Of a stretch of 64,000 bases of DNA, positions 1 to 64,000 are shown in pieces. The notes beneath the pieces were generated by a model, which did not search any database, was not told the origin of the DNA, and saw only the letters and a program-made list of their open reading frames with translations. The stretch lies in the NCBI RefSeq assembly GCF_001655615.1, contig NZ_CP011567.1:2923001-2987000 (forward strand). The letters run 5' to 3'. Every line of letters starts with the position of its first letter. The first letter of the stretch is position 1. The translations under genes and the position numbers were made by a program. This DNA is from Pseudomonas sp. GR 6-02. GTDB lineage: Bacteria > Pseudomonadota > Gammaproteobacteria > Pseudomonadales > Pseudomonadaceae.

Positions 1-1028
1 GCCACGGTCACCAGCTCGCCGCTGCGCGGATGATCCAGTTGCCAGGCCCGTTGTTCGGCTTTATCCAGCACCTGCTCGATGCCGGGCTGGCGCTGCAGCA
101 GCGCTTTGACGCGAGGAATGTCTTGCGCCTGCCTCACGTAGATGTGCGCGACCTGATGATCGGCCACGGCAAAGGCCGCGCTGGCGCCAGGGTCGAGCAA
201 CTCCCAGGTCAGCGATTGGCGCACCTGCAACAAGCCTTCCGAGCGCAACAGCCGGTTAATTGATATGGATTGCTGTACCGCTTCGATCCCATATTCGGAC
301 AACAGCATCACCGCCGCGCCTTGCTCCTGGGCAAAGGCCAGCAGGCGACCCACTTCACTGTCGATGGCCCGCACCTCGTCGGCAATCGACGGATGATCAG
401 GGCCCAGTCGCTGCAGGCAATAGTCGAGATGCGGCAGGTAGACCAACTGCAGGTCCGGTCGATCGAGCTGGAATTCGGCGATGGCGCAGTCGACGATCCA
501 GCGGCTCGATGCGATGCCGGCCGCCGGCCCCCAGAAACCCGGAAACGGAAATTCACCGATCTGCTGCTCGATACGCTCATGCAACGAGGCCGGTGACGAA
601 TACAGGCCGAACATCTTGCGGCCATCGGCCGGGTAGTGCGGGCGTGGGGTGATGGCCGCATCCACGTCCGCATACATGTTGTACCACCAGAACAACTGGC
701 TGCAGCGAAAACCCGGGAGTTCGCGCTTGAGCGTCTGCCAGACCTTTTCTCCCTGGATCAGTGCGTTGGGTTGCAGCCAGAAACGCACTTCAGCCTGGTC
801 ACGAAAATACCAGCCATTGCCGACGATGCCGTGTTCCGACGGCGACGCGCCGGTGAGGATCGAGGCCTGCACTGTAGAAGTGACCGCCGGAAACACCGGT
901 TGCAGGCTGGCCATTTTCGCCGTTTTCAACAGGGCATTGATGTGCGGTGTCGCCGGCCCCAGCAGCGCCGGGGTCAGCCCGACCACGTTGATCAGCAGCA
1001 GCGGTTGACGCGGGTGATCAGAGGGCAT
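1..1028 (-). CDS. eboF: EboF-like alkaline-phosphatase-superfamily phosphodiesterase (3' end outside window)
   Basis: The frame opens with ATG at 1028-1026 (MPSDHPRQPLLLINVVGL) and runs off the left edge, so only about 342 N-terminal codons are visible. The region FPAVTSTVQASILTG (residues about 50-64) matches the metal-binding/nucleophile segment of nucleotide pyrophosphatase/phosphodiesterases of the alkaline phosphatase superfamily. SPSEHGIVGNGWYF and YLPHLDY further along also fit that family. Its start overlaps the end of the eboE-like gene by 11 bp, so it is the last gene of the operon D-C-A-B-E-F. In cyanobacteria the EboF-type protein belongs to a cluster needed for export of the scytonemin monomer to the periplasm. 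The substrate here is unknown. Family assignment is firm; the ebo name rests on gene order. Confidence 0.85.
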   Translation of the reverse strand, partial: MPSDHPRQPLLLINVVGLTPALLGPATPHINALLKTAKMASLQPVFPAVTSTVQASILTGASPSEHGIVGNGWYFRDQAEVRFWLQPNALIQGEKVWQTLKRELPGFRCSQLFWWYNMYADVDAAITPRPHYPADGRKMFGLYSSPASLHERIEQQIGEFPFPGFWGPAAGIASSRWIVDCAIAEFQLDRPDLQLVYLPHLDYCLQRLGPDHPSIADEVRAIDSEVGRLLAFAQEQGAAVMLLSEYGIEAVQQSISINRLLRSEGLLQVRQSLTWELLDPGASAAFAVADHQVAHIYVRQAQDIPRVKALLQRQPGIEQVLDKAEQRAWQLDHPRSGELVTV

Positions 1029-2250
1029 CGGCGTACGCCTCCCGCACTTGGGGTTGCAGCAATTGACGCTGGCGCAGTTGTTCTTCGACCCAGTGCAGTT
1101 CTGCGGCGATTCCCTGCAGTTGGGCGTGCTCGGTGTTGGGCCGCAGTTGCGCGGGCAGGACGCCCCAGCTGTAGGTTTCCACTTCCAGCACGGGACGAAA
1201 ATCCCCATGGTCTGCGAGAAAGTCGAAAGTCTGCGACAGCGCGATCTGGCTGCCGCTGAGCTCACGCAGCAGCAAGTGTTCGCTGAACAGCGGGATGTGG
1301 AAATGAATCCGCAGTTCGGGGTACTGCCCCAGGTTATTGGCGCAATCGTCGAGGGCGGCGGGCAGGTCGGCCCAGCCCGATAACCGCGCCTGCGCATCTC
1401 GGGCTTTGACTTGATGCAGGTAGGTGGTTTCGGCGAAGTCGCTCAAGGTCTTGAGCACGTGTTCGCGCCGGTTGTGGTCTTCAGCGGGCAGGTGACAAAT
1501 CAGCGCGTTGGACAGCTGGATCTTGCCGACAGGCACTCGGGCCTGGCGCAGCTTTTCCAGCGACTGATAGCAGTGTTCGAAAACCACGGCCTGGTGGCAG
1601 ACATCAAAACACAGCGCCAGATAGTCATGGTGCGGATCGCTGGCTTGGTAGCGGTGGAAGAAGGCGATGGCCTGGTCGGTGTTTTCCAGCACGCAGTCCG
1701 GCTCCATCTCCAGGCAGAACACGATCTTCTTGCCCGTCTCCCGATGCAGCCTGGCCAGTGAAGCCGTGAGTTGGCGCAGCAGGTGTTCGGCACGCTGCTG
1801 TCGCCGCGGGTTCCAGTCGGCGGCATAGCCCAGCGGTACGGTGGAAATCACGCCTTGGGGGCAATCCGACGGCAGGGCGTGCGCCAGGATTCGGGCCAGA
1901 TTCAGGCTGTACGCCAGCCGTTTCGGATCAGTCCAGTTGGGCAAATAGACGTCGGCTTTCACCGCGCCCTGATGAAATTGGCCATAGGGAAAGCCGTTAA
2001 GTGAAGTCAGCCGCAGCCCGCTGCGTTGCAGCAGGCTGAGGAAGTCCGCGCGAGCTGACGCCTGCTGTAGTTCGGCCGCGGCGAGGGCGCTGATCCACAG
2101 CCCACTGTCTTGCTCGTTCAGGCCGCGCAGGGTGCGCACACCCCGGAAATGCCATTCGATGGATGACCGTAGTCCCGCCAGGTCACGGGTCGGGTGCACA
2201 TTGCTGCAATAACCGACCTGCGCGGCAGCCCAACCCGTGCCGGCACTCAT
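1018..2250 (-). CDS. eboE: EboE-like metabolite traffic protein (TIM-barrel, sugar-phosphate-isomerase-like)
   Basis: 410 aa counted from MSAGTGWAAAQ. The frame stays open 45 bases further upstream, but the ATG at 2250-2248 overlaps the TGA of the TatD gene as ATGA, the junction style used in this operon. The protein begins with VGYCSNVHP and contains HFHIPLF and CFDVCHQAVVFEH, with Cys, His, Asp and Glu at places typical of xylose-isomerase-like TIM barrels. EFxPDC-like metal-site residues appear in FCLEMEPDCVLE. EboE proteins are known from eboABCDEF clusters and have no assigned reaction; a role in processing or moving a prenylated or glycosylated metabolite is inferred from context. Codon use resembles its neighbours. 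Confidence 0.85.
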   Translation of the reverse strand: MSAGTGWAAAQVGYCSNVHPTRDLAGLRSSIEWHFRGVRTLRGLNEQDSGLWISALAAAELQQASARADFLSLLQRSGLRLTSLNGFPYGQFHQGAVKADVYLPNWTDPKRLAYSLNLARILAHALPSDCPQGVISTVPLGYAADWNPRRQQRAEHLLRQLTASLARLHRETGKKIVFCLEMEPDCVLENTDQAIAFFHRYQASDPHHDYLALCFDVCHQAVVFEHCYQSLEKLRQARVPVGKIQLSNALICHLPAEDHNRREHVLKTLSDFAETTYLHQVKARDAQARLSGWADLPAALDDCANNLGQYPELRIHFHIPLFSEHLLLRELSGSQIALSQTFDFLADHGDFRPVLEVETYSWGVLPAQLRPNTEHAQLQGIAAELHWVEEQLRQRQLLQPQVREAYADAL

Positions 2251-3131
2251 TTGATCACCGGTTCCTGGCCACGCAGGGCAGAGTTCTCCTGCCACTGCCG
2301 ACGCTGGTCGATGGGCAGCGGGGTGCTGACCAGGGTCTTGTCCAGTTGGCCGCTTTGGGCAAAAAAGTCCACGGGGTTGTGGAACAGCACCTGTTCGACC
2401 TGGCTTTCGCTGAAGCCGGCAGCCAGCATCGCTTCGCCTGTTTTCGGCACCTTGAGCGGATCGCTGATGCCCCAGTCGGCGGCGCTGTTGACCACCATTT
2501 TCTCGGTGCCGTACTGCTGCAACAGGGCGACCATGCGCTGTTCCGACATCTTGGTGTTGGGGTAGATCGAATGGCCGCGCCAGCAGTCGCTGTCCAGCAC
2601 CAGCGGCAGGGTCAGTTCGTTGAGGTGGTCGATGATCACCAGGTGCTCGGCAATCCCGACTTCGCGAATCACCGCCAGGGTGCGTTTGGTGCCACCGATC
2701 TTGTCGCGGTGCGGGGTGTGCACCAGCACCGGCAAATTGAATTGTCTGGCCAGCTCCAGCTGAGCGGCGAGGAAGCGATCTTCCTCCGGGGTGATGTCGT
2801 CGTAGCCGATTTCGCCGACCGCCACGACACCGTCTTTCACCAAGTAGCGCGGCAGAATCTCCAGCACTTCATTGGCCACCGACAGGTCATTGGCCTCCTT
2901 TGGGTTGAGGCCGATGGTGCAGAAATGATGAATGCCGAACATGCTGGCGCGAAAGCGCTCCCAGCCCAACAGGGTGTCGAAATAGTCGATGAAACTGCCG
3001 ACGCTGGTCCTGGCCTGACCCTGCCAGAAGGCCGGTTCGATCACCCCGGTGATGCCGGCGGCGGCCATGTTCTGGTAGTCATCGGTGGTGCGGCTGACCA
3101 TATGAATATGCGGGTCGAAGTACTTGAGCAT
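2247..3131 (-). CDS. eboB: EboB-like TatD-family metal-dependent hydrolase
   Basis: 294 aa. FDPHIHM at the N-terminus gives the two metal-binding histidines of the amidohydrolase/TatD fold. GEIGYDD (about residue 105) supplies the conserved glutamate, LVHTPHRDK and IIDHLNE give further histidines, and NSAADWG near residue 220 is where TatD proteins carry the last catalytic aspartate. TatD enzymes are usually DNases or phosphoesterases, but the Ebo subgroup is tied to metabolite clusters and its substrate is not known. The stop overlaps the eboE start by 4 bp and 36 bp separate it from eboA, which is the largest gap in the operon. Identification of the family is secure. Confidence 0.88.
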   Translation of the reverse strand: MLKYFDPHIHMVSRTTDDYQNMAAAGITGVIEPAFWQGQARTSVGSFIDYFDTLLGWERFRASMFGIHHFCTIGLNPKEANDLSVANEVLEILPRYLVKDGVVAVGEIGYDDITPEEDRFLAAQLELARQFNLPVLVHTPHRDKIGGTKRTLAVIREVGIAEHLVIIDHLNELTLPLVLDSDCWRGHSIYPNTKMSEQRMVALLQQYGTEKMVVNSAADWGISDPLKVPKTGEAMLAAGFSESQVEQVLFHNPVDFFAQSGQLDKTLVSTPLPIDQRRQWQENSALRGQEPVIK

Positions 3132-3167
3132 GGTAAATCCTCGTCAAGGAAAAGGAGTCGTTGAGTG

Positions 3168-3941
3168 TCAGTTCTGTGAGGTGCCGGCCAAGTACTCATG
3201 CCACTCAGGCGGCAAGCGTTGCTGCTGACTCAGGCCGGCCAGGCGCTGGTGTTGCGCCGGGCTGAGCAGGTCGAAGGCAATCACTCGGGGCAGCCCGGCG
3301 GACACCGTTCGTTCGGCGGCGAGCTGTTCGTCCAGCAGGTCGAGGGCCAGCTGGTTGAGGGCGACGCTGTGTCGTTGCGTCAGGCCGATCAGGCGTCGTA
3401 TATCGAGCCCCATGCCCAGCGCCTTCAGCACCAATTGATGGAAGGCCCGTTCGCTGTAATGGCGCGATGGGTAAAGGGTGTCGAGCGCGAGGGCGGCGAA
3501 CACCTGGCTGTTACTGGTACGCCCGGCCTGCAGCGCCAGTTCCACGCAAAGCCCGCGACTGTCGAGCCAGTCGAGGGCCTTCAGGGTGGCGATTTTTTCT
3601 TGATCGTCACCCCACAGGAACAGTTGGCGCAGCAACGGCAGTTGCCCTGCGAGGGGCTGTTGCTCCAGGACCTGAGCCAGCAACAATGCCCGCGCCAGTT
3701 GGACACTGCTCCAGTCGGGACTGTGGGGCAGCGATTGCTCCTTGAGGTTGCGCTTGCACTGGCTGCTCAACAGCGCCGCGGTATTGCCGTCCGGGCGTTG
3801 GGCAAGCTGCTCCTGGGCCTGGCGCCACCACTGCAGCTCGGTGTCATCGAGCTGTTGGGTGAGGGCCTGGTGTTGTTCGGCGAGGCAGTCGTGGCGTATT
3901 TCGAGAGCCGCCGATGGCGATGCAGTGACGTCCATGTTCAT
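3168..3941 (-). CDS. eboA: EboA domain protein
   Basis: 257 aa, starting MNMDVTASPS. The frame is open 54 bases further upstream, but ATG at 3941-3939 overlaps the UbiA stop as ATGA and is preferred. The protein is soluble and almost wholly helical by composition, rich in Leu, Gln and Ala, with no signal peptide or membrane segment. LFLWGDDQEKIATLKALDWL and FAALALDTLYPSRHYSERAFHQLVLKALG are the more conserved-looking stretches and look like helical-repeat packing. No catalytic motif is visible. EboA is the signature hypothetical protein of ebo clusters; no biochemical role is established for it. Assignment depends on its place between eboC and eboB as well as on sequence character. Confidence 0.8.
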   Translation of the reverse strand: MNMDVTASPSAALEIRHDCLAEQHQALTQQLDDTELQWWRQAQEQLAQRPDGNTAALLSSQCKRNLKEQSLPHSPDWSSVQLARALLLAQVLEQQPLAGQLPLLRQLFLWGDDQEKIATLKALDWLDSRGLCVELALQAGRTSNSQVFAALALDTLYPSRHYSERAFHQLVLKALGMGLDIRRLIGLTQRHSVALNQLALDLLDEQLAAERTVSAGLPRVIAFDLLSPAQHQRLAGLSQQQRLPPEWHEYLAGTSQN

Positions 3942-4828
3942 GTCGGTTTGATCCAGCGCTGGAAGTGTGGAAGCAGGAAAAACACCAGAACGCATAACAG
4001 GCTGCCCAGCGGCTGGTTGGCCACAGCCAGCACCAGGGCATCAAACAGTGGCAGAGCCGCCAGGCCAGCGCCGATAAAGGCACGGACTTGCCGTTGCTGC
4101 GGGTTGGCCAAGTGGTGCCAGTAATGCCAGCCCAGCCAGCCAAGCCAGAGCAGTAGCACCGGCCAGAACCAGACGTTGTCGGAATAGATCGCCAGCGCCA
4201 GCGGGCTCAACATCAGCAGTAGCGGCAGGCGGCTGAGCAACTGGTTGTTGTGCTCCTGACGAGCCAGGTAGGTCAGGCCGCTGATGTAGACGCCAAGCAA
4301 CATGGCGCACAGCCAGATCGGCTCCGGCGGCACCGCCAGGCTGGCCGCCGCCGTCAGGTAGAGGGCCGAGCGGCAGGCGCCCATCAGCCAGACGCTGTGG
4401 GCGTATTTCTTGTGCAGCACGTTGTAGCCGAGGATGCAGCCCACCAGCAGGGTGGCGCTACCCAGCAACCAGTGCGGTTGATCGATCAACCGGCTCAGGC
4501 CCAATACCGAGGCCGCAGCCAGTATCAGCAACAGCGCAGTAGCCAGCCCCACTTGCTGGCGGCTGACCAGACCCAACGTGATAGGGCGGGGATTGTGGTG
4601 CTGTTGGTCCCAGTCGGCGTCCAGCAGGTCGTTCAATAACATGCCGGCCAGATACAGCAACGACAGCGCGGCCAACAGCAGGATCCACACCAGCGACGAC
4701 GGCGGCGCCAGGGCACCAGCGCTGCTGGCGAGCAGGGCGGCGGCCAAGGTGTTGGTCCACACGGTGGGCAGGTTGGATACCCGACCGAGGGTCATCCAGG
4801 TTTTCAGGTTCAGTGGTGTCTGGCTCAT
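3938..4828 (-). CDS. eboC: EboC-like UbiA-family prenyltransferase
   Basis: 296 aa polytopic membrane protein with about eight hydrophobic segments. It carries NDLLDADWDQQHHNPRPI at about residues 66-83, the NDxxDxxxD prenyl-diphosphate/Mg2+ motif of UbiA transferases. The second aspartate-rich motif is weaker: the segment after NVLHKKYAHSVW has no obvious DxxxD, so the ring-substrate side may differ from UbiA proper. It would attach an isoprenoid to an acceptor in the inner membrane. The start overlaps the stop of the upstream EboD-type gene (ATGA) and the stop overlaps the start of eboA, so translation is probably coupled. What is prenylated is unknown. Confidence 0.87.
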   Translation of the reverse strand: MSQTPLNLKTWMTLGRVSNLPTVWTNTLAAALLASSAGALAPPSSLVWILLLAALSLLYLAGMLLNDLLDADWDQQHHNPRPITLGLVSRQQVGLATALLLILAAASVLGLSRLIDQPHWLLGSATLLVGCILGYNVLHKKYAHSVWLMGACRSALYLTAAASLAVPPEPIWLCAMLLGVYISGLTYLARQEHNNQLLSRLPLLLMLSPLALAIYSDNVWFWPVLLLWLGWLGWHYWHHLANPQQRQVRAFIGAGLAALPLFDALVLAVANQPLGSLLCVLVFFLLPHFQRWIKPT

Positions 4829-6711
4829 TGCGCGCAGCCCTCGCTGAGGGTGAGCGCCGGATCGATGCGGGTCGACAGCCGTTGCAGCGCCTGTTCCATC
4901 CGCGCGGCATCGATCTCGTGCAGGTCCACCGACTCGCCGATCCGGCTGAGCATGGGGATGGAGAGTTGCCCGCCCAGGTGCTGGCGGAATTCCTCCAGAC
5001 CGAGCAGAACCAGCGAGCGTCCCTGTGCATCTTTCAAGGTCAGTTCCGGCGGGCTCAGGCTGAAGCCGAGCTTGAGCAACAGGTTCAGCAGCCGTTCGGT
5101 GTCGGCATCGCTCAACAACCCCAGGGCATTGGCATAGAGCCCATCCAGGGCCATGCCCACCGCCACGGCTTCACCATGGCGTAGTCGGTGCTGGCTGAGG
5201 TTTTCCAGTTTGTGCGCGGCCCAATGCCCGTAATCCAGTGGCCGTCCGTTACCGCGCTCGAAGGGGTCGCCGGCACCGGTGATGTGCGCCAGGTGCAGTT
5301 CGGCGCAGCGGCGAATGGCATAGCGGCTGGCCGAGTGATCGAAGTGGGCGAGGGCGTCGGCCTGTTGTTCCATCCATTGGAAGAAGGCCTGGTCTTTGAT
5401 CAGCGCCACTTTTACCGCCTCGGCCAGCCCGGCGATCTGGTCGCGGCGGGTCAGGCTGGTCAGCAGCTGGAAGTCGTTGATTACCGCGGTGGCGGGGTAG
5501 AAGGCGCCCAGCAGGTTCTTCTGGCCGAAGGCATTGATGCCGTTTTTCACCCCGATGCCGGCGTCGTTCTGCGCCAGCACGGTGCTCGGGATGCGGATCA
5601 GGCGAATGCCACGGTGGAAGGTGGCGCAGGCGTAGCCCACCGCATCCAGCACCGCACCGCCGCCCAGGGCCAGCACATAGCAATGCCGGTCCAGCCCATG
5701 CTGCAGCATATCGGTGTAAAGCTGCTGCAACACCTGTGAATCCTTGCTCAGTTCGCCGGCCGGCACTGCAATCGGCGCGGCCTGCAAATGCAGGTCCGCC
5801 GCATGGGCGGCAAAGTAGGCGTCGATCTGTTCCAGCAGGTGCGGGGCGCTTTGCAGCAGTTGTTCATCGGCGAACACCAGCACCGTCACCGGGCCCCGGT
5901 GCTGTGGGGTGAGTCGTGCGGTGAGCTGGTGATGCAGACACGGATTGGACGGCTCGAACAGGTGATCGGTGAACACCACCGGGTAGTCGTAACGGACCTC
6001 GAAACGCCCGTGCAGGGAATGCTCGGCGTTTTGCTTGCGCAAGGTTTTGAACAGGCTGTACCCGGCGATAAACAGCCCGGGCAACACCATGCTGGCGAGC
6101 AGGGTCACCAGCAGCGCGTTCTGCTCGACGAGGTAGATGCCGATGGCGCTGTAGGCCAGTGCCAGACCGGCATTGGCCAGGGTGGTCACTAACACGAACG
6201 CGGGCAGCGGATAACGTTGCATCCCGGCGGCCACCACCGAGGTTTCGGCCAATACCGGCACGCCGCGCAGGCAGATCAACGACAGCGTGCCCAGCTTGTA
6301 CGCCAGTTGCCCCGGCTGGCGCTGATGCAGGCCCAGGCGGCCGGACAGCAGCCGAAAATAGCCCGCCCCCAGCGCATACCCCAGTCCGGCCCCCAGGCAC
6401 AGCCCCACGAAAATCACCAGGTAGCCGCCAACAGCGCCGAGCATGGCCACGGCCAGCAGCGCGACCATGCTCGAAGGCACCGGCAGCACCACGTCCAGCG
6501 CGAGCAGGGCGATCAGCAGCAGGGCCAGGTTGAGTTTTTGGGTGGGAGTGGAAGGCTGGTACAAGTTGAGATGGGTCAGGAAGTCCTGGATCTGTTGTTC
6601 GAACAACAGAAAGCTGGCGATCACCAAGCCTGAGAAGCAAAGCAATGAAATCCAGAAATGACCGGCAGGCCCCCGTTGCGAGAACGCACGATACCCATGG
6701 CTGCGCTTCAT
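4825..6711 (-). CDS. eboD: Fusion: VTT/DedA-like membrane domain + EboD 3-dehydroquinate-synthase-like domain
   Basis: 628 aa from ATG 6711-6709; an adjacent TTG at 6714 is possible, and an AGAGGG Shine-Dalgarno lies about 10 nt upstream of the ATG. Residues about 15-220 form an integral membrane module with five to six hydrophobic segments and a VTT/SNARE-associated feel (VLPVPSSMVALLAVAMLG, LICLRGVPVLAETSVVAAGM). Residues about 230-628 are a dehydroquinate-synthase fold: ALGGGAVLDAVGYACATFHRG is the NAD loop, IPSTVLAQNDAGIGVKNGIN the substrate loop, and GLAEAVKVALIKD, DYGHWAAHKLE and LRHGEAVAVGM supply the Glu/His/His metal site. EboD proteins with this domain occur in ebo clusters and probably act on a sugar phosphate rather than in the shikimate pathway. 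It is the first gene of the operon. The membrane fusion would place the enzyme on the inner membrane beside EboC. Confidence 0.87.
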   Translation of the reverse strand: MKRSHGYRAFSQRGPAGHFWISLLCFSGLVIASFLLFEQQIQDFLTHLNLYQPSTPTQKLNLALLLIALLALDVVLPVPSSMVALLAVAMLGAVGGYLVIFVGLCLGAGLGYALGAGYFRLLSGRLGLHQRQPGQLAYKLGTLSLICLRGVPVLAETSVVAAGMQRYPLPAFVLVTTLANAGLALAYSAIGIYLVEQNALLVTLLASMVLPGLFIAGYSLFKTLRKQNAEHSLHGRFEVRYDYPVVFTDHLFEPSNPCLHHQLTARLTPQHRGPVTVLVFADEQLLQSAPHLLEQIDAYFAAHAADLHLQAAPIAVPAGELSKDSQVLQQLYTDMLQHGLDRHCYVLALGGGAVLDAVGYACATFHRGIRLIRIPSTVLAQNDAGIGVKNGINAFGQKNLLGAFYPATAVINDFQLLTSLTRRDQIAGLAEAVKVALIKDQAFFQWMEQQADALAHFDHSASRYAIRRCAELHLAHITGAGDPFERGNGRPLDYGHWAAHKLENLSQHRLRHGEAVAVGMALDGLYANALGLLSDADTERLLNLLLKLGFSLSPPELTLKDAQGRSLVLLGLEEFRQHLGGQLSIPMLSRIGESVDLHEIDAARMEQALQRLSTRIDPALTLSEGCAQ

Positions 6712-6926
6712 CAAGCATCCCTCTTTATTTTTATGACTGATTCCGTGTCAGTAATTAAAAGCAGCGTCTGGTTGGTTTTAGATCAATAGATTCTCTCGCC
6801 TGAGGGGCTGGTTTATGTACGGTTTGGTTACGCCTGTAGAGATAGTTCTGAACTTAGACGGTCGTGGTGTTTTTGCAAGGCGGCCTGATGGCGATCTGAC
6901 TTTTTTCACCTGCGTGAACGCGACCC
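6712..6926 (-). promoter_or_regulatory. Upstream region of the ebo operon
   Basis: This AT-richer stretch lies between the eboD start and the large inverted repeat. Read on the minus strand it holds TTGATC, and 20-odd bases downstream TTTTAATTACTGACACGG, which could serve as a weak -35/-10 pair before the eboD ribosome-binding site. No regulator gene adjoins it and no convincing operator palindrome was seen. An ORF that crosses it on the plus strand is mostly repeat sequence and is not accepted. Confidence 0.35.
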
Positions 6927-7071
6927 GTAGCAGCTGTCGAGCCTGCGAGGCTGCGTTCGGCGGCGCAGCCGTCGTGAATCCGGCTGACGTGGTTTGCCTG
7001 ATGCACCGCGAGTTCTGGTTTTACGACTGCTGCGCAGCCGAACGCAGCCTCGCGAGCTCGACAGCTGCTAC
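6927..7071. repeat. Large inverted-repeat element, copy A (145 bp)
   Basis: It starts GTAGCAGCTGTCGAGC and ends with the near-perfect reverse complement GCTCGACAGCTGCTAC. The 48-nt arms match at 44 positions by eye. The centre of about 50 bp (TGAATCCGGCTGACGTGG... GCGAGTTCTGGTTTTACGA) is also shared with the copies at 15813, 52655 and 63095. It is non-coding and intergenic. The structure suggests a MITE or REPIN-like element moved by an enzyme encoded elsewhere. Confidence 0.85.
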
Positions 7072-7312
7072 AAAAAAGCGCGTCGCGGCTATCGATGCAC
7101 CTGAGTAGATGTTAAAAAATGTTATTTTAAAAAAATACTTCACATAATCTGTTCATTGATGGATTATCTGCTCAACCAGTGCCAAGCGATCGTAGCTGCC
7201 ACTGTGTTGGGCGATCCGCTGGCCATGCCGCCGGTGCCCATCTCTACATCGCGGCCCGCCGCCTGCGCTTTACCGGCGTGGAACAGGCCGTTGCTTCCCT
7301 CAGGAGTACCCC
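7072..7312 (+). promoter_or_regulatory. Leader/promoter region of the tetronate operon with an AT-rich inverted repeat
   Basis: The 241 bp between the repeat element and ltnD contain a strongly AT-rich block at about 7109-7150. Within it 7112-7130 reads TTAAAA-7 nt-TTTTAA, a 6-bp inverted repeat that could be an operator or an UP/-10 region. The DeoR-type regulator at 12718-13536 is the natural candidate to bind it, but that is inference. A good Shine-Dalgarno (CAGGAG) precedes the ltnD start at 7313. No gene is supported here. Confidence 0.4.
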
Positions 7313-8218
7313 ATGAATAACAAGAATGTCGGTGTTGTCGGTCTGGGCGCGATGGGGTTGGGCATTGCCCGCTCACTGTTGCGCAGTGGTTTCAATGTGC
7401 ATGCCTGTGATGTGCGTGCGCAGGTGACTGAACAGTTTGCCGGGGAGGGCGGCGTGGCGTGCTCTTCGCCCGCGCAGATGGCCGCGGCGTGCGACGTGAT
7501 CATTACCGTGGTGGTGAACGCCGAGCAGACCGAAACCGTATTGTTTGGCGAGGGTGGCGCCGTCGCTGCGTTGCGCCCGGGCAGCCTGGTGATCGGTTGT
7601 GCCACCGTGGCCCCGATCTACGCTGTCGACCTGGGCCAGCGCCTGACCGCCCAGGGCTTGCTGTATCTGGATGCCCCGATCTCCGGTGGCGCAGCCAAGG
7701 CGGCTGCCGGTGAAATGACCATGATGACGTCCGGCCCGGCCGACGCTTACGCCAAGGCCGAAGCCGTCCTGGCAGGCATGGCCGGCAAGGTTTATCGCCT
7801 GGGCGACAGCCATGGCCTGGGTTCGAAGGTCAAGATCATCAACCAGTTGCTCGCCGGTGTGCACATCGCGGCCTCTGCCGAAGCCATGGCGCTGGGCCTG
7901 CGTGAAGGGGTCGATGCCGAGGCGCTTTACGAAGTGATCACCCACAGCGCCGGTAATTCCTGGATGTTCGAAAACCGCGTGCCGCACATTCTCAAGGCTG
8001 ATTACACGCCATTGTCCGCGGTGGATATTTTCGTCAAGGACCTGGGCCTGGTGCTGGATACCGCACGGGCCAGCAAATTCCCGCTGCCGCTGTCGGCCAC
8101 CGCCCACCAGATGTTCATGCAGGCTTCCAGTGCCGGCTTCGGGCGTGAGGACGACTCGGCAGTAATCAAGATTTTCCCCGGCATCGAGTTGCCGACTGCC
8201 AAGACCGAGCCGGTTTGA
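7313..8218 (+). CDS. ltnD: L-threonate-type 2-dehydrogenase (beta-hydroxyacid dehydrogenase family)
   Basis: 301 aa. GVVGLGAMGLGIARSLL at residues 6-22 is the NAD(P) Rossmann loop of the 3-hydroxyisobutyrate/6-phosphogluconate dehydrogenase family. DAPISGGAAKAAAGEMTMM is the substrate-binding block, and GLGSKVKIINQLLAG near residue 170 contains the catalytic lysine. Its setting with an OtnK kinase, OtnC decarboxylase, OtnI isomerase and a GntP permease points to oxidation of a four-carbon sugar acid at C2, the first step of the threonate/erythronate route. It is first in the operon with 10 bp to otnK. Exact stereospecificity (L-threonate, D-threonate or D-erythronate) cannot be read from the sequence. 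Confidence 0.88.
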   Translation: MNNKNVGVVGLGAMGLGIARSLLRSGFNVHACDVRAQVTEQFAGEGGVACSSPAQMAAACDVIITVVVNAEQTETVLFGEGGAVAALRPGSLVIGCATVAPIYAVDLGQRLTAQGLLYLDAPISGGAAKAAAGEMTMMTSGPADAYAKAEAVLAGMAGKVYRLGDSHGLGSKVKIINQLLAGVHIAASAEAMALGLREGVDAEALYEVITHSAGNSWMFENRVPHILKADYTPLSAVDIFVKDLGLVLDTARASKFPLPLSATAHQMFMQASSAGFGREDDSAVIKIFPGIELPTAKTEPV

Positions 8219-8228
8219 GGAACACCCA

Positions 8229-9527
8229 ATGAACACTACCCCTGCACGCCCATTGCTGGGCTGCATCGCCGACGATTTCACCGGTGCCACGGACCTGGCC
8301 AACATGCTGGTGCGCGGCGGTATGCGCACCGTGCAAAGCATTGGCATTCCGAGCAGCGAAGTGGCGGCCGGGCTCGATGCCGATGCGATCGTCATCGCCC
8401 TCAAGTCACGCACCATTCCAGTCGCCGAAGCGGTCGAGCAATCCCTTGCCGCGCTGGCCTGGTTGCGTGAGCAAGGCTGCGAGCAGATTTTCTTCAAGTA
8501 CTGCTCGACGTTCGATTCCACCGCGGCCGGCAATATCGGCCAGGTCAGTGAAGCACTGCTGGCGGCGCTGGGCAGCGACTTCACCCTGGCGTGCCCGGCG
8601 TTCCCGGAGAATGGCCGGACGATCTTTCGCGGTCACTTGTTCGTCCAGGATCAACTGCTCAGCGAGTCGGGCATGCAGCATCACCCGCTGACGCCGATGA
8701 CCGATGCCAACCTGGTGCGGGTGCTGCAGTCGCAGACCCGTCTGAACGTCGGCCTGTTGCGCTACGACACCATTGCCCAAGGCGCCGAAAAGGTACGCGG
8801 ACGCATCGCCGAACTGCGGGCTCAAGGTATCGGTATGGCGATTGCCGATGCCTTGTCGGACCAGGATCTGTACACCCTCGGCACCGCCTGTGCCGACTTG
8901 CCGTTGTTGACTGGCGGCTCGGGGCTGGCCCTGGGCTTGCCAGAAAACTTCCGTCGCGCCGGTAAATTGCGCGACCTCGATGCCTCGAAACTCCCGGCGG
9001 TGGCTGGCGGTGAAGTGGTGTTGGCCGGTAGCGCTTCGGTCGCCACCAATGGCCAAGTCGCGGCCTGGCTCGAAGCCGGTCGACCCGCGTTGCGGATTGA
9101 TCCGTTGGCCCTGGCGGCTGGCGAACCGGTGGTGGCCCAGGCCCTGGCCTTCGCCAAGAACAATGAACAACCCGTATTGATCTACGCCACCAGCGCACCG
9201 GACGAGGTCAAGGCAGTGCAACAGCAGCTCGGCGTCGAACAGGCCGGCAGTCTGGTGGAAAACGCCTTTGGCGAAATTGCTCAAGGCTTGCGTCAGAGCG
9301 GCGTGCGGCGCTTCGTGATCGCCGGCGGTGAAACGTCGGGCGCGGTGGTTCAGGCGCTGGGCGTACAACTGCTGCAAATTGGCGCGCAGATTGATCCGGG
9401 TGTGCCGGCAACCGTCAGCAGCACCGATGAGCCTCTGGCCCTGGCGCTCAAATCGGGCAACTTCGGTGGTCGGGATTTCTTCAGCAAAGCGCTGAAGCAA
9501 CTGGCCCAGACCGGAGGTGCGCAATGA
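8229..9527 (+). CDS. otnK: 3-oxo-tetronate kinase (OtnK, four-carbon acid sugar kinase family)
   Basis: 432 aa. The N-terminus LGCIADDFTGATDLANMLVRGG is the hallmark of the DUF1537/four-carbon acid sugar kinase family. FFKYCSTFDSTAAGNIGQ and CPAFPENGRTIFRGHLFV follow as substrate loops. The C-terminal nucleotide-binding domain has LLTGGSGLALGLP, VLAGSAS and VIAGGETSGAVVQALG. It phosphorylates 3-oxo-tetronate at C4. The start lies 10 bp after the ltnD stop with GAGGAAC as Shine-Dalgarno, and the stop overlaps the otnC start by 4 bp (ATGA). Length is normal for the family. Confidence 0.92.
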   Translation: MNTTPARPLLGCIADDFTGATDLANMLVRGGMRTVQSIGIPSSEVAAGLDADAIVIALKSRTIPVAEAVEQSLAALAWLREQGCEQIFFKYCSTFDSTAAGNIGQVSEALLAALGSDFTLACPAFPENGRTIFRGHLFVQDQLLSESGMQHHPLTPMTDANLVRVLQSQTRLNVGLLRYDTIAQGAEKVRGRIAELRAQGIGMAIADALSDQDLYTLGTACADLPLLTGGSGLALGLPENFRRAGKLRDLDASKLPAVAGGEVVLAGSASVATNGQVAAWLEAGRPALRIDPLALAAGEPVVAQALAFAKNNEQPVLIYATSAPDEVKAVQQQLGVEQAGSLVENAFGEIAQGLRQSGVRRFVIAGGETSGAVVQALGVQLLQIGAQIDPGVPATVSSTDEPLALALKSGNFGGRDFFSKALKQLAQTGGAQ

Positions 9528-10162
9528 GTAATGAAAACGCCCTGCGCGAAGAAATCTGCGACGTTGGCCGCAGCCTGTATGAGCGCGGTTACACCGTCGG
9601 CAGCGCCGGCAATATCAGCGCACGGCTGGACGATGGCTGGCTGATCACGCCGACCGATGTCTGCCTCGGCCGCCTCGATCCGGCGACCATCGCCAAGGTC
9701 AATCTGGCTGGCGAATGGGTGTCTGGCGACAAGCCGTCGAAGACATTGGCGTTGCATCGCCAGGTCTACGACCGCAACCCGAGTGTCGGTGGTGTGGTGC
9801 ATACCCATTCCACTCATCTGGTGGCGTTGACGTTGGCAGGTGTCTGGCAGCCGAACGACATCCTGCCGCCATTGACGCCCTATCAGGTGATGAAAGTCGG
9901 GCATATCCCGTTGATCAGCTACCAGCGTCCCGGCTCGCCAAAGGTGGCCGAACAGGTCGCACAACTGGCCAACAGTGTTCGCGGCGTGATGCTCGAACGG
10001 CTGGGGCCGGTGGTCTGGGAGAGTTCGGTGTCCAGAGCCAGCTACGCCCTGGAGGAGCTCGAAGAAACCGCGCGGTTGTGGCTGATGAGCAATCCCAAGC
10101 CCGAACCGCTCGATCAGGCAGCACTGGACGAGCTGCGAGCGGCTTTCGGTGTGCACTGGTAG
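9524..10162 (+). CDS. otnC: 3-oxo-tetronate 4-phosphate decarboxylase (class II aldolase family)
   Basis: 212 aa. SAGNISARLDDGWLITPT (about residues 27-44) and VVHTHSTHLVALTLAG (about residue 90) are the class II aldolase/adducin signatures, with HTHSTH giving zinc-binding histidines. In the Otn pathway it decarboxylates 3-oxo-tetronate 4-phosphate to dihydroxyacetone phosphate, which enters glycolysis. Translation is coupled to otnK through the ATGA overlap. Full length, no anomalies. Confidence 0.92.
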   Translation: MSNENALREEICDVGRSLYERGYTVGSAGNISARLDDGWLITPTDVCLGRLDPATIAKVNLAGEWVSGDKPSKTLALHRQVYDRNPSVGGVVHTHSTHLVALTLAGVWQPNDILPPLTPYQVMKVGHIPLISYQRPGSPKVAEQVAQLANSVRGVMLERLGPVVWESSVSRASYALEELEETARLWLMSNPKPEPLDQAALDELRAAFGVHW

Positions 10163-10289
10163 GGCGCTGACTTTTCTTCAAACGATAGAACACGAAAGAC
10201 CGATAAAGCAGGCCCCGTTCGGGAGACGCGCAGCGACTCCCACGACCCCGGCTTGCCTGAAAAATACAATAACAAGAGGACATCCAGGC

Positions 10290-10370
10290 ATGACTCACCT
10301 TCACTGCGGCATTTTCAGACCCGGTTGCAGCACCCTTGTGTTCGCCCGGCGCGGAGGGCTTGTGAAATGA
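10290..10370 (+). CDS. Candidate 26-aa leader ORF coupled to the permease start
   Basis: ATG at 10290 is preceded by AAGAGGA at a spacing of about 9 nt, and the frame reads MTHLHCGIFRPGC... to a TGA at 10368-10370. That TGA overlaps the ATG of the GntP-family permease (ATGA). The arrangement is that of a short ORF setting translation of the downstream gene, although the permease also has its own GCGGAGGG Shine-Dalgarno. The peptide resembles no known protein. It lies in the only sizeable gap (204 bp) between otnC and the permease. Confidence 0.4.
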   Translation: MTHLHCGIFRPGCSTLVFARRGGLVK

Positions 10371-11827
10371 GCCCGTTAATCCTGATGGTTACCGCGGGGC
10401 TAGGGATCGCTCTGTTGTTGTTTTTGGTGCTCAAGTACAAGTTCCAGCCTTTCGTGGCGTTGATGCTGGTGAGCATTCTGGTGGCGCTGGTGGCCGGGGT
10501 GAAACCGGCCGACCTGGTCGCCACCATCGAAGGCGGCATGGGCAAGACCCTGGGCCACATCGCGATCATCATTGCCCTGGGCGCGATGATCGGGCGGATC
10601 ATCGAACTCTCCGGCGGCGCCGAGGCGCTGGCCAAGACGCTGATCAGCCGTTTCGGCAATCGACGCACGCCGCTGGCGCTGACGATTGCCGGGTTCATGG
10701 TCGGGGTGCCGGTGTTCTTCGAGGTCGGTGTGATCATCCTGATGCCGCTGGCCTATGGCGTTGCCCGCAGTGCACGCAAGCCACTGTTGGTGTTTGCGTT
10801 GCCGATGTGTGCTGCGTTGCTGACCGTACACGCCTTCCTGCCGCCACACCCCGGCGCGGTGGCCGCTGCCAGTCAGTTGGGTGCCGACCTCGGTCGCGTG
10901 CTGATGTTCGGTCTGCCGATCACCGCGTTCCTCTGCTATGTCGGTTACCGCGTGGCCGGGCGCATGACCCGTCGGGTGTACCCGATGACCGACGATATCC
11001 GCGCCGAAGTCTATGGCCCGCATGTCACCAACGAAGACCTGGTCGCCTGGGCCAATGGCAACGGCAAGAGCGCTGAACGAGCTGCCGTGGCCGCGTCGCA
11101 CATGGGCCTGGAAGAGTCCACTAGCGCTATCGTTTCCAAGTTGCCGCCGGCACCCGCACCGGGTTTTGGCATGATCGTCAGCCTGATAGCGCTACCGATC
11201 ATTCTGATTCTGCTGGGAACACTGTCCAACTCGTTGCTGCCTGCCGACTCGGTCCTGCGCGGCATCATGACCGTGCTCGGTGCGCCATTGGTGGCGCTGC
11301 TGATCGACACCTTGCTGTGTGCCTGGTTGTTGGGTTCGCGTCGGGGCTGGAGTCGTACCCAGGTGTCTGACGTGATCGGTTCGGCCTTGCCAGGTGTGGC
11401 CATGGTGATTCTGATTGCCGGTGCCGGCGGTGTGTTCGGCAAGGTGCTGGTGGATACCGGCATCGGCGCGGTGGTCTCCGATTTGTTGCGCACCACCGGT
11501 CTGCCGGTGCTCGCGCTGGGCTTTCTGCTGACCATGCTGTTGCGTGCGGTCCAGGGCTCGACCACGGTGGCGCTGGTGACCACCGCCGGCATCATCAGCC
11601 CGCTGATCGCGACCCTCAACCTCACCGCGAATCACATGGCGCTGCTGTGCCTGGCCATGGGCGGTGGCGGGTTGGCCATGTCCCATATCAACGACGCCGG
11701 TTACTGGATCTTCACCAAGCTGTCCGGGTTGAACGTGGCCGACGGCCTGCGTACCTGGACCGTGCTGACCACCTTGCTCGGCACGCTGGGTTTCGGTATT
11801 ACCTTGCTGATCTGGCCGTTTGTCTAA
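10367..11827 (+). CDS. GntP-family sugar-acid permease
   Basis: 486 aa from ATG 10367 (MSPLILMVTAGLGIALL), preceded by GCGGAGGG; a longer open frame from 10253 lacks support. It is a hydrophobic protein with about 12 membrane segments. HIAIIIALGAMIGRIIELSGGAEALA and GFMVGVPVFFEVGVIILMPLAYG are typical GntP/gluconate:H+ symporter motifs, as is LRAVQGSTTVALVTTAGIISPL near the C-terminus. In this operon it very probably imports the tetronate acted on by LtnD, across the inner membrane. A 29-bp-arm palindrome follows the gene before otnI. Confidence 0.9.
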   Translation: MSPLILMVTAGLGIALLLFLVLKYKFQPFVALMLVSILVALVAGVKPADLVATIEGGMGKTLGHIAIIIALGAMIGRIIELSGGAEALAKTLISRFGNRRTPLALTIAGFMVGVPVFFEVGVIILMPLAYGVARSARKPLLVFALPMCAALLTVHAFLPPHPGAVAAASQLGADLGRVLMFGLPITAFLCYVGYRVAGRMTRRVYPMTDDIRAEVYGPHVTNEDLVAWANGNGKSAERAAVAASHMGLEESTSAIVSKLPPAPAPGFGMIVSLIALPIILILLGTLSNSLLPADSVLRGIMTVLGAPLVALLIDTLLCAWLLGSRRGWSRTQVSDVIGSALPGVAMVILIAGAGGVFGKVLVDTGIGAVVSDLLRTTGLPVLALGFLLTMLLRAVQGSTTVALVTTAGIISPLIATLNLTANHMALLCLAMGGGGLAMSHINDAGYWIFTKLSGLNVADGLRTWTVLTTLLGTLGFGITLLIWPFV

Positions 11828-11840
11828 CGAACTGTCGACT

Positions 11841-11908
11841 TGTAGGAGCCAGGCTTGCCGGCGAAGGCGTCTTTAAGAGCGCCTTCGCCGGCAAGCCTGG
11901 CTCCTACA
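11841..11908. repeat. REP/REPIN-like perfect inverted repeat inside the tetronate operon
   Basis: Arms 11841-11869 and 11880-11908 are perfect 29-bp reverse complements (TGTAGGAGCCAGGCTTGCC...) around a 10-nt loop TCTTTAAGAG. TGTAGGAGC-C/G-AGGCTTGC is the familiar start of Pseudomonas REP sequences. Sitting between the permease and otnI, it would form a very stable RNA hairpin. It could reduce readthrough or protect upstream mRNA. No U-run follows directly, so it is not a classical terminator. Confidence 0.85.
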
Positions 11909-11930
11909 AAAAACATACATAGGAGCTACC

Positions 11931-12713
11931 ATGCCTCGTTTTGCTGCCAACCTCAGCATGCTCTACCCGGAACATGAGTTTCTGGATCGCTTCGCCGCCG
12001 CGGCCGCCGATGGTTTTGAAGCGGTGGAATACCTGTTCCCCTACGACTACAGCGCCCAGGAACTCAAACAGCGCTTGAGCGATAACGGCTTGGTGCAGGC
12101 GCTGTTCAACGCACCGCCCGGCGATTGGGCGGCAGGCGAGCGGGGCACGGTATCGTTGCCGGGCCGGGAGAGTGAATTTCGCAGCGGTTTCGATCGCGCA
12201 CTGGAATACGCCGCCGTCCTGGGCAACTCACGCATCCATGTGATGGCCGGGCTGCTGCCGTCGGAAAACGATCGACCACGGCATCACGGCGCGTACCTGG
12301 AGAACCTGGCCTACGCCACCGCGCAGGCCGCCAAGGTCGGTGTCACCGTGCTGCTGGAACCGATCAACACGCGCGACATGCCGGGCTTTTTCCTCAACCG
12401 CCAGGATCAGGCCCAGGCCATCTGCAAGGAAGTGGGCGCCAGTAACCTGAAGGTTCAGTTCGATTGCTACCACTGCCAGATCGTCGAAGGTGACCTGGCC
12501 ACTAAACTGCGTCGGGATTTCGCCGGCATCGGTCATATCCAGATCGCCGGCGTACCGGATCGACATGAGCCGGACCTGGGCGAAGTCAACTATCCCTATC
12601 TGTTCGAGTTGATCGACCAGTTGGGTTATGACGGCTGGGTAGGGTGCGAATACCGGCCCCGTGGCAACACGTCGGCCGGCTTGCAGTGGCTGCGGGACTG
12701 GAAGGCGCGCTAA
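11931..12713 (+). CDS. otnI: 2-oxo-tetronate isomerase (hydroxypyruvate-isomerase family)
   Basis: 260 aa TIM-barrel protein: [40 protein letters not shown] is the usual N-terminus of the Hyi/OtnI family. [15 protein letters not shown] near residue 145, [14 protein letters not shown] near residue 180 and GCEYRPRG near the end carry the metal-binding Glu, Asp, His and Glu. It interconverts 2-oxo- and 3-oxo-tetronate between LtnD and OtnK. TAGGAG precedes the start. The stop is 4 bp from the convergent DeoR gene. Confidence 0.92.
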
Positions 12714-12717
12714 CGCC

Positions 12718-13536
12718 TTACAGGTTGTTATCGGAAGGCAACAGCAGTTCGACACCCTGCTTGCGGATGCTATCGGCCGCGGCAGGGGTCAGTGCGTCGT
12801 CGCTGAGGATGATGTCGAACTGCTCGAGCCCGGCGATCCGGTACATGCTGAACGTGCCGTACTTCGAACTGCTGGCCACCAGCACCACTTGCGAGGCCGA
12901 TTGCATCGCGACTTGCTTGACCTCCACCTTCAGCGCCGACGGCGTGGTGAGGCCGCGACGCAAATCCCAGGAGCTGGTGGAAATGAAAGCGATATCGGTG
13001 ACGATCTGACGCAAGGTGGCCACCGCCAGACCGCCCACGCACGATTGATTCGAATGATCCAGTTGCCCGCCGGTGTGAATCACCGTGACATGGGGCGCAT
13101 CGATCAGCGCTTGGACAATCCCGAAGTCGTTGGTCACCACGGTCATTCCCGACAGCGCCTTGATGTACGGGACGATTTCCAGTGTGCTGGTCCCCGCATC
13201 CAGATAAACCGTCATATCGGCATGCAGTAGCCGCGCGGCCAGCTTGGCCATCGCCTGCTTCTGCGGCAACTCGACCACCGCCTTGAACTGATGACTGGGC
13301 TCGCTGTGGAGCTGGCTGGCAATTCGCACGCCGCCAGTGACCGAGTAAGCACGGCCTTCCTGTTCAAGCAGCGCGATATCGCGGCGGATGGTCATGTGCG
13401 AGCAGTCGAACATTTCCATCAACTGATGAACGCTCAGCACCTGATGCTTGCGCAATTGGCGCAGCATCAATTCACGGCGCTGTTCAGGAATCATCGGTGC
13501 GCCGCTTTCGGCGGCGATGTCCTTTTGACTAGGCAT
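12718..13536 (-). CDS. DeoR/GlpR-family transcriptional regulator
   Basis: 272 aa. The N-terminal winged helix spans MIPEQRRELMLRQLRKHQVLSVHQLMEMFDCSHMTIRRDIALLEQEG (about residues 15-61), the DeoR signature. The rest is a DeoRC sugar-phosphate sensor domain with YLDAGTSTLEIVPYI and VVTNDFGIVQALI. The start at 13536 has TGGAG 8 nt upstream; MIPEQRR at codon 15 is a possible alternative. It converges on otnI with 4 bp between, so it probably represses the tetronate operon and responds to a pathway intermediate. Its own operator was not identified. Confidence 0.88.
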   Translation of the reverse strand: MPSQKDIAAESGAPMIPEQRRELMLRQLRKHQVLSVHQLMEMFDCSHMTIRRDIALLEQEGRAYSVTGGVRIASQLHSEPSHQFKAVVELPQKQAMAKLAARLLHADMTVYLDAGTSTLEIVPYIKALSGMTVVTNDFGIVQALIDAPHVTVIHTGGQLDHSNQSCVGGLAVATLRQIVTDIAFISTSSWDLRRGLTTPSALKVEVKQVAMQSASQVVLVASSSKYGTFSMYRIAGLEQFDIILSDDALTPAAADSIRKQGVELLLPSDNNL

Positions 13537-13647
13537 TCGGGCTCCAGAGTGAAGAAATCCGCCGACAAGGAAAGCGGTGCAAACATAGTAGCGAATCTAC
13601 GGTAAAGGAACGAGCTGTTGCGGATCTCTGTTCTGGTGGCGGCAGCC

Positions 13648-14295
13648 TCAATCCAGATCCCGGCGAATGGCGTCCAGGCGTTCGTCGAGCAATGGGGTGA
13701 GGAGGGCATAGCACTGCGCCGGGGTGATGGACACGGTGGTTGTCCCGATCAGGCAGCGTTGCAGTTGTTCGAGCGCAGTGTGCAGCGAATGGGGAGCGTG
13801 CTTGAGCAAGCGTTCGTGCAGGTACTGCAATTGAATCAGCATTTCCAATGGGCAACTTCGATGGGCGGCGGCGCGTACCGACAGCCCGCGCAGTCGTCCC
13901 AGCTCTTCAAGTTCCCAGCAGCGCGCGGCGATGCTCGGGCGCGCCAGGCTGAGCGCACAGCGTTGCAGTTCGAGGTGCTGGATGGCGCCGAGCAGGTCCT
14001 GCAGCAATCGGCAATGGCCATCGAAATCCGCCGGGTCGCGACGTAACGCGCCCCAGGCCTGGCACTGTGCGGAATACGGCCACTCCCTCCAGCGTTGGTC
14101 GAGCGCGTGCCCCAATGCCTGGCAACGTTGTTGCGCCTCGCGGGTGACTTGTCCGCCGAGACCGCGATGCTGCTGTAGTCCTTGCAGCAGGTCGAGACCG
14201 AGCAACAGCGCCTGCCTTAGTCCCGTATCACCCTGTGGCAGACGGACTTGGCGGGACGGCCCATCGTCGAATGCTGTGGCGAATGCTGGATTCAT
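13648..14295 (-). CDS. Helical soluble protein with NIT-like (nitrate/nitrite-sensing-like) repeats
   Basis: 215 aa with no signal peptide or membrane segment. [14 protein letters not shown] (about residue 37) and [15 protein letters not shown] (about residue 127) resemble the two halves of NIT four-helix domains, where (E/H)RGL-type turns shape the ligand pocket. No ANTAR, HTH or GGDEF output domain is present. Its ATG overlaps the stop of the chemoreceptor gene by 4 bp, so the two are co-translated and probably work together, perhaps as a cytoplasmic sensor feeding the chemoreceptor. The NIT assignment comes from motif reading only and is moderate; it may be an unrelated helical bundle. Confidence 0.6.
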
Positions 14296-15485
14296 GGGCG
14301 GCTTCCGACGGTGACCTGGTTGAGATAACGGGTCAGGTCGTGCAGCACATTGGTTTGCGTGCTCTGTTCCTGCACCGCGCCATTGACCTGTTGCAACTGT
14401 TCGCTGAGGGCATGATTGGCTAGCTGATACTCGCTGAGCGCCTGTTGCATGGCGCCGAGCTGTTGCAGATTGGTCTGGCTATGTTGCGCCAGGTCGTCGA
14501 GGTTGGCGGCGAGCTGCTCGCTCTGTTCACTCCCGGCTGCCAGCAGATCGCGGTGTTCCTTGACCTCGCCATCCACCTGGCGCACGGCCAGGGCAATCGC
14601 CGTCGCGGCGCTGGTGATTTCGTGGGTCGCCCGGTCGGTGGCCTGGGCCAGGCTGCGGACCTCATCGGCGACCACGGCGAAACCGCGCCCGTGCTCGCCG
14701 GCGCGGGCCGCCTCGATGGAGGCATTGAGCGCCAGCAACTGGGTCTGTTTGGCCAATGCCTGAATGCTGTTGACCGTGCTTTCCACGGCGGTCGTGCGCT
14801 GCAGCAACGCTTCCACGGCGTGTGCGGTATTGCCCAGGCGGTGCTGAATGACGCGCATGCTGTCACCCACTGAGCGCGCCTCCAGGCAACCGGTTTCGCT
14901 CTGGGTGTGAGCGTTGGCGAAGGCTGCCAGCGCGCCCTTGGCCAAGGCATCGATGCTGTGCAGGGTCTGATCGATCTGTTCGCTGGCGGCGGCGATCATG
15001 GCGATGCGTTGGCTCTGTTCCGCACCTTGATCGCGGGCCTGTTGGGCCATCTGCTCCAGGGCACGGCTGGCGAACTGCACTTCGCTGCGCAAGCGTTCGT
15101 TGTTGCGCAGTTGCAGGCTGGCGGCCACCAGCAGTGTCGCAGGGTCGGTATCCCGGGAGCTGCGCAGCAGTTGTGCCAGTTCCGTGTCCCAGAATGTCTG
15201 TAGCTGGCGTTGATGACGCTCGCGCAGCTGCCAGGCGCATCCCAGGTACAGCACGCCAGGTATCAGGGCCAATGCGCTTGCGGGCTGTTCGGCCAGTGCG
15301 AGACCACAGGCGCCGAGGGCCAAACCGAGCGGTAGCCAGAAGCCGATCCTGCTGCGTTCGAGCAGGGCTCTGCCAGGTTCGAACAAGGCTTTGGCGAATG
15401 ATGTGCCGGCCGGGTGCGATGTGCCGCCATCGCTGCGCAGATGAACGATGGCGTGACCCGGTGGGTGCATTCCTTGAGCGGACAT
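14292..15485 (-). CDS. Methyl-accepting chemotaxis protein without a periplasmic ligand-binding domain
   Basis: 397 aa from ATG 15485, with AAGGA 8 nt upstream; the frame is open earlier but overlaps the terminator hairpin. Two close hydrophobic segments (about residues 45-85, [20 protein letters not shown] and [15 protein letters not shown]) form a short hairpin anchor with no sensor loop. The cytoplasmic coiled coil follows, with the signalling tip around [30 protein letters not shown]. The C-terminus lacks a CheR/CheB-tethering pentapeptide. It must sense through the membrane anchor or a partner, and the coupled NIT-like protein is the obvious candidate. Confidence 0.88.
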
Positions 15486-15515
15486 GAGGATTTCCTTCTG
15501 ATGCCGGGATGAAAG

Positions 15516-15566
15516 CAAAAACGGCGCACGCTCTCCTGCCGCAATGGGCAGGGGAGCGGACGCCGT
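15516..15566 (-). terminator. Intrinsic terminator hairpin in the chemoreceptor leader (possible attenuator)
   Basis: On the minus strand two 20-nt arms (15566-15547 and 15540-15521) pair at 17 positions plus one possible G-U, around a 6-nt loop CATTGC. TTTTT follows directly. The hairpin ends about 30 nt before the chemoreceptor ATG, so transcription from an upstream promoter would have to read through it. It is either an attenuator of the chemoreceptor operon or the end of a small upstream transcript. Confidence 0.75.
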
Positions 15567-16207
15567 TGTCCGAGATGTTTGCCAAACCATCGGTGTTGAT
15601 GGCTCAAGCCTGATCAAAAGCCTAAGCAAGTTGTTTGCCAGCCTTTGCGTTCGACAACGGATCAGCCTGTCACCCCGCGGTGGAAGGAGAATTGCATCTG
15701 ATGGCTACAGGGCTGTGAAGGCCGCACAGGCGAGCAACGCACCAGTCGCGGGAATGGCAGAGCCGCCGTGCTCTGTTCTGGTTCGTGCCCATCCGCACCG
15801 GGCGCACACTTGGTAGCAGCTGCCGAGCCTGCGAGGCTGCGTTCGGCTGCGAAGCAGTCGTAAAACCAGAGCTCGCGATGTGTCAGGCAGACCACATCAG
15901 CCGGACTCACGACTGCTTCGCAGCCGAACGCAGCCTCGCAAGCTCGACAGCTGCTACAGCGAGCGCAGGTTCGACAGCTGCTACGGATCGCATTGCGGCT
16001 TACACAACGCGAGAAAATCCGGCATCGTTAGTTCATGAATTTCTGAACTAACTATTTGCTGCAGCCTATTCAATCGCTTGTCGCCCTAGCCTTAGGATTC
16101 GTCACACGGGACCGCAGCCATCAGAGCCGCGGCCCGCAGCAACTTCTTTCGACTGCCCAGTAACGCCAGCCCAATAGCGGGTGGCCTGACGCAGCCGAGA
16201 GGAATGC
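15567..16207. other. Gene-free stretch: chemoreceptor leader, repeat copy B, promoter side of the 16208 gene
   Basis: No ORF here has convincing coding character; those present are mostly repeat sequence. On the minus strand the leader RNA before the terminator contains CCATC-6 nt-GATGG (about 15579-15594), a second small hairpin with a six-base loop. Positions 15813-15957 hold a repeat element, and 15971-15984 an extra 14-bp fragment of its arm end. From 16020 to 16207 the sequence is plain intergenic DNA ending in AGAGGA before the ATG at 16208. Confidence 0.6.
15813..15957. repeat. Large inverted-repeat element, copy B (145 bp, inverted orientation)
   Basis: It begins GTAGCAGCTGCCGAGCC and ends GCTCGACAGCTGCTAC. 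Its centre is the reverse complement of the centres of copies A and C (TAAAACCAGAGCTCGCGATG...CCGGACTCACGACTG), so it sits in the opposite orientation. A detached fragment, TCGACAGCTGCTAC, follows at 15971-15984, as if a second arm had been partly duplicated. Confidence 0.85.
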
Positions 16208-17065
16208 ATGAAGCTAGAAATTTTCCGCACGTTATGGGGCTATACCGCCAGCAAGGCGCAGGCCCTGGATGAACTGCTCGCCGCCGGCTTCGATGGCCTC
16301 GAAGCGCGCCTGCCACTGCAGGCCGATGAGCGTGGCGAGTTCGGCGCTTTCCTGCGCAGTAATCAAGTTCCCTACATCTGCACACTGTTCAGTGCCTACG
16401 ATGTATTGCCCGACCAGAACGCCACGCCCACCCAACACTTGGCCGACATTGATCGCAAACTGGGCTGGGCCTCGGAGCTGACCCCACGTTTCGTCAATCT
16501 GCTGGCAGGCAACGACCGCTGGCCGCAGGCATTGCAGGTCGAATTTTTCGGCCAGGCCATGGAACTGGCCGCCAGGCATGGCGTGTTCTGCAGTTTCGAG
16601 ACGCATCGCGCCCGTTCCCTTTACAGCCCTTGGGTGACCCTGGAGCTGATCCGCCAACTGCCGGACCTGCGTTTCACCAGTGACATCAGCCACTGGGTGG
16701 TGTGCTGTGAGCGACTGCTGGACGATCCGGCCGACGATCTTTCGGCTTTCGTCGAACGCGTGCATCACATCCAGGCGCGGGTCGGCTACGACCAAGGCCC
16801 GCAAGTCCCTCATCCCGCCGCACCGGAATATGCCCGTTAACTGGCGTTCCATCAGCGCCACTGGGAGGCCGTCTGGACCGCTCAGCGCGAACGTGGCTAC
16901 CCGGTCAGCACCTTGACCCCGGAGTTCGGTGCCGACGGTTATCTGCATCACTTGCCCTTCACCAACATGCCGGTGGCCGACCTCTGGACCTTGAACCAGT
17001 GGATGGCCCGGACCGAGCGCGAACACTTCGACCGTTTCACCCGTGAAGGAGCCCGCCATGCGTAA
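16208..17065 (+). pseudogene. Sugar-phosphate isomerase/epimerase-like TIM-barrel gene interrupted by an in-frame TAA
   Basis: The frame starts MKLEIFRTLWGYTASKAQALDELL and runs 210 codons to TAA at 16838-16840. The same frame then continues without another stop for 74 codons (LAFHQRHWEAVWTAQRERG ... [14 protein letters not shown]) to TAA 17063-17065. The continuation reads like the normal C-terminus of the family, with TLTPEFGADGYLHHLPFT supplying the expected last glutamate. FCSFETHRARSLYSPW and FTSDISHWVVCCERL carry the earlier metal-site Glu, Asp and His. A single changed base, for instance CAA or GAA to TAA, explains the break. Its end overlaps the next gene by 8 bp. It may be a true pseudogene, a strain-specific nonsense mutation or a sequence error. 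Confidence 0.8.
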
Positions 17066-18107
17066 CACCTCGCCAACCCAAGCCAACTTCAACAGCATTC
17101 CGGTGGTGAACATCGCCGGGCTCTTCAGTATCGAACTGGAGCACCGCCTGGCCGTGGCCGAGCAACTGGGCCGCGCCGCCAGCGATGTGGGCTTTCTGTA
17201 CATCACCGGGCACGGCATCGATCCGGCGCTGATCGAGGGCCTGCGCCAGGCGGCCAGGGATTATTTTGCGCAACCGCTGGACGCCAAGATGCGCCACTAC
17301 ATCGGCGCCTCGGAAAGCCACAAGGGCTTCGTGCCCGAAGGCGAGGAGGTGTATTCCAAGGGCAAGCCGGATCACAAAGAAGCGTTCGATATCGGCTTCG
17401 AAGTGCCAGCGGATGACCCGCTGTTCCTCAACCGTACACCGCTGCTGGGGCCGAACCACTGGCCCGACGTGCCGGGTTTCCAGAGCGCGGTACAGAACTA
17501 CTATCAGGCGGTGTTCGCGCTAGGCCGCCGGATGTTCGATGGCTTCGCCTTGGCCCTGGGGCTGGAGGAGGGGTACTTCGACGCGCTGGTGACTCGCCCG
17601 CCCTCCAAATTGCGGCTGATCCATTACCCCTTCGACGCCGATGTCGTCGACGCTCCGGGCATCGGCGCGCATACCGACTACGAGTGCTTCACCATCCTGC
17701 ACGCCGATCAACCGGGGCTGGAGGTGCTCAATGATCAGGGGCAGTGGATTGACGCGCCGCCACTACCCGACGCGTTCGTGGTGAACATCGGCGACATGCT
17801 GGAAGTCATGACCGCGGGTGCCTTTGTGGCCACTGCCCACCGGGTGCGCAAGGTCGCGCAGGAGCGCTACAGCTTCCCGCTGTTCTACGCCTGCGACTAT
17901 CACACGCTGATCAAGCCGCTGCCGGCCTTCGCCAGGGATGACCGGGAGTACGAGGCGCTGGCGATTGGCGAACACATGTGGAGCCAGGCCTTACAGACCT
18001 ACCAGTACCTGCGCAAACGCGTGGAGAACGGCGAGCTTGAGTTGCCGTCCCGGGCCCGAAAGCCATCGAGTTTCGGCCACCTGAAGAACACCACCTCTCA
18101 TTCCTAA
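17058..18107 (+). CDS. 2-oxoglutarate/Fe(II)-dependent oxygenase, isopenicillin-N-synthase family
   Basis: 349 aa from ATG 17058 with AAGGAG upstream; a GTG at 17043 is possible. [11 protein letters not shown] and [12 protein letters not shown] open the family's DIOX_N domain. The jelly-roll core has the iron facial triad in [14 protein letters not shown] (His, Asp, about residue 210) and ATAHRVRKV (His, about residue 268), followed by [12 protein letters not shown], where Arg and Ser bind the 2-oxoglutarate carboxylate. It acts in the cytoplasm on an unknown substrate. It overlaps the broken isomerase gene and is followed by an amino-acid-type ABC importer, so an imported amino acid or amine is the likely substrate (inference). 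Confidence 0.87.
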
Positions 18108-18132
18108 AAAACAACCCACGGAGCTTCCCACC

Positions 18133-18930
18133 ATGAAAATCCATTGCGCCTCGACCCGACTGAGCCTGCTCGCCGCCAGCCTGTTCTGCGCCAGCACCGC
18201 CTTCGCCAGCACCGCGACCCCCGGTGTGTTGAAAGTCGGTATGGAAATCACTTACCCGCCGTTCGAGTCCTACGACGCTGACAAGAATGTGGTCGGCTCT
18301 GATCCTGAGTTGGCCCACTCCCTGGCCAAGGCGATGAGCGTCAAGGCCAACTTCGTCGACACCAAGTTCCCCAATCTGATCAACGGCCTCAACGCCGGGC
18401 ATTACGACGCGATCATTTCCGGCATGTACATCACCCCCGAGCGCCAGCTCCAGGCCCGCACTATCGCCTACGCCAATACCGGCGCGGCGATCATGGTGCC
18501 CAAGGGCAGTGAGTTGAGCCCGCAGGTTCCCGAGGACTTGTGCGGCCTGAAGATCGGCCTGGAGCAGGGCACCACCTGGGTCGCCAAGTTCAACCAGTTG
18601 TCCAGCGACTACTGCGTTCCGAACAACAAAGGCGCGATCACCGTCAACGAATACCCCTCGGCTCCCGAAGTGACGCAGGCGCTGCTGTCGAAGAACATCC
18701 AGGCCCAGGTGGAAATCGCCGGTGCCGCGCACATGATCGCCCAGCGCACCAACGGGCGGGTCGTGGTCAGCTCGCAGAAACTGGTTTACCCGCAGACCTT
18801 GGGCATCTACGTGAAGAAAGACGCCGAGGCAACCTATCAGGCGCTGGTCAAGGCCCTGGCTGACAGCAAAGCCAACGGCGAGTACGCCGCCATTCTCAAA
18901 AAATACGATCTGGAACCGGTCTCCGAGTAA
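18133..18930 (+). CDS. Amino-acid-type ABC transporter periplasmic binding protein
   Basis: 265 aa. It has a clear Sec signal peptide with an AFA-S type cleavage near residue 25. VLKVGMEITYPPFESYDADKNVVGSDPELAHSLA is the start of family 3 solute-binding proteins; YDAIISGMYITPERQ and LKIGLEQGTTW follow as hinge and ligand regions. It would deliver a small polar solute to the fused permease/ATPase encoded 50 bp downstream. A strong hairpin lies in that gap, as is common after binding-protein genes expressed above their transporter. Confidence 0.9.
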   Translation: MKIHCASTRLSLLAASLFCASTAFASTATPGVLKVGMEITYPPFESYDADKNVVGSDPELAHSLAKAMSVKANFVDTKFPNLINGLNAGHYDAIISGMYITPERQLQARTIAYANTGAAIMVPKGSELSPQVPEDLCGLKIGLEQGTTWVAKFNQLSSDYCVPNNKGAITVNEYPSAPEVTQALLSKNIQAQVEIAGAAHMIAQRTNGRVVVSSQKLVYPQTLGIYVKKDAEATYQALVKALADSKANGEYAAILKKYDLEPVSE

Positions 18931-18938
18931 TGGCTGAA

Positions 18939-18964
18939 GCCGCGCCCTCGGTCGAGGGCGCGGC
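18939..18964 (+). promoter_or_regulatory. Perfect 11-bp-stem hairpin between binding-protein and permease genes
   Basis: GCCGCGCCCTC (18939-18949) and GAGGGCGCGGC (18954-18964) pair perfectly around GGTC. No U-run follows, and the permease start is only 16 bp away. Such hairpins usually stabilise the upstream binding-protein mRNA or cut readthrough. A GTG in the hairpin's 3' flank is an alternative permease start. Confidence 0.7.
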
Positions 18965-18979
18965 GTGCACGAGGTGTCT

Positions 18980-20515
18980 ATGCAATTCGACTGGTCTTAC
19001 TTTATTTCGCTGTTCTCCAAGACTGACTTCTGGGCGGCGAGCCTGACCGTCATCGAACTGAGCGCCCTGGCCTGGTTCCTGGGGATGTTGCTGGGCTTCA
19101 TCCTGGCGTCAGCCAAGTTGTCCGGCTCGCCCTGGCTGCGCCTGCCGGCGTCACTCTACATCTGGTTCTTTCGCAGCATTCCGCTGCTGGTGCTGGTGGT
19201 CTTCATCTACAACCTGCCGCAGTTGCTGCCCGGTGCCGGGCCGGTGCTGTCGGTACCGTTCTATTCCGGCCTGTTGGCGCTGGTGGTCACTGAGGCCGCC
19301 TACATGGCCGAAATTCATCGTGGCGGGCTGATCTCGGTCGCCAAGGGCCAGAAGGAAGCCGGCCGCGCCCTGGGTATCGGCCTGCTCGGCCTGCAACGGC
19401 TGATTGTGATTCCCCAGGCCTTTCGTATCTCACTGCCGACCTTGATCAACGAATACATCACGGTGGTCAAACTGACGTCGTTGATCTCGGTGATTTCATT
19501 GACCGAACTGTTGACCGTCGGCCAGCGCCTGTATGCGCAGAACTTCCTGGTGATGGAAACCCTGGCGGCGGTGGGTGTGTACTACGTGCTGATCGTCACG
19601 CTGTTCGGCTTTGCCCTGCAGCGTCTGGAACACTACCTGGACCTCAACCTGCGGACGCCGCAAACCCTCGACAGCGCCTCGACACAAGCGCTGCGTGACA
19701 GTCTGGCGCCTGTTCTATCGAGCAAGCTCAAGCCGCCATCCAAAGGCGCCGCCCCGGCCCTGCAACTGCAGGGCGTGCACAAACGCTACGGCGATCATCA
19801 TGTGCTCAAGGGCATCGACCTGAAGGTACAAAGTGGCCAGGTGATTTCGATCATCGGCCCGTCCGGCTCCGGCAAGACATCGCTGATTCGTACGGTCAAT
19901 GGCCTGGAACGCATCGATCAGGGCGAAATCCTGTTGTTCGGCGAGGGCTTCATCAATGCCTGGGACAAACCGGATAGCCGTCGGATTCGTCAGGGCGTAC
20001 GGCGCATCGGCATGGTGTTCCAGAGCTTCAACCTGTTCCCGCACCGCACACTGCTGGACAACATCAGCCTCGCTCCCCGTTATCACGGTGTCGGTCGTGT
20101 GTTGAGCGAGCAACGCGCCTGCCAGTTACTCGACAAGGTCGGCCTGTTGGCACATGTCCACAAATATCCGCATCAACTGTCCGGCGGCCAGCAACAACGC
20201 GTGGCGATTGCCCGGGCCATGGCCATGGACCCGGATATCCTGCTGTTCGACGAACCGACCTCGGCGCTGGATCCGGAGCTGGTCGGCGAAGTACTCGCGG
20301 TCATCAGCCACCTGGCCCGCGAAGGCATGACCCTGCTGATTGTCACCCACGAGATGGATTTTGCCCTGTCGATTTCCGACCGGGTGATCTTCATGGAAAA
20401 CGGCCACATTCAGCTGGATGCCTCGCCACAGGCGATCCGCGAGCAGCCCGAGGCTCATAGAGTGCGGCGGTTCATGGGATTGCAGGTGCCAGAGGAGGAG
20501 GGATGCCTGCCTTGA
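18980..20515 (+). CDS. Fused ABC permease/ATP-binding protein, polar amino acid uptake type
   Basis: 511 aa from ATG 18980 (GTG at 18965 is possible). Residues about 1-235 are a HisM/GlnP-like permease: FWAASLTVIELSALAWFLGM, then EAAYMAEIHRGGLISVAKGQKEAGRALG, the EAA loop that docks on the ATPase. After a short linker, residues about 255-511 form the ATPase: Walker A GPSGSGKTSL, Q-loop MVFQSFNLFPH, signature LSGGQQQRVAIARAM, Walker B ILLFDEPTSALD, and H-loop THEMDF. One polypeptide thus supplies both transporter halves. It works with the binding protein at 18133. Confidence 0.9.
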   Translation: MQFDWSYFISLFSKTDFWAASLTVIELSALAWFLGMLLGFILASAKLSGSPWLRLPASLYIWFFRSIPLLVLVVFIYNLPQLLPGAGPVLSVPFYSGLLALVVTEAAYMAEIHRGGLISVAKGQKEAGRALGIGLLGLQRLIVIPQAFRISLPTLINEYITVVKLTSLISVISLTELLTVGQRLYAQNFLVMETLAAVGVYYVLIVTLFGFALQRLEHYLDLNLRTPQTLDSASTQALRDSLAPVLSSKLKPPSKGAAPALQLQGVHKRYGDHHVLKGIDLKVQSGQVISIIGPSGSGKTSLIRTVNGLERIDQGEILLFGEGFINAWDKPDSRRIRQGVRRIGMVFQSFNLFPHRTLLDNISLAPRYHGVGRVLSEQRACQLLDKVGLLAHVHKYPHQLSGGQQQRVAIARAMAMDPDILLFDEPTSALDPELVGEVLAVISHLAREGMTLLIVTHEMDFALSISDRVIFMENGHIQLDASPQAIREQPEAHRVRRFMGLQVPEEEGCLP

Positions 20516-20544
20516 ATGGGTTTAGCCGTGTGCCCTCAGAATTC

Positions 20545-21309
20545 CTATGGCGACAAATAGCGCTTTTGTATGCGCGCCAGGGTGCCGTCATCGCGAAGCG
20601 TTTCAACCGCCGCGCGCAAGTCTTGCACCAGTTGGGCGGAGCACTGCTTCGAGCAAGCCAGGTAGAGGTCCACACTGCTCATGACGGGGCTCATGTGCAG
20701 TGTATGTTCAGACACTTTCGGCCAGATGTATCGACTCTCCGGGACACCGTTGAACCAGGCATCGATGCGACCTTTCAAGAGCATCTGCGCGGGGTTGTCG
20801 CCAATGGTCAGGGGGTGGATCTGCTCGTCGCTGAAGCCTTGTTCACGGAGGATTTCCTCCTGCGCACTGCCCAGGCCGACGCCGATCCCCCGGTAGGTTT
20901 GTTTCGCTTGCTCGAAGCTGCTCACCGGCCGGTCAAGGCTGAAAAAAGCACGCTCCATGGGCATGATCGGCGCGATCCAGGTGAAGCGATCTTCACGTTC
21001 CTGCGTGCGTGACAAAGGGGCGATCAGGATGTCCTGAGTCTCGCTGACATGTTTCTGCGATCTGGCCCAGGGAAGCACATGGACATGCGCGACATAGCCG
21101 GCGTTGGCAATGGCGGTCATCACGGCCTCGCCGACCATGCCGTGGCCTTTGGAGCCATCGACGAACGTCAGGGGTGGAGCGTCCGGGATATACAGTTCGA
21201 GCGGCAAGGGCGCGCCACTCGCGTGACAGGCAATCAGCAGCGAGATCGACAGGCACAACCTGCAAAGCGTCTTTGTACGGGCAGTTGAGATCCGTGAACT
21301 CCCGCTCAT
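20545..21309 (-). CDS. Periplasmic substrate-binding protein (family 3-like), stand-alone
   Basis: 254 aa. The N-terminal hydrophobic stretch (LCRLCLSISLLIACHASGA) is a signal peptide. LELYIPDAPPLTFVDGSKGHGMVGEAVMTAIANAGY and MLLKGRIDAWFNGVPESRYIW are like the SBP_bac_3 proteins of the TM-lacking "transporter substrate-binding domain" group in pseudomonads. LYLACSKQCSAQLVQDLRAAV near the end has two cysteines that may form a disulfide. No permease or ATPase adjoins in the same direction and it converges on the fused transporter, so it may be a sensor-type or orphan binding protein. The 216 bp upstream show no other gene. Confidence 0.75.
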   Translation of the reverse strand: MSGSSRISTARTKTLCRLCLSISLLIACHASGAPLPLELYIPDAPPLTFVDGSKGHGMVGEAVMTAIANAGYVAHVHVLPWARSQKHVSETQDILIAPLSRTQEREDRFTWIAPIMPMERAFFSLDRPVSSFEQAKQTYRGIGVGLGSAQEEILREQGFSDEQIHPLTIGDNPAQMLLKGRIDAWFNGVPESRYIWPKVSEHTLHMSPVMSSVDLYLACSKQCSAQLVQDLRAAVETLRDDGTLARIQKRYLSP

Positions 21310-21525
21310 GGTTGATCATTCAGGCATTGAAAGTAGGGGGGAGCCACAATTCACCGGTGGTATTGATCACAGGGATGATGAGTCTGTTTTTGTATTGGAT
21401 TCGGCATCGACGCCGTATTTTACGCAGACTTTGTGGCGGGACACATCTACCTCCCAAGTGAATGTGTTTTGCGGGGCCAGTACCTGTTGTGCACCCGCAT
21501 CACAATGGGCGAGCAGCAGGTGGCG

Positions 21526-22503
21526 TCAGGATCGGGCCTGGGTATCGCGGAACAGCTTGGGCGATATGCCGAATGCCGATTTGAACTGTCTGCTGAAATG
21601 AGCACTGCTGCCATAGCCCCAGGCAAAGGCGATGTCGGTGAGTGAGCGATGGGCATGTTCCCGGCTGCGCAGATCTTCGGCGCAGCGCGACAGGCGCCGT
21701 TGCCAGATGTATTCGCTGATACTGCAGCCGAGCTCCTCCTGAAAGGCGCGGTGCAAACTGCGCACCGAGCATTGCTCGACGCTGGCGATGCGCTCGATGG
21801 TCAGGTCGCGGTCGGCCAGGTGGCGCTCGATATACGCCTTGAGGCGGTTTTGCTTGAAGAAGCGGAAATCGTGTTCGAGTTGTTTTTCTTCCTGTTTGTT
21901 CTTCAGGGCGTTATCCAGAAGCCCCACGATGCTGTTGCCGATCAGTTCGGCCGAATGATTGTTGAGCAGTGGGTACTGGCTGTACGCATCACTGATCAGA
22001 TGCATCAACATGCGGCCCAATCCATTGCGCCCGTTCAGGTGAACATCGCCCGCTTGCGGTGGCTGTCGGGCCGGCCCCTTGAAGAGCAGGATAAAATGTT
22101 CGCAACCTTGAGTGCTGGTGACGCTGAAGGGCTGGCCGCTGTCGACCAACAGCATCTCGTCAGGCGCTAATGCGCTGCAGTGCCGACCTTGTTCGAAATG
22201 ACTGACGCCGGCGATCTGCAGAATCAGCATGCGCGGCGTATCGGGTGAGTCGACCGCTTTGCTCAGATGGCGTGAGTAGCGATGGGCACTGGCGGTCATG
22301 CGGCAGAAGCCGAGCTGACCCAGATCACCATATTCCAGCCGGCCTTGAAAGTTGCTGTTATGCAACGGGTCGATGAATGTCGATTCCAGACGCTTGATGT
22401 AGTCCGGCGTGCGCCCCAAGTGATCGCTCATGAACTCTTTCCACTTCATCAGCCGGTCGGAGCGAACAACCTGATCGGTGGACACACAGGCTAAATGACT
22501 CAT
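21526..22503 (-). CDS. AraC-family transcriptional activator
   Basis: 325 aa. Residues about 1-200 form an AraC-binding-like sensor domain (SAHRYSRHLSKAVDSPDTPRMLILQIAGVS). The C-terminal two-HTH module runs from about residue 225: RLKAYIERHLADRDLTIERIASVEQCSVRSLHRAFQEELGCSISEYIWQRRL, then LTDIAFAWGYGSSAHFSRQFKSAFGISP. It lies downstream of the aldehyde dehydrogenase gene on the same strand. AraC-type activators (for example IemR in isoeugenol degraders) accompany aldehyde dehydrogenase and carotenoid-oxygenase-type genes, so a role in controlling the adjacent catabolic genes is likely. Confidence 0.87.
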   Translation of the reverse strand: MSHLACVSTDQVVRSDRLMKWKEFMSDHLGRTPDYIKRLESTFIDPLHNSNFQGRLEYGDLGQLGFCRMTASAHRYSRHLSKAVDSPDTPRMLILQIAGVSHFEQGRHCSALAPDEMLLVDSGQPFSVTSTQGCEHFILLFKGPARQPPQAGDVHLNGRNGLGRMLMHLISDAYSQYPLLNNHSAELIGNSIVGLLDNALKNKQEEKQLEHDFRFFKQNRLKAYIERHLADRDLTIERIASVEQCSVRSLHRAFQEELGCSISEYIWQRRLSRCAEDLRSREHAHRSLTDIAFAWGYGSSAHFSRQFKSAFGISPKLFRDTQARS

Positions 22504-22591
22504 TTTTTCGCCTCTTTTCTTATTGTTTTTGTAGATTGGGCAAATGGGTCAACACTTGCCCAATTTTAGTCCGGTCAGTATCGATCAAGAA

Positions 22592-24070
22592 TCAGAAAGG
22601 GTAGTGGTGGCTCCCCGGTTGCCAGGTGACCCAATGGGCGCGGGTGAATTCATCCAGGGCGTAGTGACCATTGAAACGCCCGAGGCCGGAGTTCTTTTCG
22701 CCGCCGAAGGGCGCATTGGGCTGGTCGTCGACGGTGATGTCGTTGATATGGGTCATCCCGGCCACGATGCCACGGGCGAAGTTCAAGCCTCGGGCCATGT
22801 CCCGGGTGAATACCGCGCTGGACAGGCCATATTCGCTGGCGTTGGCCAACTCCAACGCATGCGCTTCGTTTTCTGCGATCAGCAGCGGCAGCAACGGCCC
22901 GAAGGTTTCATCACGTGCCAGTTCCTGATCGACCCCGACTTCACCGAAGACATGCGCAGGCAACACCAACCCGGACGCTGGGCCGCCACACAACCGCTTG
23001 AGGCCCGCATTCTCGGCGGCATCGATTTTACGCAACAGGCCATCGAGCTGGTTCTGATTGACCACCGGCCCGATCACGGTGTCTGCGTGGGCCGGGTCGC
23101 CGGTCTTGAGCTTGCGCACTCGCTCCACCACCAGCGCGGTGAAGTCCGCATACAGCGAGCGGTTGACGATCACCCGGTTGACGCTCATGCAGATCTGGCC
23201 CTGATGCAGGAAACGCCCGACCACTGCTGCGTGCGCGGCTATATCAATATCCGCGTCATCCAGGACCACCAGTGGAGCATTGCCGCCCAACTCCAGCGCA
23301 ACGCGCTTGATGTGTTTGCCGCCAGTCGCAATCCGGCCGACATTGCGACCGACATCGGTTGAGCCGGTGAAGGAAATCAGGCTTGGCACCGGGTGTTCGA
23401 CGAAGGCATCGCCAATCTCCGAACCTGCACCGACCACGACATTGAGCGAACCCTCCGGGAAGCCTGCGTCTTCGAACAAATGAGCAATCAGCAGGCCGCC
23501 TGTTACGGCCGTGTCGCTGGCGGGTTTAAGCACCACTGTGTTGCCAAGCGCGAGTGCCGGGACCACCGAACGCATGCTCAGGTACAACGGAAAATTCCAT
23601 GGGCTGATCACCCCGACAACACCCAGCGGTTCACGGAAGACAAAGCTCTGTTCACCGGGCTTGTAGCTCGTCAGGATCCGTCCTTCAACCTGCATCGGCA
23701 ACGTTGCGCACTCACGCACCAGGTTCAGGGTGAACTGCCATTCCATGCTCGCCTTGATGCGCGTGCTGCCGGACTCACGAATCAGCCAGTCGATGATTTC
23801 ATCGCGGCGGTTCAGGATGACATGAGCGAGTTTCTCCAGTTGCGCGCTGCGCTGCGTCGGATGCAGCTGTGCCCACGCTGTTTGCGCACGATGTGCAGCC
23901 TGATAGGCATCGTCGAGATCGGCAATCGAGGCCAGTGGCATTTCCAGCAGTTGCTCGCCATTGAAGGGGTTACGGTCATCCAGGCGCCGCGAGGAACGAC
24001 CTGTACGCCAGGTGCCATTGATGTATTGGTCGCCGTTGATGGCGTAGAGGGGCAAATGTTGAGTCGTCAT
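22592..24070 (-). CDS. Aromatic-aldehyde-type NAD(P)+ aldehyde dehydrogenase
   Basis: 492 aa, normal for the ALDH superfamily. [32 protein letters not shown] is the cofactor-binding region. [12 protein letters not shown] is the NAD loop, [18 protein letters not shown] has the general-base Glu, and [16 protein letters not shown] the catalytic Cys. [15 protein letters not shown] closes the protein. The signature resembles vanillin/benzaldehyde-type dehydrogenases. In the cluster it would oxidise the aldehyde released by the carotenoid-oxygenase-type enzyme at 28683. It is separated from the dioxygenase gene by 75 bp and begins after an AAAGG ribosome-binding site. Confidence 0.88.
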
Positions 24071-24145
24071 AGTCTTACCTTTGGAGGCAGGTGGCCGCGT
24101 CGATTAAGGACATGGATGATGCAAAACCTTGTCTGTAGAAACTGC

Positions 24146-24994
24146 TCAGCTCCTGATCCAGGCGCGTCCCCAGGAATTGAGCGTGTATTCCTCTTGAGGC
24201 CAGACACCGGGTTGGCGGGCGGCATCGGTCATTTCGAGTTCGGCGGAAAACTCCAGGCGGTTGCGATCGGCATCGACGACCATAAAGAACAGATTGTTGC
24301 CCGGCCCATGCCGGCCGGGGCCGAAGAAAATGGTGATGCGTTCCTTGGCGAAGCGATCACCCCAGTCGCGGATGTCATTCCATTCATTGGTTTCGTAGCA
24401 GTGGTGATCCCATTCGTTTTTCGAACCGCGGAAAAATGCCAGCGAATGATGTTCATCGTCCGAGCGCAGGAAGCACACCATGAGCTGGCCGGTCTGCTCG
24501 TCGACGACATTGTCCGATACCGTAAACCCGACCTTATTGACGTAGAAATCGATCATGGCTTCCAGTTCAGTGGTCTGGAATACCACGTGCTGCAAGCGGC
24601 CCGGCATGCCTTGACGGTCGACACCGGGATCAATGCGGGACACGCCAAATATCGTTTGTCGGCCTTGAGGGTCACGAAGCACAAAGGCATCCGGTTCGAG
24701 CAACGGCGAGTCGATGTCTTCGACAGCACAGCCGTTCTCGTTCAGGCGGGCGCGCAGTTCTCCCAGCCGAGCCTGATCGCCCAGGGCATAGGCCGCCGCA
24801 AGCAGGCCGCTGTGATCGGCGGGCGACACGAGCATGGCGCGTTGCGGGCCACTGAGTATCCAGCTGCCATCGGGCTGTGCCAGGCCTTCCATGTCCAGCA
24901 TGCGCCGGTAGAAATCGATTTGTCGTTGCGGCTCTTTGCTCGCCAGATGCAGGTAGCACAGGCGTGCAGGGGTGCAGGTCTGTAGGGTTTGCAT
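24146..24994 (-). CDS. Type I extradiol dioxygenase-like VOC protein
   Basis: 282 aa from ATG 24994 (GGAGGT 4 nt upstream); the in-frame GTG six bases earlier lies inside the Shine-Dalgarno. Two VOC modules are visible. The C-terminal module keeps a full extradiol set by position: His136 (RLQHVVFQT), a catalytic-acid-like His183 (EHHSLAFF), His198 (WDHHCYE) and Glu248 (RNRLEFSAE). Spacings of 47, 15 and 50 residues are close to those of BphC-type enzymes. It would open a catechol-like ring using Fe(II) or Mn(II). It follows the flavin hydroxylase gene by about 24 bp. The ring substrate is not known. Confidence 0.83.
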   Translation of the reverse strand: MQTLQTCTPARLCYLHLASKEPQRQIDFYRRMLDMEGLAQPDGSWILSGPQRAMLVSPADHSGLLAAAYALGDQARLGELRARLNENGCAVEDIDSPLLEPDAFVLRDPQGRQTIFGVSRIDPGVDRQGMPGRLQHVVFQTTELEAMIDFYVNKVGFTVSDNVVDEQTGQLMVCFLRSDDEHHSLAFFRGSKNEWDHHCYETNEWNDIRDWGDRFAKERITIFFGPGRHGPGNNLFFMVVDADRNRLEFSAELEMTDAARQPGVWPQEEYTLNSWGRAWIRS

Positions 24995-25018
24995 AAACAC
25001 CTCCGTGGCTTTAAGAAT

Positions 25019-26665
25019 TCAGGGAAAGACTGGCGCGATGCTTGATTCGGCTTTTTGGTTTCGCGCCTGTGCGATGCCGAACAGCAACTGCAAAGATTCG
25101 GCAGCCTTTGTTTCGCCGGCCTTATCGAAAATGGCGGCGATATAGCGATCCGGGCGCAGCAGCAAGAACGTGTTTGAATCGCCCAGTATTTCTTTGAGCA
25201 AACCCTGGCGGTCATGAAGCACCATGCAGCCAGGCATCGAAGGCATGTTTTTGACAGGCTCGGGAAGGATCAGAATGCGCTTGGCTTCGAGGTGGAACCA
25301 CAAGCCATGCTGGAGTTCGTCGATGCGTTGGCGGCTGTAATCGCCGTACTGAATCAAGGCGAAGCCGGCACCGATCGAGTCATCGAGCAGAATTTCCTGG
25401 CCTTGAGCATCGGTGAGCATCGGTTGAGGGAACATGTGTCCGCAGGACAGTTTCCCGGCTTTACCTTCGGTCAGCACCAGCCCTTTGGTGAATCGGGGTT
25501 TAGGCTTGAAGCGCATTTGCAGGAAATAGTCCCGCAACGGCGGCAGCAGGCCGATCAAAGCAAATGCACCGCTGATCAAATGAGCGCGCAAGACAGTTGC
25601 CGGCGCCATGACCACGCCGAGGTTCAAGGCCAGTCTGATCAATGCCCAGGCGTGATCGCGACGCTCGCTTTCGTAAGACAGTAGAGCCGTTTCAGCCATT
25701 TTGCCCTTCAGCACGCCGATCAGTTTCCAGGCCAGGTTATGGGCATCGCGAACACCGCTGTTCATGCCCTGTCCGGCATAAGGCGGAGTCAGATGCGCGG
25801 CATCGCCGGCGAGAAACACGCGGTTCACTTGCCACCGTTCGGCAACCCGGGCGTGGAAGGTATAAACGGTCTTGCGCACGATGGACGCCGGGGTGTTGCC
25901 CTTGAAGGGATAAAGTAACGCTTGCAGGCGAGCATCGCCGAGTACCTGCTCATCGGTTTCGTCCGGCTTGAGCAGAAACTCGAAGCGGCGTGTGCGGTGG
26001 GGGCCGGGTACTTCAACGACGGGACGGCGTGCATCGCAGTACACACGTGTTTGCCAGAACGGATCGTCATCCTGATCAGTGTCGACCACCAGCCAGCGCG
26101 AGGAGAAGCTCGAGCCAACCATCTCGATTCCGAGTTGCTTGCGCACCGGGCTACGACCACCGTCGCAGGCGACCAGATAGGCCGCATGGACTTCGACAGT
26201 TTCGCCGTCTGCGTCACGGATCAGTGCGCGCACGCCATGCTTATCCTGACTGAATTCCAGCAGCTCATGGCTGAACCGTGCCTTCAGGTTGGCAAAGCGC
26301 TCGAGGCCCATTTTCAGGGTGTGTTCAAACAGTGGCTGGCGAAATGCATTGCGCTTGGGGAACCCATACAACTTGCCGGTGGGCTCGACTTTGCCGAAGC
26401 AGCGGCCACCGGGCCGAGTGAAGTAGTGCACGCCATAGCCCGGCACTACATCTCGCAACACGGCTTCATCCAGTCCGACGGCCTGCATGGTGCGCAAGGA
26501 TTCGTCATCGATCGAAACGGCCCGCGGCTCGGTCACGGTGTCCGGCTTGCGATCAATGATCAAGGTGTCCACATCGGCTTGGCCAAGCAAGTTGGCCAGG
26601 GTCAGCCCGGTGGGCCCGGCGCCGATGATCAAGACGTGTGTACTGATTTTTTTGAGGGGTGTCAT
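25019..26665 (-). CDS. FAD-dependent aromatic hydroxylase (class A flavoprotein monooxygenase, MhpA/PheA-like)
   Basis: 548 aa. VLIIGAGPTGLTLANLLGQ (about residues 12-30) is the GxGxxG FAD loop, LVACDGGRSPVRKQLGI the DG motif, and VFLAGDAAHLTPPYAGQGMNSGVRDAHNLAWKL the GD motif. The C-terminal extension beyond residue 400 is the thioredoxin-like domain of the phenol-hydroxylase/MhpA subgroup. It hydroxylates a phenolic acid or phenol with NAD(P)H and O2. It lies between the IclR gene (24 bp upstream) and the extradiol enzyme, matching a hydroxylation step before ring cleavage. Confidence 0.9.
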   Translation of the reverse strand: MTPLKKISTHVLIIGAGPTGLTLANLLGQADVDTLIIDRKPDTVTEPRAVSIDDESLRTMQAVGLDEAVLRDVVPGYGVHYFTRPGGRCFGKVEPTGKLYGFPKRNAFRQPLFEHTLKMGLERFANLKARFSHELLEFSQDKHGVRALIRDADGETVEVHAAYLVACDGGRSPVRKQLGIEMVGSSFSSRWLVVDTDQDDDPFWQTRVYCDARRPVVEVPGPHRTRRFEFLLKPDETDEQVLGDARLQALLYPFKGNTPASIVRKTVYTFHARVAERWQVNRVFLAGDAAHLTPPYAGQGMNSGVRDAHNLAWKLIGVLKGKMAETALLSYESERRDHAWALIRLALNLGVVMAPATVLRAHLISGAFALIGLLPPLRDYFLQMRFKPKPRFTKGLVLTEGKAGKLSCGHMFPQPMLTDAQGQEILLDDSIGAGFALIQYGDYSRQRIDELQHGLWFHLEAKRILILPEPVKNMPSMPGCMVLHDRQGLLKEILGDSNTFLLLRPDRYIAAIFDKAGETKAAESLQLLFGIAQARNQKAESSIAPVFP

Positions 26666-26689
26666 TGTTGTTGTTCCCTTCCGGATGGC

Positions 26690-27511
26690 TCAGTCCAATG
26701 GCTTGGGGCGGTTGGCGAGTGCAGCCATGAGTTGCGACAGGTTTTGCGCCAGGGCGAGGACCTGCTGTCCTTGCTGTTCTTCCTGAGTGCTGTCACGTTC
26801 CTGAATCGGGCGCACGCAGCTGATGCTGCCGACGACTTTGCCATCGCCATCGAAGATCGGAGCGGCGAGGCCATAGACGCCAGCGTCGACTTCGCCGGCG
26901 CTGGCCACATAGCCCTGATGACGAAGACGCTGCAGCGAGCGGCGGAACTGTTCCCAGGTCTGACCAAGGTTGCTGGCGCGCACCTCATCGGGGTTTTCCA
27001 GGAAGAGTTGGCTGTGTTGACGCGAGGTCATGTTGGCGAGGATGGCCTTGGAGGTCGCCCCCAGGAACAACGGCCTCGGTGAGCCGCGTGAGTAGCTGAC
27101 CTCGCTGAACAAATCGCCGTATTGATGAATGCAGACCACCTGGTCCTTGAACAGGCGGCAGATCAGCCAGATCTGCTGCTCGCTCCAGCGTGGGAGGCTT
27201 GGCTCCAATGATTGTGCGGCGCGCACCAAAGGGTCGCTCAGTCGCAACTGACGGTCCCAGGTAATGATTCTCGCGCCCAGGGCGTAACGTCCGGCCCCGA
27301 CCTGGAACAACAAGTTGGCCTCGGCCAGTTCGCGCACATAGCGGTAGATGGTTGAACGGGTAAACCCCAATGCACCGCCCATGTCATCGACAGCCCAGAT
27401 CGGACTCTCTTCGGTAAACAGATCGAGTACCCGCAGCATGCGCTCCAGGCTAGAACCTTTACTGTCGATATCCTGCACCGGCAATTGTTCCGATTCGCGT
27501 AGTGTGGCCAT
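26690..27511 (-). CDS. IclR-family transcriptional regulator
   Basis: 273 aa. The winged helix is at about residues 18-80 (SSLERMLRVLDLFTEESPIWAVDDMGGALGFTRSTIYRYVRELAEANLL). The IclR effector domain follows, with GATSKAILANM, the usual GxxxKA(I/L)LA motif, and YGLAAPIFDGDGKVVGSISCVRP. It is embedded in the operon, 3 bp from the FAH-family gene and 24 bp from the hydroxylase gene, and probably controls it in response to an aromatic acid. It is a stronger pathway-specific candidate than the distal AraC gene. Confidence 0.9.
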   Translation of the reverse strand: MATLRESEQLPVQDIDSKGSSLERMLRVLDLFTEESPIWAVDDMGGALGFTRSTIYRYVRELAEANLLFQVGAGRYALGARIITWDRQLRLSDPLVRAAQSLEPSLPRWSEQQIWLICRLFKDQVVCIHQYGDLFSEVSYSRGSPRPLFLGATSKAILANMTSRQHSQLFLENPDEVRASNLGQTWEQFRRSLQRLRHQGYVASAGEVDAGVYGLAAPIFDGDGKVVGSISCVRPIQERDSTQEEQQGQQVLALAQNLSQLMAALANRPKPLD

Positions 27512-27514
27512 GGC

Positions 27515-28366
27515 TTACTGCTCGTCGACGATGCTGTTGCGCAGGATGCCGATTCGCGAAATTTCGATCTCGACTTCATCGCCCGGTTTCATCCATACCG
27601 GCGGTTCACGGAACGCGCCGACGCCGCCGGTGGTGCCGCTGACAATCACATCGCCGGGGGCCAGTTCGGTGAAGGTGGAGCAATATTCGATCAGTGCGCG
27701 GACATCGAAAATCATGTCGCTGGTGCTGGTGTGCTGCATGACTTCGCCATTGAGGCGGGTAGTCAGTTCCAGGTCCTGCGGATCGCCGATCTCGTCGCGG
27801 GTGACCAGCCAAGGTCCAAAGCCGCCGGTGTTCGGGAAGTTCTTGCCCGGAACGAATTGAATGGTGTGTTTCTGCCAGTCGCGGACACTGCCGTCGTTGT
27901 AGCAGGTGTAACCGGCGACATAGTCCAGCGCGTCGGCTTGCTTGACGTGACGCGCCGGTTTGCCGATCACCACCGCCAGCTCGCCTTCAAAATCAAGCTT
28001 GTGCGAGGCCTTCGGGCGAACGATGGGTTGCAGGTGGGCAGTCTGGCTGTCAGCGAAACGAGTGAAAATCATCGGGTAGGTCGGCATCTCACGACCGGTT
28101 TCACGTACGTGTGTGGCGTAGTTGATGCCAATGCACAGCACTTTGCCCGGGTTCGGGATGACGGGGAGAAAAGTTACTTCAGCCAATGGGATACGAGGCA
28201 GGCTCGCGAGGACCTCGTGGCTCAGTTCGGCCAGGCGATTGTTGGCGATAGCCTGCTTGAGATCGGTGCCGAAGGTTTGCTTGACCGACTCCAGATCGAT
28301 GACATGCTCGCCATCGACGACGCCGTAGGTGCTACGGCCTTGAACAATAAAGCTCGCGAGTTTCAT
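27515..28366 (-). CDS. Fumarylacetoacetate-hydrolase-family enzyme (acylpyruvate hydrolase-like)
   Basis: 283 aa. VLCIGINYATHVRETGREMPTYPMIFTRFADS is the FAH-family entry region. DFEGELAVVIGK gives the ExE metal ligands, GYTCYNDGSVRDWQ the Asp, and PGKNFPNTGGFGPWLVTRDEIGDP the substrate lid; GDVIVSGTTGGVGAFREPP closes the site. The family cleaves C-C bonds of ring-fission products such as acylpyruvates, or isomerises/decarboxylates them. It is the first gene of the set leading into IclR, hydroxylase, extradiol enzyme and aldehyde dehydrogenase. GGAGCACTCA precedes the ATG. Confidence 0.88.
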   Translation of the reverse strand: MKLASFIVQGRSTYGVVDGEHVIDLESVKQTFGTDLKQAIANNRLAELSHEVLASLPRIPLAEVTFLPVIPNPGKVLCIGINYATHVRETGREMPTYPMIFTRFADSQTAHLQPIVRPKASHKLDFEGELAVVIGKPARHVKQADALDYVAGYTCYNDGSVRDWQKHTIQFVPGKNFPNTGGFGPWLVTRDEIGDPQDLELTTRLNGEVMQHTSTSDMIFDVRALIEYCSTFTELAPGDVIVSGTTGGVGAFREPPVWMKPGDEVEIEISRIGILRNSIVDEQ

Positions 28367-28682
28367 TGAGTGCTCCTTGATAGAGGATCAGCGCATGCGC
28401 AGGGAGCAAAGAAGCTCGGCACTGCTCATGTAGCTATGGCGGCAGGTAAGCCGCGGCGGTTGAGGTTCAATCTAGTTGTGGAGATTAATCCTGTAAAGCG
28501 AGATTTATTAAAAATCCCAAAATGCAGGAATTATGTTTTTTTGTGTATTTTTGGCAGCATTTTGCCGACCCTCCGGAACAGGCAATACGAGACAGTGACG
28601 TGTTTGGAAGGTCAGGGCAGGAGCCGTATCCCGGCCTGGTGAATCACAGGCTTCCTGTCATTTCAGTGGGTCGCCGATGGGT
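28367..28682 (-). promoter_or_regulatory. Promoter/operator region of the FAH-IclR-hydroxylase-dioxygenase operon
   Basis: This 316-bp gap contains no gene. A markedly AT-rich block at 28490-28565 includes an 8-bp inverted repeat, CAAAATGC (28518-28525) and GCATTTTG (28557-28564), 31 bp apart, flanking a T-tract. It is the most promoter-like part of the catabolic region and the natural target for the IclR protein. The carotenoid-oxygenase gene ends at the far side without an obvious terminator. Confidence 0.4.
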
Positions 28683-30134
28683 TCATTGTTTGCTCGGCAC
28701 CCAGCAACCATGCAGCGACATGCGCATCCGGAACGGCACTTTGATTCGTGCAATGGGGCCATTCTCCATGTCACGAGAATCCAGAACTACAAGCTCGCTG
28801 CGACCGTCCGCGATGTGATTGAGAACGGAAACGACGTAGCCATCCGCCTCCTGCGCATCAGGGGAGCGCGGAATGAAAATGGGCTCCTGGAAGCATCCGC
28901 TGTCACCGGGAAACCAGGCATCGGTGGTGCCTGTTTTCAGGTTCACATGGGCCAGCAGATTGAAGAATTGAAACGGAATCGGCCCATTCGCGGGGTTGTA
29001 CGGGCGCTCTGGATCGAACGCGAGCACAAAGCCGTGCTCATATTTTCGACCGATGTAGCGGTCATCGCACCTTGGGAATTCGCAGGGGTAATCCGTCAAT
29101 GGCTGCGGTTGAATGTCCTCCTGCGTGCTGGTCAGGTCGAAGGTCCAGCGCATCAAGCTGGCCGCCAGTGTTTCGGGTGGCGGGACATGACCGTCGGCCT
29201 GGGGAAAGAAGTAAAAGATATTCCCGCCGGTGACCGGCATGTCTACGTAAACCTTGTCGCCCTCATCGAACGCGTTGAGCGTATGGCCCTGGAAACCGTC
29301 CTTGGGGCCCTTGAACCATCGAACGTCCTCCGCGCGCCCATTGCGTGGTACGACGGCGAAGAGCTGAGGCAGATCGGGTTGCCATTGGAAATGCTGGCCA
29401 CCTTTCTTCATACGCTCGAGGTCGGTCGTCAACGGAATCAGCGGGAACACCACGTAGTGTTCAGTCACCGCGAAATCATGAACCATGGCCGCGTACGGCG
29501 CCTGGAACCAGATTTGGTGCAACAGCTTTCCGTCGGGCGACAGTTCGAAATAGGCCAGGTCAGGTGTGCCGTCGCCTTTGGCTTCGTAGCTGAAGGCCAA
29601 GAGGTTTCCTGTTACCGGGTCGAGCTTGGGGTGGGCGGTGAACGTCGCTGATTCGATCTGCCCGTCAAAATGCCACTCGCCGAGGGTTTCAAGTGTTTCA
29701 AGATCCATTGCCCAGGGCATGGCATCTTCTTTGAGTGCAAGCAGCACACCGTTATGAGCGACAACGCTGGTATTGGCGGTGGTGTTGTTCTTCGCCGCCA
29801 GTGGATCATTGGTGTAGACGTTGCGATAGATTCCATTGAGCGAGCGACCTTCGCGGCGCTGAGCCATCAACCGGTCGGTTATTACGTAGCGACGTCGTAT
29901 CGACACCTTGCCATCGGCAAAGTAGAACGCGCTGACCATTCCGTCGCCATTGAAGAAAATATCCGAGCCCAGCATCGGCGGGTATTGCGGGTCTGGCGCA
30001 ACCTGATAAAAAGCGCCACGGATCGAAGCGGGAAGGGTGCCTTCAATCTCCAGGTCGAACACCTCGGCTTCTATCCGACTGGGTGCATAGAGCGCGCCGG
30101 AAAATTCAGGGGTTTGGGGAAACGGGGTGGTCAT
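28683..30134 (-). CDS. Carotenoid-cleavage-dioxygenase-family oxygenase (lignostilbene/isoeugenol cleavage type)
   Basis: 483 aa from ATG 30134 (MTTPFPQTPEF), chosen because AGAGG lies 8 nt upstream; two in-frame ATGs precede it. IEGTLPASIRGAFYQVAPDPQYPP is the RPE65/CCO N-terminal motif. The iron-binding histidines are in TFTAHPKLDP, AAMVHDFAVTEHYVVFP, GQHTLNAFDEGDKVYVD-like GHTLNAF, and LHGCWVP at the C-terminus. Length and motifs are close to bacterial lignostilbene dioxygenases and isoeugenol monooxygenase, which split a side-chain C=C bond of a 4-hydroxyphenyl-alkene to an aldehyde. Next to aldehyde dehydrogenase, hydroxylase and extradiol genes this fits aromatic catabolism, not carotenoid metabolism. 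Confidence 0.87.
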   Translation of the reverse strand: MTTPFPQTPEFSGALYAPSRIEAEVFDLEIEGTLPASIRGAFYQVAPDPQYPPMLGSDIFFNGDGMVSAFYFADGKVSIRRRYVITDRLMAQRREGRSLNGIYRNVYTNDPLAAKNNTTANTSVVAHNGVLLALKEDAMPWAMDLETLETLGEWHFDGQIESATFTAHPKLDPVTGNLLAFSYEAKGDGTPDLAYFELSPDGKLLHQIWFQAPYAAMVHDFAVTEHYVVFPLIPLTTDLERMKKGGQHFQWQPDLPQLFAVVPRNGRAEDVRWFKGPKDGFQGHTLNAFDEGDKVYVDMPVTGGNIFYFFPQADGHVPPPETLAASLMRWTFDLTSTQEDIQPQPLTDYPCEFPRCDDRYIGRKYEHGFVLAFDPERPYNPANGPIPFQFFNLLAHVNLKTGTTDAWFPGDSGCFQEPIFIPRSPDAQEADGYVVSVLNHIADGRSELVVLDSRDMENGPIARIKVPFRMRMSLHGCWVPSKQ

Positions 30135-30196
30135 CGGCATAACCTCTGAAGATGGGTATCGATTGTTCATTGACGGGGTTCCTGTTTGATATCAGG

Positions 30197-31378
30197 TCAG
30201 GTCGACTGAGGCGACAGTGCTGTTGCGCAAGGCTTCGCGTCACGACGAAAACGTGCAACGAGCAGACACGAGATAAGCAGGGCTGTCAGGTAGGCCGAGG
30301 CCGCCAGCCATCCGACGGCGCGGAACTGTCCTTCGCCTACCACGAGTGCCGCGCCAAACGGGCCGAGCCCCTGACCAACGAAAATCGCGGCGTTACCCAG
30401 CCCGGCCAGTCGGCCGGAAGGGTCCAGCTCGGCCGCCATGGACAGTAAGTAAGGCAGACTGAAAAACCATACTGCATGGATCAGGCAGGCAGTGACCGCA
30501 AATGCGACAGGGGTATTGCCATAGACCATGACCAGAGTCGCAATCAGCGCCGTGCCGAAGCTCAGTAGTTGCGGAAACAGCAACCCAAGGCGTCTGCCGA
30601 TAAGTCCGGCCAGTGCCGCTCCAAGGGCACCGGCAAGGATGCTGCCCCCCAGTATTCCACCGATCTGTTGCGGTTCCAGGCCAATGCTTTTACCGATGCG
30701 CTCTTGGTAAACCCACAGTGCGGAATGGCCAAAAAACAGCAGCGTAAAAAGCATCAGCAGTAAGATCGATGTGAGCCCGAAAGGCGGGACCGAGCCGCTC
30801 GCTGCCCGATGTGCCTCGGGATAGCTCCTCGGCACTCTCCAGCTACCAACCATCGCCAGGGCACTGGCGATGGCCAAGAGATAAAACGCCCCGGCCACGC
30901 CGAATGATTTCAGAATCACCGGCATGGAACTCACGAGCAGCATCCCCCAGAGCAGGTTGCCGATGTTTATCACCGCGAACGTCGAATCCTTGGATGTGCG
31001 CAGGGCTGCGGTGGCATAGACAACGGCCATGACCGCGCCACCGCTTGCGCCGCATATCATTCGGCAGATCAGTAACAACCCCTGGCTATGCAGTTGAGCA
31101 CTGGCCAGATTGCCGAGTACCAGCATCAGCAAGGCAATCAGGGCAAAGCGGCGCCGGTCGACGCTGGCCATCAACATGGCGCAAACGCCGCAGGCGACGG
31201 CCATTGCAATCAGTTCTGCCGCAAAAATGGCGCCGATGGCATTCAGTGGCAAACCGAGTTGGTCGATAAAGGCTCCGCCCAGAATAGGCTGGATTTGCAA
31301 CGTCCCTAAGGAAATGACCATCATCAGGCAGATAGCGGCCAATGATTTTTTACTGTCAATGGAGTCGAGCGCGTTCAT
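30197..31378 (-). CDS. MFS transporter
   Basis: 393 aa with 12 hydrophobic segments. LLICRMICGASGGAVMAVVYATAALRTSKDS is the usual loop/TM5 region of the family and LASVDRRRFALIALLMLVLGN the TM2-3 loop with its basic cluster. It has an unusually short N-terminal tail. Lying between the outer-membrane SphA-like gene and the carotenoid-oxygenase-type gene, all on one strand with gaps of 54 and 62 bp, it probably imports the aromatic substrate across the inner membrane. The substrate is not evident from sequence. Confidence 0.87.
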   Translation of the reverse strand: MNALDSIDSKKSLAAICLMMVISLGTLQIQPILGGAFIDQLGLPLNAIGAIFAAELIAMAVACGVCAMLMASVDRRRFALIALLMLVLGNLASAQLHSQGLLLICRMICGASGGAVMAVVYATAALRTSKDSTFAVINIGNLLWGMLLVSSMPVILKSFGVAGAFYLLAIASALAMVGSWRVPRSYPEAHRAASGSVPPFGLTSILLLMLFTLLFFGHSALWVYQERIGKSIGLEPQQIGGILGGSILAGALGAALAGLIGRRLGLLFPQLLSFGTALIATLVMVYGNTPVAFAVTACLIHAVWFFSLPYLLSMAAELDPSGRLAGLGNAAIFVGQGLGPFGAALVVGEGQFRAVGWLAASAYLTALLISCLLVARFRRDAKPCATALSPQST

Positions 31379-31432
31379 GAAACATCACCTCGGGTAAAAG
31401 GGCCCGCTCATGCACGAGTGGGCGCACATCGG

Positions 31433-32425
31433 TCAGAATGTGTGGGCGTATCGGATCTGGACGGCGTAATCCGTTTGCGCGCGGTTCTCGACGCCGGTCT
31501 CTTTATAGGTGTTCAACCAGAAGCCCTGGCCATCGCTGATTTTCCAGAACAGGCCCGGGCCAATGCCCAACACCTTTTCCCGAGAGTTGCTCAGCCGACC
31601 TCCGTTAACCTCGTCATCTGATATTTGCCTGAAGTAGTACCCGTTGATCCCGACGGATACGTTGGGGACCACTTCATACGAGGCCGTGAAGTTGGCCCAC
31701 GCCGATTGTCCTGCCCGGGTGTCGCGCACAGGCTGGCCCTCGAAAAGTTGCGTCGAACTGCTCGCCGGATCGTTGTTCTTGAAGTTGTACAGGTAGTGCA
31801 GCCTCCAGCTCACTTCCCAACGAGGCGCCGGCATCCAGGTCGCGGCCCAGTAGGGGTTCAGAGAGAAGTAGTTGGAGCCTGGGTTCAGGTCTTTATGTTT
31901 ATCGTATTTGCCGGTTGGAAGGATGGTGTCGAAAGCCAGACGCTGCACAAACACGGGCCTGCCGTGGGCGTCGACGATCGGGTCGAACTGGATCTGCGGC
32001 CCTACCGTGACATCACCAAGCCCTGTGCCGTTATCCTGGAGCTTGGCACCGTTGTCGCCAAAGTCACCGTCCAGGGAGATGATGGGCACCAATAAGCTCC
32101 AGCCCAGGTGTGCACCACCGCCGATGGTGTCGGGTGAGTAATAGCTCAGTTGGTTGATCAGCGAGATGACGTTGATCTTCGGATTATCGAAGGCGCCATT
32201 ATCCTTGCCTGCATTGTCCCTGATGCTGCGTGCGGTGCTGAATTTCAGATAGGTCAGGTGGGACAGACCGGGCGGCCCCGCGAAACCGTCGTAGAAACTG
32301 GTGCCGCCCAGATTGATACCGCTGGGCTCACTCACCGACGGTGGTGGAGGCCCCTCTGCTGCTGGTACGGCAAGCGATGCGAAGCTGAGTGCCAGGCATA
32401 CTGGCAGGGATTTTTTCAGGCTCAT
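31433..32425 (-). CDS. SphA/phenol-degradation-type outer membrane transport protein
   Basis: 330 aa with a signal peptide (LPVCLALSFASLAVPAA). A beta-barrel pattern follows, ending in an aromatic residue (RYAHTF) as outer-membrane barrels do. LGDVTVGPQIQFDP, AFDTILPTGKYDKHKDLNPGSNYFSLNPYWAATWMP and GPGLFWKISDGQGFWLNTYKE are characteristic of the COG4313/MetA-pathway protein family found next to phenol, cumene and terpene degradation genes. It probably lets a hydrophobic aromatic compound through the outer membrane. It is the first gene of the sphA-MFS-oxygenase set. Confidence 0.85.
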   Translation of the reverse strand: MSLKKSLPVCLALSFASLAVPAAEGPPPPSVSEPSGINLGGTSFYDGFAGPPGLSHLTYLKFSTARSIRDNAGKDNGAFDNPKINVISLINQLSYYSPDTIGGGAHLGWSLLVPIISLDGDFGDNGAKLQDNGTGLGDVTVGPQIQFDPIVDAHGRPVFVQRLAFDTILPTGKYDKHKDLNPGSNYFSLNPYWAATWMPAPRWEVSWRLHYLYNFKNNDPASSSTQLFEGQPVRDTRAGQSAWANFTASYEVVPNVSVGINGYYFRQISDDEVNGGRLSNSREKVLGIGPGLFWKISDGQGFWLNTYKETGVENRAQTDYAVQIRYAHTF

Positions 32426-32453
32426 CGAAGTGGCTCTATTCTTGGAATTGTGA

Positions 32454-32500
32454 GCCGGGGTAGCTCCCCTGGCACTTCGACTTTAATTCCCGAACGTTCG
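32454..32500. promoter_or_regulatory. Two palindromes upstream of the SphA-like gene (candidate operators)
   Basis: GCCGGGGTAGCTCCCCTGGC at 32454-32473 is a 20-bp imperfect palindrome centred on AGCT. CGAACGTTCG at 32491-32500 is a perfect 10-bp palindrome. Both lie 29-75 bp upstream of the SphA-like start at 32425, where a repressor or activator would act. The rest of the gap to bamA shows no gene. Binding protein unknown. Confidence 0.45.
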
Positions 32501-32646
32501 TGATGCTTGAGCACAACGGCCAGAGTTGACTGAGAGCGCCATGATGCAGGGGGGGGCAGCGCGAAACCTGTGGGGGCGGGCTTGTCCCACATTCTGCACA
32601 TCGTGTCAGTGCACCAACGAAGTGGAATGCTTGCGGACTCACCGGT

Positions 32647-35013
32647 TCAAAAAGTCTGCCCCATGGAGAACTGGAACACTTGCGTATCAGCGTTCTCAGG
32701 CTTTTTGACCGGGAAGGCCAGGTTGAAACTCAACGGTCCCATCGGGCTGTACCACGTGACGCCGACCCCCACGGAACTGGCCAGTTGACCGAGGTCGACA
32801 CCGTCGCAACCCTGGGTGGTGCTCAGGTAGCACTTGTTGGAGTAGACGCTGCCGACGTCCCAGAAAACCGAAGTGCGCAGGGACTTGTTGTCTTTGATGA
32901 AGGGCATCGGGAACAGGTATTCGACCCCGCCGGTAATGAGGATATTGCCGCCCAATGCGTCGGTGTCCCGATCCGAATAATACGCCTGGCCGGCACTGGC
33001 ATAGGTGCCTGTGGCCGGGGTGTTGCGCGGGCCGAGGGTGCCGCTTTCAAAGCCGCGCACCGAACCTTCGCCACCGGCCGTGTAGTTTTCATAGAAGGGC
33101 AGGCCGTCGGTCGAGCCGTAGCTGTTGCCATAACCGAGCTTGGTGTGGAAACGCAGCGAAGTGGCGTTGCTCAGTGGCAGGAAGGTCTGCCCGGTGTAAT
33201 CGATCTTGTAGAAACTCAGATCACTGCCGGGCACTGTCACCGTCAGGTTGAGGTTCTGCGAATGTCCACGGGTGGCCAGCACGCCCTTGTTCAGGGTCGA
33301 TTCCGACCAGCCGAGGTTGGCCTTGAAGTTGTTGAACTCCTTGCCCTCGCGTGCAATGAAATCGTAGATCTCATCAGCACTGTAGGTGCCTGGCTCGATG
33401 TTGTCGTGTTGCACGGTCAGGCCGAAACTCAGCCGTGAGGTTTCATTGATCGGGTAGCCAAGTGAAGTGCCGGCGCCATAACTGTTGATGGAGTAGTACG
33501 AAACGCCGTCACTGTAATAATCGCTGTAGTCGGTGGCGTTGTAGAACAGGTTGTAGCCCAGGCTCACCCCGTCCGGCGTGAAGTAGGGGTTGGTAAAACC
33601 GAAGTTGTACTTGCTTTGGTAGTCCGAGCGGGTCAGGCCCAGGCTGGCGTAGTTGCCCGTGCCCAGGAAGTTGTTCTGAGTGATCGAACCTCCGAGGATC
33701 AGGCCGGAACTCTGAGAGAAACCGACGCTAGCGCTAATCGAACCGGAGGCCTGCTCTTCGACGCTGTAGTTCACGTCAACCTGGTCGTCGACGCCCGCTA
33801 CAGCCGGCGTCTCGACGTTGACTTCCTTGAAGAAGCCCAGTCGTTCCAGACGGGTCTTGGATTGGTCGATCAGGTAGGTCGATGCCCAGCCACCTTCCAT
33901 CTGACGCATTTCGCGACGCAGCACTTTGTCGTCGGTCTTGGTGTTGCCACGGAAGTTGATGCGGTTGATGTAGGCCCGCTTGCCCGGGTCGACCACGAAG
34001 GTGATATCGACGGTATGGTCGTCATTATTTGGGTTGGGGACCGCATTGACGTTGGTAAAGGTGTAACCCTCGTTGCCCAGGCGACGGGTGATCAAGTCCG
34101 AGCTGGTGGTCATCAGCTTGCGGGAAAACACCTGGCCTTTCTGAACCAGCAGTAGCGATCTGATCTGGTCTTCAGGCACTTTCAGGTCACCGCTGAGCTT
34201 GACGTCACGAACGGTGTACTTCGCGCCTTCGTTGATGTTGACGGTGATATAGACGTGTTTCTTGTCCGGGGTGATCGACACCTGGGTCGAGGTGATGTCC
34301 ATGTTGATATAGCCGCGATCCAGGTAATAGGAGCGCAGGCGCTCCAGATCACCGGAGAGTTTTTCGCGGGCGTACTTGTCGTCGTTCTTGAAGAACGACA
34401 GCCAGTTGCTGGTCTTGAGCTCGAACAGGTTGATCAGGTCTTCATCAGCAAAGACCGTGTTGCCCACCACGTTGATGTGTTGGATCGCCGCGACAGAGCC
34501 TTCGTCGATCTTGATTTTCAGACCCACGCGGTTACGCGGTTGTGGGATCACTTCGGCATCGACCGACGCCGAGTAGCGGCCCTGAGCGACGTATTGGCGC
34601 TGCAGCTCGTTGCGCACGCCTTCGAGGGTGGCGCGCTGGAAGATCTCGCCTTCGGCCAGACCGGATTGCTTGAGGCCCTTCATCAGGTCTTCAGTGGAGA
34701 TCGCCTTGTTGCCTTCGATCTCGATACTGGCGACCGAGGGGCGCTCGACCACCGTGATGATCAGCACGTCACCGTCGTGCCCCAGCTGGATATCCTGAAA
34801 GAAACCGGTCTTGAACAACGCACGGGTGGACTCCACCAAACGACGATCATCCGCTTCATCACCGACGTTCAACGGCAATGCACCGAACACGCTGCCGGCG
34901 GAAACCCGTTGCAGGCCATTAATGCGAATATCGGAAATTTTGAAGCCTTGGGCGTGCGCAAATGTGGCGTTGAGCAATAGTGCAGCCGAGCAGAGCAGGC
35001 GCGAAAAATTCAT
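32647..35013 (-). CDS. bamA: BamA-type outer membrane protein assembly factor, outside its usual locus
   Basis: 788 aa from ATG 35013; a TTG three bases upstream is possible. Signal peptide MNFSRLLCSAALLLNATFAHA, then five POTRA domains from FKISDIRINGLQRVSAGSVFGALP to about residue 420, then the Omp85 barrel with loop-6 SVRGFESG and terminal FSMGQTF. It looks complete and functional. bamA normally lies between rseP and skp/lpxD; here it lies between an aromatic catabolic region and a two-component system, so it is most likely a second copy. It carries barrel loops rich in Tyr/Ser (DYSDYYSDGVSYYS), unlike a minimal barrel. It is divergent from the Cpx-like regulator gene. Confidence 0.92.
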   Translation of the reverse strand: MNFSRLLCSAALLLNATFAHAQGFKISDIRINGLQRVSAGSVFGALPLNVGDEADDRRLVESTRALFKTGFFQDIQLGHDGDVLIITVVERPSVASIEIEGNKAISTEDLMKGLKQSGLAEGEIFQRATLEGVRNELQRQYVAQGRYSASVDAEVIPQPRNRVGLKIKIDEGSVAAIQHINVVGNTVFADEDLINLFELKTSNWLSFFKNDDKYAREKLSGDLERLRSYYLDRGYINMDITSTQVSITPDKKHVYITVNINEGAKYTVRDVKLSGDLKVPEDQIRSLLLVQKGQVFSRKLMTTSSDLITRRLGNEGYTFTNVNAVPNPNNDDHTVDITFVVDPGKRAYINRINFRGNTKTDDKVLRREMRQMEGGWASTYLIDQSKTRLERLGFFKEVNVETPAVAGVDDQVDVNYSVEEQASGSISASVGFSQSSGLILGGSITQNNFLGTGNYASLGLTRSDYQSKYNFGFTNPYFTPDGVSLGYNLFYNATDYSDYYSDGVSYYSINSYGAGTSLGYPINETSRLSFGLTVQHDNIEPGTYSADEIYDFIAREGKEFNNFKANLGWSESTLNKGVLATRGHSQNLNLTVTVPGSDLSFYKIDYTGQTFLPLSNATSLRFHTKLGYGNSYGSTDGLPFYENYTAGGEGSVRGFESGTLGPRNTPATGTYASAGQAYYSDRDTDALGGNILITGGVEYLFPMPFIKDNKSLRTSVFWDVGSVYSNKCYLSTTQGCDGVDLGQLASSVGVGVTWYSPMGPLSFNLAFPVKKPENADTQVFQFSMGQTF

Positions 35014-35236
35014 CAAGATCTTATCCAGAACACATCGACAAGCAGCGTAGGCGGGCGCGGATATCTCACAGCAAGACGAGTTACCGCGAAGCGAGCAGGC
35101 TGGTGGAGGTGAAGCATAAAAGCTCGGTGCGTTTGGTGCGGTTAACCAAGTGTCAAGTTAGGTAAAGGTTTGCCCGGGGCGATGACGCTGTGCAGCGCAA
35201 GGGCGATAATGCGCGGCCCCCACTCAAGAGCCCGCC

Positions 35237-35920
35237 ATGATCTCTGTATTGCTCGTCGACGATGACCAGGAACTGACTGGAATGCTCAGCCAATATCTGG
35301 AGCATGAAGGCTTCGAGGCGACCGCCGTGCACACGGGCGAGGAGGGCGAGATTCAAGCACTGTCCGGGCGCTACAGCATTGTGGTGCTGGACGTGATGCT
35401 GCCACGCCTGTCGGGTATCGAGGTGCTCAGGCGCATTCGCGCCGTGAGCCAGGTGCCGGTGGTATTGCTCACGGCCCGTGGCGATAACATCGACAAGATC
35501 ACCGGCCTGGAACTGGGGGCCGATGACTACGTGCCCAAACCCAGTTCACCGGGGGAACTGGTGGCGCGTTTGCGGGCAATCATGCGCCGGGTGCAACCGG
35601 CGGATCAGCCCACCACCGAAGTGATCAGGACCGGCCCGCTGGTCTTGTGGCCCGGCAAGCGCCAGGCCCAGTGGCAGGGGCGCGAGCTGGGGGTGACCAG
35701 TACCGAGTTCAGCCTGCTCGAAGAACTGGCCCGCTGTGCCGGGCAGGTGGTGAGCAAACAGGACCTGTCGCTCAATGCCTTGGGCTGTCCCTTGACCCGC
35801 TACGACCGGCGCATCGACGTGCATATCAGCAGCATTCGCCAGAAGCTCGGTCCGCGCCCTGACGCCAAGGCCTGGATTCAGAGCGTGCGTGGCCTCGGTT
35901 ATCTGTTGATCGCCGAATGA
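35237..35920 (+). CDS. OmpR-family response regulator, CpxR-like
   Basis: 227 aa. The receiver keeps acidic Asp8-10, phospho-acceptor Asp52 (VVLDVML), Thr79 (LLTARG) and Lys101 (VPKPSSP). The winged helix has TSTEFSLLEELARCAGQVVSKQDL and YDRRIDVHISSIRQKLGPRP; the last resembles CpxR in particular. The sensor kinase start overlaps its stop (ATGATGA). It is divergent from the extra bamA gene across 223 bp. Since Cpx responds to envelope stress, control of that bamA is plausible, but no CpxR box was confirmed. Confidence 0.9.
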   Translation: MISVLLVDDDQELTGMLSQYLEHEGFEATAVHTGEEGEIQALSGRYSIVVLDVMLPRLSGIEVLRRIRAVSQVPVVLLTARGDNIDKITGLELGADDYVPKPSSPGELVARLRAIMRRVQPADQPTTEVIRTGPLVLWPGKRQAQWQGRELGVTSTEFSLLEELARCAGQVVSKQDLSLNALGCPLTRYDRRIDVHISSIRQKLGPRPDAKAWIQSVRGLGYLLIAE

Positions 35921-37179
35921 TGAAACCCAGTCGGCTGTTCTGGAAACTGTTCCTGGCGTTTTGGCTCGCCACGAGCCTGACGTTTCTGGTCGGGGTGGGC
36001 ATTCTGGTACTGGGTAATCACGGGCCTGGCGATCCTCATTTGGAGGCCATCCTGGCCAGCGAGGAACAGCTGCTGCGACAATTCGGCGTCGAGTCGGGAA
36101 GGCAATTGCTGACAGTGTGGCGGCACCCCGGTGACGAAACCATTGGTGTCTATGACAGTGCCGGTCAACTGCTGGCTGGGTCGCCGGTTCCGCGGCCAGC
36201 GTTTGAGCGAACGGTCATCAGCAAGGACGGTCTGGCCCTCTCGCTCAGATCCTCACAGCCCCTTGGCAAAGAAGGTGAGCAAGGGCCGGGGCGTTCGATC
36301 CCGCTGATCATCGGCACGGTGATGAGTGCGCTGTTCAGCGGGTATATGGCGTATTACCTGGCGTGGCCGTTGGCCTATCTCCGGCGGGCGATGAGCGATG
36401 TGGCCAAGGGGCGCTTCGAAACCCGGGTCAAACCGATGATGGGCGGGCGCCGCGATGAAATCGTCGATCTGGCCGGGGACTGTGACCGAATGGCCAACCA
36501 GCTGAAACTGCTGGTGGAGGCCCAGCAACACCTGTTGCATGACATCTCTCACGAACTTCGCTCACCGTTGACGCGCATGCAAGCTGCCATCGGGCTGTTG
36601 CAGCAAGAACCGGCCCGCCAGGAAATGGTGGAGCGCATCCAGCGCGAATCGGTGCGAATGGATACGTTGATCGAGGCGTTGTTGACCCTGGCGCGCATGC
36701 AGGGCCGGCCCGAGAGTATCGACCGCGAGCCACTCGACATCATCGAGTTGCTGGCGGTGATCGTCGAGGACGCTCAATTCGAGGCGGGAATGAAAGGTTG
36801 CCGGGTCAGTCTGCAGGCGTGCCCGGCCTTTGTCAGTCGGGTCAGCGGCGAGTTGCTGTATCGGTGTTTCGAGAACGTCATTCGCAACGCGGTGCGCCAT
36901 ACCAGACCGATGACGGCGGTTGTTGTGTCGGCTGAGGTCAATCTCGAAGCAGACTGCCTGACGGTGCGGATTACCGATCAGGGGGCGGGTGTTGAAAACG
37001 AGCGGCTGCTGAGCATTTTCCACCCGTTCGAGCGTGGCTTGAGCGAGGCCAGTGCCGGTTTCGGCCTGGGCCTGGCGATCGCCTCAAGGGCCGTGGAAAT
37101 GCACGGCGGCACGATTGTGGCGCGCAACGAGCCGTCCGCTGGGCTGACCGTGGAAATCAGCTTGCCCCGTCAGGCGTGA
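35917..37179 (+). CDS. Sensor histidine kinase, CpxA-like
   Basis: 420 aa. TM1 lies at about residues 8-30, a short periplasmic domain of about 90 residues follows, TM2 at about 130-150 (PLIIGTVMSALFSGYMAYYLAWPLAYL), then HAMP. The H-box is LHDISHELRSPLTRMQAAIG, the N-box FENVIRNAVRHTRP, with G-boxes DQGAGV and GFGLGLAIASRAVEMHGG. Overlap with the upstream regulator gene shows they form one operon. Sensor region is smaller than in E. coli CpxA. Confidence 0.9.
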   Translation: MMKPSRLFWKLFLAFWLATSLTFLVGVGILVLGNHGPGDPHLEAILASEEQLLRQFGVESGRQLLTVWRHPGDETIGVYDSAGQLLAGSPVPRPAFERTVISKDGLALSLRSSQPLGKEGEQGPGRSIPLIIGTVMSALFSGYMAYYLAWPLAYLRRAMSDVAKGRFETRVKPMMGGRRDEIVDLAGDCDRMANQLKLLVEAQQHLLHDISHELRSPLTRMQAAIGLLQQEPARQEMVERIQRESVRMDTLIEALLTLARMQGRPESIDREPLDIIELLAVIVEDAQFEAGMKGCRVSLQACPAFVSRVSGELLYRCFENVIRNAVRHTRPMTAVVVSAEVNLEADCLTVRITDQGAGVENERLLSIFHPFERGLSEASAGFGLGLAIASRAVEMHGGTIVARNEPSAGLTVEISLPRQA

Positions 37180-37286
37180 TCTTTACACGATATTACATTG
37201 GCTTGACGGCTCTGTACGCCTCGCCTCAGTAGACTTCCCGCTCAAACTTACGCAGCGTTTGCTGATGTTTCAGCGTGGAGGTGGGC

Positions 37287-37736
37287 ATGTTTCTGGTTCA
37301 TAAAAAGGGCTTCGTTTCCGGCAAGAAAATGGTCGACGGGCTGGTGCCCTATGACTTCTTTTGTGAAGACAATCCGGCCATCAATCTGTTTGTGTTTACG
37401 GGTTCTACCGCGCAGGGCAAAACAGTCGAGGAGCAGACGCTCTGGGGCTTTACCCGGCTGGAGCGTTTCGAGGCGCTGACCAGCACCCTGGTATCGAACA
37501 AAAAAAATGATGGCTGGTTTCAAACGGTCAATGTGCTCACCGGGCCTGCCCAGAACGGCACCCAAAGCGTGAAATTTCAGCGGGTGCTGAAGATCATCAA
37601 GCATGCCGCTGTATCGAGCCGTGTCACCAGCAAGGTGCAATACGAGATCCTTACGGATGACGGCGACACTTATTTCACCCGTCCGCCCGCGACAGCAGAC
37701 AGCGCGCAAACCATCATCTATGCGGCAGAGCAATAA
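37287..37736 (+). CDS. Uncharacterised small protein
   Basis: 149 aa from ATG 37287, with GGAGG 5 nt upstream; a GTG at 37275 is less likely. It begins MFLVHKKGFVSGKKMVDGLVPYDFF and has no signal peptide, membrane segment or recognised motif. Composition is mixed alpha/beta with aromatic residues spread through (FFCEDNPAINLFVFTGSTAQGK; WGFTRLERFEALTS). It lies between the Cpx-like kinase and the Fur-boxed receptor, on the same strand as both, with 107 bp to the former. Coding status is supported by the ribosome-binding site and normal codon use. Function unknown. Confidence 0.7.
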   Translation: MFLVHKKGFVSGKKMVDGLVPYDFFCEDNPAINLFVFTGSTAQGKTVEEQTLWGFTRLERFEALTSTLVSNKKNDGWFQTVNVLTGPAQNGTQSVKFQRVLKIIKHAAVSSRVTSKVQYEILTDDGDTYFTRPPATADSAQTIIYAAEQ

Positions 37737-37785
37737 CTCGTTAGTTAATAACCGCGAAGGTGTTTACTGGAAATACATCGCACCA

Positions 37786-37804
37786 TACAATGAGAATCAT
37801 TACT
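37786..37804 (+). promoter_or_regulatory. Fur box upstream of the siderophore receptor
   Basis: TACAATGAGAATCATTACT matches 14 of 19 positions of the classical Fur consensus GATAATGATAATCATTATC, including the AATGA/AATCATTA core. It lies about 24 bp upstream of the receptor's TTG start, within the expected promoter. Iron repression is therefore expected. Confidence 0.85.
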
Positions 37805-37827
37805 ACTAACTCATTGAGTGCAACGTC

Positions 37828-39954
37828 TTGAGCCATCCCCACCTCTTTGCCCGCCGCAAGGTTTTCATCAAACACGCGCTGCCGACACTGTCCTGCGTGA
37901 TGTTCGCCGGTCCTTTGTGGGCACAGGAACTGATTGAACTGCCGACCACGGATATTCAGGCGAGCCGCGTCAGTCAAGACACCAGCTACACCACCTCTCA
38001 AGCCAGCACCGCGAGCAAAAGCGATGTGCCGATCAAGGAGGAGGCGCAATCGGTCAATGTCGTCACCCGGCAAACCCTGGCCGACTATCAGGTACGCTCG
38101 CTGGACGACGCGATGAAGTTCGTCAGCGGCGTCAGCCAGGGCAACACCCTGGGCGGTTCCCGGGACTCGTTGGTCAAGCGCGGTTTCGGCACCAACGATG
38201 ACGGCTCGATCCTGCGCGATGGCGTGCGTTCCAACCTGGGGAAAAATTTCAGCGCCACGACGGATCGCATCGAAGTGCTCAAAGGGCCTGCGTCGATGCT
38301 GTACGGCGCGCTGGAACCCGGCGGGTTGATCAACGTGATCAGCAAGAAGCCTGAATACACCCAGAGCACGACCCTGAGTGGCTCGGCCTACAGCGAAGGC
38401 GGCGGCACCATGGCCGTGGACACCACCGGGCCGCTGGGCGATACCGGCCTGGCTTATCGCCTGATTGCCGAACGCGGCCACGAGGATTACTGGCGCAATT
38501 ACGGCGTGAATGAAAGCACCCTGGTTGCACCCTCGCTGACCTGGACGGGCGAGCGTGCCAGCCTGACCCTCAGCTACGAATACAACGATTACTCCAAACC
38601 CTTCGACCGTGGCACGGTGTTCACCAATGGTCATCCGGCGGACATCGACTACGACAAGCGCCTCGACGAAAAATGGGCCAAAAGCGTCGGTATCCGTGAA
38701 TTGGCTACCGCGCGTTTCGAGTATCAGCTGAGTGACGACTGGAAGACCCGCGTTACCTACGGCTGGAACAACGACCGCTACAGCCTCTCGATTGCCCAGC
38801 CGAGTTCGTTGACCGGCAACAACCTGCGACGTGCTGCCAACGGCGCTCACTACGACGATGAAACCCGTTATGCCAGCTGGGATTTCATCGGCCAGCAGGA
38901 GCTGTTCGGCCAGCGCCATGACTTGCTGATCGGCGCGGACACCGAAGCGTCCGACCAATTCCGTGGCAAAACCTACCGTAATACCGCGCAGTCAGGCTTC
39001 GACATCACCTCGCCGGTTTATGGTCGTCTGGCCGAGCCGAGCCTTGTCAGTGCCAGCCAAAGTGACCTGAGCAACCAGTTGAACTCCAGCTCCGTGTACT
39101 TCAAGGATAACTGGCACCTCGATGACCGCTGGATCCTGGTTCTCGGCGGTCGCCAGCAGCATTTCGATCAGTACAGCGATCAGGGCCGCGGCAGCAGCTA
39201 CACCGTCAACCGCGACAATAACGGTGATGCTTTCGTACCGTTCGTGGGGCTGGTCTACAAAGCCACCGATAGCTTGTCGCTGTACGGTAACTACAGTCGT
39301 TCGTTCAAGCCCAATACCCAAGTCGACGATGCCGGCCATACCTTCGATCCGGAGGAGGGCCGCAGTTATGAGGTCGGCGCCAAGTACGATCCGCTGCCGG
39401 GGCTGAACATCAACCTGGCGCTGTTCGACATCGAGAAGAAAAACGTCGTGACCACCCAGACGGTCGGTGGCGTCAGCCTCTCGGAGGCGGCGGGCAAAGT
39501 CGGCTCACAGGGCCTGGAACTGGACATCACCGGGCGTGTGGCCGAGCGCTGGGACCTGATCGGCACCTACGCTTACACTCACACGGAAATCCTCGACGAT
39601 CCGGATGACGAAGGTCACCGCCTCGCCGATGCGCCGAAGCACACCGCAAGCCTGTACCTTACCCATCACCTGAATGTGCCTACGGAGTTCGGGGCCTGGC
39701 ATGCGGGCGGCGGTGCGCGTTATGTCGGCGAGCGTGCGGCCAACAATGCCAACGATTTCTGGCTGAGCAGCTACACCGTCGCCGATGCCTTCGTGCGCTG
39801 GGAGGCGCCGATGTTCGGGTACAAGACTTCGCTGCAGTTCAACGTCGACAACCTGTTCGACAAACAGTACTACCCGTCCTCCACCGGCAGCCAACTGGCG
39901 GTCAATGTCGGCGAGCCGCGCACGGCACGCCTCAGCGCCAGCGTGACGTTCTGA
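37828..39954 (+). CDS. TonB-dependent siderophore receptor
   Basis: 708 aa. The only plausible start is TTG 37828: upstream in frame are no ATG or GTG before a stop at 37807, and the sequence from TTG gives a good signal peptide ending at PLWAQE. The plug domain has SVNVVTRQTLADYQVRSLDDAMKFVSGV and IEVLKGPASMLYGALEPGGLINVISKKP; the barrel ends NLFDKQYYPSSTGSQLAVNVGEPRTARLSASVTF with terminal Phe. It lacks the N-terminal signalling domain of FpvA-type receptors, in agreement with the absence of sigma/anti-sigma genes. It takes up a ferric siderophore, probably of foreign origin, using TonB energy. Confidence 0.9.
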   Translation: MSHPHLFARRKVFIKHALPTLSCVMFAGPLWAQELIELPTTDIQASRVSQDTSYTTSQASTASKSDVPIKEEAQSVNVVTRQTLADYQVRSLDDAMKFVSGVSQGNTLGGSRDSLVKRGFGTNDDGSILRDGVRSNLGKNFSATTDRIEVLKGPASMLYGALEPGGLINVISKKPEYTQSTTLSGSAYSEGGGTMAVDTTGPLGDTGLAYRLIAERGHEDYWRNYGVNESTLVAPSLTWTGERASLTLSYEYNDYSKPFDRGTVFTNGHPADIDYDKRLDEKWAKSVGIRELATARFEYQLSDDWKTRVTYGWNNDRYSLSIAQPSSLTGNNLRRAANGAHYDDETRYASWDFIGQQELFGQRHDLLIGADTEASDQFRGKTYRNTAQSGFDITSPVYGRLAEPSLVSASQSDLSNQLNSSSVYFKDNWHLDDRWILVLGGRQQHFDQYSDQGRGSSYTVNRDNNGDAFVPFVGLVYKATDSLSLYGNYSRSFKPNTQVDDAGHTFDPEEGRSYEVGAKYDPLPGLNINLALFDIEKKNVVTTQTVGGVSLSEAAGKVGSQGLELDITGRVAERWDLIGTYAYTHTEILDDPDDEGHRLADAPKHTASLYLTHHLNVPTEFGAWHAGGGARYVGERAANNANDFWLSSYTVADAFVRWEAPMFGYKTSLQFNVDNLFDKQYYPSSTGSQLAVNVGEPRTARLSASVTF

Positions 39955-39972
39955 TCGCACTGTCTTGATGTG

Positions 39973-40002
39973 CCGCCCCGTTCTGCCCGTGGAACGGGGC
40001 GG
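39973..40002 (+). terminator. Hairpin after the siderophore receptor gene
   Basis: CCGCCCCGTTC (39973-39983) pairs perfectly with GAACGGGGCGG (39992-40002) around an 8-nt loop. The 3' flank is only mildly T-rich (TAGTCTTCCTT). It sits between convergent genes and probably limits readthrough in both directions. Confidence 0.65.
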
Positions 40003-40028
40003 TAGTCTTCCTTCAACTCGACGACGCT

Positions 40029-40712
40029 TCAGGCGTCGGCGAGCTGAAACCGATAACCCACCCCGTACAACGATTCAATCGGATGCTCCCCCGGGCAGGC
40101 TTGTTCGAGCTTGCGCCGCAGATTGCGGATATGACTGTCGACCGTGCGGTCGGTGACCACCCGGTGATCGGAGTAGATCCGGTCGAGCAACTGATCCCGG
40201 GAAAACACCCGTCCCGGCGAGCGGGCGAGGGTGCTTAGCAGGCGCAATTCCAGTGGTGTCAGGTCCAGCGTTATGCCGTCGAGGGAGGCCAGGTACTGTT
40301 CTTCATCAATCTGTAGACGCGGTGGTGCGGACGTCAAAAGCTGCGGGCTGCGTCGCAGGATGGCTTTGACCCTGGCTACCACTTCACGCGGGCTGAAGGG
40401 TTTGCAGATGTAGTCGTCGGCGCCCAGGTCCAGTCCGAGCAGGCGATCCACTTCCTCGACGCGGGCGGTGATCATGATGATCGGTACGGCACTGAAGCTG
40501 CGCAGTTCCTTGCACACTTGCAGACCATCGCGTCCAGGCAGCATCAGGTCGAGCAGGATCAGCCGTGGCTCGCGGGCACGGACCGCCGGTACCACCTCCA
40601 GCCCGTTGTCCAGGCATTGGGTCGCATACCCAGCGGCGATCAGGTAGTCACGCATCAACGCGGCCAGTTTGGGCTCGTCTTCGACGATCAGGATTGGGTT
40701 GTCGTTGACCAT
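40029..40712 (-). CDS. OmpR-family response regulator, BaeR-like
   Basis: 227 aa. Receiver residues Glu/Asp11-12, Asp55 ([11 protein letters not shown]), Thr83 and Lys105 (ICKPFSP) are intact. The output domain has [34 protein letters not shown] and [13 protein letters not shown], closest in style to BaeR/MprA-type regulators. Its start overlaps the kinase gene by 25 bp. The divergent RND pump at 42247 is the obvious target. Confidence 0.92.
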
Positions 40713-42100
40713 GGTTCAGGCATTCCTGGCAGGCGCAGGGTCAGCCAAAGGCCACCCAACGGGGAGTGATCGGCACTGAGGCTGCCGCCATGAGCCAGGG
40801 CGATGCTGTGACAGATCGCCAGCCCCAGACCGGCGCCACCACTGGCACGGTTGCGTGAGGTTTCGCCACGGTAGAAACGCTCGAACAGACGCGGCAACTG
40901 ATCCGCGTCGACCCCGGGGCCGGAATCCAGGAAATCGATGCGTACGTCGTCGCCATCGCTGGCCGCACGAATACGCAGCACACCGCCTTCATCGGTATAG
41001 CGCACGGCGTTTTCCAGCAGATTGCCGAACAGTTGCTGCAAGCGCTTGGGGTCGGCTTCCACTCTTAGGGGGGGTGTCGGCAGCTCCAGCTCCAAGCGCA
41101 AGTGCCGGGCATTGCAGCGTTCCTGGAACATCGCTGCGCAACTGTCCAGCAGCTCGTTGAGATCACATTCGCTCTTGCGGTAGGTCAGCGCACCCACATC
41201 GGCCAGGGACAGTTCATACAGGTCATCCACCAGTTTACTGAGCATGCCGACTTCGCCTTGCAGCGATTTCATCGACGACTGATCGAGCGTGCGCACACCA
41301 TCCTCGATGGCCTCCAGCTCACCGCGCAACACTGACAGCGGGGTGCGCAGTTCATGGGACACATCGGCCATGAACTCCCGGCGCATTTTTTCGTTGCGCT
41401 CCAGCGTATACGCAAGTTGATTGAAGTCGCGGGCCAACTGACCGACTTCGTCATTGGAGGACACCGCCACCCGGTTGCTGTACTCGCCTGCGGCCAATCG
41501 ATGCGTGGCCGCGGCTACTCGCTTGACGGGGTCAAGCAAAGTGCGGGCGATCCACCAGGCGATCAGCATTGCCAGCAGCAACGAGAACACGCCCACGGCC
41601 AGACTGGTGCGCAACAGGTACAGGCGAAAGCGTTCACCGCCGGCTTCGGTCACGTTCTGGAACGGCGTTACCGCCAGCCAGCCGACGGTTTTACCGGCCA
41701 CCTCGATCGGGCGCATCAGGGCGTCGTCGGCAATCGCCGAGTAGCCCATGACCAACTGCTTTTGCTGGTCCAACAGAGCGATGCGAAACACCGCGCCGGT
41801 CAGGTCAGACGTGGGCAGGGTCGGCTGCTGCGGGTTGGTGAAGTCTACGCCCGGCTCCGGTCGCATGAGTTCGAACCAGCGATCCGGCTGGTTGCGCAGA
41901 AATTCCCAACTGCCTTCGCGCTCATAGGCGCTGGCCAGGCGCGGCAGCACTGGGGTCATGCGCAACAGAGCCTGTTCGTTGAGGTAATCGAGAAAGCCTT
42001 TGCCGAAGCTCCAGCCGTTGGCCAGCCCCATGCTCAGGATGACAAACAGCACACTGGCCAGTACCGCGATAAACAGTTTGGTGGAGATACTCAGTTTCAT
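40688..42100 (-). CDS. Sensor histidine kinase, BaeS-like
   Basis: 470 aa from ATG 42100 ([19 protein letters not shown]); the frame is open 33 bases further upstream. TM1 is at about residues 8-27 and TM2 at about 160-183; a periplasmic sensor of about 130 residues lies between them. HAMP follows, then the H-box [26 protein letters not shown]-box [15 protein letters not shown] and G-boxes DSGPGV and [19 protein letters not shown]. BaeS proteins sense envelope-toxic compounds. It is first of the two-gene operon, divergent from the efflux genes across 146 bp. Confidence 0.92.
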
Positions 42101-42246
42101 GGGCTCGGGCAGGTCGGTGAATGGCCCGCCCATTTAGGCCCTGGCGCGACGAAGATTCAAGGGCGGCAGGCAATCTTCAATTTTCCTGCACATTTGCCTC
42201 GCAGTATGGCGTCTGGCTTCAGCCACCCCGTCTTGCAGAGGCATTT

Positions 42247-43443
42247 ATGTCGACCAAAATTCTCGCCAAATCCCTGGTAACCGCCGCGGTTTTACTGTCC
42301 TTGATCATTCTGGTGGTGTTGAGCGGTTGCTCCCCCGGCGCATCCGCGCCCGTGGTCGAACCGGCAAAAGTGTCAGTGATCACGGTGCAACCTCAAAGCC
42401 AGGCGCTGACCACGGAGCTGGCCGGGCGCACTCAGGCGTTCATGATCGCCGAGATTCGCCCGCAGGTCGGCGGTATCGTCCAGCAACGGCTGTTTGTCGA
42501 AGGCGCCGAGGTCAAGGCCGGGCAGGCGCTGTATCAGCTGGACGCGTCCTCATACAAGGCTGCATTGGCTGAAGCACAGGCGACCCTGGCCAAGGCGCGC
42601 GCCACGTTGAAGTCGGCCCAGGCCACGGCCAAGCGTGATGCCCAGTTGGCGAAAATCGATGCCATCAGCCAGCAGGACAACGAGGATGCCCAGGCCAGTC
42701 TGCTGACCGCCGAGGCTGAACTGCAAGTGGCCCAGGCCGGCGTGGATACCGCGCGCATCAACCTGGCCTATACCCGCATCAGCTCGCCCGTCAGCGGGCG
42801 CATCGAAACTTCGACGGTCACCCCCGGCGCATTGGTGGTGGCCAATCAGGACAGCGCACTGACCACGGTGCAGCAACTGGACCCGATCTACGTGGATATC
42901 ACGCAATCGACCACCGAGCTATTGCGCCTCAAGCGCGACCTCGCCAGCGGTGTGCTGCAAAGCAACGGCGAGGGCGAAGCGCGGATCAGTCTCAAACTCG
43001 ACGACGGCAGCACCTACGCCCATGAGGGCCGCTTGAAATTCAGCGGGGTCAGCGTCAATGAGGGCACCGGCACCGTGACCCTGCGGGCGGAAATCGCCAA
43101 CCCGGACCGGCTGTTGCTGCCGGGCATGTATGTACGGGCGGTGCTGGAGCAGGCCCGGGACGATCAAGCGATCCTGATTCCGCAGCAAGCCGTGACCCGC
43201 AGCGCCAGTGGCGTGACGTCGGTGTTGCTGGTGGTCAATGGCAAGGTCGAACAGCGCGTGCTGACCATCGATCGCGCCGTGGGCAACCAATGGTGGGTCA
43301 CCTCGGGCCTGACGGCGGGTGACCAGGTGATTGTCGAGGGCGGGCAGAAAGTCCGGGTCGGCGCCCCGGTGCTGGCGCAAAACCCGGGCACTCGCAGCCG
43401 CACGCGGCAATCGGCGCCGACTGCCATTGCGCAGGAGGGTTGA
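42247..43443 (+). CDS. RND efflux periplasmic adaptor lipoprotein (AcrA/MexA-like)
   Basis: 398 aa from ATG 42247, AGAGG 6 nt upstream. The lipobox LSGC puts the acylated Cys at residue 28. [33 protein letters not shown] is the lipoyl half, followed by an alpha-hairpin of about 70 residues ([26 protein letters not shown]...) and [23 protein letters not shown]. The beta-barrel region has MYVRAVLEQ. It bridges the inner-membrane pump and the outer-membrane channel. GGAGGG overlaps its stop and serves the pump gene. Confidence 0.92.
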
Positions 43444-43445
43444 GC

Positions 43446-46400
43446 ATGGCGCGGTTCTTTATCGATCGACCGATTTTTGCCTGGGTCATCGCCATTGTCA
43501 TCATGCTCGCCGGCGCCTTGTCGATCAGCCAACTGCCGCTGGAACAGTACCCGGACATCGCGCCGCCAACGGTACGGATCTCCGCCACCTACTCCGGCGC
43601 CTCGGCCGAGACCGTGGAAAACTCGGTGACGCAGGTCATCGAACAGCAGATGAAAGGGCTGGATAACCTGACCTACATGTCGGCCTCCAGCAGTTCGGCG
43701 GGCAGCGCCAGCATCAGCCTGACCTTTGCCGCCGGCACTAACCCGGATGTGGCGCAGATGCAGGTGCAGAACAAACTGCAACAGGCTGAATCGCGACTGC
43801 CGCAATCGGTGCAGAGCGAAGGCCTGACCGTGACCAAGGGCGGTTCGGACTTTCTGATGATTGCCGCCCTGGCCTCCGACAACCCAAGCGTCACCGGCAC
43901 CCAGATCGGCGACTACATTTCCAGCACCTTGCTCGACCAGATCAGTCGAATCGATGGCGTCGGCGACGTGCAGACCCTCGGTTCGGGTTATGCCATGCGC
44001 ATCTGGCTGGATCCGGCACTGCTGGAAAAGTATGCGTTGATGCCCTCGGACATCAGCAGCGCCCTGGAAGCACAGAACACCGAGGTGTCCGCCGGCCAGC
44101 TCGGTGCCTTGCCAGCGGTGGCCGGGCAACAGTTGAACGCCACTATCAGTGCCCGCAGCAAGCTGCAAACCGCCGAAGAATTTCGCAACGTGGTGGTCAA
44201 GTCCACCAGCAATGGGGCGGTGGTGCTGTTGGGGGATGTGGCGCGGGTCGAACTGGGCAGCGAAAGCTACGACGTGAGTTCTGCCCTCAACGGCAAACCT
44301 GCCGCCGCCATGGGCGTGCAGCTCGCCGCCGGGGCCAATGCCCTGAGCGTGGGTGAGGCCGTGAAGGCCAAACTCAAGGAACTGGAGCCTTTCTACCCTG
44401 CGCAAATGCAGCTCAAGAACGTGATCGCTTACGACACGACCCCCTTTGTCAGCCTGTCCATCGAAGAGGTGGTCAAGTCTCTGGGCGAGGCCATCGTGCT
44501 GGTGGTGCTGATCATGTTCCTGTTCCTGCAGAATCTGCGGGCCACGCTGATCCCGGCGATCACCGTGCCGGTGGTATTGCTGGGCACCTTCGGCGTGCTC
44601 GCGCTGTTCGGCTATTCAATCAATACCCTGACCATGTTCGCCATGGTCCTGGCTATCGGACTGCTGGTGGACGATGCCATCGTGGTGGTGGAGAACGTCG
44701 AGCGGGTGATGAGTGAGAAGGGACTTTCGGCGCTGGCGGCGACTCGCCAGTCCATGGCGGAAATCACCAGCGCGCTGATCGGCATCGCTCTGGTGCTCAG
44801 CGCCGTGTTTATTCCCATGGCATTTTTTGGCGGTTCCACCGGGATTATCTATCGGCAGTTTTCGGTGACCATCGTCTCGGCCATGCTCCTGTCGGTGTTG
44901 GTGGCGATGACCCTGACACCGGCCTTGTGTGCGACCTTGCTCAAGCCGTCCGATGCCCAGGGCCATGGTGCGCAAAGCGGCTTCTTCGGCTGGTTCAACC
45001 GCAGCTTCGAACGCAGCGCCTTGCGCTATCAACAATGGGTCGGCGGCATTCTGCAGCGTGGGCGTCGGAGCCTGCTGGTGTACGGGGTGATTTTGCTGGC
45101 GATGGGCGCTGGTTACGCCAGCCTGCCGACTTCGTTCTTGCCGGATGAAGACCAAGGCATCCTCATGGCGCAGATCCAGTTGCCGGTGGGCGCCACCGAT
45201 AGCCGCACTCAGGCAGTAATGAAGCAGTTCGAGAGCTACATGCTCGAACAATCGGAAGTCGAGGCGCTGATCAGCATCAGCGGTTTGGGCATGGGTGGCA
45301 ACAGCCAGAATACCGGCCGGGCTTTCATCAAACTCAAGGACTGGAGCGAGCGATCGGGGAAAGGGCAGGACGCGGCTTCTATTGCCCAACGTGCAACCCT
45401 GGCGTTGGCGAGCATTAGCGATGCCAACGTGTTTGTCATGCAGCCGCCCGCTGTACGTGGCCTGGGGCAAAGTTCGGGTTTCGACCTGCAACTCAAAGAC
45501 CTTGGCGGACTGGGGCATGACGCCCTGGTCGCCGCGCGGGAGCAGTTCATCGAGTTGGCGAAGAAAGACCCGCGGCTGCTGGGAGTACGCAGCAATGGCC
45601 TGGACGATACACCGCAGCTCAAAGTCAGCATCGACGATCGCAAGGCCGGCGCCTTGAGTCTGAGCACCAGCGACATTAACAGCACCTTGTCCACCGCGTT
45701 GGGCGGCACTTACGTCAACGACTTCCTCAACCAGGGGCGGGTGAAGAAGGTCTACGTGCAGGGCGAGGCGTCGGCGCGGATGCAGGCGGCCGACCTGGAG
45801 CACTGGTTCGTGCGCAACAGCAAAGGCGAGATGGTGCCGTTTTCCTCGTTCGCCAGCAGCGCGTGGAGCTATGGCTCGCCGTTGCTGGAACGCTACAACG
45901 GCAACGCCTCGCTGGAGGTGGTCGGTGATCCGGCACCGGGGGTGAGCGCCGGGGTTGCGATGGATGCGGTGGAAGCGATCATCAAACAACTGCCCGAAGG
46001 CATCGGCTACGAGTGGACCGGGCAGTCATATCAACTGCGCTTGTCCGGCTCCCAGGCGCCGCTGCTGTACGGGATCTCGGTGTTGTTTGTGTTCCTCTGC
46101 CTGGCGGCGTTGTACGAGAGTTGGTCGGTGCCGTTTTCGGTGATGCTGGTGGTGCCGCTGGGGGTGGTCGGCGCGGTGCTGGCGACCCGCTTCAGTGGTT
46201 TGAGCAACGACGTGTACTTCCAGGTCGGGCTGTTGACCACGGTGGGACTGGCGGCGAAGAACGCGATCCTGATCGTTGGGTTTGCCAAGCACCTGCAAGA
46301 GCAGGGCAACAGCCTGCGGGACGCGACACTGACTGCCGTGCGCCAACGCCTGCGACCGATCCTGATGACGTCTTTGGCCTTCATGTTCGGCGTGTTGCCA

Positions 46401-46592
46401 CTGGCATTGAGCTCCGGCGCCGGTTCTGCCGGGCGCCAGGCCATCGGCACTGGCGTGCTGGGGGGCATGTTCAGCGCCACCGTGCTGGGGATCTTCTTTG
46501 TGCCGCTGTTTTTCGTGCTGATCCGTCGTCGTTTCGGTCGCGTATCCACCGCAACAACCGCCAACCCAACCGCGCAGAAAGGTGATGCATGA
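43446..46592 (+). CDS. RND multidrug efflux pump, inner-membrane permease (AcrB/MexB-like, HAE1 family)
   Basis: 1048 aa from ATG 43446; the frame is open to 43440. [27 protein letters not shown] is the classical N-terminus and TM1. TM4 has [21 protein letters not shown] with the proton-relay Asp pair. TM10 has [16 protein letters not shown] with the relay Lys. Two large periplasmic domains and 12 TMs fit the standard architecture. It expels hydrophobic or amphiphilic drugs as a trimer. The context with BaeSR-like regulators suggests induction by envelope-active compounds. Confidence 0.95.
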
Positions 46593-47974
46593 TCAAGTTT
46601 CATTGGCCCTTGTTGGCTGCTCTGGTGTTGCTCAGTGGTTGTGTCAATCTGGCGCCGCAGTATCAGCGCCCCGAAGCGCCGGTCGCCGGGCAATGGTTGC
46701 CGTCGACCAGCGTGGCCTCAGGCGATTCGGCGGCGGATATTCACTGGCAGCAGTTTTTTACCGACAGTCGCCTGGCGCGCTTACAGACCCTGGCGCTGAC
46801 CAACAACCGTGATTTGCGTCTGGCCAGCCTGAACATCGAAAAGGCCCAGGCTCAATATCGCATTCAACGGGCGGCGGCGTTTCCCACCATCGATGCCGGA
46901 GTCAGCGGCACACATAGCCGCACGTCCAGCAGCGGCACGGCGAGCACCAGTCATGAGTACAGTGCGCAACTGGGGCTGAGCAGCTATGAACTGGATGTGT
47001 TCGGGCGAGTACAGAACCTTCAGGACGAAGCGCTGGAAGACTATCTGGCACTGACCGAAACCCGGCGTAGCACCCAGATCAGCCTGGTGGCTGAAGTGGC
47101 CACGGCCTGGCTGACGCTGGCGGCGGACAATGAGCGTTTGCAACTGGCCCAGGAAACCCTGCGCAGCCAACAGGCAACCTACGAACTGAACCAACGCAGC
47201 CATGCCTTGGGCGGTTCTTCCGGCTTGGCCCTGGCCCAGGCGCAAACCACTGTGGAGTCGGCCCGAGGCGATGTGGCGGTCTACGCCAGTCAGATTCTCC
47301 AGGACCACAATGCCTTGCGCTTGCTGGTCGGCAGCGATATTCCCGATGAACTGCTGCCCGGCGCGAGCCTGCAATCGGTCGCGCTGCTGGTTCAGGTGCC
47401 GGATGAGTTACCGTCCAGTCTTTTGCGACGGCGCCCGGATGTGCTGGCCGCCGAGCACACCCTCAAGTCGGCCAACATGGATATCGGCGCGGCGCGGGCG
47501 GCGTTCTTTCCGAGCATCAGCCTGACCGCCAATGCCGGTTCTGCAAGTTCGGCCTTGTCCGGCCTGTTCAAGTCCGGCAGCGGCGCCTGGACCTTCGCCC
47601 CGAGCGTCAGCCTGCCGATCTTCGATGCCGGCAGCAATCGCGCGACACTGGATGCGGCCAAGGTCGAGCGTGAAATTCAGGTGCAGACCTACCAGCAAAC
47701 CTTGCAGACCGCCTTCAAGGAAGTGGCCGATGCCCTGGCGGTGCGCAGCACCCTGGACCAACGTCTGACGGCCCAGCAAGCCTTGACCGACGCCAGCCGT
47801 AAAAGCTTTGAACTGGCCGACGCGCTCTATCGCGGCGGCTCGCAAAGCTACCTCGAAGCGCTGGACGCCCAGCGTTCGTTGTACAGCGCCCAACAGGACC
47901 TGATCACCCTGCGTCTGGCCGAGCAGAGCAACCGGGTGACGTTGTACAAGGTAATGGGGGGCGGCTGGAATTAA
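46589..47974 (+). CDS. RND efflux outer-membrane channel lipoprotein (OprM/NodT family)
   Basis: 461 aa. The lipobox LSGC places the acylated Cys at residue 18 ([18 protein letters not shown]). Two internally similar OEP repeats are visible; [52 protein letters not shown] and [35 protein letters not shown] are the usual markers. Its start overlaps the pump stop by 4 bp. With the two upstream genes it makes a complete tripartite pump. Confidence 0.95.
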
Positions 47975-48002
47975 TGTTCGCGATCAGGCCCGCCCCCCTG
48001 GA

Positions 48003-49766
48003 TCAGTGCCCGCCCACCACCATATGGCTAAACGGCGCCACATACGCCTGCAACGTCACCAGCCCGCCGACCAGAATCGCCAGCACCACGGAGTGGAAAA
48101 ACACGTAGCGCAGGATTTCCCCTTCATGGCCGTACCAGCGGGTGGCGGTGGACGCGACCACGATCGACTGGGCGTCGACCATCTTGCCCATGACCCCGCC
48201 AGAACTGTTCGCGGCGGCCATCAGCACCGGGCTCAGGCCCAGTTGCTCGGAGGTCACCCGTTGCAAGCCGCCGAACAGCACGTTGGAGGCCGTGTCCGAG
48301 CCGGTCAGGGCCACGCCGAGCCAGCCGAGCAGGGTGCCGAACATCGGGTAGAAAATGCCCGTTGCGGCGAAGGCCAGGCCCATGGTGGCATCGAGGCCCG
48401 AGTAGCGGGTGAGAAAACCCAGGGCGAGCATCGCCACAATGGTGGTGAGCGAATAGCGCACTACCCACAGCGTTCGCAGGTAATGGTGCAGCAGTTGCGG
48501 GATTGAGTACCCCATCAGCAGCCCGCCGAGGATCGCCGCGAGCAAGATGCCGCTACCGGTGCTGGTGAACCAGGTGAACTTGTAGATCGCGTCCTCGGCT
48601 TTCGGTGCGGGCACCACCGGCGGGACCTTCTCGATCTGTTGATGAATCGTGGTGAAGGTCACGCTCGGGGCAAAGATCGGGTTGGCCTCGCGCATCGGTT
48701 TGCCCTGCGGATCAAGCTTGGCCGAGTGGGTTTGCGGATCCATGGCCGGGCGGGTATCGAACAAGTTTTTGAAGCCCTGGGTGCCCCAGGCGAAAACGAA
48801 CACCGTGAGGATGATCCACGGCATCCAGGCGCGCATAACCGCGGGTTTTGCATCGCTGGCAAAGGTCGCGCTGGCGACGGGTTTCTGGTCATGCTCCTCG
48901 GCTATTTTGGAGTTGTCGACTCGCCCTGACAGGGCGGCCGAGGTATGCACGGTGGCCGGTTTCCAGATCTTGAGAAAACCGGTCAGGCAGGCCATGGAAA
49001 TCAGCGCTGCGATCACATCCACCAGCATCGGCCCGTGGTAGTTGGAGACGAGGAATTGCGGTATGGCGAAGCTGACGCCGGCAACCAGAATCGGCGGCCA
49101 GATTTCCAGCATCTTGCGCCATCCGGCGAAGGCCCAGATCAGCCAGAACGGCACGATCACCGAGAAGAACGGCAACTGCCGACCGACCATCATCGACAAC
49201 TCCATTTCATCCAGCCCGGTCACTTTGGCCAGGGTGATGACGGGCGTGCCCAGAGCACCGAACGCCACGGGCGCGGTATTGGCAATCAACGCCAGGCCAG
49301 ACGCGGCCAGGGGCGAGAAACCCAGCCCGATCAGAATGGCCCCGGTTACCGCCACGGGAGTGCCGAAACCGGCGGCCCCTTCGAAGAAGGCACCGAAGCA
49401 GAAGGCAATCAGCAGCAATTGCAGACGTCGGTCGTCGGTGATGCGCGCCAGGGAGTCTTGCAGCACTTTGAACGAGCCGTTCTCGGTGGTTAGCCGATGC
49501 AGGAAAATAATGTTGAGCACGATCCAGCCAATCGGCAACAGACCGTTGGCGGCGCCGAACAGTGCGGCCGAGCCCGCCATGTTCGCGGGCATGCCGAAGG
49601 CGAAAATCGCGATCAGCAAGGCCGAACCCAGGGCCAACAACGCCGCCAGATGCGCCTTGATGTGGAAAAACGCCAGGGAAACCAGCATCACCACCACCGG
49701 CGTCGCCGCCATGAGGGTTGATAGCACCGGGTTACCGAAGGGGTCGTAGATTTGCTGCCAGACCAT
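48003..49766 (-). CDS. lldP: L-lactate permease (LctP family)
   Basis: 587 aa, about 12-14 hydrophobic segments. MVWQQIYDPFGNPVLSTLMAATPVVVMLVSLAFFHIKAHLAAL is the standard N-terminus. GAFFEGAAGFGTPVAVTGAILIGLGFSPLAASG carries the family's EGxxGFGxPxAI signature. LTGSDTASNVLFGGLQ and GKMVDAQSIVVASTATRW come near the C-terminus. It imports lactate or glycolate with H+. No lldD, lldR or dld gene lies beside it, which is unlike most pseudomonad lactate operons. A GAGGTGGAAA ribosome-binding site precedes the start. Confidence 0.93.
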   Translation of the reverse strand: MVWQQIYDPFGNPVLSTLMAATPVVVMLVSLAFFHIKAHLAALLALGSALLIAIFAFGMPANMAGSAALFGAANGLLPIGWIVLNIIFLHRLTTENGSFKVLQDSLARITDDRRLQLLLIAFCFGAFFEGAAGFGTPVAVTGAILIGLGFSPLAASGLALIANTAPVAFGALGTPVITLAKVTGLDEMELSMMVGRQLPFFSVIVPFWLIWAFAGWRKMLEIWPPILVAGVSFAIPQFLVSNYHGPMLVDVIAALISMACLTGFLKIWKPATVHTSAALSGRVDNSKIAEEHDQKPVASATFASDAKPAVMRAWMPWIILTVFVFAWGTQGFKNLFDTRPAMDPQTHSAKLDPQGKPMREANPIFAPSVTFTTIHQQIEKVPPVVPAPKAEDAIYKFTWFTSTGSGILLAAILGGLLMGYSIPQLLHHYLRTLWVVRYSLTTIVAMLALGFLTRYSGLDATMGLAFAATGIFYPMFGTLLGWLGVALTGSDTASNVLFGGLQRVTSEQLGLSPVLMAAANSSGGVMGKMVDAQSIVVASTATRWYGHEGEILRYVFFHSVVLAILVGGLVTLQAYVAPFSHMVVGGH

Positions 49767-49879
49767 TTTCCACCTCTGCTTTTTATTGTGGGTAGCGCGG
49801 GGAAGGTGGCTTGAGTATAGGTGGCAATACGCTGCTGTCCTGGCGGGTGCTTGCCAGCCCTATGATGCGCGTTAGGTTT

Positions 49880-50512
49880 CTAGACCCTCCTGAAGCGTGC
49901 GCTCCTTTCGACCATCGCCACGATCGTTTCGAAGAGTTCGTCCTGTGCCTGCTCCGCGGTGATTTCTCCGGTCGCGGCGGCATGGGACAGCGCCTCGGCG
50001 GCACCGAGCATCGCCCGAAGACTCGCTGGCGCGATATCACTGGTTCCGGCGAAAGGGAGCAGGGCGTTGCGGCACTTGCCCATGAAGATCGCTTCGTACT
50101 CGCGCTTGATCTTTTCCAGCTCGGGCGAGCTCGTCAGCGCCGCGATCACACCCGGGATCTCGCGGCCCTGAAGCAGAACGCAGTCGACATAAGACGAGGC
50201 GATGACCATTGCCTTACTGGGCAGTGTCGGTTCACTGGCTTCAAGCGCGGTATCCATGAGCGCGGTCTGACGTGCGTCGAACTCCTGATAGAGCACCGCC
50301 AGCAACCCGGGGCGGGTGGTGAAGTGATCGTAAACCACCGGTTTTGTGACCCCCGCCTGTTCGGCGAGCCGGCCAAGCGTCAACGCGTCCGTACCTTCCT
50401 CTCGAACGAGTTGCCAGGCGACATCCAGCAACTGGCGCAGGCGCTCCTCCCGCGACATCCGCCGGCGCGGTTGCGGATTGGAATCTTGCTCGGGTGTTTC
50501 GGTGCTTGACAT
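49880..50512 (-). CDS. TetR-family transcriptional repressor
   Basis: 210 aa from ATG 50512 (MSSTETPEQ); an upstream in-frame ATG at 50587 lies in the divergent promoter and is less likely. The HTH is in RLRQLLDVAWQLVREEGTDALTLGRLAEQAGVTKPVVYDHFTTRPGLLAVLYQEFD (about residues 22-75). The C-terminal ligand domain is typical. It is divergent from the NAD(P)H-quinone-reductase-like gene with 100 bp between, so it probably represses that gene and itself. Confidence 0.9.
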   Translation of the reverse strand: MSSTETPEQDSNPQPRRRMSREERLRQLLDVAWQLVREEGTDALTLGRLAEQAGVTKPVVYDHFTTRPGLLAVLYQEFDARQTALMDTALEASEPTLPSKAMVIASSYVDCVLLQGREIPGVIAALTSSPELEKIKREYEAIFMGKCRNALLPFAGTSDIAPASLRAMLGAAEALSHAAATGEITAEQAQDELFETIVAMVERSARFRRV

Positions 50513-50612
50513 GGCTATATACCAAAAGTAGCTTACTGAACGTAACTTACCAAGAGTATATAAGGCTCGTCTTTCACCCTCAATCACTCATTCCGTAGCA
50601 GGAGATTTTGTT
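50513..50612. promoter_or_regulatory. Shared promoter/operator region of the TetR and quinone-reductase genes
   Basis: The 100-bp divergent gap has TTAC-5 nt-GTAA (GCTTACTGAACGTAAC, about 50531-50546) and a further CTTAC copy 13 bp from the first, so a TetR operator of the form CTTAC/GTAAG is likely here. An AAGAGTATATAAGG block next to it could be the -10 region. AGGAGA precedes the ATG at 50613. Confidence 0.5.
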
Positions 50613-51266
50613 ATGCACGCGCTCATCGTTGTGGCTCACCATGACCCCCAATCGCTTACCCATAGCCTCGCGAGACACGTCGCTGAAGGAGTATCCGAGG
50701 CGGATGCCGACCACTCTTTCGAAATTGCGGACCTCTGGGCGCAAGGGTTCGATCCGAGATTCGGCGCGGCCGATCTCGCCGTCCATCACCGTGAAGCACC
50801 GCCGCCCGCCGATGTGGCCGCCGAGCAGGCGCGAATCGATCGCGCCGATGCACTGGTGCTGGTTTATCCGGTTTATTGGTGGTCGATGCCGGCGCTGCTC
50901 AAAGGCTGGATCGACCGTGTGTTCGCCAATGGCTGGGCGTTCGATTTCGCGGCGGATGCCAGGTTGGAGAAGAAGCTTCGCCATCTGCGGGTTCATCTGG
51001 TGGGTGTTGGCGGTGCCGACGCAGGAACCTATGCGCGTCACGGTTATGCCGACGCCATGAAGACGCAGATCGACCATGGGATCTTCGATTATTGCGGTGC
51101 TTGCGTGGTGACGTCCGAGTTGCTGCTCGAATCGGAAATCCAGGAACCGACGGTTCATCTGCAGGCTGCGCGCGCGATCGGTCGTGAGCTTTTCGCTGCC
51201 TCCGGACGCTGCGACGCGGAGCAGGATGTTCAGCGTTGCCGAGCGGTCAGCGCCGAGGCTTTTTGA
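50613..51266 (+). CDS. NAD(P)H-dependent oxidoreductase (NQO1/modulator of drug activity type flavodoxin fold)
   Basis: 217 aa. MHALIVVAHHDPQSLTHSLARHVAEG is the flavodoxin-like N-terminus of the NQO1/MdaB family. ADALVLVYPVYWWSMPALLKGWIDRVFANGWAF is its quinone/flavin-binding core. It reduces quinones or similar electrophiles by two electrons with FAD or FMN. The TetR gene next to it suggests induction by a toxic compound. AGGAGA at 6 nt marks the start. Confidence 0.9.
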   Translation: MHALIVVAHHDPQSLTHSLARHVAEGVSEADADHSFEIADLWAQGFDPRFGAADLAVHHREAPPPADVAAEQARIDRADALVLVYPVYWWSMPALLKGWIDRVFANGWAFDFAADARLEKKLRHLRVHLVGVGGADAGTYARHGYADAMKTQIDHGIFDYCGACVVTSELLLESEIQEPTVHLQAARAIGRELFAASGRCDAEQDVQRCRAVSAEAF

Positions 51267-51271
51267 CAGGC

Positions 51272-51295
51272 AAAAAAAGAGCCTCAAAGCTCTTT
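51272..51295. terminator. Bidirectional terminator-like hairpin
   Basis: AAAGAGC (51276-51282) pairs with GCTCTTT (51289-51295) around CTCAAA. An A-tract directly before it becomes a U-run on the minus strand. It sits between two convergent genes (oxidoreductase and P1 peptidase) and could end both. The rest of the 185-bp gap shows nothing else. Confidence 0.55.
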
Positions 51296-51451
51296 GATGG
51301 GGAGGAAGTAGAGCCGAGAGGCTCAAGATGCGCATGAAACAAGGGGTGGGCTTATTGGGGTTCAGTTCACCCACCACTTACGCAACGGCTTAAACCTCCA
51401 ACCGCTGCGTACCACTATCGTAGGAAGCCGTGGTTTAGCACTCAAGTACCA

Positions 51452-52573
51452 TTAGTCTGCTGCCCCTGGCCAACCAGCCCGGCGCAACGCCTTGAGCAAG
51501 GTGTCGGCGTCCAGACCGGGCACTGTATGACCGTTGCCTTCGGTGGTATTGGCAGCCAGCAGGGCATTGATGATCGCTTCTTCCACGGCTTCGGTAGCGG
51601 CGAGGAACAGTTCGCTGATGTGGTCGTTGTTGACCATGCTCAGGTGGTCGCAGGTGGGTGCGCCTTTGCCTTGATAAGCGGCCGGCGGCACGTGTTGATT
51701 ACCGGTGGCGAAGGCCACGAATATGTCGCCGCTGTGGTCTTCGTTGCCGCCGCCGGTGCGAGCCAGGCCGAGGCTGGCGCGTTGCGCGAGTCGGGTGCAT
51801 TGGTGCGGCAAAAGAGGCGCATCGGTGGCCAGGCAGACGACGATCGAGCCCATGCCCGGATGCGGCAGGGAAGCTTTGAGGAAAGGCGAATCGGCCTGTT
51901 CCATATAACGTCCCACCGGGTAACCATCGACGCGCAACTCGTTGCGAATGCCGTGGTTGGCCTGGACGATCGCACCGACGGTCCAGCCTCCCTGCGCTGC
52001 ATTCAGCCGCCGCGATGCGGTGCCGATCCCGCCCTTGAATTCATGACAGATCATCCCGCTGCCGCCGCCCACGGCGCCTTCGATGACCGGGCCGCCGACC
52101 GCTGTACGCAACGCTTCGGCCACATGTTCAGGACGTACATGAAAGCCGTTGATGTCGCTGAGCAAACCGTCGAATGTTTCCAGCACCACCGGCATGTTCC
52201 AGTAAAGACGCCCGTCGTCGGGCTGGTCCTGACGATCCAGCGCAATCAGCGCATCACGCACCACGCCCAGGCTGTGGGTGTTGGTGAAGGCGATCGGGCT
52301 GGTCAGCAGGCCGGCCTCACGAATCCACTCTAGCCCCGTGGCATCGCCATTGCCGTTGAGCACATGGACGCCGGCGAAGCACGGCTGTTGATTGGTGGAG
52401 CCGGCACGGGGCTCGATCAGGGTGACGCCGGTGTGAATGTCGCGGCCGTCAGCGGTTTGTCCTCGCACATTGCTGTGACCGACCCGTACGCCGGGCACAT
52501 CGGTGATGGCATTGAGGGGGCCGGGTTGCAGTTGGCCAAACTGAATGTTCAGGTTGCGGGCACGTGGTTTCAT
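51452..52573 (-). CDS. P1-family peptidase (DmpA-type L-aminopeptidase/D-esterase)
   Basis: 373 aa from ATG 52573 (MKPRARNLNIQFG), with GAGAG 6 nt upstream; two ATGs lie further out in frame. NAITDVPGVRVGHSNV and HTGVTLIEPRAG open the family. GAVGGGSGMICHEFKGGIGTASRR (about residue 190) is the region where the precursor cuts itself to expose the nucleophile. IVVCLATDAPLLPHQCTRLAQRASLGLARTGGG and HSGDIFVAFATGNQH are the other conserved blocks. It hydrolyses N-terminal residues or amino-acid amides. It is followed by repeat copy C upstream and by a polyamine-binding protein gene. Confidence 0.92.
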   Translation of the reverse strand: MKPRARNLNIQFGQLQPGPLNAITDVPGVRVGHSNVRGQTADGRDIHTGVTLIEPRAGSTNQQPCFAGVHVLNGNGDATGLEWIREAGLLTSPIAFTNTHSLGVVRDALIALDRQDQPDDGRLYWNMPVVLETFDGLLSDINGFHVRPEHVAEALRTAVGGPVIEGAVGGGSGMICHEFKGGIGTASRRLNAAQGGWTVGAIVQANHGIRNELRVDGYPVGRYMEQADSPFLKASLPHPGMGSIVVCLATDAPLLPHQCTRLAQRASLGLARTGGGNEDHSGDIFVAFATGNQHVPPAAYQGKGAPTCDHLSMVNNDHISELFLAATEAVEEAIINALLAANTTEGNGHTVPGLDADTLLKALRRAGWPGAAD

Positions 52574-52654
52574 TATTTCTCTCATCTTCAATTCGTTCAA
52601 AAAATGGGGCTTATCGACCGTTCCAGTAGCAGCCGCCGAACGCCGCGTTCGGCC

Positions 52655-52800
52655 GTAGCAGCTGTCGAGCCTGCGAGGTTGCGTTCGGCGGCGAAGCCGT
52701 CGTGAATCCGGCTGACGCGGTCGGCCTGACGCACCGCGAGTTCTGGTTTTACGACGGCTGCGCCGCCGAACGCAGCCTCGCGCTGCTCGACAGCTGCTAC
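52655..52800. repeat. Large inverted-repeat element, copy C (146 bp)
   Basis: It opens GTAGCAGCTGTCGAGCC and closes GCTCGACAGCTGCTAC like copy A, in the same orientation. Its centre (TGAATCCGGCTGACGCGG... GCGAGTTCTGGTTTTACGA) differs from copy A at only a few positions. It fills the gap between the P1 peptidase gene and the polyamine-binding protein gene. An ORF-like frame runs through it but is repeat sequence. Confidence 0.85.
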
Positions 52801-52831
52801 AAAAAATGCGTTGCGGCTTGGATCGCGAGGT

Positions 52832-53935
52832 TTACTGGCCGTTCTTCACCATGCTCCAGACGCGCGTGCGTACGCGCTCGGTCGCCTTCGGCAAGGGTTC
52901 CAGGGTGAACAGCTTGTCCATGGCCTCGGCCGGTGGGTAAACAGCAGGGTTGTTGCGGGTCGCCTCGGTCACCAGGCTGGTCGCGCTACGGTTGCCGTTG
53001 GGGTAGGACAGGTGGTCGCTGACCGGCGCGATGACGTCGGGGCGCATCAAATAGTCGATGAATGCCACGCCTTGCTGCGGATGTGGGGCGTCCTTGAGCA
53101 GCACCAAAGTGTCGAACCACACCGGTGCGCCTTCCTTCGGCAGGCTGTAGGCGATCTTCACGCCATTACCCGCCTGTTCGGCGTTGGCCTTGGCTTCCAG
53201 AATCGCGCCAGACCAGCCCACCGCCACGCAGATGTTGCCGTTGGCCAGGTCGCTGATGAATTTGGAGGAGTTGAAGTAGGCGATGTGCGGGCGCAATTTG
53301 AGCAGCAGCGCCTGGACTTTCTTGTAGTCCTCGGGGTCGGTGCTGTTGGGCGGCAGGCCCAGGTAATGCAGCGCGACCGGCAGCATCTCCGAAGGCGAGT
53401 CGAGCATGGCTACGCCGCAGTCGCCAAGCTTGGCCAGGTTCGCTTCGTTGAACACCAGTTCCCAGGAGTTCACTGGCGCCTTGTCGCCCAGCGCGGCACG
53501 GACCTTGTCGACGTTGTAGCCGATACCGTTCGTACCCCACAGATACGGCACAGCGTACTGGTTACCCGGATCGTTGTTGGCCAGTTTCGCCAACAGGTCG
53601 GTGTCCATGTTTTTGAAGCCGGGCATTTGCGCGCGAGGCAGTGGCGCCAGCGCACCGGCCTTGATCAGCGTCGGCAGGCTGAAGTTGCTGGCCACCACCA
53701 CGTCATAACCGCTGCGGCTGGTCAGCAGTTTGCCTTCCAGGACTTCGGCGCTGTCGAAGGTGTCGTAAACCGGCTGGATCCCCGTGTCGCGCTTGAAGTC
53801 CTGCAAGGTGGTGGGGCCGATGTAGTCGTACCAGTTGTAGACGTGCACGGTGGGGTTGTCGGCGGCGACTGCCGACAGCGAAGCGCACAAGCAGGCGCTC
53901 AGTCCCAGGTTGATATGCGAACGATGACAACTCAT
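52832..53935 (-). CDS. Polyamine-type ABC transporter periplasmic binding protein (PotF/PotD-like)
   Basis: 367 aa from ATG 53935, AGGAGTG 7 nt upstream. Signal peptide MSCHRSHINLGLSACLCASLSAVAA. VHVYNWYDYIGPTTLQDFKRDTGIQPVYDTFDSAEVLEGKLLTSRSGYDVVVASN is the family's opening, with aspartate and tyrosine positions that bind diamine groups, and VAMLDSPSEMLPVALHYLGLPP follows. No permease or ATPase genes lie beside it, so it may serve a system elsewhere. The LuxR gene upstream is divergent from it. Confidence 0.92.
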   Translation of the reverse strand: MSCHRSHINLGLSACLCASLSAVAADNPTVHVYNWYDYIGPTTLQDFKRDTGIQPVYDTFDSAEVLEGKLLTSRSGYDVVVASNFSLPTLIKAGALAPLPRAQMPGFKNMDTDLLAKLANNDPGNQYAVPYLWGTNGIGYNVDKVRAALGDKAPVNSWELVFNEANLAKLGDCGVAMLDSPSEMLPVALHYLGLPPNSTDPEDYKKVQALLLKLRPHIAYFNSSKFISDLANGNICVAVGWSGAILEAKANAEQAGNGVKIAYSLPKEGAPVWFDTLVLLKDAPHPQQGVAFIDYLMRPDVIAPVSDHLSYPNGNRSATSLVTEATRNNPAVYPPAEAMDKLFTLEPLPKATERVRTRVWSMVKNGQ

Positions 53936-54046
53936 GATGCGGCACTCCTGGCCTGCTGCAGGCCGGTGATGATCAGGTGCTTGCAGCGTATCGGCAGGCG
54001 AGGTACTCACCCATTCCCATCATGGGTTACTCAAAAGGGGTAGGGC

Positions 54047-54820
54047 GTGGACGCGTTGCTCAAAGAATTACCGATGCACCAGGGACTGGCGCGGGTGTTT
54101 GGCGCATTGGGGCAGGAAGGTTTCTGGCGAGCGCTGGTGGACACCTTGCGGCTACTGGTACCACTGGATAACGCGTTGGTCGCGGTGATGCGGTCAGGGC
54201 GGGTGCCGCGACTACTGATCGATTTCGATTCCAAGGGCGGCGCCGACGAGCATGAGGAATTGGCGGACTACAGCGCCGGTATGTATTTGCTCGATCCGTT
54301 TTATCAGGCCGCGTGCGCTGGTATTGCCGATGGCTTGCACAGCCTGGCGTCGGTGGCCCCCGACCAGTTTCAGCAGAGCGAGTATTACCTGAGCTACTTT
54401 CGCTCGGTGGTGGGCAGCGACGAATTGCAGTTCATGGTCAACGTTGACGGAGCGGTGCTCGGTTTATCCTTGGGGCGCACGACGGCGTTCACCCTTGAGG
54501 AACAGGGCCGTCTGCTGTGCGTGCGCGATTGGGTGCTGGCGGCCATGCGCCGTCACCTGCAACTGCTGCCCCCGGAAGGGCCGACCGCCGAGGCGGTGGC
54601 GGGAGATCTGGCGACCCTGCTGGATCGCTTCGATGCGCGTTTGTCGGGGCGCGAAATCGAGACGGCGCGGTTGATTCTCCAGGGCTTCTCCAGCAAAGCC
54701 ATCGCCCAGCAACTGGGTATTTCCCCGGAAACGGTGAAGGTGCATCGGCGCAATCTTTACCACAAACTCAACGTCAACGGGCATGGCGAGTTGTTTGCGC
54801 TGGTGTTGCAGCCGCGTTGA
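54047..54820 (+). CDS. LuxR-family transcriptional regulator
   Basis: 257 aa from a GTG start at 54047. A variable N-terminal domain of about 185 residues (VGSDELQFMVNVDGAVLGLSLGRTTAFTLEEQGRLLCVRDWVL) comes first. The HTH is RLSGREIETARLILQGFSSKAIAQQLGISPETVKVHRRNLYHKLNVNGHGELFALVL at the C-terminus. There is no receiver domain or acyl-homoserine-lactone-binding signature. It faces away from the polyamine-binding protein gene across 111 bp, so it may regulate that gene and the peptidase gene beyond. Confidence 0.88.
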   Translation: MDALLKELPMHQGLARVFGALGQEGFWRALVDTLRLLVPLDNALVAVMRSGRVPRLLIDFDSKGGADEHEELADYSAGMYLLDPFYQAACAGIADGLHSLASVAPDQFQQSEYYLSYFRSVVGSDELQFMVNVDGAVLGLSLGRTTAFTLEEQGRLLCVRDWVLAAMRRHLQLLPPEGPTAEAVAGDLATLLDRFDARLSGREIETARLILQGFSSKAIAQQLGISPETVKVHRRNLYHKLNVNGHGELFALVLQPR

Positions 54821-54835
54821 CCTTTGGATCTTCAA

Positions 54836-55774
54836 TTACCCCTGCCTGAACACCAACGCCTTCAACCCACACTCAACATCGGCATCGGGAAACTCCGGCG
54901 GATTCTCCAACCGTTGCTCAAACCGCAGGCTCGGTGCTTCGCGGGTGACGCCGTCGATGAGGAAGTCCGCGCCAAAAGCCGGGTCGTTCATGCAGGCCAA
55001 AACCGTGCCCTGGGGGCTGAGCAGTTCCGGGAGACGGCGCAACACGCGCTGATAATCCTTGGTCAGCAGGAAACTGCCTTTCTGAAAGGACGGTGGGTCG
55101 ATGATCACCAGATCATAAGGGCCGCTATTGATCACTTTGCCCCAGGACTTGAACAGGTCGTGGCCGAGAAAGCTCACCTTGCTCAAGTCATGGCCGTTGA
55201 GCCGGTGATTGTCGCGACCACGGCTCAGGGCCGCGCGGGACATGTCCAGGTTGACCACATGGGTAGCGCCTCCCGCGATGGCGGCCACTGAAAACCCGCA
55301 GGTATAGGCAAACAGGTTCAGCACCCGCTTGCCGTCAGCATTGGCCCGCACCCAATCGCGGCCGTAGCGCATGTCGAGAAACAGGCCGGTGTTCTGTTTG
55401 CGGCCCAGGTCCACGCGATACTGCAGGCCGCCCTCGGTGATCGTCATTTCCTCGATCGGCTCCCCGATCAGCCATTCGGTGGTGCTTTCCTGCAAATAGC
55501 GATGTTGCAGCAGCAAGGTATGCGCGCCTGAGGCTTTCCACGCAGGCGCCTGCGTGATCGCCATCAGTCGCTGCTTCAAATCATCCAGTTGCGACGCTTG
55601 CGGCTCCTTGAATACGCAGACCAGCACCACGCCCTGGAGCCAGTCGACGGTCAATTGCTCCAACCCCGGCCAGCAGCGCCCACGGCCGTGAAACAGCCGA
55701 CGGGTTTCTGCGGGGGCGGCCGCAAGTGCTGTCAGCAAATGGTCGTGGAGGATGGAGAGGGCGTCTGGATTCAT
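54836..55774 (-). CDS. Class I SAM-dependent methyltransferase (rRNA methyltransferase RlmI/K-like)
   Basis: 312 aa from ATG 55774 (MNPDALSILHDHLL); 45 more bases upstream are open but poor. QNTGLFLDMRYGRDWVRANADGKRVLNLFAYTCGFSVAAIAGGATHVVNLDMS is SAM motif I with the substrate helix; YDLVIIDPPSFQKGSFLLTKDYQRV is the DPPxF catalytic motif of RNA m5C/m2G-type enzymes (COG1092). The PUA domain of RlmI is absent, so it is a shorter relative. The exact target base is not clear. It converges on the LuxR gene. Confidence 0.87.
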   Translation of the reverse strand: MNPDALSILHDHLLTALAAAPAETRRLFHGRGRCWPGLEQLTVDWLQGVVLVCVFKEPQASQLDDLKQRLMAITQAPAWKASGAHTLLLQHRYLQESTTEWLIGEPIEEMTITEGGLQYRVDLGRKQNTGLFLDMRYGRDWVRANADGKRVLNLFAYTCGFSVAAIAGGATHVVNLDMSRAALSRGRDNHRLNGHDLSKVSFLGHDLFKSWGKVINSGPYDLVIIDPPSFQKGSFLLTKDYQRVLRRLPELLSPQGTVLACMNDPAFGADFLIDGVTREAPSLRFEQRLENPPEFPDADVECGLKALVFRQG

Positions 55775-55978
55775 CGGGCAAGGTCGGCAATGTAGAAGGG
55801 GGCGGCATTTTAACCACAATTACGCGCTGACAAACGGTCGTGTATGTCGGCTTGAACAGAGAATCTCCAGGACAACCGCATCAAAAATGAATTTTCCGCG
55901 AAGTCCGCTGCTCATACCTGAATAGGAGGCGGATTTGAGCCCGCGCAACCAATGAAACAATCAGGGAGTGGCACAGTG

Positions 55979-56386
55979 ATGAGTCCAGTATCGACGGCGG
56001 GCGCGCATTTGTCTGACGGTTTGATTCTTGTGGTTGAGGACGACCCGTTGATCCTCGAGTTTCTTTGCGAAATTCTTCAGGAGGAAGGTTTTGCGGTGAA
56101 ACCACAGATCAGCGCGGATGCGGCTTCGCAGTTTCTGGAGCAGCACGCGCCGGAGGTGGGGCTGTTGCTGACGGACATCACCATGCCGGGCAAACTCAAT
56201 GGCGCGGACCTGGCCAATCAGTTTGGCGACCGTTGGCCAGACAAACCGATCATGATCATGTCTGGCTTCGAAACCCCGAAAAGCTCCGGAGTCAAGCATC
56301 CGGTTTCGTTCATCAAGAAACCCTGGGCGGTGGGGCAGTTGCTCGATTGTGTGCAACGCGCCTTGCAGTCGACCCGAACCCTGTAG
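55979..56386 (+). CDS. Single-domain response regulator
   Basis: 135 aa from ATG 55979, chosen for AGGGAG 10 nt upstream; an ATG at 55952 would give 144 aa but has no clear ribosome-binding site. LILVVEDDPLILEFLCEILQEEGF begins the receiver; LLLTDITMPGKLNGADLA contains the phospho-acceptor Asp; IMIMSGFETP and FIKKPWAVGQLLDCV give the Thr/Ser-side switch region and the Lys. There is no output domain. The style fits CheY-like receivers that often follow hybrid kinases in pseudomonads, but no kinase is adjacent. Confidence 0.88.
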   Translation: MSPVSTAGAHLSDGLILVVEDDPLILEFLCEILQEEGFAVKPQISADAASQFLEQHAPEVGLLLTDITMPGKLNGADLANQFGDRWPDKPIMIMSGFETPKSSGVKHPVSFIKKPWAVGQLLDCVQRALQSTRTL

Positions 56387-56444
56387 GCGCTGGTGTACAT
56401 TAGCTGACAACATTTGCCTGGCTCTTGCAAAAGGACGTCGCCCT

Positions 56445-57113
56445 TTGTCTGTCAAAACATCCCTGCTCAACAGGTCATTCCGTGGCTTGCTGTTCGATAT
56501 GGACGGCACCGTCCTCAACTCCATCGCCGCCGCCGAGAGGATCTGGACTACCTGGGCCGTGCGCCACGGCGTCGATGTCGAAACCTTTCTGCCGACCATC
56601 CATGGCGTTCGCGCCATCGACACCATCAATCGCCTGGCGTTGCCCGGGGTAGATGCCGAAGCTGAAGCGGCGTGGATCACCGAGGCGGAAATCGATGATG
56701 TGGAGGGGATTGTCGAGGTGTCCGGCGCGGCGAATTTCCTCAAGTCGCTGCCCGCCCACCAATGGGCCATCGTCACCTCTGCGCCGCGGGCCCTGGCGTT
56801 GCGCCGAATGGCCGCGGCCGGTATTCCCGAGCCGGGCGTGATGGTTACCGCCGAAGACGTCAGCGCCGGCAAGCCCGATCCTGCGGGCTATCGGCTGGCG
56901 GCTGGTCGACTGCAGGTGGACCCAGCCGAGTGCCTGATCTTCGAAGACGCCGACGTCGGAATTCGCGCAGGTGAAGCGGCGGGTGCCAACATCATGGTCA
57001 TCACCGCGACCCACGTTCATCCCCTTCAGACCCGGCACGCCACACTGGCCAGTTATGACTCGGTCACGAGCCATGTGGATGCCAATAACCTGATCCGTTT
57101 ACACTTTTTGTAA
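56445..57113 (+). CDS. HAD-superfamily phosphatase (sugar-phosphatase-like)
   Basis: 222 aa, reading from a TTG at 56445 with AAGGACG 7 nt upstream; longer frames reach into the upstream receiver gene. LLFDMDGTVLNSIAAAERIWTTW is HAD motif I with nucleophile Asp18. WAIVTSAPRALALRRMAAAG is motif II, AGKPDPAGYRLAAGRLQ motif III (Lys) and LIFEDADVGIRAGEAAGAN motif IV. Cap length is that of beta-phosphoglucomutase-like and sugar-phosphate phosphatases (YfbT type). Substrate unknown. It converges on the isoprenylcysteine-methyltransferase-like gene. Confidence 0.87.
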   Translation: MSVKTSLLNRSFRGLLFDMDGTVLNSIAAAERIWTTWAVRHGVDVETFLPTIHGVRAIDTINRLALPGVDAEAEAAWITEAEIDDVEGIVEVSGAANFLKSLPAHQWAIVTSAPRALALRRMAAAGIPEPGVMVTAEDVSAGKPDPAGYRLAAGRLQVDPAECLIFEDADVGIRAGEAAGANIMVITATHVHPLQTRHATLASYDSVTSHVDANNLIRLHFL

Positions 57114-57138
57114 TCGACACGGCCCTGATGCGGTCAGT

Positions 57139-57798
57139 TCAGTAGATCCCCGGAATCAATCGCCAGCTACGGGCGCAATAAGCTTCGTATTCGTTGCCGA
57201 ACTGCGAGCGTAACAGCGCTTCTTCAGAGCGAATGCGGGCGATCAGCGGTATCAACATCAGCGCCACCAGCAGTAACCCGACACCGGAACGAAAGGCCAG
57301 CGCCCAGCCCACGCCATTGATCAGCAGCCCCAGGTAGCTGGGGTTGCGCACATTCCGATAAATTCCGTCGGTGACCAGACGGTGTCCTGGCTGAATCGCC
57401 ACTAATCCGCTGAAGCGCTTGCCCAGTACAAACACCGGCCACATCCGCAACGCGCCGCCGCCAATGAACAGCAGCGCACCCAGCCAACGCACGCCCTCGC
57501 CACCGAAGGTCCAGAAGTCGATCCGGTCGGTGTAGGCCGGCAGATACCCGCTCAACAACCCGAGCACCCCGAAAACCGGCAGCACCCAGCGATTGGCCCG
57601 GTCTTCACGTTCGCCAGTGCTCAAATTGCCCTCACTGAACAACGACACGATCGCCATCACCAGGGTCGCAAGCGCAATGACCACCAGCGGTGGATGCGAG
57701 AAAAACGCCGCCAACCCGCCCAGCCCGAACACCGCGAGAGCGAGGTAGGCAAGGGTGCTGACGAGGGCCAAAAACGCGAGTTTGGCTGAGATTTTCAT
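57139..57798 (-). CDS. Isoprenylcysteine carboxyl methyltransferase-like integral membrane protein
   Basis: 219 aa with five hydrophobic segments. LVTDGIYRNVRNPSYLGLLINGVGWALAF and the C-terminal RIRSEEALLRSQFGNEYEAYCARSWRLIPGIY match the PEMT/ICMT family, where the RNPxY and E-x-x-L-x-x-x-F-G-x-x-Y residues bind SAM. Bacterial members have mostly unknown substrates. The gene is alone, convergent to the HAD phosphatase gene. Confidence 0.87.
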   Translation of the reverse strand: MKISAKLAFLALVSTLAYLALAVFGLGGLAAFFSHPPLVVIALATLVMAIVSLFSEGNLSTGEREDRANRWVLPVFGVLGLLSGYLPAYTDRIDFWTFGGEGVRWLGALLFIGGGALRMWPVFVLGKRFSGLVAIQPGHRLVTDGIYRNVRNPSYLGLLINGVGWALAFRSGVGLLLVALMLIPLIARIRSEEALLRSQFGNEYEAYCARSWRLIPGIY

Positions 57799-57964
57799 AA
57801 CTGATCTCGCAAAAAGGGCATATCACCAGTGTAGAGGGCAGCCCGTTATGAGAGCGGTAGTCGTCGAGCAGGGTGAACTAAGCTTGGATAAGGATGAGCC
57901 TGTCCGTTCACTTCCGGCCCGTTGAAAGATCTCTACGCGCCGGTGCTGTCACAAGGAGCACACG

Positions 57965-58912
57965 ATGCTTCACATCAGAACGCCCCTGATTCTGCACCCG
58001 GGTCTGTCGACTCCGACCCGGCGAATCTGGCTCAAGCTGGAAAACCTGCAACCCAGCGGCTCGTTCAAACTGCGCGGCATGGGCCTGTTATGCAGTCAGG
58101 CGGCAGAGCAGGGCAAGCGCAAAGTCGTCTGTCCTTCCGGTGGCAATGCCGGTTTGGCCACGGCGGTGGCCGCCGCCAACCTTGGGCTGAAAGCCTGCAT
58201 CGTGGTGCCGAACACGACCCCGGAAACCACCCGCGCCAGGATCAGAAAAACCGGTGCCGAGGTGATTGTCCATGGCAAGGTCTGGGACGAGGCCAATCAA
58301 CGGGCGAAAGAACTCGCGAAGGGCGCAGACACCGAATACGTGCCGGCTTTCGATCACCCGGTGTTGTGGGAAGGGCACAGCACCATGGTCGATGAAATCC
58401 TCGAGGACTGTCCTCAGGTCGATGCGTTGGTGACATCCGTGGGGGGCGGCGGTTTGCTGGCGGGCCTGCTCACCGGCCTGATCCGTCATCAGCGCATGGA
58501 TTGTCGGATCGTTGCGTGCGAAACCCAGGGGGCGGCGTCGTTCGCTGCCGCCATCGCTGCCGGGCACCCGGTCAGACTGCCGCGCATCGACACCGTTGCC
58601 ACGTCACTCGGCGCCGCGCAAGTGGCCGCTTGGCCGGTGCAGCACATCCTTGATTTCCCGCATGAATGCGTGGTGCTCAGCGATGATGAGGCGATCATGG
58701 GCGTGGTTCGTTACGCCAACGACCTGCGCCAGTTGGTCGAACCGGCGTGTGGCGTTTCATTGGCGATTGCCTACCTCGACCATCCGGCAATTGCCGAGGC
58801 CCACGACGTAGTGATTGTGGTGTGCGGCGGCGTCAGCATCAGCGCGCAGTTGGTCGCCGGCTGGGCACGCCTGTCTGCCGGGGTCGAAAAACACAGCGTT
58901 GAAGCAAGGTAG
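57965..58912 (+). CDS. PLP-dependent L-serine/L-threonine dehydratase
   Basis: 315 aa. KLENLQPSGSFKLRG carries the PLP-binding Lys35. CPSGGNAGLATAVAAANLG is the phosphate/asparagine loop, and ALVTSVGGGGLLAGLLTGL the glycine-rich PLP phosphate-binding loop. It resembles catabolic L-serine dehydratase of fold type II rather than the biosynthetic IlvA, since no ACT domain follows. It deaminates serine to pyruvate or threonine to 2-oxobutyrate. Its stop overlaps the first bases of a terminator hairpin. Confidence 0.88.
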   Translation: MLHIRTPLILHPGLSTPTRRIWLKLENLQPSGSFKLRGMGLLCSQAAEQGKRKVVCPSGGNAGLATAVAAANLGLKACIVVPNTTPETTRARIRKTGAEVIVHGKVWDEANQRAKELAKGADTEYVPAFDHPVLWEGHSTMVDEILEDCPQVDALVTSVGGGGLLAGLLTGLIRHQRMDCRIVACETQGAASFAAAIAAGHPVRLPRIDTVATSLGAAQVAAWPVQHILDFPHECVVLSDDEAIMGVVRYANDLRQLVEPACGVSLAIAYLDHPAIAEAHDVVIVVCGGVSISAQLVAGWARLSAGVEKHSVEAR

Positions 58913-58931
58913 GGCTGTCACTAGCCCTACC
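58908..58931. terminator. Perfect 9-bp-stem hairpin between convergent genes
   Basis: GGTAGGGCT (58908-58916) and AGCCCTACC (58923-58931) flank GTCACT, and the TAG stop of the dehydratase gene lies inside the first arm. No long U-run follows. It probably serves as terminator for both the dehydratase and the DUF2388 gene. Confidence 0.65.
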
Positions 58932-58947
58932 GCTTACGTTTCAGACT

Positions 58948-59265
58948 TTATTGACCGGCTGGAACACCTTCTTGAACGAGGATCGCTCTGGCCAGGTCTT
59001 CATCGCTGGCCTTCAGGTCGGGATGATTCTGGCGAATTTCCTTCAATACCGACTCCAGGTAAACGCCACGGATCGTGCCGCCGCTGGCGACAAAACTGGA
59101 GGCGTCATCCCGGGCGGGAATGACCATTTTGTGATCCTTGAACGTTGAGTACAGCGATGCGGATACCCCGGCTGAGGTGGCGACATCGCCCGCATCCACA
59201 CGGGCCATGGCTGAGCCAAAGGGCAAGCAAAGCACGAGTGAAGATACTAAAAACAGACGGCGCAT
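58948..59265 (-). CDS. DUF2388 secreted protein
   Basis: 105 aa from ATG 59265 (MRRLFLVSSLVLCLPFGSAMA), a signal peptide; the open frame runs further upstream, but the ATG places the signal peptide at the N-terminus. VATSAGVSASLYSTFKDHKMVIPARDDASSFVASGGTIRGVYLESVLKEIR is the DUF2388 core, a short family found mostly in pseudomonads and predicted to be periplasmic. Function unknown. It lies beside the Na/Pi cotransporter gene on the same strand. Confidence 0.88.
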   Translation of the reverse strand: MRRLFLVSSLVLCLPFGSAMARVDAGDVATSAGVSASLYSTFKDHKMVIPARDDASSFVASGGTIRGVYLESVLKEIRQNHPDLKASDEDLARAILVQEGVPAGQ

Positions 59266-59360
59266 GACGGCGTCCTCCGAAGCGTGAAGCGTAAAAGAAG
59301 TAACACATAATTTAGGATGCCCGGCGGTGGTCAGGAGTTCCCTGCCGATCGACATATGCC

Positions 59361-61031
59361 TCACTCAATTCCAGCCAGATCTACCGTCATGCGACCCGTA
59401 GCGGGAGCATCGATGCTCTCGACCGAGCGCTCACCGGCGCGTTCGAGCAGCGGATACGCCAGGGCGGCGATGTGGTGATGCATGCGCCGGTAATCACGCA
59501 GTACCCGCTGGAAAATATCACCGGATTGCGCCCAGGTACTTTTGTCTTCCTGCAACTGGCGAAAGTGCTCGCGGCTGGCGCAGGCTTCGAGCCTTCTGAC
59601 GGTCTCCTTGCGCTGGATCAGTTGATGGGCGGTGGCGATGTCTTCGCGCAGGAACACGGTGATCGCCAGGCTCAGGCTTTCCAGAACGGCGTCCTGCAGC
59701 GGGGCGATGTTGCCCAGTTCGAAGGCCGAGAACTGTTCACCCCGACGCAAGCGGCGCATGGCCAACTGCGTGAGGCTGCTGGAAAGAATGTCCGCGGCAT
59801 GTTCGAGGTTGATCACGAACGTGAGGATTTCCTGGGAACGATCGGCATCGCTGTCACTGATGCCTTCCTTGCCGATGTCGGCCAGATAAGCGCGAATCGC
59901 CGCGCTGAGCAGGTCCAGGGATTGATCGATCCGCTGCACTTCATCGGCGCAGGCCGGTAGCGATGTGTGGAACAGCTGCAGCATCCGGCCGAGCATGGTC
60001 GAGAACATGTCGGTCATGCGCAACGCTTCGCGAGCGGCATTCGACAGGCCGATGTTGGCCACTTCCAGGCCGGCTTCGTCCAGATAGCACGGCATGCCGG
60101 GATCGACATCCCGCTCAGGTGCCGGCAGCAGTCGGGTGAGGGCATTGGCGAGTACGTCGGTCAGACCGATGAACACCAACGCCAGCAGTAGATTGAAACC
60201 GGTGTGCAGGCACACCACCAGGGTCGAGGGCGCGAGCGGCGCCTGAGCAAGCAACCCGGCAAACGGCAAGATCGCCAGAGCACCGACTGCACGCACCAGC
60301 AGGTTGCCCAGCGGCAGGCGTCGGCCGACGCTCGATCCGGCGTTGATGACCGAGGGCAGCGCACCGCCAATGTTCACCCCCAGCACCAGCGCGACGATGG
60401 TGCTGGCCGAGAGCATGCCAGTGGCGGCCAGCGAGACGATCAGCAACACCACGGCCACGCTGGAGTGGCACAGCCAGGTGAGGATCAGCGCCACCAGCAG
60501 CGCAATGACCAGATCGCCCTCGAGGCTCTGCATGATCAGCTGGAAAATCGGCGTGCCTTCGACTTCCGCCAATGTGGAGCCGAGCATGTGCAAGGCCAGG
60601 AGCATCAGCCCCAGGCCGATCAGTGCACAACCGACGCTTTCGTAGCGCGAGTCATCGCGCAGACGAAAGACGATCAGGCCCGCCAGCAAAACGCTGGGCG
60701 TGAGCATCGACACATCAACGCTGAGCAATTGCACCACCAACGTCGAGCCGATGTTGGCGCCGAGCATCACCGCCAGGGCCGGCGCCAGTCCCAGCGTCCC
60801 GGCGGCAGTGAACGAGGTCGCCATCAGGCTCACGGCGGTGCTGCTTTGCAAGACCCCGGTGATACCGATCCCCGACAGCAACGCCATCCAGCGGTTGTTC
60901 AGGTTGTGGCCCAGCCACTGACGCAGCGGCGTGCCGAAGCCGCGTAACAGCGCCGAAGAAATCATATGAGTGCCCCATAGCAACAGGGCAATGGAGCCGG
61001 CGAGGTTGATCAGTAGAGTAGTTCCCGACAT
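59361..61031 (-). CDS. Na+/phosphate cotransporter family protein (NptA/YjbB-like)
   Basis: 556 aa. The N-terminal half has eight or more hydrophobic segments with two inverted QSST/GANIGST-type motifs: GVLQSSTAVSLMATSF then VMLGANIGSTLVVQLL, and later CHSSVAVVLLIVSL then LVLGVNIGGALPSVINAGSS. From about residue 340 a PhoU-like helical domain follows (ALRMTDMFSTMLGRMLQLFHTSLPACADEVQRIDQSLDLL). It moves phosphate across the inner membrane, for uptake or for export of excess. PhoU-like fusion is usual for the family. Confidence 0.92.
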   Translation of the reverse strand: MSGTTLLINLAGSIALLLWGTHMISSALLRGFGTPLRQWLGHNLNNRWMALLSGIGITGVLQSSTAVSLMATSFTAAGTLGLAPALAVMLGANIGSTLVVQLLSVDVSMLTPSVLLAGLIVFRLRDDSRYESVGCALIGLGLMLLALHMLGSTLAEVEGTPIFQLIMQSLEGDLVIALLVALILTWLCHSSVAVVLLIVSLAATGMLSASTIVALVLGVNIGGALPSVINAGSSVGRRLPLGNLLVRAVGALAILPFAGLLAQAPLAPSTLVVCLHTGFNLLLALVFIGLTDVLANALTRLLPAPERDVDPGMPCYLDEAGLEVANIGLSNAAREALRMTDMFSTMLGRMLQLFHTSLPACADEVQRIDQSLDLLSAAIRAYLADIGKEGISDSDADRSQEILTFVINLEHAADILSSSLTQLAMRRLRRGEQFSAFELGNIAPLQDAVLESLSLAITVFLREDIATAHQLIQRKETVRRLEACASREHFRQLQEDKSTWAQSGDIFQRVLRDYRRMHHHIAALAYPLLERAGERSVESIDAPATGRMTVDLAGIE

Positions 61032-61096
61032 GAGGGCTCTCCCTTGTTTCGTATTGCATTTATTGAAGGCCCGGAACCCGGCTCGTGGTATCTGAA

Positions 61097-61119
61097 TAAC
61101 ACCCGTGATTGTGGTGTTA
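61097..61119. promoter_or_regulatory. Inverted repeat in the cotransporter promoter region
   Basis: TAACACC (61097-61103) and GGTGTTA (61113-61119) form a 7-bp inverted repeat with a 9-nt spacer, 66-88 bp upstream of the Na/Pi gene. It does not resemble a PHO box (CTGTCAT repeats). An operator for an unknown regulator is possible. Confidence 0.4.
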
Positions 61120-61230
61120 CTTGATGGTCCGCAACTAATTCCAATAATTCAGATTTTTTACGGGCAATAAGAAGTTGTCGGATTCCCGTTTAAGGAAACC
61201 GTTCTGGAAGGACTTTGAAGTGCCTTCAGA

Positions 61231-61527
61231 TCAACTGAAAATGCATGCCCCGATAGACAGGCCGAGCATCAGGCTCGCCTGCTGGAAGAGGCGCGCGATG
61301 CGCCGACTTTGTGGGTCCTGACTGTCGTCGAAGCTCCAGCGTTGCTGAAGCCGGCCGGTTGTCGGGCAGACACGCCAGTTGGCACGAGGGCGCACCTTGG
61401 CGTGGGTAGAAGGGGCGGAGAACGGGGCGCAGAGCCGAGTCGTCGGCAGACGCTCACGGCAGGGCTTGACCCGCATGGTCGATGCAAAGGCGCGTACGCC
61501 CGGCAGTACAGTGGTTTTGAAGTTCAT
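61231..61527 (-). CDS. Candidate small basic protein
   Basis: 98 aa, ATG 61527 with AGAGG 7 nt upstream. The sequence is Arg-rich in the middle, has a Cys-containing WRVCPTTGRLQQRWSFDD block, and ends in a short hydrophobic segment. Codon use is acceptable for the genome, and this is the only coding-like frame in the 933-bp gap between the cotransporter and the oxidoreductase genes. It resembles small hypothetical proteins of pseudomonads with a W-x-x-C-P-x-T-G-R pattern, but that recollection is not a database match. Function unknown. Confidence 0.5.
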   Translation of the reverse strand: MNFKTTVLPGVRAFASTMRVKPCRERLPTTRLCAPFSAPSTHAKVRPRANWRVCPTTGRLQQRWSFDDSQDPQSRRIARLFQQASLMLGLSIGACIFS

Positions 61528-61964
61528 AACATGCCTCTGGGCCGGAATGATTCCGGTGAGGCAAGTTACGGTGGAGCCTCAAGCTCTAGCGCAGCTCACC
61601 CGACCGAAAAGTCGAGGCCCGTCATTGTCTGGGTTATGTGCCAGATCCTGCGTGTGAGCAGTCATCCGACAGCGACTAGATACTGTGTCCATTGAATTCT
61701 TTTGTGAGTTGAAAAAAGCCGTTGTTATCGGCCGGCGCAATTTACTCAGGCAGGTTGGCAAAGTCAATCGCCGATAGCCGGTTAAGGTTGTGTTGAAGGG
61801 GGGAAGTTGGAAAGTGTTCAGGTCAATGACAGTTAATTGTTATTTTGAATGATCGTTAAATGGGAAATTAAACATAGAGTGTGAACGCCACGTAGCAGAC
61901 CGTATGAAGTCATGCTGGCGATATCCTCCAGCCTGATCGATTATCGCATCCAGGGCTGGCTTGA
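61528..61964. other. Gene-free AT-richer interval
   Basis: No convincing ORF, repeat or RNA gene was found. The part from about 61780 to 61900 is rich in A and T and holds candidate promoter-like sequences for the small ORF on the minus strand or for the oxidoreductase gene on the plus strand. The upstream part lacks a distinct feature. Confidence 0.5.
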
Positions 61965-63098
61965 ATGAGTGGAGGGCAGGTGAGCGTCGATATCGAATGC
62001 GTGGTAGTCGGGGCTGGCGTGGTCGGCCTGGCGGTGGCCAGAGCCTTGGCCCGGACCGGACGAGAAGTGATCCTGGTCGAGGCGGGCGAGGGGATTGGCG
62101 TGGGCATCAGCTCGCGCAATTCGGAAGTGATCCACGCCGGGATCTATTACCCGAGCGGCAGTCTCAAGGCGCAATTGTGCGTGGAGGGCAAGCAACGCCT
62201 GTATACCTTCTGCGATGAGCGCGGTGTCGATTACCGGCGCCTCGGCAAGCTGATCGTGGCCACCGATGACCGTCAGCGCCATGCCTTGCAGGCGTTGCTG
62301 GAGCAAGGCCGGCGCAACGGTGTCGATGACCTGCAATTACTGGATGCCGGTCAGGCACGAGCGCTTGAGCCGGCGTTGTTTTGTGTTGCAGCGCTTTGGT
62401 CACCGTCTACCGGGATTGTCGATTCTCATGCCTTGATGCTGGCGCTTCAGGCCGATGCCGAAGCCTGGGGCACCTCGGTGGCCTTTCATACGCCGCTTAC
62501 ATCGGCCCGTTGTACCGAACAGGGTTTCGAGCTGCACATGGGGGGGACTCAGCCGATGACCTTGAGCTGTCGTGAACTGATCAACTGCGCCGGACTGTCT
62601 GCGCCAGAGGTGGCGAGCCGGATCGAAGGCTTGCCGGCGCGGCACGTGCCCAAGGCTTGGCTGTGCAAGGGCAGTTACTTCAGTTTCAGTGGCCCGGCGC
62701 CGTTCCGGCATCTGGTTTATCCAGCACCGGAAAGCGCCGGGCTGGGCGTGCACATGACCCTGGACCTGGGTGGTCAGGCCCGTTTCGGGCCGGATGTCGA
62801 ATGGGTCGAGCAGATCGATTATCGCGTCGACCCCCATCGTGGCGAAGGCTTCTATCAGGCGATCCGGCGCTACTGGCCGGCGTTGCCCGATGACAGTCTG
62901 CAACCGGCCTACAGCGGCATCCGCCCGAAAATCAGCGGGCCGACCGAGCCGGCCGCCGACTTCATCATCAGCGGCCCGGACGTTCACGGCGTACCGGGTT
63001 TGGTTAACTTGTTCGGCATCGAATCGCCGGGGCTGACCAGTTGCCTGGCGCTGGCCGAACGGGTGGTGCAGCGTTTAATTCGCAATGAAACGCTGTAG
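61965..63098 (+). CDS. NAD(P)/FAD-dependent oxidoreductase (LhgO/L-2-hydroxyglutarate-oxidase-like)
   Basis: 377 aa from ATG 61965; a GTG at 61980 with GGAGG close by would give 372 aa. [35 protein letters not shown] is the FAD-binding loop. [27 protein letters not shown] is the family marker around the active site, and GIRPKISGP the C-terminal flavin-binding block. Relatives oxidise 2-hydroxy acids. The TAG stop lies at positions 2-4 of repeat copy D. The gene stands alone. Confidence 0.9.
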
Positions 63099-63226
63099 CA
63101 GCTGGCGAAGCCTGCGTTCGGCTGCGCAGCAGTCGTGAATCCTGCGCACGTGGTTTATCTGACCCACCCGCAGCGTATGGTTTAGCGACTGCTGTGCAGC
63201 CGAACGCAGCCTTCGGCAGCTGCTAC
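63095..63226. repeat. Large inverted-repeat element, copy D (132 bp, shorter)
   Basis: It opens GTAGCAGCTGGCGAAGCC and closes GGCTTCG-type GCCTTCGGCAGCTGCTAC; arms pair over about 40 nt. The centre (TGAATCCTGCGCACGTGGTTTATCTGACCCACCCGCAGCG...) is a diverged form of that in copies A and C. Its first bases overlap the stop codon of the oxidoreductase gene, so it lies directly in the mRNA's 3' end. Confidence 0.8.
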
Positions 63227-63321
63227 AAAGTCGTGCGGCGCAACCGATGATCAGGGTTTAGGCTGCAACCAGCTGCGAGGACTATTCTTGGCAATGCGCC
63301 CATCGCCATGGGAGATCTCTG

Positions 63322-63828
63322 ATGATCAACGTACGCACTGCCCGCATGCTCGCCGATTACAAGCGCTGGGCCGATCAGCGACTCTTCGACAGCCTCATGG
63401 CGCTGCCACCTGAGGAACTCAATCGCAAACGGGTGTCGGTGTTCAATAACATGATCGGCGCCTTGAACCACACCTATGTGGTGGATTGCATCTGGCAAGC
63501 TCATCTGGAGGGCCGGGGGCACGACTTCAAGACCTCCCATGGCCTGCTCCATACCGAGCTCGCCGAGTTGCGAATGGCGCAACAGGAGATTGATCAATGG
63601 TTCTGTGGCTGGAGCTCGGCCCAGACCGAGGAGTCGCTGGATAAACCCATCGAATTCACCTCCATGTCGGGGGAAAGCGGGGTCATGAGTGCCGGCGCCA
63701 TGCTGTTGCATGTGGTCAACCACGCCAGCTATCACCGGGGCTGGGTGATTCAGATGTACTTCGACATTCCGGCCATACCGCCGATCACCGACCTGTCAGA
63801 GTTTTTGCGCGAGGTTCCCGGGTATTGA
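63322..63828 (+). CDS. DinB-family protein
   Basis: 168 aa. YKRWADQRLFDSLMALPPEEL is the DinB/YfiT N-terminus; the metal-binding His pattern is in ALNHTYVVDCIW and HVVNHASYHRGWVIQMY, which fits the family's three-histidine site. DinB proteins are four-helix-bundle metalloproteins with uncertain reactions, some thiol transferases. Start after an AGATCTCTG region at 63322 has a modest ribosome-binding site. Stand-alone gene. Confidence 0.9.
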   Translation: MINVRTARMLADYKRWADQRLFDSLMALPPEELNRKRVSVFNNMIGALNHTYVVDCIWQAHLEGRGHDFKTSHGLLHTELAELRMAQQEIDQWFCGWSSAQTEESLDKPIEFTSMSGESGVMSAGAMLLHVVNHASYHRGWVIQMYFDIPAIPPITDLSEFLREVPGY

Positions 63829-63862
63829 GTCGAGCCCTGGCCCGATAACAGCATAAATCCGC

Positions 63863-63901
63863 TGTGGGAAGTGGCCCTGTGGCGAGGGGGCCGCTCTCAC
63901 A
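63863..63901. repeat. REP-like palindrome
   Basis: TGTGGGAAGTGGCCCT at 63863-63878 and its imperfect reverse complement GGGGGCCGCTCTCACA at 63886-63901 form a GC-rich hairpin. TGTGGGAG-type starts are typical of Pseudomonas REP sequences. It lies between the DinB gene and the partial gene at the right edge. Confidence 0.6.
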
Positions 63902-63928
63902 TTGATCTTCTTTGTTATGGAGATTGGG

Positions 63929-64000
63929 TCAAGCCTGGGGAATCAGGTTCTGCCGGCAATCGAGCACCAACCGCGCACCCCCTAACTCACTGCTGTCCAC
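63929..64000 (-). CDS. C-terminal fragment of an unidentified gene (5' part outside window)
   Basis: Read on the minus strand from the right edge, an uninterrupted frame ends VDSSELGGARLVLDCRQNL IPQA and a TGA at 63931-63929. Only 23 codons are visible, so coding status and product cannot be settled. The codon pattern is compatible with the genome. Confidence 0.35.
   Translation of the reverse strand: MDSSELGGARLVLDCRQNLIPQA

Follow-up and report, generated by a model that had tools for sequence, protein, structure and literature searches.

The edb-type ebo operon of Pseudomonas sp. GR 6-02 and a VTT membrane domain fused to its EboD cyclase

In Nostoc, the ebo genes are reported to be needed to move a small molecule to the periplasm (PMC6282210; articles are cited here by PMC number). 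The edb type of the locus offers a candidate translocator that is covalently tied to an ebo enzyme. The window analysed here, a stretch of 64,000 nucleotides (bases 2923001-2987000 of the closed, one-contig genome of 6.5 Mb of this soil bacterium), opens within an operon of this type.

Gene content and extent of the operon

Six ebo genes lie on the minus strand in the order D-C-A-B-E-F, without internal stops. This agrees with the initial annotation, whose six families (DHQS-like, UbiA, EboA domain, TatD, EboE and phosphodiesterase) were recovered by hmmscan. The four stop/start overlaps described there are present as well (D/C, C/A and B/E, 4 bases each; E/F, 11 bases), and the A/B junction is a gap of 36 bases. 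The features are listed below in window coordinates, or in those of locus L002 where they lie to the left of the window. Residues of EboD are numbered from a TTG at 6714, which precedes the ATG at 6711 by one codon.

Leader hairpin ACTGA-CACGGAA-TCAGT, 6736..6752, minus: predicted RsmA/E site 1, its loop containing GGA
AGGGA at the eboD Shine-Dalgarno, 6718..6722, minus: predicted RsmA/E site 2, its GGA lying 24 bases downstream of the site 1 GGA
eboD, 4825..6711, minus: 628 aa from the ATG at 6711; N-terminal VTT (DedA-type) domain (Pfam match aa 79-192, PF09335 40.3 bits, cut-off 33.9) and DHQ-synthase-like sugar phosphate cyclase (about aa 222-629; PF01761 120.7 bits, PF24621 114.4, NF004852 636.3)
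eboC, 3938..4828, minus: UbiA-type prenyltransferase, 296 aa; PF01040 44.5 bits, cut-off 34.2
eboA, 3168..3941, minus: 257 aa from an ATG overlapping the eboC stop; NF035938 EboA_domain 134.5 bits, cut-off 50
eboB, 2247..3131, minus: TatD-like metal-dependent hydrolase, 294 aa; PF01026 45.7 bits, cut-off 27
eboE, 1018..2250, minus: TIM-barrel protein, 410 aa; NF035939 TIM_EboE 406.6 bits, cut-off 250
eboF, 1..1028, minus, cut by the window edge and ending at L002:19583: phosphodiesterase-type, 481 aa in full; PF01663 197.2 bits, cut-off 23
p1, L002:18468-19604, minus: outside the window
p2, L002:16065-18455, minus: outside the window
p3, L002:15086-16003, minus: outside the window
p4, L002:13756-15066, minus: outside the window
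p5, L002:11944-13752, minus: outside the window
p6, L002:10855-11910, minus: outside the window

The assignment to the ebo/edb type was right. The EboA-domain and EboE models score above their cut-offs, and the order D-C-A-B-E-F recurs in other ebo loci, EboE being above cut-off in 25 of 199 genomes of the genus, which is more than chance. EboA to EboF are clustered and co-oriented, with EboB, EboD and EboF placed by superfamily models and position. EboC scores 84.6 bits with NF035940 (EboC), under the cut-off of 250, yet this is its best NCBIfam match. EboA likewise stays under the cut-off of NF035937 (EboA_family; 77.8 against 320 bits), its model scores having been taken on a longer frame of 275 aa.

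The operon had been called complete at 1-6711 and said to adjoin no biosynthetic gene in the window, and both statements are effects of the window edge. EboF runs on to a stop at L002:19583 and extends 418 bases past the left edge of the window. Six further genes (p1-p6) follow 3' of eboF on the same strand as far as L002:10855, among them the VioB-like p2 and p5, p1 and p4 with a c-type haem motif, and the ScyD/ScyE-like p6. p1 overlaps eboF by 22 bases, and p2 to p6 follow at gaps of 12, 61, 19, 3 and 33 bases. The whole operon, eboDCABEF-p1-p2-p3-p4-p5-p6, comprises 12 genes in 15.9 kb, which from their spacing look like one transcription unit.

Proteins p2 (796 aa) and p5 (602 aa) resemble the N-terminal part of VioB (iminophenyl-pyruvate dimer synthase), with 29.1 and 22.4 bits. 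They are shorter than the VioB profile of 1003 positions, match in this genome only about its first 160 positions, and lie so far under the equivalog cut-off of 1250 bits that they were rejected as VioB members. At E up to 0.01, 23 of 32 p5 members match the profile. A six-frame search of 398 genomes for VioB at E up to 0.001 gave matches in three other genomes and none in this one. No signal peptide is seen on p2 or p5; p1, p3 and p4 have signal-like N-termini by eye. The c-type haem motif CxxCH is present in 51/51 p1 and 41/41 p4 sequences, towards the C-terminus in p4, whose best fold matches are cytochrome P460 and cytochrome c'-beta. Both p1 and p4 have the appearance of secreted haem proteins of the c type, for which cytochrome P460/c'-beta gives the best match by fold. 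These are leads for two cluster genes that match nothing in Pfam or NCBIfam. Among the papers listed, none was found that ties cytochrome P460 to violacein or indole. p6 resembles ScyD/ScyE (NF033206, 56.4 bits) and was rejected as a member of that family, the cut-off being 80. A whole-fold match for p5 was also rejected, as only an Ig-like part at about aa 397-510 matched solved structures. Sequence searches against solved structures gave no match for p2 and p6, and one chance-level match each for p4 and the p5 profile.

The EDB cluster of Pseudomonas fluorescens NZI7 is described as a full ebo set with further ORFs, some with signal peptides (PMC6282210). The genes p1-p6 after F fit that description as it is worded in the article. 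The ebo loci of Nostoc punctiforme and other cyanobacteria share with the present locus the EboA-F families and a ScyD/ScyE-like gene in the same pathway, and their role is to bring an indolic monomer to the periplasm (PMC6282210). They differ in gene order, and in the one cyanobacterial locus examined (Anabaena azotica, L100) EboD has 401 aa and no VTT domain, and none of p1-p6 was found. The locus is a variant if taken as an ebo operon, and probably one more member if taken as an EDB cluster.

The VTT fusion and its distribution

EboD had been described as DHQ-synthase-like, which is correct for its cyclase part and overlooked the N-terminal VTT membrane domain, whose score passes the curated Pfam cut-off. 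Related loci were collected by a scan with a single close EboE, that of this genome, and the best 80 of 113 relatives were kept; two strains of P. protegens (L069, L072) are among the carriers of the locus. Among these 80, 50 have the fusion together with downstream genes, 5 have downstream genes without VTT, 24 have neither and one has VTT without downstream genes. The five without VTT are L033, L045, L049, L068 and L093. VTT is therefore fused in 50 of the 55 named loci with extra genes. Where EboD is in view, the fusion is found in 50/54 loci with extra genes (leaving aside L045, cut before the EboD start) against 0/6 without them (leaving aside L092). The 24 loci with neither are a weak contrast, as 18 have no EboD in view: eight of these, all Planctomycetota (L099, L101, L102, L104-L108), gave EboE alone by profiles, and ten more of the 25 loci without downstream genes also lack EboD in view. 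Two loci, L080 and L087, stop at or within F; L080, which ends in F, counts among the six unfused. L092, the sole VTT locus without downstream genes, lies on a contig of which only 115 bases remain beyond F. Fusions occur, among others, in Pseudomonas, Azomonas, Rheinheimera, Alteromonas, Marinobacterium and a Kangiellaceae bin. L032, which has many frame breaks, counts as fused in the 80-locus table and was excluded from the haem-motif protein sets and the EboD/VTT conservation sets; the protein sets for motif and conservation counts were filtered by length. In a SAR324 bin (L093), a p5-like, VioB-N-like gene occurs with an unfused EboD at L093:12719-14887 (minus), opposite to the other ebo genes.

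In the genus sample, p2 was found in the same 25 of 199 genomes as EboE. The other 24 genus loci all have a p1-type and a p2-type gene after F, with VTT fused in 22/24 and p3-p4-p5 present in 17/24; 13 of the 24 probably duplicate strains among the named loci, so that the two samples overlap, and p6 is beyond the fetched stretch or cut in most of the loci with p3-p5. Among 398 genomes drawn from the phylum, three have EboE, this one included. Of the three, the one from another genus (G382, L134) encodes EboD without the fusion, and its fetched stretch shows none of the extra genes.

The nearest EboE among the named loci (best 80 of 113) is that of Pseudomonas sp. GM18, with 93% identity and as sister in the EboE tree, from which L074 was excluded. 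Three loci, L033, L049 and L068, lack the VTT part but still begin with the dozen residues that open the fused form. They fall among VTT-bearing relatives (L046, L066; support 97/88 and 100/99), which indicates that VTT was lost more than once on this tree or that loci were exchanged. All three also lack p3-p5, and eight other Pseudomonas-clade loci without p3-p5 retain VTT. The branch that unites the fused loci has a support of only 96/66 and includes the unfused L080. Fused and unfused labels change 5 times on the tree against 4.9 in shuffles (as low in 500/500), i.e. without clustering, in a comparison of 51 fused with only 5 unfused rows. In loci without the fusion, a profile of the fused domain detected no separate unfused VTT gene at E up to 1, apart from strong matches behind fused genes; a distant VTT could escape this search.

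Two minor observations concern unfused loci. In L049, which lacks VTT and p3-p5, EboC is cut to 66 aa (L049:8107-8307), a possible sign of decay. A small hydrophobic ORF of 135-144 aa lies between eboF and the unfused eboD in three loci (L090:12611-13024, L095:12618-13052, L097:12601-13008), with VQFNDPD in L095 and L097 and VQLNDAD in L090; it looks TMEM220-like.

Conserved GGA sites in the eboD leader

Two conserved GGA sites 5' of eboD had been passed over by the initial annotation. Of the loci with EboD, 59 have a readable leader, the present one included, and 46 of these carry a Shine-Dalgarno of the type AGGGA[TC]GCTTG; the 13 without the pattern are L070, L075, L076, L080, L082, L083, L090, L092, L095-L098 and L100. 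A second GGA lies 23-27 bases upstream of the Shine-Dalgarno GGA in 45/46. This upstream GGA sits in a loop closed by at least 4 bp in 38/46 leaders (200 shuffles: mean 3.5, most 9) and by at least 5 bp in 32/46 (200 shuffles: mean 1.0, most 4), counts that refer to a pattern set after the sequences had been seen and to related leaders that are not independent. The 38 leaders contain 14 different stem strings, several of them variants in length or register alone.

With one of them at the Shine-Dalgarno, the two sites conform to the A(N)GGA rule; two primary sites were counted here, against at least three asked for in the paper (PMC4066749). The genome has three CsrA/Rsm genes, and EDB has been reported to be under GacS control in NZI7 (PMC4406715). 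The leader sites are as expected for direct Gac/Rsm control, and could give this system, which is among the main regulators of secondary metabolism in Pseudomonas, two nameable RNA sites for acting directly on a grazing defence. The sites may instead amount to no more than a strong Shine-Dalgarno plus a hairpin that serves another purpose or none, with the Gac control reported for NZI7 being indirect. A Shine-Dalgarno GGA is expected without Rsm, the leaders of related species share sequence by descent, 13/59 leaders are without the pattern, and 8/46 pattern leaders have either no stem of at least 4 bp around the upstream GGA or no upstream GGA. Indirect control nonetheless seems unlikely to us, given a stem in 38/46 leaders, its 14 strings and its excess far above the shuffles.

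Product and transport

The statement that the small molecule of the operon is unknown is partly outdated. In E. coli, the EDB cluster of NZI7 leads to indole compounds, two of which repel C. elegans, an effect that the review calls 'moderate' (PMC9655573). The chemotaxis indices of the two indoles, -0.18 and -0.08 at 0.2 mM (PMC9655573), read as a small repulsion. For the present locus, we read the six ebo genes in the window as the start of a 12-gene edb-type operon under Gac/Rsm control, whose product would be a tryptophan-derived indole, probably cell-associated, that deters grazers; we give this reading an even chance. Another strain needs an operon of this kind to keep grazing worms away.

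The gene content, the VTT fusion, the co-occurrence and the conserved motifs and leader were observed here. The families of the encoded proteins are well supported, and we infer the chemistry and transport in this organism as five steps. An RsmA/E dimer would bridge the two GGA sites in the eboD leader and block translation until GacS/GacA signalling releases it. In the cytoplasm, the VioB-N-like p2 and p5 would act on a tryptophan-derived intermediate. EboD would make a cyclitol from a sugar phosphate and EboC would prenylate an acceptor, with EboA, EboB, EboE and EboF building or trimming the resulting lipid-like carrier. The VTT domain of EboD may move this carrier, or the indole with the carrier, over the inner membrane. 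Lastly, the putative haem proteins p1 and p4 would oxidise the cargo in the periplasm, as proposed for ScyE with scytonemin. Conserved residues were found in the enzymes of the third step. In EboC, the NDxxDxxxD motif is kept, with N66, D67, D70 and D74 in at least 95% of 66 sequences. H8, H10, E107, H138, H169 and D219 of EboB are kept in at least 97% of 73 sequences; these histidines and acids are those expected of its superfamily.

Two other readings of the enzymes were weighed against an exported indole. EboD may be a second 3-dehydroquinate synthase, in which case the operon would feed aromatic precursors to secondary metabolism and VTT would have no transport role. EboD indeed passes NF004852, named 3-dehydroquinate synthase by NCBI, with 636.3 bits (cut-off 333). 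As AroB it was rejected, with 223 bits for TIGR01357 (cut-off 305), and the genome has an AroB elsewhere that passes this model at 385.5 bits. The motif NDxGxGVKN, kept in at least 97% of 60 EboD sequences, differs from the aligned DHQ synthases: in the alignments to solved enzymes, EboD has QNDAGIGVK, the cyclase chain 4p53 (a valiolone synthase) MIDAGIGAK, and the best-scoring DHQ synthase QVDSSVGGK. EboD moreover forms a clade of its own (PMC5133447), and a second 3-dehydroquinate synthase appears very improbable. The ebo genes may also make a prenylated cyclitol that itself deters, with VTT serving only to anchor the cyclase next to EboC in the membrane, and with p1-p6 tailoring the product. 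A cyclitol and prenyl transfer are what EboD and EboC predict (PMC5133447), and homologues of EboC farnesylate quinoline acids in vitro (PMC9235831). The Nostoc ebo mutants studied, however, pile up one indolic monomer, in the cytoplasm (PMC6282210), and the VioB-like and ScyD/ScyE-like neighbours point to indole chemistry; we find a deterrent cyclitol rather doubtful.

Under the reading of an exported indole, the VTT domain of EboD may transport carrier or cargo. Some DedA/VTT proteins are undecaprenyl-phosphate flippases (PMC12893004). Two loop arginines of UptA contribute to lipid binding, which falls by 27-30% on single changes and by 63% on double charge reversal (PMC11474028). EboD shares with UptA and PA4029 the VTT domain and the first of these arginines (R150), and differs from them in its fusion to a cyclase and in having Ala156 and then Glu157 where the second C55-P-binding arginine of UptA would fall, each of these residues being kept in at least 95% of 50 sequences. 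The genome encodes five other VTT proteins; four have both arginines, and the fifth (L147) was read in the wrong frame. EboD thus lacks one of the two re-entrant-loop arginines of the UptA-type C55-P flippases, and if its VTT domain is a flippase, the replaced second arginine makes undecaprenyl phosphate unlikely as the substrate. In the proposal of the Nostoc authors, the Ebo enzymes produce a glycolipid-like carrier, which a capsule ABC permease would move (PMC6282210); a VTT domain on the cyclase itself would offer a simpler solution. We tentatively suggest, as a possibility only, that the VTT domain of EboD is the ebo translocase: a flippase fused to its head-group enzyme, acting on a non-phosphate carrier (the second arginine being gone), with a periplasmic pair of P460-type cytochromes finishing the cargo. 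If true, Ebo would export small molecules on a lipid carrier, in principle as undecaprenyl phosphate does for sugars. By term counts in a literature of partial coverage, no paper was found that names VTT or DedA together with ebo; the fusion, the P460-like genes and the Rsm sites were met in no paper found and may have been described elsewhere.

The surroundings of the operon show further features. Divergent from eboD lie genes for four-carbon sugar acids (7313-12713, plus, and 12718-13536, minus), among them L-threonate dehydrogenase, 3-oxo-tetronate kinase, 3-oxo-tetronate 4-phosphate decarboxylase, a GntP-type transporter, 2-oxo-tetronate isomerase and a DeoR-type regulator; the group has no visible link to ebo. 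Between eboD and this divergent neighbour, at about 6925-7070, is a long inverted repeat with GC-rich arms, REP-like by eye. To the left of the window, convergent with the end of the edb operon, L002:7204-10794 (plus) encodes a protein of 1196 aa in which a flippase-like transmembrane region (PF03706) is fused to a magnesium-type P-ATPase.
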